Assembly (NCBI GenBank): GCA_002189035.1
Contig: NEEC01000011.1
Span: 3,162,001 to 3,226,000 of the forward strand
DNA length: 64,000 nt
Direction of reading: 5' to 3'
Source: Utricularia gibba
Taxonomy: Eukaryota > Streptophyta > Magnoliopsida > Lamiales > Lentibulariaceae
Both the position numbers and the translations under genes were made by a program. The notes under the pieces are model-generated. The model was not told where the DNA came from. It did no database searches and worked only from the letters and a program-made list of their open reading frames with translations. Below are positions 1 to 64,000 of the stretch, piece after piece; the first letter of the stretch is position 1, and each line of letters opens with the position of its first letter.

Positions 1-1782
1 GGTGTTCGTGCTAGAGCGACCATTCGTTGGCAGAGATCGTCTGTTTTTCCTTGAAGGGACTGATAGCGATCCACCTGTTTGCTGAGAAGTGATATCAGCA
101 TTGCATTGCCTTCACTCTCAGTGCTCCCACATTCTTGCTTTCCCTTCAACCTTTCGAGTACTAGAAGTTGCTGCTTCAGCCTCTTTATCTTGTAAGTAAC
201 TCCGAGTGCATGAAGGTCTAGTTTCCTGGTGGAACCGTTGAATTCAGTTCTCTTTCTGGTGCAGGCAACATCATTTGAGACTATAATCGAATGGGGAGCT
301 GCATCGACCACCGCATCCTTATTAGGATATTCAATAGCCAAAACTACGTCATCGAGCTGATCATCACTAGGGTATTTCTCCACCTTAACTTCTTGCATTT
401 CATCTTCTGGAGTGCTGTTGACGAAGCTTTCTTCGTAGCAGATAATGCTGCGGTTAGTGGCTTCTTCGCTCGGAGATGAATTGAACTCCTGCTTGTGGAG
501 ATCTGGAGAACTTTGACTCGCTAACTGCTTTTGTTTCAGTGCATGCAGCTCTCTCTTTTGATCTAGAGTCTGTGCCTCGAGCTTCATGTTCTCCTTCCTC
601 AGCTGTGCAAAGTCTCGTTCCAGTGCATGGACGTATGATCGCAACTCCTCTGTTTCTGCTTCGGTTTCCAACAAACTAGATTGAAGGGCTTTCAGGCTTT
701 CATCTTTGAGTCTGAGTCGCTCAACAAAAGCTTCTATCTCGACATTATACCTTCCCCATCTTCCTCCTCCAAATCTGCTTCGTGTTCGTCGCTTGCGGCG
801 GCGATCAAATACGGTTCGGATGCAAGGGAAAGCATGCCATTTCCTCTTCTCATCTCAGGTTGATCATAACTTTCCATTTGGTTAAACAGCAAGTTTTTGA
901 ACAAATGTTTCTCATTCTTGGACTCTTTCCACTTCTCTGCTTCTGGCTTTCTTGCTTCCTCATCTTCCTTATCGATTTAAATCCCTTCAAAGGAAACTGT
1001 CTGTCTTCCTCAGACTTCCCCCGGATAGCAGATAGCAACTGGTCCTTTTGCTCCAATTCCCTGCGCAGCTCCGTTAGCTCAGCAGACAATCTCTGGTTCA
1101 TGGCCACAGCTTTCTCCTTCTGCTCCCTTACCGGATTCGCTGCTTCGAGTCGTCTCTCAGCCCGGTTCAGCTCCGCTTGAAGCTGTCTCTGAGCTGAAAC
1201 AAGCTCTATAATGGCGGTCTTGTGCTTCATAATGTGCGCTGAATGGCGCTCAGCTTCGTGCCTTGCAATTTCCCTCAGCTCATCAACAGCAGTCTCAGCT
1301 GCAGTGGCCTTTTCCTCCATCTCCCGTCTCCTCTCTTCGATTTCTTCGATCTGTACATCCTTTTCCAGCACGAGACTCTCACTTTCCTCCAGCCTTCGCC
1401 TTAACTCAGATGCGCATTTTTCACCATCTGCCTCAACTGCTCTCACTTCATGCATAAGTAACTCTATCTGTTGCCTGAGGATCTTCCTCTCATTGAACCA
1501 GCTCTGCTCTTTTGCAGCAAAGATGCTCACTACCCTCTCATTCGCCTTTGATTCTTCATTTCTTCGTTTGATCAATTCCTCGATCTGTCTTTCAGCGGTT
1601 TCCAGCTTCCGAACACTCCACAGACATGCTCCAAATAGATATGAACAGCAAAAGCTGTGTCTCTCAGGCTCAGATGAGACATTTAGAGCAAAAAATGCAC
1701 AAGAAACACCAAGAAACACAGGGTAGAAACTGTCAATCCTCTCCTGATACGCAGCAGGAACAGAGGCTGCATCTTCATCCAT
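1..1782 (-). CDS. Coiled-coil protein, 3' end beyond the window
   Basis: The start is the ATG at 1782. The protein opens with a short hydrophobic stretch (FYPVFLGVSCAFFAL, about residues 20-34), followed by a long Glu/Arg-rich coiled coil. Coding continues to the left edge through three reading frames. One base is missing near 976-981 (a TTT/AAA run) and one at 754-757 (a CCCC run); adding them joins the coil to an acidic linker and then to a second coil that includes the segment RLRLKDESLKAL and the basic segment TYKIKRLKQQLLVLER near 130-190. The family is a plant-specific coiled-coil protein I cannot name with certainty; it resembles filament- or centrosome-like proteins of unknown role. 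The N-terminal hydrophobic stretch could be a membrane anchor. An intron may lie within about 1600-1740, where the reading frame happens to stay open. Function is unassigned. Confidence 0.65.
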
Positions 1783-3464
1783 GACCCAATCTTTATGCTA
1801 ATTCTGAAACTCACAAGTAGAAGATGATCGATAGATCATGTTTTTGCATGAAACGCATACACAACAACATCATACCAAGTTCAATCTCCTCCCAAAGCTA
1901 AAATCAAGCATCAAAACCAGAAATGAAGGAGACCCAGAAAAGGAAGACGACGAAGAAGTGCTCACCAAACACTTCGACTTCTTCAGAAAACTCCCAGCAG
2001 CAGAGAAGGCTCTGAATCTGCTTACATTCCAAAATGGAAGAACCACCGCGACAAATGATAACAGTCTGATTAGCTGCACTTACAGATGCATACGCAAAGG
2101 CAACCCTTCCACTTCCCCCTCGTTAACATAAGCAGAAATAAAGACACCCTTCGCCTGCCTGAGAACAATTCTCTAGTTTTCAGTGCGGACCCCCTTCAGA
2201 TTCCTCCTCGGCGCTACGCATTAACGGAGTTCCTGCAAGCACGCTCCCCTGGGCTCGGATTTGTAGGAGCTGCAGAGGAGGGAGAGAACAAGATCACATC
2301 TTTTAGGTAACCAAGTTTCAAGGTGACAAGAACTGATCGAGGATCCTCAAGTATGTGAACGTGGACGACAACCTTGACATCAACATATTCCACCCTGTGC
2401 TCCTATTAAAAATAATAGTAATAATGCATGCCGTGGAATTAAAATAAAAATATTAATATAAAATTATACCTCTCCACTTGTTATTTTTATTATAAACCAA
2501 TGTTTTATAATTACATGATATATGTCTATATAAATACAGATAATTCAAATACAAGTGTACTGCCCAAGGAAGGGTACAAATACCTAAGGTAAATACCATA
2601 TTGTATATATGATGCAGAGTAATATTTTATATGAAGGAACTTTAGATTTTCTTTCTATAAGATTAGAAAGTAAAATGATGAAGGTTGAATGATCGAAATG
2701 GATTATTATTAAAGTCAAACCTCAACGATCATCTTGAGTTTCTAATCCAAAAAAGAATGTAATAAAATTAGATGAATTTTACATTGATTATGTAGGGTTA
2801 AAATAGACTAATATAAGGTAATTTTATTAAATTAATTTGTTATTGTTCATCTTGTAATATTTATATAAGAGAGGGTGACAACGTCATTTAAATATTAAGA
2901 AAAGGAAAAGAGGGGCATTAAATCGTAAAAAGAAAAAGACAAGCCTCGGTGTCCGTGGGATTGAATGAACTGGAAATCGACGGCAATCCAACCAACTTGC
3001 TGTCTCCACACAGAAACGAGGGAGGGAAGAGAAGGGAAGGGAAAAAAAGGGAAGGAAACAAGATGTGATTTTGATGCCTCCTGGGGCTGCTTTAGCTTCT
3101 TTCTCCTCCTCCCTTATCCTGCTCTTTGTTTCATTTCATTTCTGAAACCTTTTTTTTTCCTCTTCTTCCCTCAGTTCTTCCTCCAAGCACAAAACAAACC
3201 GTGGATTTGGAAAGCGAGAGGAAGAAGAAGACGAAGAAGGAGAATATAGCATCGCAGAAAGGGAGGTTTGGGTCATACAAAATCTGGGTGGATTCGAACT
3301 AATGTCACGTCCTTTTGAGTTGGGAATCTGATAATTTGTAAATAGGGTAAAGAATATTTCTGGGATTGATTTCAGCCAAACCTTGGTCTTTTGCAATTGG
3401 GGTTTACATTTCTCATGCGTTTCTTGTGTTAGGATTTGGATCTTTCGATTTGGTAGCCAAAAAA
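1783..3464. promoter_or_regulatory. Divergent intergenic region, coiled-coil gene / SINAT
   Basis: This stretch separates two divergent start codons. About 1783-2330 probably holds the 5' leader of the minus-strand gene (mixed composition, no convincing protein). About 2400-2950 is AT-rich with no coding signal. About 3000-3464 is polypurine/polypyrimidine-rich, typical of a plant 5' leader, and leads into the SINAT start codon. No repeat or RNA gene was recognised. Confidence 0.4.
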
Positions 3465-5001
3465 ATGGCAACTCTTGACGTAGAAAGTGTGGATTGTGTG
3501 TCGTCAATAGATGGGGTTGATGATGAAGAGTTTCAAACTTCATTCTCATCCAATCATCGGAATCCTCATCACCTGCATTCTTCGAAACTTCAAAATAGAT
3601 TGACTTCTGTGGCTGGGCTGCCTCCTACTAGCGTCCATGAACTGTTGGAATGCTCTGTCTGCACTAACTTTATGTACCCACCAATTCATCAGGTCCGTTT
3701 ACACTTGTTGCTTCTGCTTTGTTGTGGTGATATCTCTGTGTTTTTGCATATATTCCTTATTTTTTTTGAAGAAGAAGATCTGAGACAGGATCCATGAAAT
3801 TTGCATGATGATCTATTGTATCTAGAAGATGGTCCCTGCCCTGATCTCTCGAACAGTGTTTTAGGTTCTCAGTTAATTGACAAATTTTTGGTTGGAATAG
3901 TGCCCCCTATGTTGATGTTGAACAACAGTAGTAGTCAGCATGAATGTGAAAACTTTGTCCATAGACATGAGTCTTTGCAATGGTTGCCCATGTGAGTTGA
4001 TAATCCACTATGTGCATAGGATTGGATTCACAGTTTCTCTTTGCAGAAGAATTGTGATGTGATAATCGGCTTGTGGCTGCCTGTAATTGGTGATTTAGGA
4101 GTTCACTGGAATATGTTTGATTCACCAACTCCACCCTTTTTGAACAGTGTCACAATGGGCACACTCTCTGCTCCACCTGCAAAACAAGGGTGCATAATAG
4201 ATGCCCTACTTGCAGACAAGAACTGGGGGACATCAGGTGTTTGGCTCTGGAGAAAGTTGCTGAGTCGCTGGATCTACCTTGCAGGTACTACTCGTTCGGC
4301 TGCACTGAAATATTTCCCTACTACACCAAGCTTAAACATGAAGCAGTATGCAACTTCCGACCATATAACTGCCCCTACGCTGGATCTGAATGCATTGTGA
4401 CTGGAGACATTCCTTACTTGGTTGCACACCTCAGAGATGATCACAAAGTGGATATGCATAGCGGGTGCACCTTTAACCACCGCTATGTTAAGTCAAATCC
4501 TCGTGAAGTCGAAAACGCTACATGGATGTTGACAGTCAGTCCAGTGATTTCTCTGCTGCTGGTTCTGTTATAGTTTTATCATCATTAGTGCAAGAATGAG
4601 CCGATGTATGTTTTTCCTTGATTCATCAGGTATTCCATTGTTTTGGTCGATACTTCTGTCTCCACTTCGAAGCATTCCAGCTGGGAACATCCCCAGTTTA
4701 CATGGCGTTCCTTCGTTTCATGGGCGATGAAGTTGAAGCCCGCAACTACAGCTACAGTCTAGAGGTAGGAGCAAACGGGAGAAAGCTCATCTGGGAAGGG
4801 ACACCAAGAAGCATACGTGACAGTCACCGGAAGGTTCGGGATAGTCATGACGGCCTCATCATCCAACGGAGCATGGCGCTTTTCTTCTCAGGTGGAGACA
4901 GAAAAGAGCTTAAGCTTCGAGTAACCGGGAAGATTTGGAAAGAGCAGCAAAATCCTGATACCGTCCCGACTTCCCTACAACAAAATTGTTCTGGTCTTTA
5001 G
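3465..5001 (+). CDS. SINAT-like: SINA/SIAH-type RING E3 ubiquitin ligase
   Basis: Three exons (3465-3692, 4148-4534, 4630-5001) give an intact 328-residue protein, normal for plant SINAT proteins. All junctions are GT-AG and keep phase. Residues 59-96 form a C3HC4 RING: CSVC, then CHNGHTLC, then CPTCRQ. It is followed by the SIAH zinc finger (CRYYSFGC...H...C) and the substrate-binding TRAF-like domain (FHCFGRYFCLHFEAFQLG to the C-terminus). Members act as E3 ligases that ubiquitinate regulators such as NAC, autophagy and brassinosteroid-signalling proteins. The start ATG is the first in frame with the conserved N-terminus; a longer open frame upstream lies in the leader. No anomaly was seen. 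Which of the SINAT paralogues it matches cannot be told from this sequence alone. Confidence 0.93.
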
Positions 5002-5434
5002 AATGCTTTGGTTGAAGGAAGCTGCTGGTTCATCTTAATAGAACATGGTTTCAGAGAGTGGTAATGTGACCAAAGGGCTTGCGTTTCTACTGTGTTTTTT
5101 TTTTCTTTTTCTAATGAGAATTTCCTTTTCATCTTGAAATTAAGATTTTTCTTCTCTTCTGTCAATCTTCCTTGTGCAATTTGCATCCAGTCCAGCGCAG
5201 AAAGCTGGGAAAAAATAGAGCTTTTGCCTTTTTCTTTCTCATGGGACTTTTTTCCACTTTCGAGAGCAACTCGTTCATAAAAAAGAGTGTTTGTCTTCAA
5301 ATTTGGTCATCTTTTTCAATCTGGACTGTGACTCATCTGCCATTTCATGGAGCATCCAAGGCGCTTGGTTCTTACGAACATGCTGTGAAAGTTATCTACT
5401 TTGTTCTTTTCTGATAATCTTTTCATTCTGAGCT

Positions 5435-8400
5435 ATGGCTACTGCGGCTTATGCCTCTCTGCTTTCTGTGAGGCAAGTTATCGGCGGAATCCGTCAACTC
5501 CATGATTCTGAAAGGATAGCTCTCTGGGACACTCAGCAGCTTCGGAGTCTTGATGACATTGCTCTATCCTTACAGGAATTTCTTGAAAAAAATCGTTCTT
5601 CAGAGGCGGAGGATTTGCTTCTTCAAATCCCTGTTCTAGCTACTGAAATACAAGCTACTTTAGATGGGGAGATCGTTAACCAGCTCAAGAGAAACTTTGC
5701 TGCTGGCTTCACATGTTTTATTCGTCCTGTTGAACTCTTCATTCTCAAGGTACAAGACTCCATTAACAATGGTGGGCTATCTCCAAAAAGGAAGAAAATT
5801 GACGATTGTGGGCTTGCGCACACTGTGGAAAGCCAAAATGCCCCCGGTTCAACGATTGCATTTACCCCGAAAGACCGAATTGCTGCGGTGGGAATTTACA
5901 AAGATGTGGAATCTATAATTGATAACCTCTCTGGTTCTGATCCGCGACTTCGAACAATCATGGTTTACACAGGGGGTTTCGAAGGTATCTCCTTCTTTGT
6001 CTGCCTTCAGCGAGATCGCCGGATACAAACGAGTTTTGAGTTGTTGTTGTGGGGAGATATTTCTGATGAAAGCAGTGCACTTTCTACTCTCAGAAGCTTC
6101 GTGGGAGTAGAAAATGGGCAAGGGAGCTTCGAGGACTTAGGCGAGAAGCTGCATAAGAAGCTGTTAAATCGCAAGTATTGCATTCTGCTAAGTGATTCTA
6201 GTTACTTGTGGGAACAACTGAGGCAATATCTCCCGGATGATCGAAATGGAAGTGCAGTTATCGTGTGCACAGCATCGACGAAGTCGTATGGTACAACATA
6301 CCCCCATTATACTCTGGCAATCGATGACAAGTATAAGCTTGATGAATACACTCTGGGAATCGATGATTTTTCCAATGAAAAGTACAATCTTGTGTTGGAT
6401 CGAATCCCGAAACAGTTGTATGCGTGTGATCACACTCTTCTAGATGCACAACAGCTTCAAAGTCTCCAAGCCCAATTTGAAAGTCTACAGAGATGTATGG
6501 ATGATCATCATCACTCTCTAGGCTATGAAACAGAGTCTTTAATTCGAGAAACTCTTGCCATTGTGGTGAAATCCCGAAACCTCGCTGACCAGCTTGGAGG
6601 ATACACCGAACAAGGCTTTTCATCGGTTATTGAACCCTTGGATAAGTTGATCAAAAGACTAGATTCTATCAGGAATAGTTTGCTGCTGGTGAAGTTAGTA
6701 AATGTGGACATTTCCTCTGTGCATTCTTTTTCTGCTGATGTTTCACTTGGGAATACCAGAGATAGAGCAACTGCTGCGGTGGGATTTGACAAGCACGTGG
6801 AATGGGTAATGGAGAAGATAAAGAGTGAGGAACGGAGCCTTCAAGTCATTCCCATAGTTGGAATGGGTGGAATAGGTAAGACGACTTTAGCTCGTTGTGT
6901 TTTTGATAAAATCTCCAAGACTAGGAGATTTGATAGAGAATATTGGTGCACACTGTCTCAAGAAAGTAATGTTCTTCATGTTCTTAAAAGCATTCTGAAA
7001 GATAGGAGCCATGGAAACCAACTTGAGGATGGACATACATTGCATGAGGAGCTCAGTGGGTACAGGTACTTGATCGTGCTAGATAACATGTGGAATTCTG
7101 GTATTTACGAGCAACTGCAGCCTTATCTGCCAGAGGGTATGCAGAGTCGAATCATAGTGACCACAAGGATGTCTGATGTGGCTGATTCAGTGAAGTCACA
7201 ACACTCTTATCCTCTAGAATTTCTAAATGAGAATGAGAGTTGGACTCTATTGCAACAAAGGGTCTTTGATGGAGATGACTGCCCAGACTCTTTAGTGGAA
7301 ATCGGGAAAAATATTGCAAAGAGTTGTGGTGGGCTTCCATTATCATTAGTCACCATTAGTGGGGTGCTTTCAAAATCAAAGAGTGTTTTGAATTGGAATC
7401 GCATTGCACAAGATGTGAGGAGAGTTTATGGTGGTGGGGATTATGAGAACTGTTTCAAAATCCTATCTTTGAGTTACAGCGTTCTGCCTATCTATTTGAA
7501 AACATGTTTTCTCTACTTCGCATTTTTCTTAGAAGAGGAACCGGTCCGTGTGACTGAACTGCTCCGGTGTTGGATTTCCAGTGGATTGGTGAAGCCCGTA
7601 GAAGATCGAACAATGCAAGATGTTGCAGAAGGGTACTTGAAGGAGATGATTAACAGGTACTTGGTTTCAGTCCGGGGTGCTAATCTTATTGGGAAGATCA
7701 ACTACTGCGGCGTTCATGATCTTTTACGAGAGTTTTGCATAAGGGAAATAGAGAAAGAGAAGTTCCTTGCCACTGATATCCCGAGACTACAGATATTTGA
7801 TGCAGAAATTAAAAGCTTGTGCAACTTGTGTAGCCGATCTGTGTCCCAAGCCTGCAATTTAGACTTGGTGGGTCTCAAGGTTTGCCAAAACTGTGTCAGC
7901 AGATTCCCATATCTTTGTAGATCAAGGTTTGTGAACTTCACCTACTTCGACTGTAGAGTTGGAAGTTACGAATGGAGGAAGAAATGTGACCAGTTACTGC
8001 CTAAAGTTACTGCAATTTGCCACAGGTGCAAACATCTGTCTTCTGTCTTGGAGGAGCCAGTGATGCTCCAGTTCCCCGAGCTTTGCGAATCATGCATGGA
8101 GTTGCTATCCTCCCTTCTCTATATGTCACTTGTTCCTGAAGGGGAGGTACATTTCACTCATCCCAATCCCACCACCGTGCAGTACATCAATTGCAAGGCC
8201 AACCCATCCTTTGAAATCTTTGCATTTGGAGCTCCGTCACCGATCCTCCTTTTCTGGAACCTACAGTTCCTTGTGATCGAAGATTATTTTTTGGACTCTG
8301 AAACCTTTTTCCCAGATGAGATATGGGAGATGCAGCGACTGAAACATCTTGAAATCAGCGATTTCTGCTTACCCGAGCCAGAGATGAAAAAAAATGTCTC

Positions 8401-9064
8401 TGTTTTGAAATATCTACACAGACTCCACGTTAAAAAGCTGCCTTGGAGCGAGGAGGTTGCTAAATTGCTCCCCAATTTGATGAAGTTGAAGGTAAACGAT
8501 TGCTGGGATGTCGAGATTTTGCCAGACGAGTCTCTGCAAACCAGTAAACTCCAATCTCTCTACCTCCGTGACAGTCCAGTCTCCGCGCTGGGGAGCTTGA
8601 GCTCCCTCTGCTCACTGAAGAAGCTCTCTTTGGAGGGATTCATTTCCTACGACTGGGGAGCAATGAGCGCGATCGGCCGCTTGCCGAATCTGGAAGTCCT
8701 CAAGCTGATCGACTTCGGTAACCCAGATGGGGAATGGGACACAACAGAAGAGGAGTTCCCCAAGCTGAAGGTGCTGCTGCTCGAGGGAAGGGGCCCTGGA
8801 GTCTGGAGAGCTGAGGGCGATGCTCCTTCTTTCCCAGAATTGAAGCGGCTGATCATCACCAGAATCGGGAAGGAGCTTGAGGTCCCTCTCCAGATCGGAG
8901 ACATCCCGACGCTGTGCTCCATCCGTCTGGAATTCGTTCACCCAATCGTGATCAAATCGGTGGTGGAACTGCTGAAGGAGAACGAGATCCTGGAAGTATA
9001 TCTGGATAAAAAGCTGATCACCAAATCTGATTTGGAAGACGAGGAGAGACTGATTTGGGCGTGA
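5435..9064 (+). CDS. CC-NLR with duplicated degenerate CC-NB unit and Cys-rich insert
   Basis: A single uninterrupted exon encodes 1209 residues. The C-terminal two thirds is a canonical NLR. The P-loop GMGGIGKTT starts at residue 476 and kinase-2 (YLIVLDN) at 545. RNBS-B (IIVTTR), GLPL (CGGLPLSL) and VHD in place of MHD (760-762) follow, and LRRs run from about 930. Two features are unusual. First, residues ~30-300 mirror residues ~335-600 at an offset of 297-305: DTQQLRSL 32 / DAQQLQSL 337, AAVGIYKDVE 150 / AAVGFDKHVE 447, YCILLSD 248 / YLIVLDN 545. The first NB copy has lost the P-loop lysine and the kinase-2 pattern, and no GLPL or MHD follows it. Second, residues 796-887 carry four CxxC pairs between NB-ARC and LRR. 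The N-terminus looks R1-like. The likely role is an intracellular immune receptor. Another same-strand NLR lies 1.1 kb downstream. Confidence 0.95.
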   Translation: MATAAYASLLSVRQVIGGIRQLHDSERIALWDTQQLRSLDDIALSLQEFLEKNRSSEAEDLLLQIPVLATEIQATLDGEIVNQLKRNFAAGFTCFIRPVELFILKVQDSINNGGLSPKRKKIDDCGLAHTVESQNAPGSTIAFTPKDRIAAVGIYKDVESIIDNLSGSDPRLRTIMVYTGGFEGISFFVCLQRDRRIQTSFELLLWGDISDESSALSTLRSFVGVENGQGSFEDLGEKLHKKLLNRKYCILLSDSSYLWEQLRQYLPDDRNGSAVIVCTASTKSYGTTYPHYTLAIDDKYKLDEYTLGIDDFSNEKYNLVLDRIPKQLYACDHTLLDAQQLQSLQAQFESLQRCMDDHHHSLGYETESLIRETLAIVVKSRNLADQLGGYTEQGFSSVIEPLDKLIKRLDSIRNSLLLVKLVNVDISSVHSFSADVSLGNTRDRATAAVGFDKHVEWVMEKIKSEERSLQVIPIVGMGGIGKTTLARCVFDKISKTRRFDREYWCTLSQESNVLHVLKSILKDRSHGNQLEDGHTLHEELSGYRYLIVLDNMWNSGIYEQLQPYLPEGMQSRIIVTTRMSDVADSVKSQHSYPLEFLNENESWTLLQQRVFDGDDCPDSLVEIGKNIAKSCGGLPLSLVTISGVLSKSKSVLNWNRIAQDVRRVYGGGDYENCFKILSLSYSVLPIYLKTCFLYFAFFLEEEPVRVTELLRCWISSGLVKPVEDRTMQDVAEGYLKEMINRYLVSVRGANLIGKINYCGVHDLLREFCIREIEKEKFLATDIPRLQIFDAEIKSLCNLCSRSVSQACNLDLVGLKVCQNCVSRFPYLCRSRFVNFTYFDCRVGSYEWRKKCDQLLPKVTAICHRCKHLSSVLEEPVMLQFPELCESCMELLSSLLYMSLVPEGEVHFTHPNPTTVQYINCKANPSFEIFAFGAPSPILLFWNLQFLVIEDYFLDSETFFPDEIWEMQRLKHLEISDFCLPEPEMKKNVSVLKYLHRLHVKKLPWSEEVAKLLPNLMKLKVNDCWDVEILPDESLQTSKLQSLYLRDSPVSALGSLSSLCSLKKLSLEGFISYDWGAMSAIGRLPNLEVLKLIDFGNPDGEWDTTEEEFPKLKVLLLEGRGPGVWRAEGDAPSFPELKRLIITRIGKELEVPLQIGDIPTLCSIRLEFVHPIVIKSVVELLKENEILEVYLDKKLITKSDLEDEERLIWA

Positions 9065-10186
9065 TGTCACGCGAACGCCAGCATCAGTTCTCTTTGTAAT
9101 AATTTATGATTGGAGTTTGGCTCTAAACTATTCATTATAAAAAGTTTAATTCAAAATTATACCATACATACCTCAATTTGTTTTTATCATAGAATTTATA
9201 ATGATTTATGATTGAAGTTTGTTAAGATACTTCAATTTGTAAAGAGTTTAATAATGAACTTTTGAAATTATATATTTAATATTTTATATTATCAAAATTG
9301 ATCCATTTTGATACTGATATTGTGAATAATGATACATAATATAAGATATAAATACAGTATAACAATTATCACTTTGATTTATATGAGACGTGAACATAAT
9401 GTAATTCTAACATGTTATCATTTGATTTGTCTAACTTCAAATGTAAATATGAAAAACTTTAAATATTTTTGAAAATTTTTTGGTTTTTTGGTTTTAACAA
9501 TTTGAGATATTTTTTTAAATAATTTTAAAATTTAGAAATTAAATTTTTTATATTGATCTAAATTTGAAATGTTATTTGTAATTTTATTATTAAGTTATCT
9601 GTAATTTTTTGGTTTAATTATAAACTTATATAGAATAATAATTGAAATCAAGTTTAATAATTTCTATCTATAAGTTAAAATATTTTTAAAAATAATAATT
9701 AATATTTGAAATATATTGCTCAATTTTCAATTTAATAATACAGATACATAGATATAAATGCAGTCATTAAGGCAGCTGCATTTTCTTGCATAAAATATAA
9801 TATGAGGACAGCGAGTCCTTGACATTATAAAGACCCATATACATTTATTTAAATAAAAAAATATGTGGAATGTTTTTATTGGCTCTATTTTTGTATTTTA
9901 TTTGTTCTCTGGCCAATAGGGAAATTTTTGAACCTGAGGAAGAGTAAGCGCTTGTGGGTGTGGATGTGCCCTCGGGGTTCCGTGTTGTTGAGTGAACTTC
10001 TCCAGCATGCCGTGTTTTTTGAAAGAGTCGGACTCGTTTTCTGTTGAGAGTCCCGATCGGCACACAGTGAACATTTTTTTCTGGTAGTCTAGAAGTCAAT
10101 CGGCGTGATGGGTTGTTGAAGAAGAGGGAACAGAGAAGAGGTGAGGAGGAGGGAGGCGGTGGGGCGGTGGAGAGTCGAGTTTCGTT
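9065..10186. other. AT-rich spacer between the two NLR genes
   Basis: About 9100-9840 is strongly AT-rich, low-complexity DNA without an ORF, inverted repeat or recognisable element. About 9900-10186 has mixed composition and is probably the promoter and leader of the downstream NLR. Minus-strand open frames here are shadows. Confidence 0.5.
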
Positions 10187-12941
10187 ATGGCCGTCAAGAT
10201 TGCTCTCACGCTTTTCGAGGAGTACTTGAAGCAGTTCGTAGTGGGGAAGGTGGCGGACATCATCAGCTCGTTTTTCTCCTCCGAGAAGGAGAATATCGAG
10301 AAGCTTCAGAAGCGAGTTTTGAGTTTGAAAGCGGATCTCGCCGACGGGGTCAACAGGAAATCCAAAGGGGAAGCCCTCAAGAAATGGGAGAAAGCCGTCC
10401 GCGATATCATCGATGAAGCCGAGGACGCCATCGACGCGGCCATGACTGCGCAAGTGCTCCGCAAACGTGGAACTCCTGCGGATCTCAAGGGAATTCTGGA
10501 AAAGATAGACCAAGACTTCGGCAACGTCAGGGCTGAGTTCCGCATGTTGGAGCTGCAGGCGCCCAACCAGGCCGCCGGAAGACCTGCCGCTTATCGATTT
10601 AGAATGGTGATGATTTGAATTTGATCTGATACTCCACAGAGTTATTTGCACGGAGATCTGGCATGTGTTTTCTTACTTGGTATGTTTTTTGTTTGGTTAG
10701 AAAGAACCGCTGAAGGACAAGAGGGTCGTTGGTTTCGAGGATGACATACAGAAATTGATTGAAATGCTGCGAGAAGAGGAGAAGCGGACGGAAGCCATCT
10801 CTATAGTCGGGATGCCAGGGCTGGGGAAGACGACTCTGGCATCTAAAATCTACCACCATGCCGCTATGAAGCATCACTTCACGAAGCTGTATTGGGTTAG
10901 TGTCTCCAAGGAGTACAATATGAAGGAGATTTACACACAGATTCTCAAGCAACACAGGCAGACCCGGGGGACTGATTACTCCACATGGTCGGAATCTGAT
11001 CTGCTGGATAAAGTTCGGGAACGCTTGGAAATTGTGAAGTTTCTACTGGTCGCAGATGATGTCTGGCCTGGCGATGCATGGGAAAAAATCAGCGCCATCC
11101 TACCGATACGTAATGACGCATCGTGGAAAGTGCTGATAACAAGCCGTGATTCCAACTTGGCTGTGAGAGCAAACGCTAACCGACGTCCCTACGAGCTTCG
11201 GTTTCTGAATCAGGAGGACGCGTGGACTCTGCTGCAACTGGAAGTGTTCGACGAAAAGGGCAGGTGCCCACCGGAACTAAAAGAAATCGGACGAAAGATA
11301 GCGAAAAAATGCAATGGACTACCGCTTGCCGTGGTCGTGACAGGAGGGATTCTGAGAGACAAAGAACGAAGAGAAAGCGAATGGGAGAAGGTAGCAGACG
11401 GGGTGGTGATCGCAGATTCTGAAGACATAAAGGGTCTTGAAAACATCATATCACTGAGCTATGATGAAATGAATGATGAGTTGAGAGATTGTTTCCTGTA
11501 TCTCTCCGTGTTTCCAGAGGACTTTGCTATCCCCGCCAGGAAGCTGACACGCTTATGGATCGCTGAAGGCCTAATATCTGAACAGTCTGAAAACAACATG
11601 AGCTTGGAGGAGATTTCTGAATCGAATCTGAACCAGCTTATAAAATCAAATCTGGTCATGGTTGAGAAAAAGGGCGTTGAAGGTTTCCCCTCAGTTTGCA
11701 AGGTTCATGACGTGATTCGTGATTTCTGCAAGAGCAAGGCTAAGGAGCGCAATTTTGTAATGGAGCTCAGGAACCTCCCCGGGGAAGGTTTCCGTCCCAA
11801 GATTGCCGACGTTGGTATGCACCGCCGGCTGTGCATCCATTCCTCTGTTCTGGAATTCTTCAAGAAAAGACCCAAGTGTCCTCGTCTGCGTTCCTTCCTT
11901 TGCTTCACAAACACTAGCGTCGAAGTTCAATTGGAATTGGCTCCACGTATCAGGGAAGCGTTTGAGCTACTCAGGGTCTTTGAGGGAGAATCGATCAAGT
12001 TTCCCAGACCATTCCCTAAACTTACAGAGCTTATCCACCTGAGGTATATCACCTTCGCTGCAGGAGATCACTACCAGAAATTCCCTGGTAAGATTTCCAA
12101 TTTCTCCAACTTGCAGACGCTGGTCATCGAATCTTCCACTAGATTCACTGTCGACGCAGATTTACTGACACTGCCTCGATTGAGGCATTTGATCATAAAG
12201 GCTTACATTGCTATTGAAAAGTGGAGAGATGATCTTGAACCCAATGAGACTCTCCAAACTCTCAGTAGAATATCTGCTGAGAGTTGCAAGGTGGGTGTGT
12301 TGAAGAAGACTCCCCATCTCAAAACCCTGGGCATTCGAGGAGACATGAAGTGTCTATTGGGTGAGGACTCTTTGTATGAGTTAGCATACCTCAAGAAGCT
12401 GAAGGTGATTCATGTTCCGGGATCTGAGAGCTCGCTGGTAGGTTTCCTTGACAACACGAGATTTCCCGAAAGCTTGGAACACCTCACTTTACAGGAGACA
12501 AACCTGGATTGGAGTTGCATGAATCAACTGAGCATGCTCCCGTGCCTCAAAGTTCTGAAATTGAAAGACCATGCATTCAGCGGAGGTACAGAAGAATGGA
12601 ATGTTGCCGGCTATGGATTCCCACGTCTGGAGCACCTTCACATCCAACGCTGTAAACTCAAGACTTGGACCACTGAGAAGGGTTCATTCCCCAGACTCCG
12701 ATCTCTTGTTCTGAAGATCTGTGAGAGTTTCGGTGAGATCCCCAAGTGCTTGGCGGAAACACTCGAAAAACTGGAGTTGAATCATGTGACAACAGAAACA
12801 GTAAAATCCGCCATTGCGATCAGGGACACAGTGAAGCTCAATCAGGATGGATCCTCCATCGGAAAACGTGAGTTTGTGCTCAACATTGCCCCCGACGATC
12901 TACAAGGTTCAACAGCTAGCCCCCAGAAGCGACCCAGGTAA
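10187..12941 (+). CDS. CC-NB-ARC-LRR disease-resistance protein
   Basis: Two exons (10187-10606 and 10701-12941) with a 94-bp GT-AG intron in phase 0 encode 886 residues. Exon 1 carries an Rx-type coiled coil, including a DEAEDAID segment that resembles the EDVID motif. Exon 2 begins just before the NB-ARC: P-loop GMPGLGKTT at about residue 177, kinase-2 FLLVADDVW, RNBS-B VLITSR, GLPL CNGLPLAV, and VHD in place of MHD (KVHDVIRDF). Irregular LRRs follow to a basic C-terminus. All nucleotide-binding motifs are intact, so this receptor should be functional. It is only distantly similar to the NLR upstream, lacks that gene's Cys-rich block and duplicated unit, and has an intron where the upstream gene has none. 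The pair is therefore not a recent tandem duplicate. Confidence 0.94.
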
Positions 12942-13731
12942 CAGACAAGCATATGCTACATGCATCGTCTGGGGTGCCATCTTTCCCACTAATATCCTTC
13001 GTCTTCGCTAGGTTGCAGTAAGAAAAGCAAACCCAGGAGCAGCAGCAACACGCACAGTGAGCGATTTTGTACGGGCAACCGGAGACCATATTCCTTCAAG
13101 TTGCTCTCCTCCTCCCCAGTTGCGCTAACCATTTTCAGTTAATTTTAATTATTTTAAACATTAAAAATATCCTTTTTATTCACATTTTGGAATATTTATT
13201 TAATGATATCTGACTTTTCCATACCCTTTTTTATCAACTCCCATAAGTGACAATAACATATATGATTAAAAAAATACTATGTTTAGTATAAATTCTCAAA
13301 CAAATTAAAATTTTAGAATCTTCAATTTTTAAAATAATAATGTTTTTTAATTTTTAATTTAAAATCATAAATTTATGAAGTCGTCCTCGTCCATGGCCGA
13401 ACCTGACACCAAGCGTGCGTGTTTCTCGCGTTGGGTCCCACACCAAGATTTTAAAAATTGAATTTGGGAATTTTGGTGTTTTTTAGGAAATTAATAAAGC
13501 AGTCAAAAAAATATGCTCTGTTTCCAAGCTATAAGACGATTGCTTCTCCCTCCCTGCTGGAGTGACGATTGTCGCTCCTCCCGTTACGGCCGCTTGTGTC
13601 TTCTTCCTTCCTCTGCTTCTCTGCACCTGGTCGTCACCCACGTGGTGATTGAAAAGGGGTCTGCTTTTTCTGGTTCTTGTTCTGGGGGTTTCGGTTTGGT
13701 TTTGATTCTCCTGGGGAGGTGTGTTCTTCGT
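12942..13731. other. Spacer between NLR and ERF genes
   Basis: About 12942-13130 is probably the 3' untranslated part of the NLR. About 13130-13400 is AT-rich. About 13500-13731 is GC-richer and is probably the leader of the ERF gene; it stays open in the ERF frame back to an ATG at 13513, but that extension lacks conserved character. Confidence 0.4.
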
Positions 13732-14691
13732 ATGGGTGAGCGGTTGCTCTGGCCTGTCAAGTTCACGGAGCACAAGAAGGTCGCATTTTTGAAGAGGAAG
13801 AAGGGAGATGGGGGTAGCGAGTTTGCTCCGAAAACTGTCAAATTCTATGTCACTGATCCCGATGCCACCGATTCCTCCGGCGACGACGAAGCTGGACTTC
13901 TGCCGCGGAGGAGGGTTAAGAAGTTTCTCAGCGAGATTAAATTCCATGCGGGTTCCGCGGATGCTGCTCTCTCTCCCAAATTGAAGAAGATGAAGGGGAA
14001 AGGGGAAACAACGGAGCCCCTGGATCGGGAGATTCCCCGGAAATTTAGAGGCGTACGGCAACGGCCATGGGGGAAGTGGGCGGCGGAGATACGTGATCCT
14101 TTCCGGAGGGTTAGATTGTGGTTGGGTACGTATGATACGGCGGAGGAAGCGGCGATGATGTACGACGTCGCAGCGATTAAGCTTCGTGGCCCTGACGCTC
14201 TGACCAACTTCGCACCCCCGCCGGTGAAGGACACGGCCGCGGAGAGCAACGATACGTCGGTGTCTAGCTACGGTTCCGGTGGGGAGTTGAAGGCGCTCTC
14301 TTCCCCTACCTCCGTTTTCCGGTACGCCAGCGACCAAGACAGTGAACACGCCCCCATGATCAAAACAAGTAAGCGTCCGGAATCACTCTGTCCTGCGGCG
14401 ACAACCCCCGCTGATCAGTACCGCTTCACCACGCCGGCCCCCGCTGATTATTCCAGCGAGTTCTCCGCGGCGGAGGAGAACACCCACTACTTCAACCTAG
14501 CGGTGGAAGAAGACCCATTTTTCAACGAGCTGTGCCGTTACCCAGATGATGCATTCCCAGATACCACCGCCGCCATTGAAGATGTGAAATACTACTACTC
14601 GGTACAGGAACTGAGCAGTTGGCATCAAATCGACCATTACTTCCAGGAACCCCTCCACCTGTCGGATTCATCAAGGCGTTTGTTTTTTTAA
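13732..14691 (+). CDS. CRF-like: AP2/ERF transcription factor, cytokinin response factor type
   Basis: This single-exon gene encodes 319 residues from the ATG at 13732. That start is chosen because the CRF domain begins right after it (KFTEHKK, then [10 protein letters not shown] and PRRRVKKFL). The AP2 domain starts near residue 105 ([19 protein letters not shown]) and has the ERF-type Ala and Asp that favour GCC-box binding. Downstream is SPTSV, which matches the CRF-specific putative MAPK phosphorylation motif. The C-terminus is acidic and aromatic, as in an activation region. CRFs are nuclear factors acting in cytokinin and stress responses. An upstream in-frame ATG at 13513 would add about 73 residues without family resemblance, so I reject it as the start. 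No frame defect was seen. Confidence 0.92.
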
Positions 14692-16603
14692 TAGTTTCCA
14701 GAATTCAGACGACGGTCCACTCTCCACAGACCCCGCAGATCTCCCCCCCGAGCCGACATCATTGAACTACCGCAGACAAGTCAGAATCCACGCCTGAGAG
14801 GAAGGAACAAACAAAGCGGGTACTCGAGCGTGAGTGAATTTACAAGAAAGCCCATGTAGACATATTAAAATTAAAATTTATTCCGAAATCAGAGGCAATA
14901 ATTGAAGATGTCCTCCGCTTGTCCACCCGGAAGGAAATAATTCCGTCAATTATTCCTCCTTGGGCGCATTAACCACAATTAGGGTTTTTTAGCAGGTAAT
15001 TATGATTACTGGGGGAGGTGGAGAATTTAGGAAATGCACAATAAATTTGGGTGCCCGCCTCCCATGCATAATACACAAAACCATATTCGACGTAAATGTG
15101 GTTTTAAAACCATATCCTCAAGGCAAGGAAGGCAGTGTGGTTGAGTAGGGCAACCGGGGCGGATACGATAGCATCGTGATGATGCTACCGTGACTCTCTC
15201 TCTCCATGTATCGTCTGTGTGTCTGCGTCATGGCTAGTCCTAGTGGAGAACAGAGACTCGACACTCCATTGGATCCGATAGCATCGGCTTGACTTTCAGG
15301 TATTACAAAGAGACGAAAGGGGGTTAATATTCCAGAGAAGATTATTTTACTATTTTGGGAGGGGGGGTGCCTGTGGGCGCACACTCACAGTGATTGATAT
15401 TCCTGAGAGTCGAGGGGTAGCGGCATCGGCTTTTCGTTGCAGGGGAACTAAACTTTTTGCAGTACTTTTTTAGGGGGAGCGTAAGATTTGGGTGTGCTTC
15501 AGCTTCACTCCATTGGACGGGAAAGGGATGGCGCCGCGGCACATGCATTTATTTGGTAAGCGCTGTTGTTTCCGGAAGTGGGGAGATGGATGAGTTCAGG
15601 TACTATTCCCTCCGCATGGGCATCTTGCTCCATGTATGCATGTATGTGGGCAGGACCACACGTGTGAGCAAGCCAGCCAGCCAGCCAGGGAGTGTCTTTT
15701 CTTTCTTTCCGCTCGCTCGCTTTTCGGACCACACCAAGTGATGCCAATGATGATGGCCCTCCGTACGCAATGCAGGGAAGAAAGAAAGACATTATAATGG
15801 CAATCGTGGCGTTGAAGCATCATCACATCATTTCCCGCCCCCGCCCGGGCGGGGCCGGGCATGCGTGGGGTGTGGCACGTGGCGGAGGAGGCATGATTCT
15901 CACGTGGTGTTTTTTCAGCCTTGAGAAGACAAGGAAAGCAGGATTGGATTGCAGCCCGCCCCGCAGGTGGAATATCATTATTAATTGATGGTAATGAATG
16001 TAGAAGTTGGGGTTGGGTATTTTTGATGGGCTGGGCTTCCCCTTGGACCCTTCCAGGCCGTGAGACAGATGCATTCCTCGACAACACCCGGTCCCTTCCC
16101 AAAGGGCGACGATGGCTAGAGACGTGGTTGCGAGGAGATCGACGGATGGGGATCGCGCCTTTTTCAAACCACGTGGGCCGACGGCTGACGAGGAGTTATC
16201 ATGGATGGGGGATAAGCGAAGCCGCATATGGTGCTGCAGCAAACACACAACTTCGGGATCAGCCGCGGGTATGGAAGGAAGAAATGGTTCAGGGCTCAGG
16301 AAAGCAGATTTCCCAGGGAATTCCAATGAGGCGCTGCTGTGTAAAGGTGTCTCAGATCAGGATGATTGTCTTCGGCTTCTGTGTGCCATGCGGCAGCTCA
16401 CTCTTCTGGTTCATGTTAGTGGTTAAGCAAGCTCAGGTTTATGGTGGTTTTGTCATCTAATTGTTGACCCTCTGGAGCGTCTGAAACGACAGATATCAAC
16501 AACAGGTTCACCAGGCACCAAGCTTGCAGCAAGGAGGAGGAGGAGGAGGAGGAGGAGGATGTTTACCAGAGACACACACATTAGCATCGGTTTAACCCAT
16601 CCA
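14692..16603. other. 1.9-kb gene-free stretch with G-boxes and GC palindrome
   Basis: No protein-coding gene is supported between the ERF 3' end and the SGT1 3' end, which converge here. The stretch is not ordinary AT-rich spacer. It holds several CACGTG cores (about 15658, 15886, 15901 and 16171), a GC-rich palindromic run at about 15838-15862, CGATAGCATCG-type inverted motifs near 15164 and 15270, and a (GGA)n run at 16533-16559. It could be the promoter of an unrecognised non-coding transcript. No known miRNA sequence was recognised. Confidence 0.35.
16533..16559. repeat. (GGA)n microsatellite
   Basis: About nine GGA units lie just downstream of the SGT1 stop codon, within its probable 3' untranslated region. 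Confidence 0.85.
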
Positions 16604-18725
16604 TCAAATCTCCCACTTCTTCAGCTCCATGCCGTCCGGCGGAGTCCCTTCCACTTTCTTGGCCCCAACCTCTTTCCAGTTCGTGGACAGCACGGTTCCG
16701 TTCGACTCCACCTTCCCAGGCAGGAATACTATGAGAAAAAGTAGAAAACAGCCGAAGCATCTAGCAGGTGTTTTCAAGGATGGTGGCTCTTACGAAAGAT
16801 TTGTTCATGGCCCTTCTTGTGTCCTCGTCAGCATCCCTGAAGATTTGTTGGAAAAATTTGTTCAAAGCTGCATCGCCGTCCAGTTTCTCTTCGCGTTCCT
16901 GAAATTAGCAGGATCCATGGCATCCATGCATCTACGCATTTATTATGTATCATAAATGGGACATGCATTGTGAGACACATTGAAATGCACACCTCTTTCT
17001 TCACTTGCGCTTCCAGTTTATCCCAATCTGCTCCTTTTGATTTGGAGGACGGATATGACAGCTTTTGAGTTGCTAAACATTAGGAGTAAACCATCAGCAT
17101 GAATGCAGACAACAATATTGCATGTTAAGTTCTGGGACAACTTTACCTGTTGGTGCGTTAATTCGTCGAACCACGCCATCTGTGTTGCTGTGTTCAAGCG
17201 AGGTCCAGTGTAAATTGTCCGCTTTCTGAAGCCTAATCTCTATTTTTGTGGACATTACATCATATCTGCTTTTCTCAGGAACTATCTGTAGGTACGAGGA
17301 TTCAAAATTAGTGCGCGAGGGACTGGCAAGACAAGCAATTTGATGTAACTTCCTACATCAGTGTGAAGAATACAACCAAGGAAGAATCTGTAAGAACGAG
17401 ATAATCGCACAAAGTCAGAAATACTAGGATCACCTTCCCAAATAGCCGAATCTGTAAATGATATGGATCTTCACCAGGCACATCTATTGTGACACTCAGC
17501 TGGAGATCAAGGAAACGAGATATGCAAATGCTAGGTTGGAATTCTTACACGGGAGTTGAACCAAAGTTGGAGTAACCACTTACTATTTGCCCTCCAAAAT
17601 CAACATGCACTCTACTGGCTGGTATTCCTTTTGCGAATACCGTAACGACAACTTCTTCCAATTTCTGGTAAAATTCATGCCTGTCATTTCATAAAGAAAA
17701 AAAAGGAAATCAATAAATGACGAGAAAATTCACAGCCTACAAAAACCTCAATATTAACCTGTATTTAATTTTGGGTGCCACTGCAGGCGCTCCTTGACTG
17801 GTTAAACCAACATCCGTACGCAAATTACTAGGAGTCGCCGCTTGAGGGGGCGCCAATTCTACACTTTGTTTGGGAAGTTCCAACTTTTCCTCTAAGAGAA
17901 TTGGAAAAGAATATGAGAAGATGTAAAAATAAAACAGTGTTTCAACTGGATGCACACTGAGATTGTACAAGGATCATCAACTGGACAGACAATACACAAG
18001 TATGATTTGATTATATGGGTGATAGCCACATTACCAGCGATCAGCTCGTCGCATTCCTCAATCAGCTTGCTAAATCTGGAATCGCCAGGCGCTAAAGAAG
18101 CACCTCTCTCTAGGGCTGCTTTAGCAGTATGATACTCTTCAAGCTTAATACATGCCAAGCTGAATGGGAAGGGGAGAACAGGGTGTTAAACATTACCACC
18201 GAACACACAAGAAAACCACAAGAGAACACTTCGTATCCATCTTACAATATCAACAAACTCACCCCTTGCGCAAATAGGCTTTAGCATTGGCCGGATCGAG
18301 CTCGATTGCCTTATTTGCGTCAGCCACAGCCTCTGTGAATCAAAGCAACCTTATCAACTAACACGAGAGAAAATTAAGAAAAAAAAAACGGCGGCTCGAC
18401 AAAAGCGAAAATCGGAATAGCACCCAATCTACTACCGTCCAAAAGAAACGCAAATGCAACTCGAAAAACCAAAAGAACGAAAAAGAATCAAGAATCAAGA
18501 TCATCATCGATACTCATCCAGTCGCTGCAGTAAAAAAGCAATATCGAAAGCGTTTCCCCTACCCGTGAAGTTCTTTAGCTTGATATTCGCCTGCGCACGA
18601 TCCGCGTAGAGCTCGGAATTGCCAGGCACCAGAGAAATAGCCTGCGTGTAGAGGTCAACCGCGAGCTCGAAGTGGTCGTCAATAAAAGCTTCCTTCGCCT
18701 TGCTCTCGAGATCCGCGGACGCCAT
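16604..18725 (-). CDS. SGT1: SGT1 co-chaperone (TPR-CS-SGS)
   Basis: Ten exons on the minus strand (18563-18725, 18263-18332, 18035-18159, 17759-17891, 17584-17680, 17434-17499, 17147-17285, 16993-17072, 16794-16898, 16604-16711) keep phase and give 361 residues, the usual SGT1 length. Domains in order are three TPRs (from the N-terminus to about residue 115), the CS domain ([19 protein letters not shown] through [12 protein letters not shown]) and the SGS domain ([17 protein letters not shown] to [21 protein letters not shown]). SGT1 bridges HSP90 and NLR receptors and also serves SCF ubiquitin ligases; it is needed for NLR stability and immunity. It is intact. It lies 3.7 kb from the nearer NLR gene and about 8 kb from an HSP90 gene, its direct partner. 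The last-exon acceptor (GGGAAG) is chosen because it restores the conserved VESNG segment. Confidence 0.96.
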
Positions 18726-19745
18726 GGATGATTCGCGTAACTGGATTCGGAACAGAACTCTCTAGAATTCCTCACACCAAAATGGACTCCAAACCTAAAC
18801 TAATTGGGCCAACATACTTTCCTAATCATTCTCAAAAACATACATTTTCATGACCCCCTCCGTACCTTTCTATTAAAAGAACACTTCGATAAATAGATAT
18901 ATAAATATAGCTATCTTTTTAAACCGAAAATTGAGACTTAGGTTACAATAATGATAATTTTTTTACCGTAAAAATAATAAATAACATAGTATAAGATTTA
19001 AATCACATACATCTAATTTGACAAAATATCTAATTATTACTAATTTAAATCATCAAGTACATATTGTAATTTTCATCTATAACTATGAATAGTTCATAAA
19101 TGATTGTTTATTTCTATAATACTAATGATGAATAATTTACTTGTTTGAATACATTTGATATTTTTCCGATTTCAAATAATATGAAATGTAATATAAGAAA
19201 TGTTCATTTTGAACAACATTATTTCAAAAAATTCTACCTCTTTTCATTCTATTATGTTGTTTGATAATATAAAATTTAAGATTTATATCTTAACTTACAT
19301 ATAAATCATTATTTGATTAACTATCGTTTGTATGTAATTATATAACTCACATATTTAGTTTTTGAATATGTGAATGATATACACAAACAAAAAGAGAGTT
19401 AATTATTTTTATACCACTTACATACTCATATTTTAATTTTCGGATCATGTTATTTTAAAGCTCGATTCCAAAATCTAATTTGCATTTAGAATTCGATTTA
19501 AATGGTTCGAACTCGAATTTGATATGTCAATATATCAAGGATTTGATGAATGGGGCGTCAAAACAGCCGAATTGGAGTTGAGTGTGCAATGCATAGTTGA
19601 CTTGATTTCATTAAATTACAGTGGAGGGGGTTTAAATGAATCTTTTGGGGAGTGATGAATAGTGTAGTAGTACAATGAGGCGAATCGATATCATGGAGTC
19701 CGCCATTGATTCATGATGCTCCTCTGTCATAAATTTATGTGTAGC
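18726..19745. other. AT-rich spacer, SGT1 promoter side
   Basis: About 1 kb of AT-rich DNA lies upstream of SGT1 and downstream of the WRKY gene. No ORF, repeat pair or RNA gene was recognised. The SGT1 promoter should lie within 18726-19000. Confidence 0.4.
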
Positions 19746-20799
19746 CTAAGCCCTTCTCTTCGCCGCCGCCGTGCGGAGGGGGAGGGGGAGGGGAGGGGAG
19801 GACGGCACGGCGCTGGAGAGCAGGTCATCGCCTGGGTGGGGATGATGGAGCTGTTGAAGCAGCAACTCGTCCCCATTTGCAACCCTAATCATGCCATTTA
19901 ACACCGTCTGCTCCGGAGGTGCAGCACCGCCGTTCTGGGCCTCCGCGGTGAGGTTGGAGGCGGAGCCCGGCGAGTGGGGGGCCTTGGCGGAGGGAGTGCT
20001 CCGCTGCGCGGGACGGGGGTGAGAGTGTTCTCCGGTGTATGATACCAGGAATAAGGATGGATCGTTGGGGCTGCGCTCGACGTGCTTCTTTGCAACGCAG
20101 TATTTCGACGTGCTACACCGATAGTAGCTTCTGATACACATGCATAAGAGAGAGTCAAATATGGAGGTCACTGGGTAGTTTGGATTCCATCCCTTCGGAC
20201 AAGAGCCGCTGGTCGGGTTACATAACCGAGAAGACAGAAGGAAGTAGCAGCAACCTGGGATAGGAGGAACCTTTGATGGGTTTTTGTCCGTACTTTCTCC
20301 ATGCCCAGGAGTCAGCAGCCAGCTCCTCTTGTGTCAACTCACGAACCATTTTCATCGTCTGGGTTTTGCTGAAGAAAAGAATGAAGATTTTTCCAGTCTC
20401 AACCAAAACAGGGATTTGTTCACCATAAATGATTTTACCGTCTCCGAGGTCGAGACGACGGAGGAGGGTTTCCTGTCGGAAAGCTGTTCGGATTACAAGA
20501 GCCAAGCAACTGATTCTCAACCACCACCTGCGCATGCGAAACACGCGGCACCGGAGGGGCGGCGGAGGGTCGACGTAGAAGTCCCCATAGATCTCCTGCA
20601 ATCCTTGAAAAGAGGGGTTTTCCTTGCTTTCCAGATGGGAGAAGGAGAAGTCCGGGCGGGAGGCTTGTTCCACAGGAGCCATGGACAAACTAGGAAAAGG
20701 GTCATCATCATAATCATCATCCTCCACGGCGGCGGTGGCGGTGGCGGTGGCGGTGTATCCTCTGACGACGGCGTGGAGATCCCAGTCGTCCTCATCCAT
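19746..20799 (-). CDS. WRKY22-like: Group IIe WRKY transcription factor, WRKY22/27/29-like (frame break)
   Basis: Three exons (20439-20799, 20255-20368, 19746-20130). The start is the ATG at 20799 because DDWDLHAVVRG is the conserved WRKY22-type N-terminus. The WRKY domain is WRKYGQK followed by a C-X5-C-X23-H-X-H zinc finger; the second intron splits the Arg codon in the domain, as in group II members. Exon 1 changes frame in a proline run: one base is missing in GGGG at 20556-20559. With it restored, the exon reads PPPPPPVPRV... into a basic RPRRRK segment, and the phase of both introns fits (286 residues). WRKY22/29 act downstream of MAPK cascades in basal immunity. The domain is oddly diverged: PRSYYRC instead of PRGYYRC, and KYCVAKKHVERS instead of KGCLARKQVERN. 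Confidence 0.88.
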
Positions 20800-21266
20800 G
20801 GGGAAGCGCGGATTCCTCCGATGGAGTACTGGGGTGTTTTTTATCTGCTGGGGAGGAGATGGGGACATCACATTCTAGCCCCCAGTAAGGTCGGCGCTGA
20901 CTTTTCCAAATCGTTTCGCTAAATACTAAACAATTCCCCAAAAATTTCACAAAATTTAAAATAATTTAATCAGATTTAATTCAACTTCACGTGGCTTCCA
21001 AAACGCTTGTGCATCAATTTGGGAATTGGGGGCGAGGGCATATTCGAATTGGATATGCAAAGAAGGAGGTGATATTTTCAGCGGGGGGAATGTTACAAGA
21101 TTCATGCGGATTAAAAGGGAAGAACGAAAAGGGCCGCCGGAATGTGATTTAGGACATGGTTCCCAGCCGTCCCCTGAAGATGGAAAGTGAAGGGGGCAGT
21201 ACACACTCCACATAGAAGGATGCGGCGAGAAGGGGAATATTTTACCTCTACTTTTTTCTTCTGGTT
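20800..21266. promoter_or_regulatory. WRKY promoter and PrimPol 3' region
   Basis: This is the spacer between the WRKY start and the PrimPol stop, both on the minus strand. It contains the WRKY leader and upstream promoter. No further gene was seen. Confidence 0.35.
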
Positions 21267-24013
21267 CTAGATAACCATTTGGTTGGCATCCAGGGCCTTG
21301 TGGGGTTTCATATTTTCAATCTGCTCTGCAACTTTTACTGCTTCCTTCCACCAGTCTTCTTTGTCGCTGCTCTCTGTTGGAATCTCTTGGACGTTGTTGT
21401 GGATGCTTTGGTCGTCTTCGATCAAGTGTGGAAGGATGTGTTCCGGGAGAGGGCGCAGCGGGGATCGGTAGCCTGTTAGGAGGAGGGAGTAGAAGAACGG
21501 GGATTAGATGGGAACTTGGGAATCAGATGAAACATTGGAGTGTCTCCTCCCACCTCTGCAGTCAGGGTCATGGCACTTCTGATAGTAAGCCATCTTCCGA
21601 AGGTCAATCACGTATATGACTGCAGCAAAGAGTAGCAAGATAGTTAATGCAGCAAAGAGTCATGGGATATTGGTAGCCACATTGCGAGGAGCAGTCTGAT
21701 AACGCACGTACACATATTTAATGTTGGAATGCGCAGAGGGGAAAAGAAAAATTACCATGGTTGCTTTTGTGTTCTCTGCCAATTCTTTCACAGTATCTGT
21801 TTCTGGACATGCTGTAAACCATCACAGCGTCTTCTGAGAACCAGTACCATGCCTTGATTTTGCCTACAGAAAATCAGAATCTGATGAGAGAACGAGTTCA
21901 GGAAGTTGGAAAAATGTTAATGATCCTTCAAATTTGGCATCACCTGAGATGTTTCCAGTTGAGGCGATGGCTTCAACAAACTCATCCAAAGATGGGAATG
22001 GTGATTTTCCATTCGAGTATGTTGGGGCATTACTGGGATCAAACCTTGAAGGACGATAAAGGGGCAGCTTCTGGTTTTTACTTGCTATCTGCAGTGAAAA
22101 TGAATTTGGACTCAGTAATATCGGTCATCGAGGATGAGAGAGGCCACGCCATCAAGAGGATAAATAAGGAGAACAGATAAAGCAAAGTAGGTGGAGAGAT
22201 AAACTGAAGAAAGGCTAAGATACCTCTGTCTCAAAATGGAGTGTTTTCACACAATCCAAATCCATCTTGCAAATTAGAAGCTTCTCGGTGTAATCATCAA
22301 TGTTGCAAATCAAAGAAGCCATAAATACTTCTTCTTCGCTCTGCAGGATGTGAAGAGAACTTGATTATCCAGTTATCCCCGATGCGCATAAGGAATAACT
22401 TTGAAAAAATATTTTGGTCTTTTTTTTTTTCCTTTTGCTCCTTACCATGTTCTTACACTTGAAACGCCCAGTAGGTACAAGAAAGGAGTTTTTCCCAGCT
22501 TTTGAAGAGAAAGGCAATCGAAAGCAACGGTTCCTAGTATACACAGCAGCATCCACAAAAATCTGGCATTGGCCATCAGCTGCACAACTCGGCTCCTTTG
22601 AAATGAACAGCTTTTCCCACTTTCCGTCTCTTTGTCTGTTACTTTGGATACGTGACAAAAGCTGAATAAAATAAAAACATCCCTTAATTAATGACGAGGG
22701 ATCCTAAATCATTGTATATAGGAAGCAACAAATAAACTGTCATCATGAGATGTACCTCAGCAACAAATGCGCCAACGTGTGAGTTGTCTTTGAATGCGAT
22801 CTTCGGTAACCGGATGATAAGATGGCGAGAGAACTTTTCTGCATGGAACAACGTGAGAAAGTTGGTGTTGCAAACTTGAATTCAGGAAAGAGAACAATAG
22901 CGCCACTTGCTACCTTCAGTTGAGGAATCAAGTTCAATGAGATAATCTTCATCCCGGTGGATGTCATATTTTTCATATAATACATCAAACATTATATCAA
23001 TCAGGAGATCCACCATTTCATCCCCATCTCTGCCCGCATTTGCTGCCTTATTGAACTCAAGATCAAAATAGAGATGACATGGAAGTGCCTAGCAGATGGG
23101 GCATCACCCACATGAGAAAACAGTGCCTTCAGTACTTTACACAACAAGCCGCAAACCAAACTCATCCCATCCTTACCAAGGCAAATTACCTCTTGAATCA
23201 CTTCATAGTGACGACGAAACTTAGAGTCCATTTCCTTGTACCTACACAAAACCACCACCGAAATCACAGATATTCAACATCATTGGAAATTGATTCCTTA
23301 AAATCAGAGGAAGTACAACATAGTCTGAAAACGTATTCATCAGAGGGACAAGGATTTGCCTCTGCCAGAATTCCTTATAGTTGGATACAAGGAATCTCCG
23401 CTGACCAGTCATGTGATCTTGGTAGCTAAAAATACGAGCATTTGTGTGCAGCTTCATGAATTTCATTGCTTCCACTTGCTTAGGAAACGTGGACCAAACC
23501 TTCTCTCTGGACAGGCACCATTGTACATTTTCTTACAGAAAATCCTTTCAGCAGAAACCAGTTTCGTTCACATGTGCATGAACTTAACAATGAATTACCG
23601 CAAGTCATGTTGTTGGGCTAAATCGACACGAATTTCCCGAAGCAATCTCAGCAGTCTAGCCGGTCTCTTCGGAGGCACTCCATTAGGAGAACCATAGAAC
23701 ACCCCTGGAGAGAACTTTTCACGAACTCTCGGTTTGATATTCTTAGCGTCAGAACCCGGTGACGCTTCCATCAGCAGCGAAGCACGCTCCTTCAATTTTC
23801 GTTTTTCTGATCTACTCTCCCTCTTAGCAGACACTGAATAACAACAGCCAGATTAGAAGCCGAAAATGTAGACGTTCACGCGCTGAACATGCCGTGTTCG
23901 AACTACGTCTATAAAACCTAGATTAAACTGACGAATAGGGTTAGATCAGCGAGCTTACGCGGCGGAGAGGCCCCGCACTTGAAGCACTGAAACAGGCGAT
24001 CCACATCGTCCAT
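21267..24013 (-). CDS. PRIMPOL: PrimPol DNA primase-polymerase (CCDC111 family)
   Basis: Twelve exons (23959-24013, 23599-23833, 23360-23506, 23190-23241, 22914-23088, 22756-22838, 22446-22661, 22224-22340, 21944-22088, 21756-21863, 21554-21619, 21267-21472) give an intact 534-residue protein aligned end to end with eukaryotic PrimPol. Catalytic metal ligands are present in LYFDLEFNK (exon 5). The DSSTEEKFSRHLI block follows, then FVDAAVYTRNRCFRL with the third catalytic Asp. The UL52-type zinc knuckle keeps C, H, C, C (YCERIGREHK, then QKCHDPDC). PrimPol re-primes stalled forks in nucleus and organelles. Intron 3 appears to start with GC (CAGAG then GCAAAT) rather than GT, a minor but known splice class. 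The plant-type N-terminus begins MDDVDRLFQCFKCG, with an extra CxxC not in the human protein. Confidence 0.94.
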
Positions 24014-24441
24014 GAATAACTCCCCGATTCTCAACTCTCCGGCCGGCAGCAGCGGCGATCGCCTTGATGCTCGTCTAGGTATCCCACAACGCTCCTTTGA
24101 GCGGGAAAGGATGTTAAAATCAGTCCTCCAAACGAAAATAAGACAAAAAATGCGTTTGTAATCTCACCAAGGGCGTATTTGTAATTTCACTAAGGGCATA
24201 TTTGTCATTTCCCAAAAAATTATTATGACAAAATACCAAGGAAAAGTGCATGCACCGCCGGCGCCGGTGAGCTTTCTCGGAGGTAATGCGTGACCGCTCT
24301 TCCCGGGAGGTAGGCCATAAAGCTGGTGGATGACGGGATGCGGTAGGCCTGTTGGCTTCAGGGTGATCTCATTCCAAGCTAACTTCTTCATCTTTTAATA
24401 CCCCATTGCCTGGAGGTCTCTTCTCTTCTCTGTTCCTGGTG
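24014..24441. promoter_or_regulatory. Divergent promoter, PrimPol / DUF21 gene
   Basis: A 428-bp stretch between divergent start codons. It must contain both promoters. No clear TATA box was identified. Confidence 0.4.
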
Positions 24442-26155
24442 ATGGCCGCAAACGATGTTCCATGCTGCGAAACTGCGTTTTGGGTGTATTTATTCATCTG
24501 CGTCGCCTTGGTGCTGTTCGCCGGCCTCATGTCCGGCCTCACTCTGGGGCTCATGTCGCTCAGCCTCGTCGATCTCGAGGTCCTGATCAAGGCTGGCCAC
24601 CCAGACCACAAGAGAAACGCAGGTACCCATCAGTTCTGATGATCAATTTTCCTTCTTGCACATGGAAGTGAGACCGGAATGGTTGCCGGTGGTTGCAGAA
24701 AGGATCCTTCCGATCGTCAGAAACCAGCACTTGCTCCTCTGCACCCTCCTGATATGGAATGCTTTGGCAATGGAAGCTCTTCCTATATTCATAGACGCTC
24801 TCCTCCCTGCTTGGGGTGCTATTCTCGTCTCCGTCACCCTCATCCTTGCCGTCGGAGAGGTACACAAACCTTCACGCCGGAAAACTGTGTAGTTACTAAT
24901 ATTGTCTTGGTCGGCACAGATCATCCCACAAGCCGTTTGCTCCCGTTACGGCCTAAGCATCGGCGCGAGGTTGTCTCCGGTGGTTCGCCTTCTGGTTATG
25001 GTTGCTTTCCCTGTAGCATACCCCATCAGCAAGGTCAGATTCAACATCCCACATCAGCGTTACCCTCCCCGCATGCACATGACTTCCTTTTTCACCGGAA
25101 TGCTCGTCCATAGCTTTTGGATTTGCTGCTAGGGAAGGAACACTCCGTGTTGCTCCGGCGGGCAGAGCTCAAGACACTAGTAAGCATGCACGCGAACGAG
25201 GTTAACAGTATCCATTTTTCAGGAGAGACACTGGTTTACCAGCATTGGTTGATCTTGTTCTGAAACGGCTGGCTCTGTGGTGATCAGGCCGGCAAAGGAG
25301 GGGAACTAACCCACGACGAGACGGTGATCATCTCCGGTGCATTGGACCTCACGGAGAAGACGGCCAAAGACGTCATGACCCCGTTGTCCGATGTCTTCTC
25401 TCTGGATATCAATGCTGAGCTTGATGAGTATGTTCTCACCTTTTCTGTTTATATGGAATGAGGCACTCTCCTGCTTCACTGAGAAGATAGATTACACCTG
25501 CAGGGAGACAGTGAACCTGATACTCAAGAAGGGGCATAGCAGAGTACCGATACACTCCGGCAGCCCCAGCAACATCATCGGCCTCATTCTTGTAAGGGCA
25601 ATGGAGCATCTTATGGGGAACTCCGTTTCTGGTTCTTATTTCTGCTGCAATCACCAGGTGAAGGACCTGATCAAGCATCGTCCTGGACATGGGGCAAGGA
25701 TCAGAAACCTCAGCATAAGAAGAATTCCGAGGTAGAAAAGCTTCTATCATAGGAATACAAGGAGCTTCCAGCTCACTCATTGGTTCACCGTGCAGGTTCA
25801 ATGAAAACCAGCCATTGTACGACATACTTAACCAGTTCCAGAAAGGGCAGAGCCATATGGCTGTTGTGGTCAAGAGCATGCACCCTGCAAACGCCATGAG
25901 CATGAATGCAGGTTCAACCCAGAGTCTTGTTTGGAGCCATGAGGAAGTTCTTGGCATCATAACCATGGAAGATGTACTTGAAGAGCTCCTCCAGGTTCGA
26001 ACTTTTCGTCCCCCATGGAGCTTCTCTTTGGTTTTCAGTTACTGATTTTCATCATATAGGAGCCAATATTTGATGAGACAGATGAACATGTTGGGATTCT
26101 CACAACCAGTAGGCTAAGAAACCAGATAATCCAAATATGGCTCCATGGCTTATAA
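24442..26155 (+). CDS. DUF21 and CBS domain membrane protein (CNNM/CorC-like)
   Basis: Nine phase-consistent exons (24442-24622, 24699-24859, 24920-25033, 25114-25200, 25288-25427, 25504-25591, 25658-25731, 25796-25994, 26060-26155) give 379 residues. The DUF21 region holds about four membrane segments ([69 protein letters not shown]). A tandem CBS pair follows, from [15 protein letters not shown] to [15 protein letters not shown]. The family includes CNNM/CorC magnesium transport regulators; plant members are poorly studied. The protein ends soon after the second CBS motif ([11 protein letters not shown] plus about 20 residues), whereas many plant members carry a longer Ser/Ala-rich tail. 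Either this is a short member or a further intron near 26100 was missed. Confidence 0.9.
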
Positions 26156-26485
26156 AGAAGCAGAATGACTGAACTTTTATAACAGGACAATGGATGGAAT
26201 ACTAGTTCCCCTTTATCCAGAGTCTAAACCACATCCCCTTCTAGACAAGACATTAAGATATATTAAAAAAACAGCAACATTGGTATTCCATAAGCAACGG
26301 AAGTCTAGGGCAACAAATTTTGTTTTTAGGTTGTAGACTGAGAATTCGAAATATGCATTAGAATGTCATAAAAGGGATTCTTCACAGAGAGAAGACACAC
26401 TAACAAGAGACATTTTTTACCCAAATATACAGAGACGTCAAAGAGTCTTCATGTAGTTGGCAGAAAAGTGTGAAAGTTCGTCACC
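26156..26485. other. Convergent 3' region, DUF21 / HSP90
   Basis: This stretch holds the 3' untranslated regions of two convergent genes. Nothing else was recognised. Confidence 0.4.
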
Positions 26486-28729
26486 TCAATCGACTTCCTC
26501 CATTTTGCTCTCTTCATTACCCGCTTCCTCCAACGCAGGCATTTCCTGGTCTTCGGCAGTTTCATCCTCACCAATGCTCAATCCCAGCTTCAACATCCTG
26601 TGAATCCTGGATGCAAACGTGTTTGGATCGTCCAAGCTGAACCCAGAAGTGAGAAGAGCAGTTTCGAAGAGGAGCAAGACTAGATCTTTCACGGATTTGT
26701 CGTTCTTGTCAGCCTCAGCTCTCTTCCTTAGTTCCTCCATGATTCCGTTATCCGGATTGATTTCCATCGTCTTCTTGCTTGACATGTACGAGCTCATGCT
26801 TGAATCCCTCAGTGCTTGGGCTTTCATGATCCGCTCCACGTTCGCCGTCCAACCATATTCGCCGGTTACCAAGCAACATGGAGAGTCGACGATTCTGTCC
26901 GAGATCACTACTTTCTCAACTTTGTCACCAAGGATGTCTTTCATCACCTTGCAGAGGCTCTCAAACGACTTTTCCTTCTCCTCCTTCTTTTTCTTCTCCT
27001 CATCAGTTTCGTCTTCCAATTTCAAGCCTTCTTTTGTAGCGGATACGAGCTTCTTTCCATCGTATTCCTTCAGCTGTCCAACTGCATACTCATCAATCGC
27101 ATCCACCATGTCGTATCCCTTCTTCTTGAGGCGTTCTAAGAAGGGTGAGTTCTCCACTGCCTTCTTGCTCTCACCAGTGATGTAGTAGATATCCTTCTGA
27201 CCCTCCTTCATCCTTGTCACGTAGTCTTTCAAACTCTTCATGTCGTCGCCGCTTTTCGTGGAATGGTATCTGAGCAAATTGGCCAGCTTCGATCTGTTCT
27301 GGCTGTCTTCATGGATACCGAGCTTCAGGTTCTTGGAAAAAGCTTCGTAGAATTTGTTGTAGTCCTCCTTGTTCTCAGCAATTTCAGAGAACATTTCGAT
27401 GCACTTCTTCACGAGATTCTTCCTGATCACCTTGAGAATCTTGTTCTGCTGCAGCATTTCGCGGGAAATGTTGAGAGGCAAATCATCAGAATCCACAACA
27501 CCATTTACAAATCCGAGGTACTCGGGATCAGTTCCTCGCAGTTGTCCATAATGAAGACTCTCCTGACGTAGAGCTTGGTGTTGTTCATCTTTTTCCGGGT
27601 GTCGAACAGATCAAAAGGAGCCCGTTTAGGAACAAAAGGATGGCTTTGAACTCGAGCTGGCCTTCGACAGAGAAATGCTTCACAGCAAGATGATCCTCCC
27701 AATCGTTGGTTAAGCTTTTGTAGAACGAAGCGTATTCGTCCTTGGTGATCTCTTCCGGTTTCCGCAGCCAAATCGGCTTCTGCTTGTTGATGAGTGACCA
27801 TTCGTGAGAAACTTCCTTGATCTTCTTTTTCTTACCCTTCTCCTTCTCTTTGTCCTCATCGATCTCCTCAATTTCACCTTCCTTTTCCTTCACGGGCTCA
27901 TCGTCGCTGATCTCTTTCTCCGTTGCTTTCTCGGTCCACAGATAGATCGGGTAACTGATAAACTCAGAATGCTTCTTCACTAGATCCTTGATCTTCCTCT
28001 TCTCGAGATATTCCAACTGGAAGCACATTCAACAGTCATGAAAGAAGATTCTAACAGCATAAACAAGCGTATTAAAAGAAGGAACCCAAATCACCTGATC
28101 TTCCTTCAAGAAAAGAGTGATTTTGGTTCCCCTGCCAAGCTGCTCGCCATTGGCATCCCTTGTGACGGTGAAGGAACCACCAGCTTGCGACTCCCAGATG
28201 TACTGCTCATCGTCGTTATGCTTGGTGGTCACAATCACCTTCTCAGCAACCAAATATGGAGAGTAAAAACCAACTCCAAACTAACCAATCATGCTCACAT
28301 CCGCACCAGCTTGCAACGCCTCCATGAATTCTTTCGTTCCAGATCTCGCGATAGTCCCCAAGTTGTTCACCAAATCTAACAGCGGTTCAAAACAAATCAC
28401 CAAATCAAAACCCCATAACAACAACAAAGAAAAGCAAACCAATCAAGTAGATATGACTACTCACCTGCTTTGGTCATTCCTATTCCACTATCGATGATCG
28501 TCAGCGTCTTGTTAACCTTATCAGGAACAAGACGGATGAAAAGCTCCGGCTGCGCATCGAGCTTACTCTTATCAGTCAAACTCTCGAACCGAATCTTATC
28601 CAACGCGTCGGACGCATTGCTGATCAATTCACGCAGGAAAATCTCCTTGTTGCTGTAGAACGTGTTGATGATCAAACTCAGAAGCTGGTTGATCTCCGCC
28701 TGAAAAGCAAACGTTTCCGCGTCTGCCAT
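26486..28729 (-). CDS. HSP90: Cytosolic HSP90 with frame breaks and a stop in the ATP lid
   Basis: Three exons (28465-28729, 28095-28375, 26486-28016) encode a cytosolic HSP90 of about 692 residues ending in the TPR-acceptor MEEVD. The N-terminal ATPase domain starts at [15 protein letters not shown]; the charged [10 protein letters not shown] linker, middle domain and C-terminal dimerisation domain follow. As given, the frame is broken three times. TAG replaces the Gln codon of the invariant IGQFGVGFYS at 28281-28283. One base is missing in AAAA at 27634-27637 ([10 protein letters not shown]). One base is missing at 27524 (LIPEYLGF). A nearby YSAYL also reads YSPYL. The two deletions match the window-wide homopolymer pattern and are probably assembly errors; the stop and the Ala-to-Pro change are substitutions and could be real. 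HSP90 is the SGT1 partner in NLR folding. Confidence 0.93.
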
Positions 28730-28830
28730 CGGAATGCACCGCAACAACAAAACCGAGCAACGAATAGAGCAAAATCTTCTCAAGATCCTTCCGAATCGCA
28801 CGCCAAGTGACGCGAAAATCAGCGGCGGGG

Positions 28831-28945
28831 GTGGATATATCAGGGGGAGTTCTAGGAGGTTCCATTGGGAAAGCCTCACAAAGGGCGGTAGAAAATTTGA
28901 GATGAGTTCCAGGAGCTTCCATTGGCCCTGGAATCAAGAACCTTC
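28831..28945 (-). promoter_or_regulatory. HSP90 core promoter: TATA box and heat-shock elements
   Basis: A GATATATC TATA-like element lies at about 28833-28840, roughly 105 bp before the HSP90 ATG. Upstream of it are two near-identical blocks, TTCtaGGAggTTC at 28850-28862 and TTCcaGGAgcTTC at 28907-28919. Each is followed by CCATTGG (a reverse CCAAT box), so the block is a direct repeat about 57 bp apart. A perfect GAAccTTC lies at 28938-28945. Trimeric TTCnnGAAnnTTC is the heat-shock-factor site; here the middle unit is GGA in both copies. HSF-driven, heat-inducible expression is inferred. Confidence 0.6.
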
Positions 28946-29075
28946 GAGGGTTTATATTCATCATTAAAAGAACTCCATGGGCCTTTAGAACAGCCCATGG
29001 ACAAATTGAGCGTACGCATTCCTGGCCATGAACATGATCCTATTTTCAATTTCCTTTTTCTGTTTTCTGAAAAGG

Positions 29076-29083
29076 TATATAAA
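29076..29083 (+). promoter_or_regulatory. TATA box of the glutaminyl cyclase gene
   Basis: TATATAAA stands about 105 bp upstream of the glutaminyl cyclase start codon, within the divergent region shared with HSP90. Confidence 0.5.
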
Positions 29084-29184
29084 ACTTGATTTTTCAAAGC
29101 CACCAACCACCATCCGAACTGTTTTCTCAGAATGACCAGGTCGTCGGCTGACCGACGCCGGCGATGAGATCAGCGTCCTATTAG

Positions 29185-31089
29185 ATGCGTATCAGAGGTC
29201 TGAAGAGGGCGCCTACAAAGAGTTCTTCCAGTTCAAGGACGCCTGATCTCGGCAATAGCGATATGGCGCCATTTGCGCCGTGGCTGCATTCCTTTCGGGC
29301 GATTCTTCCTTTAATGGTTTCCGGTGGTTTTCTTCTATTCCTTGTGCTTTTCGCGAAGGTATCTTTCTGCGAGGAGAGCGTGATTGCGTCGCAGTCGGCT
29401 ATCGGTGAAGTTTATGGCGTCCAAGTTGTGAACGAATTTCCGCATGATCCTCGTGCTTTCACTCAGGTTTTAGTTTTATGCCCTTACACTTGTCCGCCCT
29501 CATCTGGATGTTTTCAAGTTAAAATGAGTGACGGTTACAGGGACTGCTGTATGGTGGAAAGGATACCCTGTACGAATCCACTGGGCTTAATGGGCGTGTA
29601 AGCTTGCTTCCCTTCTGTATCTTGTAAAATTTTGTTTCAATGAAACGCCAAAGCATATGATTCAGCGTCTGAGACCTGTGATTCTTTTCATACCTGAGAT
29701 TGCAGTCATCTGTTCGCAGAGTTGCTCTTCAGACGGGCAAGGTGCGGATGCGTCCAGTTTTGTGCTTTTCCCTGATACATCAACTTAAAGCTAAAATATA
29801 ACTCATATTTGGTCTGGAATGATTGCTCATCTTGGAAGCTGATTTTCCTTGCAATCAGGTGCTTGAGATGCATGAAATGCCAAGAAAGTACTTCGGCGAG
29901 GGTTTGACGCTTATAAAGGACAGGTTCGTTTTGCCCCTGTGCTTGATCCTGCTGCAACATTGACCTAAAGAAAATGCTTTGCTCAGTGGGTTTGTCTAGC
30001 TAACTGAGGATGCACTTTTTCAGGTTGCTTCAGGTCACTTGGCAGACAAAAACTGGCTTTATATATGACCGCAGCAACTTGAGCAATGTTTGTGCTAAAG
30101 CTTTAACAATTATCTTCTTGCTCTTTTCCTTCTCAACATGTTTCCTTTGTTGAACTGAAACTCCACTGGTATCTGCAGATCAGGTCTTTCCAAAATGAAA
30201 TGCAAGACGGATGGGGTTTAGCAACTGATGGGAGGATTTTATTTGGCAGTGACGGCACTTCAACTCTATATCACATTGACCCCCAGTCCTTCAAGGGTTG
30301 GTATCATCTGCAATATATTTGCTTGGGTAATGAGAAGAAACCTGACTTATTTCGTGTTGTGACTTCTGTTCCAGTGTTGAAGAAGTTCACTGTTATGTAC
30401 AATGGGCATCCAGTATACAACTTAAATGAACTTGAATATGTCAATGGCGAAGTTTGGGCAAATACATGGATGGTATGCACCAACTGCCTCATGAATTGCG
30501 ATACACATCTAGAATTGATCGTGTTTTGGCTTGGTAACTTCAAAATACATGTGCACCTTGTCTCCAGACAGATTGCATTGCAAGAATATCGTACAAGGAT
30601 GGTATTGTGCGGGGATGGATCTTCCTACCACAATTGAGGTCCAGTCTTCACCTTGTGCTCTGTAGCATATAAAATTTTTCTGGCTGTTCAACTGTTAACT
30701 CTCTCGAAATCCATTGACAGGGAAAGATTGTTAGCAAATGGACATATGGTACCTTATCCCTCTGGCATGTTATTTTTCATTCTGAGAATGCCACCTGAAG
30801 CTCCTGCTTGATTTTTCAGGGCATCGACGTATTGAACGGCATAGCATGGGATCCGCAACGGAACCGTGTCTTTGGTAATTAGATCTCAATATTTTTTGTG
30901 GATACTCTTTTCACTCTTCTTCTACATCATGATGGAATAGCATGGTCTTTCTTCTTCTTCACTGCAGTCACAGGAAAGCTTTGGCCAAATCTATATGAAA
31001 TCAAGGTGCACCGGGTGAAGAAACCACCCAGGAGTGAGGATATCGAGAGTCTCTGCATGCCCCCACCATTCGATTTCCAAAGATCATAG
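29185..31089 (+). CDS. QC: Glutaminyl-peptide cyclotransferase (plant QC)
   Basis: Eleven exons (29185-29466, 29541-29597, 29706-29741, 29859-29923, 30024-30087, 30179-30296, 30375-30472, 30568-30638, 30721-30748, 30820-30874, 30968-31089) give an intact 331-residue protein. A Lys/Arg- and Ser-rich N-terminus precedes one hydrophobic segment (ILPLMVSGGFLLFLVLFA), which fits a signal anchor or signal peptide. The body is the plant QC beta-propeller, with VVNEFPHDPRAFTQ, GLLYGGKDTLYESTGLNG, DGWGLATDGRILFGSDG, LNELEYVNGEVWAN and DVLNGIAWD. The enzyme converts N-terminal Gln of secretory proteins to pyroglutamate. The earlier ATG at 29164 runs into a stop at once, so 29185 is the start. Confidence 0.94.
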
Positions 31090-31417
31090 CGAAGTCACAT
31101 ATACATCTGTTGTAAATTATCTGCACCCCGAGAAAGGGTTGCCTTGTTTTCCCATTGTTGTCAAAACCCTGTATTGATCACCTTGTACTCGTTATTCCTT
31201 GAGGTCTTATTCAAGTAAAATGTTTCAACTCAGATAATTTACAACAGATAGATAGATTTGCATATTTTTGGAGTAGTTAAATCTAGATATTGATAAATGC
31301 AGAATGAAGATTTAACGCTAACAGAATTGACTGATTCCCAAGTTTTTCTCAATTCAGTTAGCATTCATTATCTGGAACGAACTGAATCCAAAGTATCCGG
31401 ATTCATCTTCATTAGCC

Positions 31418-33158
31418 ATGGTAGACTTTCTGTCCTCTCTCAAGCATATTCTTTCGAAGCTACCATCATTTCTCACCATCAAACTATGGGCCATCATGAT
31501 CACAATCTCGTTCCTTTTGCTTATTGGGATTCTGATTTTTGCACTGGTGACCTGGAGATACAGAAGAAGATTAAGGAAAATAACAATGAGTCGTCAAGAA
31601 AATGCTCAGAGCATCTCTTCCATGGACAAGGGGATGCTGCTATCATCCCACAATATAGAAGTAAGCAGTGGAACCCTAGAAAAGCAAGCAGTGTGCTCTG
31701 ATCAAGTCTCTAGTAACAAGAACAATAACAAAAGCTCAGGATCTGTTGGATCATACACATTGGACGAGATTGAAGCAGCAACAGATGGATTAGCATATGA
31801 GAAGGTTATCGGGTCTGGAGGATGTGGGGTGGTTTTACAAGGAGTGTTAAGAGATAAACACCCGTTGCAATCAAAAAGTTGTTCATTGATAGGTAATTCC
31901 TTGGTTAAAACCTGATATGTGTTCTTCTTTCATTCTGGATGATAGTAAATGAAATACAATTTTTATATACAGAAGAGAAAAAACGTTATTTGTGAAAGAA
32001 GTTGAAGCAATGCAATTGATTAGGCACAAGAATGTGGTGCAGCTGAAGGGATACTGTGCTGAGAGTGGCTACAGGTAAGTGATCTACTCTGTTGTAAAGG
32101 AATCTGAGAAAAAAGAAAGAACTTTACTAAGATTTCTCTAACTAGGATGCTTGTCTACGAGTACGTTGAGAAAGGGACTCTTGAGGATTGGCTGCACCAC
32201 TGCACAAGTGCTGTTAGCCCACTGACTTGGAAACTCAGACAACTCATAATCATGGGAGTTGCCAAAGGGTTCGATCTCGATTTTCTGTCAAAATATGAGC
32301 TTTAAGCTTCAGCGCGTAGTTTTTGATAGGGAATATATGCTCTACAGTTTAGCGTACTTACACGAAGACAGTGAGCCGAGAGTTGTCCATGGGAACTTGA
32401 AATCAGGCAACATCCTTCTTGATCTCCAGTGGAATCCAAAGATTTCTGATTATGGGATCACCAAACTAATGGAACATGAGTGGACTCGTGGCTCTCATCC
32501 ATCTGGAATGTCAGGGTAATAAATCCTTATCTGCCTGCAATGCTCAATAATGTACTGTCAATATTGATGTGCTGTTGGGTAGCATTACACAATGTGTGAG
32601 GAAGCTTTTGTTCAAAATATTCAGATATCTTGCATCGGAGTACCACAAAACTCGTGTTTTTGATGAGAAGAGCGACGTATACAGCTTCGGAGTGCTTATG
32701 CTGGAGATAGTATCAGGGAAAACAGCAACAGAATCACCCGTTTCTGAAATAGAGGTAATCATGACACATGCTCATCTCCCAGTAAATGCGTTTCCTGGAT
32801 CTAAAAAGATGCTCTTGCAGGAGTACCTGGTTGACTGGATAAAATGCTTTGTGGCAGATGAAAGATATGATCTGATACTAGATCCCAGGCTGCCAGAGGC
32901 ACCTTCCTTGAAGGAGCTCAAACGAATTCTCCTCATCGCTCTTCGGTGCATCGATCTTCACCCCCCAAACAGACCTAAAATGGGAGAGGTTGTCCACATG
33001 CTCGAGCCTTATGGCTTGCTGCTAAGTGATGTAAGTAAACGTGTCGTCTCCTTTTCACCACTCCAACAAACAGTACAACCTGCTGCTGTCATGCTGATCT
33101 TTTCATTCAATATTTCCAGGAGACGGTGAAGAAAAGACGGATTTTCAGGCACTGCTGA
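31418..33158 (+). CDS. Receptor-like protein kinase with HGN instead of HRD
   Basis: Seven exons (31418-31892, 31973-32074, 32146-32268, 32348-32515, 32625-32754, 32821-33030, 33120-33158) give 415 residues once one base is restored at 31864 (CCGTT should be CCGGTT), which recovers VAIKK. One membrane segment near the N-terminus (IMITISFLLLIGILIFALV) precedes a linker and a kinase domain of the type seen in At2g42960-like receptor kinases. The glycine loop is GSGGCGVV and the VAIKK lysine is present. The catalytic loop, however, reads VHGNLKSGN, so the HRD Asp is Asn; DFG is DYG and APE is ASE. Loss of the catalytic base suggests a pseudokinase or scaffold. The normal D-V-Y-S-F-G and late R residues remain. 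Most similar plant proteins are active kinases. Confidence 0.87.
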
Positions 33159-33644
33159 TAGAAAGAATATCATCATCAGCAGACCAAGGCAGGCTGAATT
33201 CAGAAAGCTCCCATTGCTTCACATGCACTTGTTTTAATGCAAGAAGACTTGAATTGCTATATTTCCAGGAAAAGTTGCCTCCGAAAACTGACCTCAAAAC
33301 CTGCTATATTCCCGATCGTCCATCGCCGTCGCGACGTCTGCCCTCGGTGATCGGGGGATAAACAACATTCCCTGGAGTGTGGACAACACAATATCTCCGA
33401 AGCAACCGCTGGAATGTGAACAGCAAAAAGTAACTCCGAATTAACCCCACTAATTCCGTATATTTTCAGTCCAGTCCCCAAATTAAACGCAATTTCCATT
33501 GTGCCACTTCTGGCAAGTAACATTGTAATTTCATTTGATTTGGTAACCAGAGGGAACAGGAAATTAAATACTGTCTACTCATCTCCATCCTCTTACAGCA
33601 AAAGTGGATCCAGACGCATTGGCCCAGGTGAAAATTTCGACCAC
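33159..33644. other. Convergent 3' region, kinase / RS-rich gene
   Basis: Only the 3' flanks of two convergent genes are expected here; no further feature was recognised. Confidence 0.35.
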
Positions 33645-35998
33645 TCAGACATCCCTTGTGCTCTGGCGGTCCAACCGGTTTGCGGCGGCTGCTCGTCGGT
33701 GAATCGTGCGGGCGCCACCATCCTTCCTTCTATCATAGTAATCTGATTCCAAGTTGAGTCCATTGCTGGGGGGCATTGCAGAGAATCTTCCTGAATGATG
33801 ATTTACTGGTCTGTAGTAGTCATCTGATTTCAAATGCGTAGTGTCATGTCTTTGAGGGCGCTTGAATGCTCTGGTGGGGGAACTTCTCCGCTTCACTCGG
33901 CTCAGATCACTATCTTGTGAAGATCTGCACTTGTTCTGTGAGGATGGGCAGCCTCTTGGTGCAGGGAGGTAGCAATCTTCGTATCCTGGTGCTGAATCTT
34001 GTTTTAGCTTCGGCTCTCTGACTCGTTCCATCCTACTTCCAGACCGGTAATCCGGCAACCTGCTGCGACTTCTGCTTGAGGTGTGGTTCCATGTTCTTGA
34101 TCTGGAACGAGAACTTCTATGGGGGAAATGCTTGCGAGAACTCCTTCCTGAATCAAGGGAAGAACTGTGGTTTCGTCTGGATGAGCGTGGAAACCACATA
34201 GATGCTTCACGTTGATGGGCAAAATCCTCAATATCATCAGTGTGATTCAAATGACTCCTTTCACTCCTAAAAGTGCTGGCTTCCTGCGTTAGCGGCATTC
34301 TTCTCCTTACTCGAAGATAATGCTCCTCCACTTGGATAGAAGATCGTCTCATGATGGATCGTTTCCTAGAATTGGAGGATTTCTCAGTGAATTCCAATGG
34401 TGGTTCACATCTACTCCAGGATCCTGGTTCAACATGTTTTGCACCATGAGAAACGTCAGTGCCACCTTCTGCCATCTCATGGAAATCAGCCGCATCAGTC
34501 TCATGTCCATTCCCTCCATCTGATTCGTAGTCACCATTTTCCTCAGAGGAATGCATACGAGAACCCCTTAGTTCCCCCTCCTCGTATGGGGAATTGTATC
34601 CTTCCTTGATGATCGTTGAGTTGTTTCCATCATCTGTGCAAGCCTGAGAAATATCGGAGACTTGTGGCACTTTCTTATCAAAACCGCACACTCCATCAGA
34701 ATGCGTTGGATCATCAACTGGACTATCAATATGCCTCCTGTTGGTCCCTTCTAAAAATTGATTATCACTCTGATGATATGGAACAACCTCAGCAAATACT
34801 AAATGGCCTAAGCTGCCAGATTTTGCAGCGCCAAAGGTTAAAGACTTGCAACTTTCCCCGTTGGAGTCAGCAGTTAAAAAAGATTGGCCATCTTCAATAC
34901 CTATAAAATTTCACAGGTAAGAACAAGAAAGAAAAAAAATGGACCAAGTCTACAATACTAACAGAACTGCTGATCAGAGAAACAAGGTACCATGTAGATC
35001 AGCAGATTCAGTGTTCGAACACAAATTTCCGGTTTGGGAGCCTTTACCAGAAATACTCGCTGCATAATTTTCACTTATTGAAACAGAGTCACAAAACAAA
35101 AATTGATTTTTGATCCTCCCAGAAGATTCAGGCTCAGAGTTAACTTGTGACGAAAACAATGGCCCACTTGCTTCCGGTTTCCCATCAAATGCCTCAGTAC
35201 TTGTATCAACAGCTGCATTCGAGAGTAGACAGCCACTGGATACCCTTTCACCCTTTTCCATATTGATATCATCCTTCGATTCAGAATCATATGGTTCATC
35301 CCAGTCATCCATCGGAATGTTTAAATCCCAGTGCTTTCGATTCACTGCCTTCGTCAAAACTCCACCAACGGTGTTGCCCCCCTCAGACAAATTGTAAGTA
35401 AGTCTCTCGGATTCCGAAACTGATGATGAAGCAGAAACGGATGAACCAGGGGTTTTCAATTTCAGTGATGAATCTTCCGCAACAGGACTCTCTTTATAAA
35501 CATTATCAGGTTCATCATTCATACTAGCAGCAGCAGCAGCAAGAAGCTCAATGCCAGAAAAATCCCCTGACAGCATAGCGATAAAGATCAAGAATTTTCA
35601 TTAAAGTTCACTTAATCTTCAGAGAAAGGGCCTCTCTCACCTGAGTGACTCCAGGACGCATATATCGCATTTTCTGCTCTAAAGAAAGTGAGGGAAAACA
35701 ATGTCTTTTCTTAATGGGCACATTCCCCAGGTTTCTGGGGCTTACTTGCCCGAAGCATTCACCAAACTGCAAAAACACCTTATATGAACAGTTATGCACT
35801 GGAAAAATTAGACATAACAAAATATGGAAAAATTACCTTTTCGGTATCAGACCCAGAAAAATCCCCAACTCTTTTAGGGCTAGCGAGGTTACAGAATTTC
35901 GTAGACGCATCCCAGCGTAAGCGTCTAGGCAACAGCCTCTTGGATCTCCTACCTTTCTTCACGAGCTTCCACATCAATTCTTGATTGCAGGAGTTCAT
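33645..35998 (-). CDS. Arg/Ser-rich nuclear protein of unknown function
   Basis: Four exons (35837-35998, 35641-35766, 34991-35566, 33645-34900) give about 706 residues if one base is restored in the CCCC at 35564-35567. Without it, exon 3 enters in the wrong phase after an otherwise good acceptor. The N-terminus is basic (LVKKGRRSKRLLPRRLRWD). The middle is acidic and Ser-rich and includes HWDLNIPMDDWDEPYD. The C-terminal third is rich in RS dipeptides (SSRSRSRTWNHTSSRSRSRL) and repeated RR/DYY segments. The shape suggests a nuclear, splicing- or chromatin-linked factor, but I do not recognise a domain and assign no function. The start at 35998 is the first ATG and directly precedes the basic block. 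Confidence 0.75.
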
Positions 35999-37332
35999 GG
36001 CGTCAATCCGCCTAACAGAAGCCCTTAAAAAATATACGGTCTATCACCGCAACGCAAATGGTTTCTCAAAAACGTTTTCCATGATTGGAACACTCGGTTG
36101 CAGGAAAAGCATCAGATCCAGTTTCATAATCCAAGACATCCTCCATGCTCAATGAAAATCACTCTTCAGTTAATCATTTCGTCACAACAAAATCTCTTCC
36201 CCGCCCGAATCTCGTTTACAGAACCACAACCAATGCGGCGCCACGCCACCGCCCGCAAGCCGTGAAGCGCCCCGAGGCGAGGCGATTCACAACCACCACC
36301 GAGGGATCGACGCCTCGGAGGCGGTGTCAGTTCCTGATAAGAGCGGCGAAGAATTATCAGATTTGGAAGGACCAATCTCATCGCACTCACCCTCACTCCA
36401 TTTTATGCTTTCTTTTTCCATTTCCCTCAATGACGAAACTACCCTCGATGCCCTAGTGCCCTTTTTCTTTTTTTATTTCCCCCTTATATTCATGCCCAGT
36501 AATATCCCCAGAACCGAATCTCTGTCCCCAATTAAATGCCGGTGATGCCAAAAATCCACCCCTTTGATTCCCAAATCAGATTTTGCTGATTTTGAAAAAT
36601 TACTAGTTTTTAAAAAAATTATCATTCCATTTATAAATAATTTATACCCCAATTGCACTTGCCAGGATATCTTTGTTTTTTTTTCTAATATATTTTTTAA
36701 AAAGCAGTTATAATAAGTTATATAATTTTTTTAATGAAATTTTTTTACAGAAGTAAAAACTATTTCAAATACATTCATAACAAAGCACACAACAGTTACA
36801 TTAATTAGGATTTACTGTTTTTTACGCATTGTAATATGTACGGCAAGCACATGGTGTAATAATATTATCTATTTGGGTGGGGGTAAATAGTGAAAATGAG
36901 CATGCCAAATATACTACTATTACTATATAAACAAACTGAGAAAAAAGGCAAAACCAAAAGGATTCTGAATGGAGGTAGAGGGCTGAGCCTCCAATAACCT
37001 GTCTTTAATCAAGGGCAAATAATAGAAGATAAGTGACCTGTGGTCCTGTTTTGACGCTTACCTATTGAAGATTGAAGATGAAGGAAGTGTGGCCCTGGTT
37101 TGATTCAAGATGCGTCAATGCACATGCGTTTCCAAGGTTAACTTCAAAGGGGGACTCCTCCTCCTGCAAATGATCCAATCTCTGGGTGGTTTGGTTTCCC
37201 ACTGAAACACAGGATGGTGTAGGATAACAAGGAAAAGGGCTGTAATATATGCAAGCAATCAAGCATCTAGTATACACTTGTAAAAGTTCAAACCAAACTG
37301 TGACATCCCCCGTCGTTGCTAGAGAAGGCTGG
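35999..37332. other. Promoter of the RS-rich gene and AT-rich spacer
   Basis: About 36000-36420 should hold the leader and promoter of the minus-strand RS-rich gene. About 36590-36900 is AT-rich. About 37000-37332 may be the 3' untranslated region of the Lys-rich gene. No coding region or RNA gene is supported. Confidence 0.35.
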
Positions 37333-38405
37333 CTATAGATTCACTTTATTCTGTGTCACACAAGGGGCTGCTGGTACCTTGAAGGCTTGGCATTTCCAGG
37401 TAGATGTTTCCTCGACAGTGACCAAGGTTTTGGTTGTTGTCTGCGGTGGGAAGGAGGACTCCTTGGTTGTATTGTCTTCGGGATTTTGAGTGGCTTGGGG
37501 CTTTAGTTCATCCCTTTGGTTAGTTTGATCCCTGAAGCTACAAATGCTCAGTGGCAGCTTTTTCTGCTTCATCCTCCCCTTTTCTTGCCAGCAGTATCAC
37601 ACGATTCTGTAGGGCAAGTCTCCAGTTTTGGCTGATCTGTTTTAGTGGAATGCTGTTCCTGTTCCACCAACCTTGGCACACTATCATCGTTCGTCTTTGT
37701 AGCATTCAAATCATCCATGATCATATCTGTCTCCTTGGCTGGAGATTCTGAATTCTCTCCTGTGGTCATACCATCTCTTGTGGCCTGAGAGGAGCCGTTT
37801 TTATTTTCATCAGCTGGTGGAACTGCACTTTGGATACTAGCTCTATCTGAAGAAGAGCTCTTGAGTCTCTTCTCCTTCTGGTTCTTCGATTCAGAACATG
37901 ATGTATTCTTCAAAATTCTTGGAGAACTATTGATGGCCTGATGTAATTTTCGGGCAAGTTCTTCATCTCCTCTGGAGTTCTTATTGCTTCTGTTCTTGCT
38001 GTACAGTGCCTCGACCGCAACATGCTTCTTCATCTTATTCTTCCTTAGTTGTTTTTCTCTGCTGGATATAGTGGCAACTAGATCCAAGGCGCTCTTAGCT
38101 GCGGCCATTGCACTTGCTGCTTTCAAAGCCTTTACTTCAGCATTAGCCCTAGCGGCCTCTGCAGCACTCGCAGCTTCTGCTGCAGCAGATCTAGAAATTT
38201 CAACAATCTCATCATTGGAGAGGTTGGGGTCATTCAGCTTAGCCCTCAACACACTATTAAGACGACTGTCATATATGGGATTAACAATATGAGAGGCGGA
38301 TGGAGGAGGGCGATTAACATCGGAGCTCTGTCTCTTCAATCCAGCTAGAAGCCGTTTTCGAGGTGGCAAAAGTGAATCTGCATCACACTTATTTGCTGCC
38401 TCCAT
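37333..38405 (-). CDS. Ala-helix and Lys-rich protein, unknown function (frame break)
   Basis: A single coding exon of about 357 residues, if one base is restored near 37573-37579 (rc AGGGGAGG, where the frame passes from ...GKKRG into KKLPLSICSFRD). Both halves are clearly coding. The N-terminal half has PPRKRLLAGLKRQ, followed by a long alanine-rich helix (RSAAAEAASAAEAARANAEV) that may form a coiled coil. A Ser/Lys-rich middle follows, and the C-terminal SICSFRDQTNQ segment looks conserved in plants. Basic clusters suggest a nuclear location. I do not recognise a named domain. The 5' leader seems to extend upstream across about 38406-39120, perhaps with an intron. Confidence 0.72.
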
Positions 38406-40624
38406 CTACTTGCTCTACCCAATAACAGGGAGCTCTGGATATCCTGCAGATGAAAAAGCTCAGCTGAAACCAAAACTCCCATGAGCAAGTATCAAGATTA
38501 TGCATAAATTGAACGTGTTCTGGCTATATGCAGTAACAAGAACGACATAAAACCTGGACCAAAAAGATTGCCGTCAGATATAAATTAGGGTTTTAATTCC
38601 GAAAAAGCACCAAAGGCTAGACTCCAACAGATCATGGCTTTCAGGTTTTGCATCTAACAGTATGCTCAAACGCCAATTCCCCTCTTGATGACGACAAAAC
38701 CGCAAGCTAAAAACGAGCCATCCAATTTTAGGTTACATAAACGAAGAGAAACAAAGTCCCTGCCTAAAAAAAATGCAGAAATCAAATCCCATACCTGCAA
38801 CCAGGTCACAAATCAGCAGGTGGAAAGATCAGATCATTCAACCATCATCACACCCTCGCGCATCATCTTAAATGAAATCCTACAGAAAAAATAAATAAAA
38901 AGCAGAGACGATTCAACCTATTCAACCATAATATATATCCTCCGATTTCCCCCAATCCGTGCCTCAACACTTGCACCAAAACGAGGCCGCGCAGGCAAGA
39001 CTCCGGGAGAATGCACCCCCGCGCCGCAGTGCGTGAGATTAGATCAATGCAGAGGTAAAAGAAATCCAAGCAGGACGGTAGTGGTTTCAACGTCGGGCTC
39101 CGGTCACCAGCGACGGTTACATCGGAATTGCTGGATTGGTCAGTGGTTGGGTTAAGTGAAGGATTCGTGTCAGAAGTTCAGGCTTTCTGTTTCTTCCGTC
39201 CGTTTTGGCAAGTGATGGGAGGAAGAGCCCAAGGGCCGAAAGGAGGGGGGACGTACCCGATATTAAGATTTTTTTCAAGTGAAATGTGCTTTGACGAAAC
39301 TACCCTCCCCGCCCTAACCCATCCCCATCTCCATGATTAATGTGAATTTCAATTTCACCTCAAAACTTCCTGTTAATTCCCCCCTGCGGGGCCCACATCC
39401 ACGCCCCCTCCACGTAGCTTTGTCTTCACCCCCGCAGATTTCAAGGGCCTTTCCTTGAAAAAACGAAGACCCAAAATCATGGTATCCATCCATTTCCACT
39501 TCATTTTCAAGCATTTGAATTTGGGTTTCATGTTGATGCATCCCAAGCCCTGTTGCGAACCGAGACAGATCCGCGTCGGATGGTGCGGTGCGGGACGGGA
39601 CACGGCCCCGTGTCCTGGGGGTCGTCGATACGGATCGGCCGTACATGAATGACTTGACAACCAGAGAGCGGAACGTGAGCCAGACGGTTCCTCCTTTCCG
39701 TTAGTAAAGATGCATAAATCCAACATACGCTGCGCCTCTCTTGTGTTGGGTCAATGCCACCACTCCCTGTCAAAAGCTCCCCTCCCATGCTCTTTTATTC
39801 CTTCAATTCACATACTCAAGTCTTCTTTTCATTATTATTATATCTATGCTTTTTGAATGCTAGTTATTCAATCAAAATGTGGATAAGGAATATACCACAC
39901 TAGAAAGAAAGAAACGCATGAAAAGGTAAGGATGAATGCAGAACTATTTATTATAAAAAAAAACACATTTCTTCAAAAACATTTTTCTAATATTAATATC
40001 GATAAACCAATCCCAAATACATGGAGACAAGATTGAGGGGATTGGTTCGAGTCTCATTTAGAAAAATGATCAAACGTACCATTTATATTACAAAGTAAGT
40101 TTAGATGATGGCATAAATCTCAATGATAATGCTGAGTTTCCAATGAATGAAAGGGTTCCATCAAAATAAAATTATAAATATCTTAAATGAATCTTACATT
40201 AATTATGTATAAAACAGGAAAATAATTTATATAGAGTGAGTAATCTTATATAACATCATGTTAGATATTTTACTCAAAAATAAATAATGTCAAATGATCA
40301 TAGATTGAATTTTCGAAACGAATAATATCATATAATCATAATATAGGGATTTATTACATTTCTAATACATTAGGTTGATCTATTAGAAATGAATAGTGAT
40401 TTTGAATAGTGTGTTGCGTGGAGGGAATAGTGTTTTGAGTTTTGGAAAGAGAATTTTTACAAATTTGGTAAGGAGAATGAATGGGCCACGTGACGAGGAG
40501 CATTTACTAACAATTATAAATATTAATAATAATAAAAGTTTACGAATTATGCAAGGCAGGGGAGGGCAGGGGCAGGCATTCAGTGATGTAATAGGGCTGG
40601 CGGGCTTTTAACTACTCCAAGCAA
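38406..40624. other. Leader of Lys-rich gene and AT-rich spacer
   Basis: About 38406-39120 probably contains 5' leader sequence of the minus-strand Lys-rich gene. About 39300-39790 has GC-rich patches but no credible protein. About 39800-40540 is AT-rich. A G-rich block lies at about 40550-40600, just beyond the SCL8-like stop codon. No transposon ends were recognised. Confidence 0.35.
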
Positions 40625-42380
40625 TCAGCGCCACGCAGACGCGAAGGCCAGCGGTTTTCCTTTCCACGCGAAGCAGATCCCGCCGGCGTCCAGGCTGAGG
40701 CTGAATCCTGAGGTGACACGTGTGGGGGCATTTAATTTCGCCCGGAGGGACTCGCCGGCGCGTGTGCTCACTGGGAGGGGCTGAAACCCTGCCATGCTGA
40801 GCCTCGCCCGCCACTTGCCGAAGACCTCGCAGCGCTCCACGCGCTCCCGCCCCTCGCATGCGATGGAGTTGGTTAGTTTTAGTCCGAGGCCGTCGACGAT
40901 CCTTGTCCGGTCGGGGTGGTCGGGGGGAGAATGGCGTCCAGGGACTCGAGCAACGCGGCGTAGTAGTCGTACGCGTCGCGGACGCGCGTGACCAGCGGCG
41001 CGGTGTTGGTGTTCAGTTCTTGCTCCACAACGGTGACGACGGCGGGGGACAAAGTCTTCACGCGGCGGAGGAGCGCGTCGCGGGGATTCTCCACTGTGAC
41101 GCTCTCGTCGGGGAGATTGTGGAGTTTGAATGCGAAATTCACGGCAAGTGCTTCGTCGGGGTTGATTTCGAGCTTGTCACGGCTGAGTTCGTCGATTTTG
41201 AAATCCCTGATGTGAAAGCGGAGTGAGACTCCGTTATTCGCAGCCAGGGCCCTGAGATCGTCTCCAACTAATCTCAGACTCTCTTTACCGGCACCGCCGT
41301 AGGCAAAGGCGGTGATTGTGAGAGACATGGCGGCCTTGCCCTCGTGTTTCGCATTCGCCGCCAGGGTACGAATCAAATGGACGTACTGACCTCCTTGCCC
41401 TAACTCGAACTCCAGGACATGTATTTTCTGGAACGAGAGCTCCGATGTTGCTTCAAGAATTGCGAGATTTGCAGCCATGAAACCAAGCATAAAGCAGGGG
41501 GGAACACAATAAACCAAACGGGTCGCCGCCGCTTGTTCGTCCGAATAACCCTCGGCTCCCGCCGGAAACCTTCCCACCGTCGATTCAACCCGCGCTTTCA
41601 AAGCCGAAACCATGTACTCTACCAACTTCTTCTCCGAAAAATTGTTCTTCGCCTTCGCTTCCTGCAGAAGGCGCGTGAGAAGTTCATTACCGGATTCCGG
41701 TTTCCCTTCAGAAATAGCCACCGCTGCTTCAATTAAGGCTTGTTTAGAACATAAGGGAGGGTGAGACGCAGAGGTGGAGGTGCAAGACGAAGAGGATGAA
41801 GTGGGCGACGGAGAAAGATGTTTCTGAACGGGGCTAATCAGATCGCGAATCGCCTCCGACCATTCGCGTTCCGTAACAACGGAAGCCGCGTCACCATCGT
41901 CTTCATCGTCGAGAAGCTTCCTTTCAAGCTCTTGCAGCCGACGATTCATCAAACTCTTGTCCGAATCCTCCTGATTTCCAAACTCCACACGCCGACCAAA
42001 TCCCTCCACCGCAGTGTCCAAAACCCGCAAATTATGAGGCGTCTGATGCCGCAGAATCGGAAACCCATACCTCGGATTCGACAACTCCGGCCGCGACAGA
42101 GGAGACGCATGGTAACCGTAATTAGCCCTCATCCTCACGTTCCGAAGGTAAAACTCCATCGCCTGCTGATTCTGTTGAAACTCCATCAAAGACCTCTTCC
42201 CCATAAACTCCCCACTTCGGATCTGGCCTGGAATCTCCTGCCCACCCGGCAACCTCAAAGAAAACTGCTGTTGCTGGGTAGAAAACTGGTCACACCCCCG
42301 CCACCGCTCTCCGCACCCACGGGTCTCCTCCCACCGCAGTACAACAAATCTGGCGCATCCGCCGGGTAGCCGGAAGACAT
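40625..42380 (-). CDS. SCL8-like: GRAS transcription factor, SCL8-like (two frame breaks)
   Basis: One exon of about 585 residues, read in three frames as given. The ATG at 42380 opens MSSGYPADAPDLLY, typical of the SCL8 group. One base is missing in CCCCC at 42295-42299, after which the QQQQ segment and GEFMGKRSLMEFQQNQQ follow (SCL8-type N-terminus). The GRAS domain then runs from about residue 215, with LLTRLLQEAK, a VHIID-like block (HVLEFELGQGGQYVHL) and a PFYRE-like block. One base is missing in GGGGGG at 40922-40927, after which the C-terminal SAW region follows (RVERCEVFGKWRARLSMAGF). GRAS proteins of this group are nuclear regulators. Both defects are single-base losses in G/C homopolymers. 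The longer upstream open frame (to 42528) is a different frame without family similarity. Confidence 0.87.
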
Positions 42381-44899
42381 GATTCGGCCCAGAAGACGGT
42401 AGATTCAGCCGGACAAAGCCTTCATAGAGAAGGAAAGAAAAGCGGATGCGTTGAGGGGTTGGTTCAGAATTTGTTTTCAATGGGGGAGAAGGAAGCTTGG
42501 CGTTGTTGCCGTCATTCATTATAAGCACAGAAAAACTAAAAAGAAGGGGTTTAATGGGAATGCATTAATCTCCAATTAATGACTTTCTTTCCATATTTTC
42601 ATAAAGGTTTTCAAACAATTCATTTATTTTATAATTCGATTATTCATCATTAAATAATTAATACCTTTTTATTTTCTTCGGTATTAAATATTTTAAAAAA
42701 TAATACAACGTAAACTACCAAATATTTTCAAATTATTATCTGTTTCAATTACACAATCCTTTTATATTCTCTATTTTCAGGAAAATCTCTATTTATTTTA
42801 AGCATGTACCTTCCTATTGGAAACCAGTGTAAAATATCCTAGTGTTTCTAGTTATAATGTTTAGAATAAACTAAAAAAATCATTTAATTAAAAAAACCAA
42901 CTAATATATATGATTATTTTAAAATGGCATATGTATTAAAAATATGCATGATTGATGTCGAATATAATAATATAATATTATCATCATTTATTAATCGTGT
43001 TTAAATTAGAATAAACTCAAATTCAATGAATTAAATCTGTTTTAAATAATAATTTTTGAATATAATTAAAATTATTAAGTCCTTTTTCATTCATCCTATT
43101 TTTGGAACGGGATTGAGAATTTACCATCTAACCACTCCTCCAAAAGAAAAGCAGAAAAGTTTTTTTTAATAGATATTTCTAATTTCGGGAGGGGCGAAAA
43201 GGACATTTAATAGAAGAAGAACAGTACGACAAACGGCCACGTCTCGTGTGCGCCCCACATCTGAAGCTATTCGGTTTCCAGAGGTTGGGCTGCGCCGTCG
43301 GATGGACGGTCCAGATTTCGCGGCTTCACGTGGCACACGCTTTCGCAGCGGAGGATAATCGGGTGTGGTTAGAACTAATTCATACCAACTTACCCCTCTG
43401 GGTTGCATCGTCTTCTACAGGGGTGACGTGACCTGCAATGCAGCACGCACAGCATGGTCCCCTGGGGATAGCATTAGGCGCCGCATGGCGTTTGTCGTGA
43501 TTCCTTTGGCTGTAGCTTCTTAATTCTGGGATTCAAGTAGACCCTTTTCGATTTCATTGCTTGTTATTGGTGGATTAGAGGCAGCTCTGGTCGCCTGCGG
43601 CCTAACTGCTGCTATGGGCACCTCTCGTCAGAAAGATGACGTGGTGGGTGCTGCTGCTATGCTTCTTCCGGTGGAAGTTATCTGCCGTGCTCACCTGTGG
43701 AGTGAAGACAAGGAGGGGAGGCTGTGAACCAGACACACACCATTAGAATAAACATGTATATTTACAAAGCGGGGGCTCTTCTGCAAACCTGGATTCATGA
43801 ACGGAGAAGTGGGAGGCATTCAGCGTCTAAGATTCTTGCCTGAAAATGGAGGGGGGTTGCAGGGACACTAAGAATGAGATCGAAATGCAGAGGGAGCTTC
43901 CGGGGGCTTGGGGAAAAGGATCATCCATGATGTCAAGAAGGGGAATCCGAGTAAATCATCCATCATCAGCTGATTGACATGAAAACAACAAACACAAACC
44001 ATGGTTTTTTCAGAAGCAGCATGAACTGAGAGAATAGTTGCCGGAAACGTAATACGCCGCAATGGAAATTGAACATGACTGAGCGAGGTAGAGTTACGGC
44101 ACAGCAACAGCAAAGACCCACAACACAAACGGTGATATGCATTCAATGATCGAACAAACAGCATCACTTTCGGCGAACCATAAAACTAACCTGCACAGTG
44201 ATTCTTTTTTTAGTTGTAGACTGCTTTACCAAGAACGAGGTTCCTTAAATATCGTCCTCCCCTGCCGCCGCCTCTCTTCATCGCCCTCCATCCAAAGCCT
44301 CCCAGACTCGCTTCTGCCGCTCCATCCCTCAACCGCCTCTAAATCCGCCGCCATCACCATGACCTGTTACAAATAGGAATCAATTATCGGTGTTCTTGGA
44401 AAACCATTCTTCTAGGTTGGAAAATCAATGCAGCTTCAAATCTTCCGATGGTATTATTGCAACCATCAAGCTAGGGTTTATGCAACAGAGTAAATTTCTT
44501 GGAAGCCCAAATGCTTCAAGCCTGCTATCAACCCCAATTCAAAAGCCCACTCCATGAGTGGCCCTGATTTTACTGATTCAGCAGGATTATTTTTCCATAC
44601 CGTGGAGACTGCAGTGAAGATGGCCGGCTCGGGAGGACCGGTGGTCAAATTTTCCAGCACCCGCCCAGTTTCTGGAAGCGTCAATTATGCGAGAGGATTT
44701 CAACGTTCCAATTCAAACCATGCTGCTGGTTTCGCCGATCGGCGAAGTCAGTGTGGGCGACACATGAAGCGAAATGTCGACGGAAGCGTGCGACGACGCG
44801 TTATGCGTACTATATATACATATGTGCCTATATTCGGTAACCACGACTGCTCATAAGAAAAAAAGAAATTTTATAATTCTGGTTTGAGGAAAAATAGCG
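42381..44899. promoter_or_regulatory. Divergent region, SCL8-like / AAE3
   Basis: About 42540-43130 is AT-rich DNA upstream of the SCL8-like gene. About 43200-43720 is GC-richer and has a CACGTGGCACACG motif near 43327, but no credible protein. About 44220-44860 should hold the AAE3 promoter and leader. Short open frames (for example 44554-44856) show no conserved character. Confidence 0.35.
44811..44818 (+). promoter_or_regulatory. TATA box of AAE3
   Basis: TATATATA lies about 85 bp upstream of the AAE3 start codon. Confidence 0.5.
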
Positions 44900-46779
44900 A
44901 TGGCGGTTTCCACCCTCACGGGATTGTTGAATCACGTCGCCCAAGTCTATGGTTCACGCCGAGCGATCGCCGTTTCGGGGAAATTCGATGTTACGCATTC
45001 GCGGTTAAGTCGACTCGTTGATGGTGCCGCGGCGCAGCTTTTCGAAGCCGGCGTTAGGCCTGGGGATGTTGTCGCCCTCGCCTTTCCGAATACTGTTGAG
45101 GTATTACATTAAGTCTCCTCGGATTTACGTCAAATCTGGTTCCAAATGTTTCATTCTCTTAGCTGGTGGATTTGCATGGCGGAATTCGGAATCTGTGAAA
45201 CATGCCATTTTGAGCGCAACGATCATGTATCATTTATTCAATCGTGGCAATTTTTTTTTTTTTTTTTTTTGCAGTTTGTGGTGATGTTTTTAGCGGTGGT
45301 ACGCCTCCGCGCAACGGCGGCGCCGCTCAACGCTGCCTACACAACCGATGAATTCGAGTTCTATCTCGCGGATTCTGGATCCAAATTTCTGATAGTATCA
45401 AAAGAAGGAAACTCAGCGGCCGAATCAGCAGCCGTGAAGGTCAACATTCCTCGTCTCTCTGCCTCACTTCCGGAAGCTGATTCGGAGATCATTCTTTCCC
45501 CCGTGGTGTCCAATGTTGACACTGCTTCAATTGATGGAATCATCAACGATCCATCAGATGTCGCTCTCTTTCTCCACACTTCCGGGACTACGAGCCGGCC
45601 TAAGGGGTGCCCCTCACTCAACAAAACTTGTTCTCATCGGTGCAGAACATAAAATCTGTGTACAAATTGACGGAGCTGGACTCAACCGTGATCGTCTTGC
45701 CTCTGTTCCACGTGCATGGTCTGGTTGCAGGGCTGTTGAGTTCACTAGCTGCAGGGGCCGCTGTTGCTCTCCCTGCGGCCGGGAGATTCTCAGCCTCAAC
45801 CTTTTGGTCAGATATGAACAGATACAACGCCACATGGTATACAGCGGTTCCCACCATTCATCAGATCATCCTTGAACGCCATCATAGCATCCCGGAGCCT
45901 GTATATCCCAAGCTCCGGTTTATTCGTAGCTGCAGCGCATCTCTAGCACCTGCAGTTCTAGCTCGGTTGGAAGAGGCATTTGGGTCTCCTGTTCTTGAAG
46001 CCTATGCCATGACTGAAGCTTCCCATTTGATGTCATCCAATCCATTGCCTGGAGAAGGCCCCCATAAGCCAGGATCTGTGGGTAAACCTGTTGGTCAGGA
46101 GATGGCCATTTTGGACGAAAATGGCGCTGTCCAGGAAGCTGATGTCAACGGAGAAGTATGTATCAGGGGCCCAAATGTTACAAACGGGTATAAGAACAAC
46201 TTGGAGGCCAATAATTCAGCTTTTCAGTTCGGATGGTTCCATACAGGCGACTTGGGGTACTTCGATTCCGATGGATATTTGCATCTCGTGGGAAGAATCA
46301 AGGAACTGATCAACCGTGGAGGTAAAAATGCCATGTTTCTTTCCCTTTCCGCCCTAAACATCAACGCCATGATTTTGTTCCAAACAAAATAACCATTGCT
46401 TTCTTGTGCAGGTGAAAAGATATCGCCAATTGAAGTCGACGCTGTCCTTCTTTCTCACCCCGACGTCGCTCAGGCTGTTGCTTTTGGCGTACCCGATGAC
46501 AAGTACGGAGAAGAGGTGAGGAATCTGTTTGTTTTTTTGCTTCCTCATCGTTCCATAACAAAACTACTGCTCCAGATAAACTGCGCTGTAATCCCGAGGG
46601 AAGGATCAAATCTTCAGGAGATGGAGATCTTCAGGTTCTGCAAGAAGAACCTCGCGGCTTTCAAGGTCCCCAAGAAAGTGTTCCTCACAGGTTCGGTTCC
46701 CAGAACCGCCACCGGAAAAATTCAACGCCGAAGTGTTGCAGAACACTTCATCAAACAGCACCAAATGCCCGTCCACTAA
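44900..46779 (+). CDS. AAE3: Oxalyl-CoA synthetase AAE3 (acyl-activating enzyme)
   Basis: Four exons (44900-45100, 45275-46321, 46412-46515, 46576-46779) give 518 residues after restoring one base in GGGG at 45604-45607. That base recovers the AMP-binding motif HTSGTTSRPKGVP, which otherwise breaks in the middle. The protein follows Arabidopsis AAE3 closely throughout: SGKFDVTHSRL, LPLFHVHGL, YAMTEASHLMSSNPLP, GWFHTGDLGYFD, VGRIKELINRGGEKISP and TGKIQRR. AAE3 activates oxalate to oxalyl-CoA, the first step of CoA-dependent oxalate breakdown, and protects against oxalate-secreting fungi. The first intron ends in a 20-base T run before its acceptor. No peroxisomal SKL-type signal ends the protein (QMPVH). 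Confidence 0.95.
45251..45270. repeat. T20 homopolymer in AAE3 intron 1
   Basis: Twenty T residues serve as the polypyrimidine tract just before the acceptor of AAE3 intron 1. The length is likely unstable in reads and among individuals. Confidence 0.9.
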
Positions 46780-47099
46780 TATTTTAATTTAATTTTTTTA
46801 CTTTTAAATTTAATTTTTAAAAATATTCATTCAACTAGTTATTCTTTAAACCGATTCTAGAACAAACATGACTCTCTCGTAAACATGTCACAAACAGTAC
46901 GGAATAATTCTTGATTTACTTATATTGAAAAAAGGTAAACAAACCTAACCGATTCACCCGACACCCACCATCCACATCATGGGTTTCGATTAACAATAGC
47001 CTATTACGACACCGTTCCACCAGAAGACAGTCAAATAACAAAGCACGCAAATGGTTGTCGTCCCCGGGCAAGAGGGGAACGTCGCAGCAAACAGACTCT
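46780..47099. other. Convergent 3' region, AAE3 / beta-tubulin
   Basis: This stretch holds the 3' flanks of two convergent genes. Nothing else was recognised. Confidence 0.35.
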
Positions 47100-48827
<1,728 letters not shown>

Positions 48828-49273
48828 TTTCCTTTTCTTTCTCAAACTTGCGCCGGAGAGAGCAGAAGAACAGAAGCTTGAACGTTACACAAAAGCGGTA
48901 GGGTTTCTTTCCAGCTAATCCTCTGGGTTGATTTATACTGAGCCAGTGCAATTTGAAATTTGAATTCCATTTCATGAAGGCTCAACATCGTGGGCCCCGC
49001 TCGGCACGTGACCACAGCTGTGGACGCACGTGGGGTAGCTGGCCCACACAATTAACGGTACCTTAAATTGCCATTGACTGGATTTTGTGTTGGGCTTGTG
49101 ACACAGGCTCGATTGCATAGTAAGCCCAATAGTTGTAAATGGGCTCGGAGCAGGCCCATGTTAGGTGCCATGTCATTCTCCAATTGTTGAAATTTTAAAA
49201 AGGAGAAGGTTTCAGTACAAGTCCAAGGCTGTGCTAGAGCTTCCTTCTCGCCTTTCTCCTCCTCCATTCCCAC
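48828..49273. promoter_or_regulatory. Divergent promoter, beta-tubulin / HMA-like gene
   Basis: A 446-bp stretch lies between divergent start codons. Several CACGTG-like cores occur near 49006-49033. The two 5' leaders and promoters must lie here. Confidence 0.4.
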
Positions 49274-49788
49274 ATGGCGCAGGTACCCATCTTTCAGTTT
49301 CAGATAGATAAGGAAAGGCATCCAATGATTTCTTGTTTCTGCAGAAGGTGGTGATCAAGATTCTTAGCATGAGCGATGAGAAATCTAAGCAGAAATCCAT
49401 CGAAGCCGTGGCTGATATTCTTGGTAACTTCCTCTTGTTGAAGATTGAATGATTCTTATATCGAAAAGGGTTGATGGGTTGCTTTCGTCGTGTACATTCG
49501 GACTGAGTAGGGTCATGGTTTCTGAATTCAGGGGTCGATTCAATCTCCGTGGATATGAGCAATCACAAGCTGACTGTGATCGGGGAGATGGACGCGGTGG
49601 CGGTGGTGAAGAAGCTGAAGAAAATCGGGAAAGTCGATATTTTATCGATCGGACCCGCGAAGGAGGAGAAGAAGGAGGAGAAAAAGGAGGAGGGGAAGAA
49701 AGAGGAGAAGAAAGAAGAGAAGAAGGAGGAGAAGAAAGAAGAGAAAAAGGAGGAACACAAGGAAGAGAAGAAAGCACAAGGAAAGTAA
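49274..49788 (+). CDS. HMA-fold small protein without the metal-binding cysteines
   Basis: Three exons (49274-49282, 49345-49423, 49532-49788) give 114 residues. The first coding exon holds only Met-Ala-Gln, a common layout in plant HMA proteins. Residues 4-70 have the beta-alpha-beta pattern of a heavy-metal-associated domain (KVVIKILSM..., [37 protein letters not shown]). The metal-binding CxxC is absent: the loop reads [10 protein letters not shown]. The rest is a Lys/Glu repeat tail of about 40 residues and no isoprenylation CaaX box. Such HMA-like (HPP) proteins are known as effector targets and as decoys built into some cereal NLRs. A role in metal binding is unlikely here; function is unassigned. 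Confidence 0.85.
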
Positions 49789-51162
49789 AGAAGTTTATCT
49801 GTCTATTCACTAGATGGATGACACAGAGATCACACAGCTTCTGTAATCTATAAGAAGAATACGTATTTGGAAAGAAGAGCCCTATAAACCCTTTCGGACT
49901 CCAGACAACCATCACGAATCACGTCACTGACCAAAGGGGAGATTTCAGAAGTGTCATAATTTACCAAGTGCATTAGCCTCGCCCTGAACTCTGTTATGTG
50001 ATCCATGACCTTCGCCGTTTCGATCGTTCGGCGTCTGATGCAGGAAAAAGCACAGAACTTGCCACATATAAAAAAGGTGGGATCGAATGCTACCTGTTGG
50101 ACAAGATCCAGAATGATCGACAAGGTATCTTGTTGGTCAATGGGAACAACACTCATTGTCCACTGAGCTTGATCAATCGTCGAGAGCAGTAGCATAACTG
50201 CACCAGATTCCATTATAAACTTCTGAGATAAGTGAAGACGAATGCGCGGTATCCATTGAAGATAATGGGAATTGAGATCACCATCTACAAGACTGACGAT
50301 GTTTGGCATTCAGATAGAACACGCTCATTTCCTAAGTAAATGCGCAAACATCCGATTCGTTGTTAAAGGGCAGATCTTGAAAACAGCAAGGAGATCTTGA
50401 AATAAAGGCCGTTGATGTTGTTCAATTGAAAGCACATGCACACTGAAAGGGGGGCTTTTAGATTCTTCACATGATGGGGGTTCAGGGAATTGCAGTTGGC
50501 GTGAAAGCAACTGCCGGAGTTTCTAGCTCCGGTGAACCGATTAAGTAGCAACTGTAAAGCAATGATTTTGCTTAAACCGCATCACTCTCAACAGCATGAC
50601 TAAAGACAAACCGCATCTTTATCAATATTGCCTTTGCAATCTTCTCAAGAAAATGAAAGGAAAATTCTTGCGTCTGTAGTCTGCTACTCAGTGAAACCTG
50701 GAGCGACATCAAAAAGAAAAACCGCATACTCGCGCAGCAGTTTTCCCCTGTGAGTAGCTTTCCCGCGCCCGTGCCCCGCAATTAGCCCCTGAATTCCGAT
50801 TTCGTATTCGAATCAGAAGTGGGAAGATCGGCATCCTCCTCATCATTTACACAAGAAGCAGTAGTAGTTCGCTCGGAATCTTCAATTTTTTGTTTTTTTG
50901 GCTGAATCGATTTATCCCTCACCCTTTTTTATTTTGTTGATGAATCTGGTTATCGTTTCGCCATGATCCTTCGTTCAGATGATTCCTCTGTATTTTGCAA
51001 ACAGGGTTGTGTATATTATATTCCACAGAATAGGGGTGATCCACTTGTCACCTAAAATGCAGCCGTTAGTTCTGACAGCGGGAACATTAGAATGCACTCC
51101 ACAGAGCAAACTTGACATGAGTGAATCCAGAATATGGTGTATTTAATCAGTGTTATAAGTTT
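49789..51162. other. Unresolved region with a possible minus-strand gene
   Basis: The minus-strand frame 50309-49848 stays open for 153 residues. It contains segments that look like two exons around an intron: AVMLLLSTIDQAQWTMSVVP..., ending at a CAG|GTAGCA donor, and, after a TTTTTCCTGCATCAG acceptor near 50040, a helical block AKVMDHITEFRARLMHLVNY ending near 49848. Further open stretches lie upstream to about 50780. I do not recognise the family, and the start is not clear. It may be the 3' exons of a helical-repeat protein or a decayed copy. Confidence 0.3.
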
Positions 51163-54100
51163 CTAGTTTTTCTTGGCACCCTTCAGATTTCGAAGGCTCA
51201 TTACAAGCTGTTGTCTTTCACCTTCTACCTCAGCAAACCTAAGACTTATTTCTGAGTACCTTTCCCGCATCTCCTTCAGTTCTTGTTCCATTCTTCTGTT
51301 TTTGTCTTTCAGTGATTCCACTTCGCTTAACGAAATGGAATTGTTAGTACCATCACCATTGTGGCCGCAGGTCTCTCGTGCAGGAAGATCTTTTGAGTTC
51401 GTGAATGCAGTAGTAGGGCATTCTCCGGGCAGATCGAGTTGCTTACGCTTCTGTATAGAATACATGAAACATGTGAATGAGTTCAATAAATTGGAGGTTG
51501 AAAAGTGATTCCTTTTTTTATGAGCAATGAATAGCTTACCTGCTCTTTCTTGCATAAGTCACCTTGTAGTTTAGAAACCTCCTTCTTCAGGCTTTCCTTC
51601 TCAGATTTGAGATCGAGCAGTTGATTCTTCACCTCATTGTTCTTAAGCCGTAGTTTCCTGACTTCCAGATGCAGGTTTTCTTCCTTGGCCTTCTTCTGGT
51701 CGAGTTGAAACCTCATAGAAGCATTATCTTCAGTCAATTTACCTGCTTCTTTCCTGACTGAAGTTAGCTGCCTCTCTAGATCTTCTTTTTCCATCTTCAG
51801 CATCTGTAGCATCTCCATTTCCCATTTTGTTTCTACAGATTCATTGCCACGAGTAGGTCCTTCTGCTACTGAAAGCTCCTTGTTGCTTCCTGTGGTCTCA
51901 TCATGATTTACTTCATGCTGGCGTCTTAAAATTTGAAGCTCCTTTTCTGCTTCGTGGAGATGATGCTCAAGTATTTCATTTTCCTTCCGCAGATTGCTAG
52001 TTTCTGCGTTTGCTTGCTCTGTTGATTTCTCATATTCTTCAAATCTCTTTAAGTTTTCAGCATCAAGCTCCTGGAATTCTTCTTTGAGTCTCTGGATCAT
52101 ATCTGCGTTACTGGACCTTGTCCTTCTTAAGGCTTCCTCGGCTCTCACAGCCCTCTTTTCCAACTCCGCATTTGCCGAGTTCAGTGTCTCCAGATCTTGT
52201 TCTGCAAGTTCTTCTTGCCTTTTCAGTTCTTCCTGCAGACTATCCACCTGAACCTCAAGTTTGTTGATCATATTTAAGGATTCGGTATACTGAAACACCT
52301 GCCTTTCACTCTCTTCTTCAAGATCTGCTACTCGTGTCTTGAGATGGCTCACCTCTGAAGACAGTTCCTTGCAGGATTTTTCAATTTCCACTTTTTCTCT
52401 TTCCGCTCGCTCTAACTTGAAGTACAGTTCCTTGTTTTCTGTTTCCAAGCTTTCGTAATCCTCTGTGAGGTTCTCTGCCTCCATAAGAATATTAGCTTTC
52501 TCCTTCTTAAGAAGTTCTATTTCCGCCTTGAGCTTCTCCACGTTCTTCAAAACTTCTCCCTCTGCATCTCTGCCATACTTTTCCACGTCTCTGGATATTC
52601 TACTGTCTTCCTGCCGATCAAATTTCTTACTCAATGGTGCTGTATCCTTGGATCCAATTTGCACTGCCTTGATCTTGTTTGAAAGCTCAGATACTTCTGT
52701 TTCTTTCAGATCCAACTTCCTGGTAAGATCCTTCATTGCAAGAACATACTCAGAGTTTGAGTCTTCAATCTCCTGTAATTGTGATTTCAACCTCTTATTC
52801 GACAGCTTTTGATTTTGAAGCTCGCGCTTGGTATTCTCCAGTGTAGCTTTGATATCATCATTTTCCTGTTTCCTCCCAGAAACCATCTCATCCTCCCATG
52901 CTCTTGAAGATCTGAGGCGTTCACATTCAACCTCAAGGGCACCCTTTTCTTCCTTCAGGCCAATTACTTGCATGGCTAGTTGCTCTACGTTCCTCGTTTC
53001 CTTTATAAGTTGCTTTCGGAGAGACTGCATCTCTAAATCAGAAACTTCCAGCTTTCTCTCCAGCATCTTAACTTCATATCTCAGTGAATTTCCTTTCACC
53101 CCATTCCTTGTTTCTGAAGTACTGGTTTCGGATTCGGCATCATCCAAGCTCTCGTTCCGATCGTCGAGAACAGGCGTTTCTGCACTTAGCTCATCACTCT
53201 ACATAACAAGAAGCAGTATTCTGATCATGGATCATGGATGCATACTCATTGCACTACGTTTGAATGGGAGCAAATTGCTGGAGACCTTACTTCAGGTGAC
53301 ATTGGATACTTTTGTCCAACGCCTTGAGTGTCTCTCCCGGAGTCCAGATTCTGATAGCATGATTCATCCTCCCTTGTTGTTTCACAAACATCATCGTGCC
53401 TGCAATTTCACCATTGAAGGAAATATACATGTTCATCATCTCCGAATTGAAGCTTCTCTGTAATGACAGAAAGATCATATAAAAACCCCACCTTGACTCA
53501 GAGCCTTCTCCATTCATCCTCTGTACAGTGACCTAACAACAGTAACCACCATCAGCAAGGCCAAGTTTTGCAGCTTGGCCTAATGATATACAAGCAGACA
53601 GAAAGAACTAACATGTAGTATGGTGCCAGATTTGGAGGTCTGAAGAGGAAGACTCAAGTGAAGTGGTTTCATGGCATTCACAAGGTCTGCAAAATCAACT
53701 GACACTTCTCCCAAAAATCCAGACTTTGATGAGCCCTGTGAATGCAAGCAAAGTTTTGCTGTTATGGGATCTGTTCTCATCAAATGTAACTCATAGCGTT
53801 GATGAATGGCGACTTACTGTTGAAACAACAACGTAGTAGAACTTCTCCCTGATACGCCCTGTTTTGATCTCCTTCACCAGTTTTACAGATTCATACACAG
53901 GCTTCTCCCATGTACAAGTTCCTTCCAGGATCGGTGCCTTGGGCAATCTCGTTGTGGGCTTCCCGTCATCTACTGGGACAAGAGAAATCATGAGCTTTTT
54001 CGCCTTCAGCTGCGGTACCTGAGTCAAGGAATCGAATCACGTGTAAGAATTCCGCATCCAAAACATTCCTGATCTTCTCGGACTGTTCAAGGTTTAATCG

Positions 54101-54310
54101 TTCATCATGAAATGACAAGAGCAAAAAAAATCAGTTTCGAAACGCATTAGCGACCATTTCTTCAGATTTGAACTCAACCCTAGAAACCACCATCATCTCT
54201 AAAATCGGCAAACTCTAGTTCCCGTTGCCAACGCACAAAAAAAGTACCTGGGTAGCATGAAACTGCATTTTGAATACAGCTTTGATCTTCTTCTCGCTTC
54301 TTCTGAACAT
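51163..54310 (-). CDS. NT-C2 domain protein with long coiled coil (EEIG1/EHBP1 N-terminal type)
   Basis: Seven exons on the minus strand. The first five are 54248-54310, 53818-54018, 53613-53735, 53492-53532 and one starting at about 53455; a large exon of about 1.6 kb from about 53183 to 51541 and a last exon from about 51452 to 51163 follow. The N-terminus (MFRRSEKKIKAVFKMQFHATQ, PQLKAKKLMISLVPVDDGK, GTCTWEKPVYESVKLV, FYYVVVSTGSSKSGFLGEV) is the NT-type C2 domain, a lipid- or protein-binding fold. It is followed by about 600 residues of coiled coil rich in Glu, Lys and Leu. Plant members are poorly characterised; some link membranes to cytoskeleton or organelle positioning. The junctions near 53456 and 53185 need unusual AGAG acceptors to hold phase, so those two borders are approximate. 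Confidence 0.85.
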
Positions 54311-55255
54311 TTTTCCCTCCTTGAATACACAGGAAAGTCTGTGCGGGACTGGAATCGGATCTGGAGTCCTTTATTGCTATTCCAGTGGTAGGTGAATGAA
54401 TGAATGGGCATCAATTAAAAATCTGAATTAACTTATCCGCCTGTTCAATCAAAGAACAGGATACAAGTTGCAGTCGCCACATCGCACCTCCGGAAGACAT
54501 CTTGCCACAGGTTGCAGAGTGAAAGCTCCGTCTTTTCCACGTCGAGCTTGGACGACTCGTCGACCCATCTGCAAACAAGTGAAACCCAGTTACCAGAAAG
54601 CTCGTTGGTCGAACGCAATCGTCTTCCCAACGGAGGGAGGTACTCCAGAGTTGGTATACTAAAAAGAAAACAACCCAAGCACTTTATTCTGCCTTGTGTC
54701 GGTGGGATTTGACGCTGGTTGCCACTCCACTCTCTTTTGAGTAGCATCTTGGAGCTGTCTGTCCGGTGATTAGTTAAGGAAGATTATTAAGCCATGATTA
54801 GGTTTAGGAAGCAATAATCATCCCCCACGGCGCGCGCCCCCAATTGTATTGAATGCTTCCATAAATGCTCTGGGCCATCTTGGCTCCTTGATCCTTGACT
54901 ACACAGAAAGTGAACATTTCAGAAGGAATGCAGCAGAAGAGAGACAGGGCGCAGCCCAAAGGTACATCTTGGATGCTTCTGATGATCTGATTCTTCGAAT
55001 TGAATTCAATATAACTCTATATTAAACTCATGATCTTAAAATATTGATAGTGATGAAGACTTGCAGCAAAGTATTTATTATAAGTTCAATTCAATAGCAA
55101 GAGACAAAGCTAACGCTATCAGAAGGCATGGTAGATAATGAATGCAACCTACGGCTACCTAAGCCTCACTCAATAGTCGCACTAGCAAAACTTATTATGG
55201 CATCAAGACGCGCGAGATTCCGCGTCAGCTCAGTATTCCATCTGGGATCTGTAGT
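54311..55255. other. Leader of NT-C2 gene and spacer to CFIm25
   Basis: About 54311-54770 probably holds the leader of the NT-C2 gene. About 54780-55255 separates it from the CFIm25 stop codon on the same strand. No coding region is supported. Confidence 0.35.
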
Positions 55256-56519
<1,264 letters not shown>

Positions 56520-57057
56520 CCTGCCCTTTCCAGTTCTCCAACTCTACTGCCTGATGAAACCCGCTTTGCCGCCGAAGATCAGAACTCAAATGGGCTGGAC
56601 AAGATTTTCAAATCTGAAGTATAATTCTTTAATTCTATTTTACCCTGTTACTTTTTATATAATGTATTTGGGCCATGGGCCTATTAATCAACCGCTAGAA
56701 AGGGGCTTACCCGCAACTCATCAGGCCCCAACAAGCCTGGCCTGCAAAAAATAACCTTCTCGCCATTGGAAGAAATAATATCATATTCGAAAATTAAAAT
56801 GATATGGTTGAATATATAATAAATTATGTATCATTAGTAATTGATTGTATTTACATTTTTTAAAATATAATTCATATTTATTACATATTTCAAGTTCACA
56901 TATATGTTTATCCAATCTATCAAATTTATAATTTTAATATGTTATCATATCATTTATCTTGGACCACGATTTGGGCATCTTAGATGGGTTTCAAGGTGGC
57001 ATGAGTTATGATTAAAAAAAAGTATTCACCATATAAAAGAAAAGTAAGTTCAACTTG

Positions 57058-57060
<3 letters not shown>

Positions 57061-57090
<30 letters not shown>
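57061..57090. repeat. (AT)15 microsatellite
   Basis: Thirty bases of perfect AT repeat lie in AT-rich intergenic DNA. Confidence 0.95.
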
Positions 57091-57093
<3 letters not shown>

Positions 57094-57671
57094 ACGATTT
57101 ATTTTCTTTTTACATAATATTATACGTTTTGAACACTCAATTTATATTTTCTTTTTTCAAAGAAATGACTTAATCAATTTAAGATTTGACTAAACTTACA
57201 CTACCTTTCCTGGGTCGAGGCATTTTAAATAATCTCACATTTATTATTTTGTTAGACTCCAAATAACCCATGGAATCTTTAAATTCAACCGTCACCATTC
57301 GATCAAGATCAATTGAAAAAGAAGGAAAATTGAGTGGTTGTTGCGGTGTTGTTGTGAAATGGGTATTTAATGATTCATTGATGCTAATAATGTCGCCTAC
57401 TGCCGGAATCGAACAAGTATCGTTAGGGAGGCTCGGCTGGGCTCGGCACCCTGAACTCGTTTGTTTTCCATTTAACGCCATTGAATGAAATAGTGGTTGT
57501 TGGAAAAGACAGTAACCGGGAGGGCGTTAAATGGTGCAGCATTTGATAGGCTGTCGAGAAGAGGACATGTTGGCGAGATTCCCGGTGAGTTCTTGCCCTG
57601 AAATCTTTAGATGACCGACGCCACGCCCTCTCTTATTGTTCAACTGTAACTGCACTAACATACAACACTGC

Positions 57672-57698
57672 GGCTGTGGCTGTGGCTGTGGCTGTGGC
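57672..57698. repeat. (GGCTGT)n short tandem repeat
   Basis: About four units of GGCTGT lie upstream of the HOTHEAD-like start codon, in the probable promoter or leader. Confidence 0.85.
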
Positions 57699-57754
57699 CC
57701 TGAAAAGAATCATGTCTTCCCGAGGTATCCGCGCCTCCTCTCTCTCCATTATAA

Positions 57755-59847
57755 ATGAAGCGGAACGCCATGGCTTCTGCTACTCCCCCGCATTCTACTC
57801 AGCTTCTGTCTACCCTTCTTGTGTGTTTGTGTGTGTGGGTGTGTGGGTTTGATTCTTCGGGAATGGGTCTTCTTTCAACCTGTCTGATTTTGGTCTTCTT
57901 GTTATCGGCTTCTTGTTTTGCAGAGCGAGGTATGCATGCCATTTGTGTTCTTGTTCATATGGATTTGGGCTACAATGGGATGTCGTGTACTGATAATCTG
58001 GTTTTGATTTTGTGGGTGTAAGCGCCATATACTTCGTTTGTGAAAGATGCGGTCTTGGCGCCGCAGGCGGGGAGCTACGATTACATAATCGTCGGCGGGG
58101 AACGGCGGGGTGCGCGCTGGCGGCGACGTTGTCGGAGAGTGCGAGAGTGATTATGCTGGAGAGGGGAGGGCTACCGTACGACAACCCAAACGTGACTCAC
58201 ATCTCGGGTTTTCAGGCGGGTCTGGATGACACGTCGCCTGAATCCGCCGCGCAGGTGTTTGTATCCACCGACGGCGTTTTCAATCACCGCGGCCGCGTTC
58301 TTGGAGGTAGCTCCGCCATCAACGCCGGGTTCTACACTCGCGCGAGCAGTGATTACGTGAAGGCGGCGGGGTGGGACCCCCGCCTCGTGGAGGAATCGTA
58401 CAGGTGGGTTGAGAATAAGGTGGCCTTTTGGCCGGTTGTTCGCCAGTGGCAGGCCGCGGTGCGCGACGGCTTACTGGCCGCCGGAGTTTTACCGTACAGA
58501 GGATCCTCCTTGGAGCATCGCCGTGGGACTAAAATCGGAGCCTCCACATTCGATCAGGGTGGCCGTCGCCATTCCGCCGCAGATTTGCTAGAATACGCCG
58601 TTCCGGAGAGGCTCACTGTCTTCTTACATGCGACAGCAGAACAGATTATATTCCAGACATCTTCAGGTTTTATTCAATAACAATAATAATTTAATATTTA
58701 AAATATTATTTTATTCTTATCTTTACAGGAGGACGGCCTAAGGCCTCCGGCGTCTATTACCGGGACTCCAGGGGCGGAAGGCACGCCGCGTATTTGAATA
58801 CCGGGCCTGGGGCGCAGGGCGATGTGATTCTCTCCGCCGGAGCCGTGGGTAGCCCACATCTATTGATGCTGAGTGGCATCGGGCCGGCGAATCAACTCTT
58901 AGGCCACAACATTCCGGTGGTTCTGAACCAGCCAATGGTGGGTCAGGGGATGTCCGATAACCCCATGAACGCAATCATGGTGCCGTCTACTCGCCCCGTT
59001 GAGGTCTCCCTCATCGAAGTGGTGGGCATCACAGACGCCGGCACCTACATTGAGGCCGCCAGCGGGCTCTACCACTACGGATCGGCCCCGCCGTCGCCCA
59101 GCTCCTTGCAAACCTCGTCGCTAACGAGGTTGGTAAAAGCCTCACCCAATACGCATGCATCTCGACTGGACTCAATGCATGTATTTAACTAAGAGTGATT
59201 TCATCTGTATCAGAGTTCGCCGGAAAGGCAAGATATCATGAATCCTGATGTGGCCGCCGGAGTAATCCTGGAAAAGATCATGGGGCCGTTTTCAAAAGGG
59301 TACATGGAGATTGAAAACAGGGATCCAACCGACACTCCCATCATAACTTTCAACTACTTCCAGGACAAAAGAGACCTGGAGAGGTGTGTACGGGGCATGG
59401 AGATCATCAGAAACGTGGTGGAATCGAGCGCCGTTTCGTCGTTCCGGTACCCCTTCACCTCCTTCGAGTCACTAACCAGCTTAATGCTCGGCCTCCCCAT
59501 CAACCAGAGGAGAAGGGACTTGACCGCCCGCTATTCCATGGAGAAATTCTGCATGGACACCGTGATGACCATCTGGCACTACCACGGCGGGTGCTTGAAA
59601 AACCACGTCGTCGACGGCGACTACCGGGTGATCGGGGTGGATTCCTTGCGCGTCATCGACGGATCGACGTTCGACTCCTCGCCGGGGACCAACCCTCAGG
59701 CCACCGTCATGATGCTGGGAAGGTGATCAACCTCGTCCTCATAACAACTGAAACCAGCCATTAAATGATCTCTGTGTGCGTGTGTGCAGGTACATGGGGA
59801 GGAGGATTTTACAGGAAAGGGAGGCTCAGACACAGAGACACGGCTGA
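57755..59847 (+). CDS. HTH-like: HOTHEAD-like GMC oxidoreductase (one frame break)
   Basis: Five exons (57755-57929, 58023-58666, 58729-59128, 59216-59722, 59790-59847) give 594 residues after restoring one base in GGGG at 58097-58100. That base recovers the FAD-binding glycine motif YDYIIVGGGTAGCALA. GMC signatures follow: GRVLGGSSAINAGFY, then AGAVGSPHLLMLSGIGP, then WHYHGG with the catalytic His, then SPGTNPQATVMMLGRYMG. A secretory signal peptide is present; the second in-frame ATG (57863, MGLLSTCLILVFLL) gives the more typical signal and may be the true start. HOTHEAD oxidises omega-hydroxy fatty acids on the way to cutin and limits organ fusion; mandelonitrile lyases are close relatives. 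The exon-4 acceptor (CAGAG) is chosen to keep phase. Confidence 0.92.
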
Positions 59848-61936
59848 GCACACCACACACGACTGTAACACAAACCGGCGCACCGTTCTGAAGTTGGCAT
59901 TTCTCCCACAAAACGGCTGATGACACCAGAGCTGCGACCGAGCTGCGGTGGCTTCCTGATTGATTTGGGAACTAAAGTTTACATTTCATGTTTTCCGGTC
60001 GACCATTTTATAATTGATCGTAGTTTTTTTATTTAGTAGCATGTTTTAAAACACAGATTTCAATAAGATTTTGATTTCATGCCATTGAAAAAAAAAGAGA
60101 TTTTGATTTTAATAAATTGTGTCGAATAACTAATTTAGTACAATAATGATATTATTGTGAAATAATGAAAACTAAAAATATTGGATCTGTTATGCAATTT
60201 AAGGTTGTGATTAAAATTATGTCGGATAAAATCGATTTTAAAATTATGTGAATTTTCGTGATATAACATAAAATTATATTGTAAAATTTAATAAAATAAT
60301 TTATATATTATAAAATTTAAATATATTAAATTATTATATAAATTATATTATGATATGAATATATTTTTAGAAGACATAAAAGTTGAATAGTGTAATTTAT
60401 CCAATTAATCACTGAAATGGTGATTTAAGAATTCAATAATTTTTAAATTTAATTACAGAATCTGAATTTTTAATTTTATTACTGAATAATTATAGATTAG
60501 AATCTTAAAAAATAAAAAAAAAGAATTACTTCAAAAAATTATGAAAATATAAAAATGCTCGATACTCTAAATAATGGCAGTTAAAATTCTAGGTGCATTC
60601 AATATTGAAAGATCAATTATGATAATAAAAATTAAATAACGGAAAATAATTGTACTATTACAATAAATAATATGAATTTTTGACGTCAGCATTCAGGTTT
60701 TAGTTAAGGTTTTTGAGGAGAGGATTGCTGAAGTTGGGCCTTCGCGGTTGTTGAGCCTCCAGTTGGGAACTGCATCTGCCTTCTCCTTCGTGCGTTGATT
60801 TTCTTTTGTGGGAGGTTTCTGGAGGGCTTCCCGGTCGTGAAAAGTGAAAACAGGCACGATGAGGAAGCTTTATTCCACTTTGGTCATCGCCCGAGCAAAG
60901 AATCGAGGAACCCAATTCGCCATGTACACGCGTCCCACATATGGGAGCAAGGTGAGAGACAGACAGCGACGGAGGAAAATGGCTCGATTAAGGCAAGAAA
61001 AACAAATCTGTGCTTTGAGTCATGCAAACGCGCCTCCTCAAATGATGGATAGAGTAGATGGATCTCAGAGAAATGAGCCACGCTGATGGCTCTCCTCCAT
61101 CCAGTTGGACGTCGGAGGAGTACTCTGTAAGTTGCGTTGTCAACTTTTGGATCGTTGGTTGTCAAATCATTGTACGATGATTCGACGTTCAAGGAAAAGA
61201 GCCTCCATTTATTTACCCACCAGCATCCTTGCAAAACTTTACACCCTTTTTCTTTTCTGCTGAGTAACTGGTTTTTTTACTAGAAATTGCTGTGGTAAAA
61301 CCCGTCGTCTGTGTTCTTTTCTTCTCCAGTCATATTTAGCTAAAACAGGATACTGGTAACAAAAAGATCGTCTCTTGCGTTTACCGTTTTTGATGGTTGC
61401 ATTATTTTAGGTTTAACTTTTTGTAGGCGTTTCCATTTTTGCTTGTGAGCCACAGACAAGAAGCACAATGAATACGGGGTTTGTGGGTTCTGTGGTCTAG
61501 AAATAAAGAGATTCACAGTTCTCATCCGATTGGAAGAGAAAGCTCCCTTACTGTTTGATTGCTTGCTGCTCTATTTTCGCCATTGAAATGAAAAGTCTTG
61601 GAAAATAGCTGCACTGGTTCTTCCTTTTCCACCAAGAAAACCACAGTAAAAAATCACATTCTTGCCCTTCCTGCTTTCTGGGGCTGTTGTTTCATATTCG
61701 TTTGGTCTCATTCAAAGAAAGAGACCAAACGTGAATTGAGTTGAGGTGAGCTTTTAGGGTTTCCAAGGGTTCCCACCTTGGGAATAAAAGATGAAGATGG
61801 CTTCTTGTGTTCCATGACAGTTTCTGTTTTTCTAAGTAGTTTCAAAGCTTGCATGAAAAAAGTGTGAAGATTTCTGACTGAAAGCTTGGTTCTTTACTGA
61901 ATAAACCTTGTGGAATCCCCTCCTACAGAAGAAACA
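59848..61936. promoter_or_regulatory. Spacer and upstream region of the SOC1-like gene
   Basis: About 60000-60680 is very AT-rich with no feature. About 60700-61936 has normal composition and probably holds the promoter and a leader (perhaps spliced) of the MADS-box gene; a pyrimidine-rich, leader-like stretch precedes the ATG. No coding region is supported. Confidence 0.4.
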
Positions 61937-63185
61937 ATGGCTAGAGGAAAGGTTCAGCTGAGGCGGATTGAGAACGCATCTAGCAGGCAGGTGACGTTCT
62001 CAAAGCGTAGAAACGGTCTTCTGAAGAAGGCGTATGAGCTCTCAGTTCTTTGTGATGCAGAAGTTGCTTTGATCATCTTCTCCAGAAGGGGAGGCTCTAT
62101 GAATTCTCAAGTTCCAAGTAAGATGATGCTGTTTTTTCATTGTTAATCCTTATGCCCTGTCTAAGAGCCATTCAGGACACAGACATGCTTCGAGTTTCAA
62201 ATTGCTTGTTTTCACCCACGAACTGTGCATATTCTTACCAGTTCAACTGCCTGTTTACACACATAGGGAGCTAATGCATGATTTTGCTCGTTTCAGTGTG
62301 CAGATGCTGATACAAAAGTATTTAGAACACAGGAAAGAACAAGTCACTGGCCCGGAGGCAGAAGAACGCATTGAGGTTTGTCTTAACAACACCATGCGCC
62401 ATGGTTTGCATGTCACTGATGTAAATCATATTTTCTTGGTGCAGCAACTGAAGCAAGAGGTCACGGTCTGCCGACAGAAGATCCAGTGGCTGGAGGCATC
62501 CCAAAAGTGAGCCAGTTTGAGTCGCATCTGTTTTAGCATGAAAACTAATTCTTCTGGATGAGATATATCAGGAAGCTTTTAGGACAGGAGCTCGGGGCAT
62601 GCTCGATGGAGGAGCTGCAGGAAATTGACAATCAGCTAGAGATAAGCCTGAACAAAATAAGATCGAGGAAGGTATGATGGTGTATTTGACACCATGAACA
62701 GAATCTGAATTTTTTTGTCTTGACTGAGGATGATGTATAATCAATCACCTAACGCTGTCTGAGAGCTGATATCACAGGCTCAGATGTTCAAAGATCAAAT
62801 TTCAAAGCTTCAAGAAAAGGTAATAAAAATATCTCTCCTCACTTCCTGTGCTGGTTTTCTCTCCTCAATCACTAGATTCTCAGATCCTTCTCGGGATCGC
62901 AGGAGAAGTTATTGCTACAAGTGAATCAAACACTCAATTTCAGGGTAAATATTTTCGATCTTATTCCATGACAGTTCTAAATCAAAGCACTCACGTACCA
63001 TATCCATGACCAAAGAAACTATCTTTGAGGTATTTCATTGCTGAAGGTTTTACATGAAGCTTTTTTGAACACTACAGCTGCAGTGCGAGTACAAGCATAT
63101 GGAAACAGGAAGCTGCTCCCAAAGCACGCAGCACTCCGAAGTGGTGACTGAGTTGTTCATCGGCCTACCAATAACGAAGAACTAG
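61937..63185 (+). CDS. SOC1-like: MIKC-type MADS-box factor, SOC1 (TM3) clade (one frame break)
   Basis: Seven exons (61937-62117, 62297-62375, 62445-62506, 62572-62671, 62778-62819, 62903-62944, 63078-63185) give 204 residues after restoring one base in GGGG at 62088-62091; this turns [10 protein letters not shown] into [12 protein letters not shown]. The MADS domain ([38 protein letters not shown]) is followed by the I and K domains ([25 protein letters not shown]) and a short C-terminus ending in VTELFIGLP, the clade motif. Exon number and sizes match MIKC genes. SOC1-like factors promote flowering and meristem transitions. Which member (SOC1 or an AGL42/71/72-like paralogue) cannot be settled here. 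The first intron is only about 180 bp, short for a SOC1-type gene. Confidence 0.92.
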
Positions 63186-64000
63186 CAAATGGTGTTGTGT
63201 TGTTTCAGTTAAGGAGTCATTTTGTATGACAATGATGCTTCATCACGCACTTACCATGCAAGTGCTGGGTAACCATCTGCTCCGTCTGGGGCGTATTAGT
63301 ATTCAATGAACTGGACAACATGGGATTAAGAAGAACTTAGCAGATAAATAAACAAGAACAAAAGGTTTCAACCAAACTCCCCAAGATTTGACTTGTCTTT
63401 TGAATCGCCATTCTCTCCGATGAAGAATGGAAAGGCACACATGCTGAGATGCTCTTTCAGCCATAAACCATTCAAGGGAACTCGTAACCAGCTCACGCTC
63501 CTCCGTCCTTCAAAACCCCTAAATCAGTCGCCTCCTTCCGCTCATCAGTGCGCAGACCAACAACGACTACAGAGGCAATACCCATCAACGAATAATGCGT
63601 AAGCATGAAGTCAAGGAGGAAGCTGAATACTTACGATTACATCATTCGCGAGGTCAAAGGAAATCAAGTACCAGTAACGTCTTCCCCTGAAAAAAAGTGG
63701 AGGGAATTCCGCATAGATCGCTTCCCTTCCCTTCCCTTCTTCCGCCACCGAGATTCTTAGGTGGGAACTGACGGGTCGGGTCGGGTCAAGCGAGGAGACG
63801 GTGATGGGTACACAAATCCAGGTTTAAAAAGAACCAGAGGATACTTGAGTGGGGCCCCGTATCATCCAGTACCCGAATCTTTGGAGCCAAAATATACCGG
63901 GGGCGACTATCAAATATGAAACACATTCTGATCCAGCAATGAGCAAGCACCAAGATTCAATTTTTAAAAAGCTTCAGAGATCACTATCAAATATCAATAA
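63186..64000. other. Right-edge sequence without a supported gene
   Basis: About 63186-63340 is the probable 3' untranslated region of the MADS-box gene. A 69-codon plus-strand open frame at 63393 has no conserved features. A GC-rich patch with a GGGTC repeat lies at about 63770-63800 and could be the leader of a gene beyond the edge. No RNA gene was recognised. Confidence 0.35.

Follow-up and report, generated by a model that had tools for sequence, protein, structure and literature searches.

The open reading frame described here lies in a 64,000-nucleotide stretch of Utricularia gibba DNA (the window). It raises the question of whether a plant NLR carries a second, degenerate copy of its own front half ahead of a near-complete receptor, and what such a copy could do there. 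We consider it very probable that the duplication, the degeneracy of the first copy and the single reading frame are all real. The role of the first copy is argued below with less certainty.

Two CC-NBD units in one open reading frame

The frame starts at an ATG with G at both -3 and +4, and an in-frame TGA lies six bases 5' of it. Pfam places NB-ARC at residues 452-682 of the protein, the NLR winged helix at 702-767 and a weak LRR region at 935-1167, and the layout CC-psiNB-CC-NB-ARC-LRR proposed in a preliminary description of this DNA is borne out in one uninterrupted frame (Table 1). The genome searched comprises 100 Mb in 516 contigs with about 45 NB-ARC matches, and the window is on contig 255. 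The close paralogs on contigs C304, C328, C321, C414 and C244 are each a single uninterrupted frame, so a hidden intron is unlikely, and the gene is probably one exon.

Table 1. Features of the NLR gene and its downstream neighbour, in window positions
Feature	Position	Strand	Remarks
NLR open reading frame, CC1-psiNBD-CC2-NB-ARC-LRR	5435-9064	+	1209 aa
CC1, residues 1-140, N-terminus MATAAYASLLSV	5435-5854	+	four helices predicted
Degenerate NBD of copy 1, residues 147-323, ending at RNBS-C, without ARC1/ARC2	5873-6403	+	
Dead P-loop site YTGGFEGIS, residues 178-186	5966-5992	+	K to G
Dead kinase-2 site YCILLSDSS	6176-6202	+	
Short tandem repeat near the end of copy 1	6308-6366	+	20 nt, 90% identical, 39 nt apart
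CC2, residues ~324-440, no initiator Met of its own before 355	6404-6754	+	
NB-ARC of copy 2 with ARC1/ARC2, residues ~447-784	6773-7786	+	Pfam NB-ARC E 3e-54, WH_DRP E 6e-13
P-loop of copy 2, GMGGIGKT	6860-6883	+	
Kinase-2 of copy 2, LIVLDNMW	7070-7093	+	second acidic residue is Asn
MHD-type motif VHDLL	7712-7726	+	
Cys-rich insert between ARC2 and LRR (CNLC 796, CQNC 817, CHRC 862, CESC 884)	7820-8095	+	
LRR region, residues ~935-1167	8237-8935	+	Pfam LRR_14 E 1e-9, below cut-off
NRC2-like NLR neighbour	10187-12941	+	NRC2 E 7e-145 over NB-ARC-LRR; Rx_N E 6e-10

Self-alignment of the protein matched residues 30-279 to 334-577, with 74 of 257 positions identical (29%, E 4e-19). Shuffling gave a z of about 29 for copy 1 against copy 2 overall, 9 for the CC alone and 20 for the NBD alone. 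The in-order repeat reported earlier (about 30-300 against about 335-600) is thereby recovered, and all the motif pairs quoted for it were found. In the DNA, a 48-nt repeat with 77% identity occurs at positions 5878-5925 and 6769-6816, 891 bases apart; a search for a further copy of the copy 1 NBD in the DNA found none. Between the two copies, second codon positions are the most alike and third positions the least, which is the pattern of coding DNA (pN 0.48, pS 0.66). In copy 2, the repeat can be followed back to where helix 1 ends. With no Met ahead of residue 355, copy 2 lacks a good initiator codon. In terms of the open frame, two homologous signalling and nucleotide-binding units lie in one polypeptide, as in a tandem-assembled NLR.

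The nucleotide site of copy 1 is degenerate in the way first described: the P-loop site lacks its Lys, kinase-2 is lost, aligning as ILLSD--SS with the Walker-B D changed to S, and neither GLPL nor MHD was found after RNBS-C, copy 1 stopping before ARC1. RNBS-B reads TAS in place of TTR, and its arginine is gone. A full NB-ARC is not present in both units, copy 1 being an NBD alone that scores 19.6 against the Pfam NB-ARC cut-off of 23.5. It keeps 12 of the 31 columns conserved among 14 paralog NBD segments, and core hydrophobic columns are still hydrophobic at 35 of 44 positions, compared with 29 of 109 elsewhere (P 2e-9). Copy 1 is a real second CC-NBD, and by every motif checked it is dead for nucleotide binding.

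The preliminary description had proposed to predict the fold of the copy 1 NBD. AF2 models of copy 1 were built on an alignment of three rows, one of them the other copy. The pLDDT was 48, compared with 57 for the copy 2 control, both of low confidence. The order of elements was the same in the two models: four helices, then beta-alpha-beta-alpha-alpha-beta-alpha-beta. Foldseek returned four matches with E <0.001 for the copy 1 model, all plant CNL chains (ZAR1, NRC2, NRC4), and in VIA-align 139 residues of the stretch 146-309 superposed on the NRC2 NBD at 4.0 A, with a Z of 7.8 that falls in the grey zone. Phosphoribosyltransferases at a similar VIA-align Z were discounted as sharing a Rossmann-like arrangement. 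Because copy 2 was part of the alignment, the result is support and no independent proof that the predicted NB fold signature is kept in copy 1.

Copy 2 had been called complete. ARC1/ARC2, the P-loop GMGGIGKT and the MHD-type VHD are present, and a weak LRR region follows, but the Walker B of kinase-2 reads LDN in place of LDD, which leaves copy 2 not fully canonical. All 13 other paralog segments compared have LDD or MDD at this site. Judging from Walker-B mutants in NLRs, LDN in copy 2 could impair hydrolysis.

Like the window gene, most members of this NLR clade (L032, L033, L038, L040, L041, L011-L013 and L022) carry a Cys-rich CxxC insert after the MHD motif and ahead of the LRR; the insert is missing from the three C321 genes. 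It looks zinc-binding from its sequence, and Pfam gave no match to it. Its two CxxC units compared with each other at a z of 1.2, which is not significant, so no duplication is claimed within the insert.

Relatives, origin and selection

Among the roughly 45 NB-ARC matches of the genome, no other CC-NBD-CC-NB gene was found. The window protein has 475 residues before its P-loop, compared with 161-259 in every other intact protein examined; within that range, the N-terminal region measures 242-259 residues in four sister genes (one on C328, the other three on C321) and 161-212 in the other intact genes. The extra N-terminal part of the C328 gene (L038) is a second CC-like unit (z 6-7), and a profile comparison of CC1 with CC2 in the sister group gave E 1.6e-5. 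CC2 of the window gene matches CC2 of the C328 gene at z 7.5 and its CC1 at z 4.5. In the gene at C1:844 kb (L023), about 36 residues of the CC are repeated (z about 6). Judged by these alignments, N-terminal duplication recurs in this NLR group, and in one case it takes in the NBD.

Some other features of the relatives were recorded. The N-terminus MGNCLGTAP of L040 (C244:984 kb) resembles a lipidation signal, and L032 and L033 carry long acidic D/E-rich C-terminal tails beyond the LRR. Near-identical NLR matches on C414, C415 and C439 suggest duplicate or haplotype contigs. NLR contraction is on record for the bladderwort-like lineage (PMC9579050).

The tree placed copy 1 and copy 2 together (UFBoot 88, AU 0.80). 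The NBD pS between them, 0.57, is the lowest among all pairs that include copy 1, with a bootstrap of at least 0.96 except against the two C304 paralogs (0.86-0.87). At the protein level, copy 1 is 29-33% identical to copy 2 and the C304 paralogs and 17-22% identical to NRC2-like genes. On the lowest pS and the UFBoot value, a duplication within the window gene's own lineage is the best reading; it is unproven, as the AU test also allows copy 1 to sit with C304, with the C328/C321 clade or outside. Alternatively, one ancestral CC-NBD duplication is shared by the window gene and its sisters, and the sisters lost the first NBD. Such deletions occur: a remnant of a related NLR on C451 near 5.949 Mb (L019) has no NB-ARC, its CC directly adjoins the Cys-rich/LRR part, and in-frame TGA codons interrupt it.

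The amino acids of copy 1 have changed faster than those of copy 2 relative to every outgroup (bootstrap 0.97-1.00). In a branch codon model of the NBD, with saturated branches, an omega of 1 was weakly rejected for copy 1 (2dlnL 5.3, P about 0.02), and its omega was indistinguishable from the background. The values for the CC columns are meaningless because the alignment is saturated. The 327 codons of copy 1 contain no stop, and a neutral simulation at 0.2 per site stayed stop-free in 0.2% of runs, so the open frame has been selected. Selection for read-through into copy 2 would suffice to explain this.

The NRC2-like neighbour and possible roles of the dead unit

When the window protein was compared with PDB sequences, NRC1-4 all ranked at the top (NRC3/NRC2 best, E 6e-73 to 5e-71; the rest to 3e-56), followed by Sr35 (2e-47) and ZAR1 (2e-43). 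Its NB-ARC is nearest to NRC among the CNLs represented by PDB sequences, which places the window gene, as judged by similarity, within the asterid NRC superclade. The NRC2-like gene lies 1.1 kb downstream on the same strand, head-to-tail with the window gene, with a CC exon from 10187 to about 10615, an apparent intron at about 10615-10700 and an NB-ARC-LRR exon at about 10701-12941. NRC0-linked sensors start with MAHAAVVSLxQKL and have no MADA, and NRC sensor-helper linkage is on record (PMC11371149). In a comparison of the translation made by eye, the N-terminus MATAAYASLLSV appears to resemble this pattern. Homology and linkage together make it probable that the window gene acts as a sensor with a helper, and from the sensor-like N-terminus and the adjacent NRC2-like gene we read the two as a likely sensor-helper pair.

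Our leading interpretation, which we give an even chance, is a tandem-assembled NRC-type sensor in which the dead CC-NBD forms an N-terminal extension whose structure is maintained and whose role is probably regulatory. An upstream tandem copy would have lost everything from ARC1 onward, and what remained of it would have been fused in frame to the next copy, close behind the start codon of that copy. The LRR, possibly with the Cys-rich insert, would perceive the ligand, and the single working NB-ARC would switch. A 320-residue extension should stop CC2 from forming a membrane funnel, so the signal would pass to a helper, for which the NRC2-like neighbour is the probable candidate. Unable to switch, the dead CC-NBD would most likely serve the working CC-NB-ARC as a constitutive surface for docking or restraint. 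We hold the odds on such a regulatory or docking role to be balanced. The self-alignment, the clean end at RNBS-C, the homologous start of CC2, the lack of a start in copy 2, the stop-free frame, the retained core and predicted element order, the NRC2-like neighbour and the smaller CC duplications in related genes speak for this tandem-sensor interpretation; the fast evolution of copy 1, as expected of weak constraint, speaks against it, as do the weakness of the codon-model rejection, the AU result on the sister of copy 1 and the low-confidence models. A more specific form is a built-in pseudo-protomer, which we regard as improbable. Here, the dead CC-NBD would pack on the working CC-NB-ARC like the neighbouring subunit of a resting or active complex, restrain a receptor whose ATP hydrolysis is possibly poor (LDN), and oblige it to act, without forming a pore, as a sensor for the NRC helper beside it.

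The main rival to a regulatory extension, somewhat unlikely in our judgement, is an accidental fusion in which copy 1 has no role and stays in frame only because it carries the start codon, with stops and frameshifts purged by selection on the downstream NLR while the amino acids of copy 1 drift. The loss of all nucleotide-binding residues checked, the 12 of 31 conserved NBD columns left, the faster change of copy 1 and the single such gene in the genome speak for this account; a hydrophobic core retained far beyond chance speaks against it, and so does the rejection of neutrality on the copy 1 branch, part of which may predate the fusion. The earlier suggestion of a pseudo-partner is weak as stated: copy 1 is no integrated copy of the neighbouring helper, and the likely partner is that separate NRC2-like gene. 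We regard as improbable an integrated decoy, in which the dead CC-NBD would mimic an NLR attacked by pathogens and effector binding to it would trigger the receptor. The extra domain does sit at an N-terminal position that other integrated domains use, the structure of an effector bound to the NRC1 NB-ARC has been solved (8bv0), and one CNL has an SD extension to which an effector binds (PMC12787737), but the closest relatives of copy 1 are copy 2 and paralogs from its own clade, and NRC helpers are more distant. We think a gene-model artefact, in which copy 1 would be a pseudogene, a gene of its own or a spliced-out segment and the joint frame would have arisen by chance or misassembly, very improbable: copy 1 is stop-free throughout, copy 2 has no start before residue 355, the close paralogs are single-exon, and at 48% nucleotide identity the copies are too unlike for an assembly error between them.

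If the dead front unit is functional, the gene would be a natural example of control in cis, in which a pseudo-copy of an NLR's front half regulates the receptor that contains it. Its N-terminal extension would then be an NRC-sensor extension made by duplication, not by capture of a sequence such as SD. If it is baggage, the gene shows how tandem NLR arrays generate extended N-termini. With the helper gene adjoining, the question is directly testable by co-expression.

Comparison with known systems

The architecture had been described as not standard, which is right, although tandem assemblies are already published. TNTNL, TTNL, CNNL and CNLNL proteins are on record (PMC3782705, PMC2175511); RPP2A, a TNTNL, is functional, and CNNL and CNLNL come from grape and poplar (PMC3782705). 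Like these, the window gene repeats signalling and nucleotide-binding units within one protein. Unlike TNTNL, CNNL and CNLNL, it is a CC-NBD-CC-NB-ARC-LRR of NRC type whose first unit is cut before ARC1. This first unit is also nucleotide-dead. Our literature search found no truncated, nucleotide-dead CC-NBD ahead of a near-complete NRC-type CNL.

With the SD-CC-NLR sensors (R1, Mi-1.2, Rpi-blb2, Sw-5b, Hero and Prf), the window gene shares its place as an NRC-superclade CNL with a long extension before the working CC. In the SD type, the extension is presumed to preclude channel formation (PMC12236159), and parts of it regulate Mi-1.2 both ways (PMC3782705). In contrast to these sensors, the extension in the window gene is a CC-NBD copy: the SD model PF12061 gave no match to the window protein, and a genome search for the SD domain, run without a positive control, was empty. 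The window gene is similar to the NRC0 cluster in that a sensor-like NLR, with an N-terminus that appears MAHA-like, has an NRC helper homolog close by, in this case at 1.1 kb; a doubled front, which sets the window gene apart, is not described in the passages of that report consulted (PMC11371149). Pik-1 and RRS1, with integrated domains, and Pb1 and RXL, with truncated or divergent NB-ARCs, likewise carry an extra or degenerate module; in the window gene, however, the module is no outside domain but copies the front half of the receptor itself, and it stands alongside a near-complete NB-ARC.

The window gene brings together tandem assembly and the N-terminal extension known from SD-type NRC sensors. 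Since tandem assemblies such as TNTNL, CNNL and CNLNL are published, it is a variant of them and not a new class. Tandem-built receptors were already known; what is new is the order of a dead front and a live back beside a likely helper gene.
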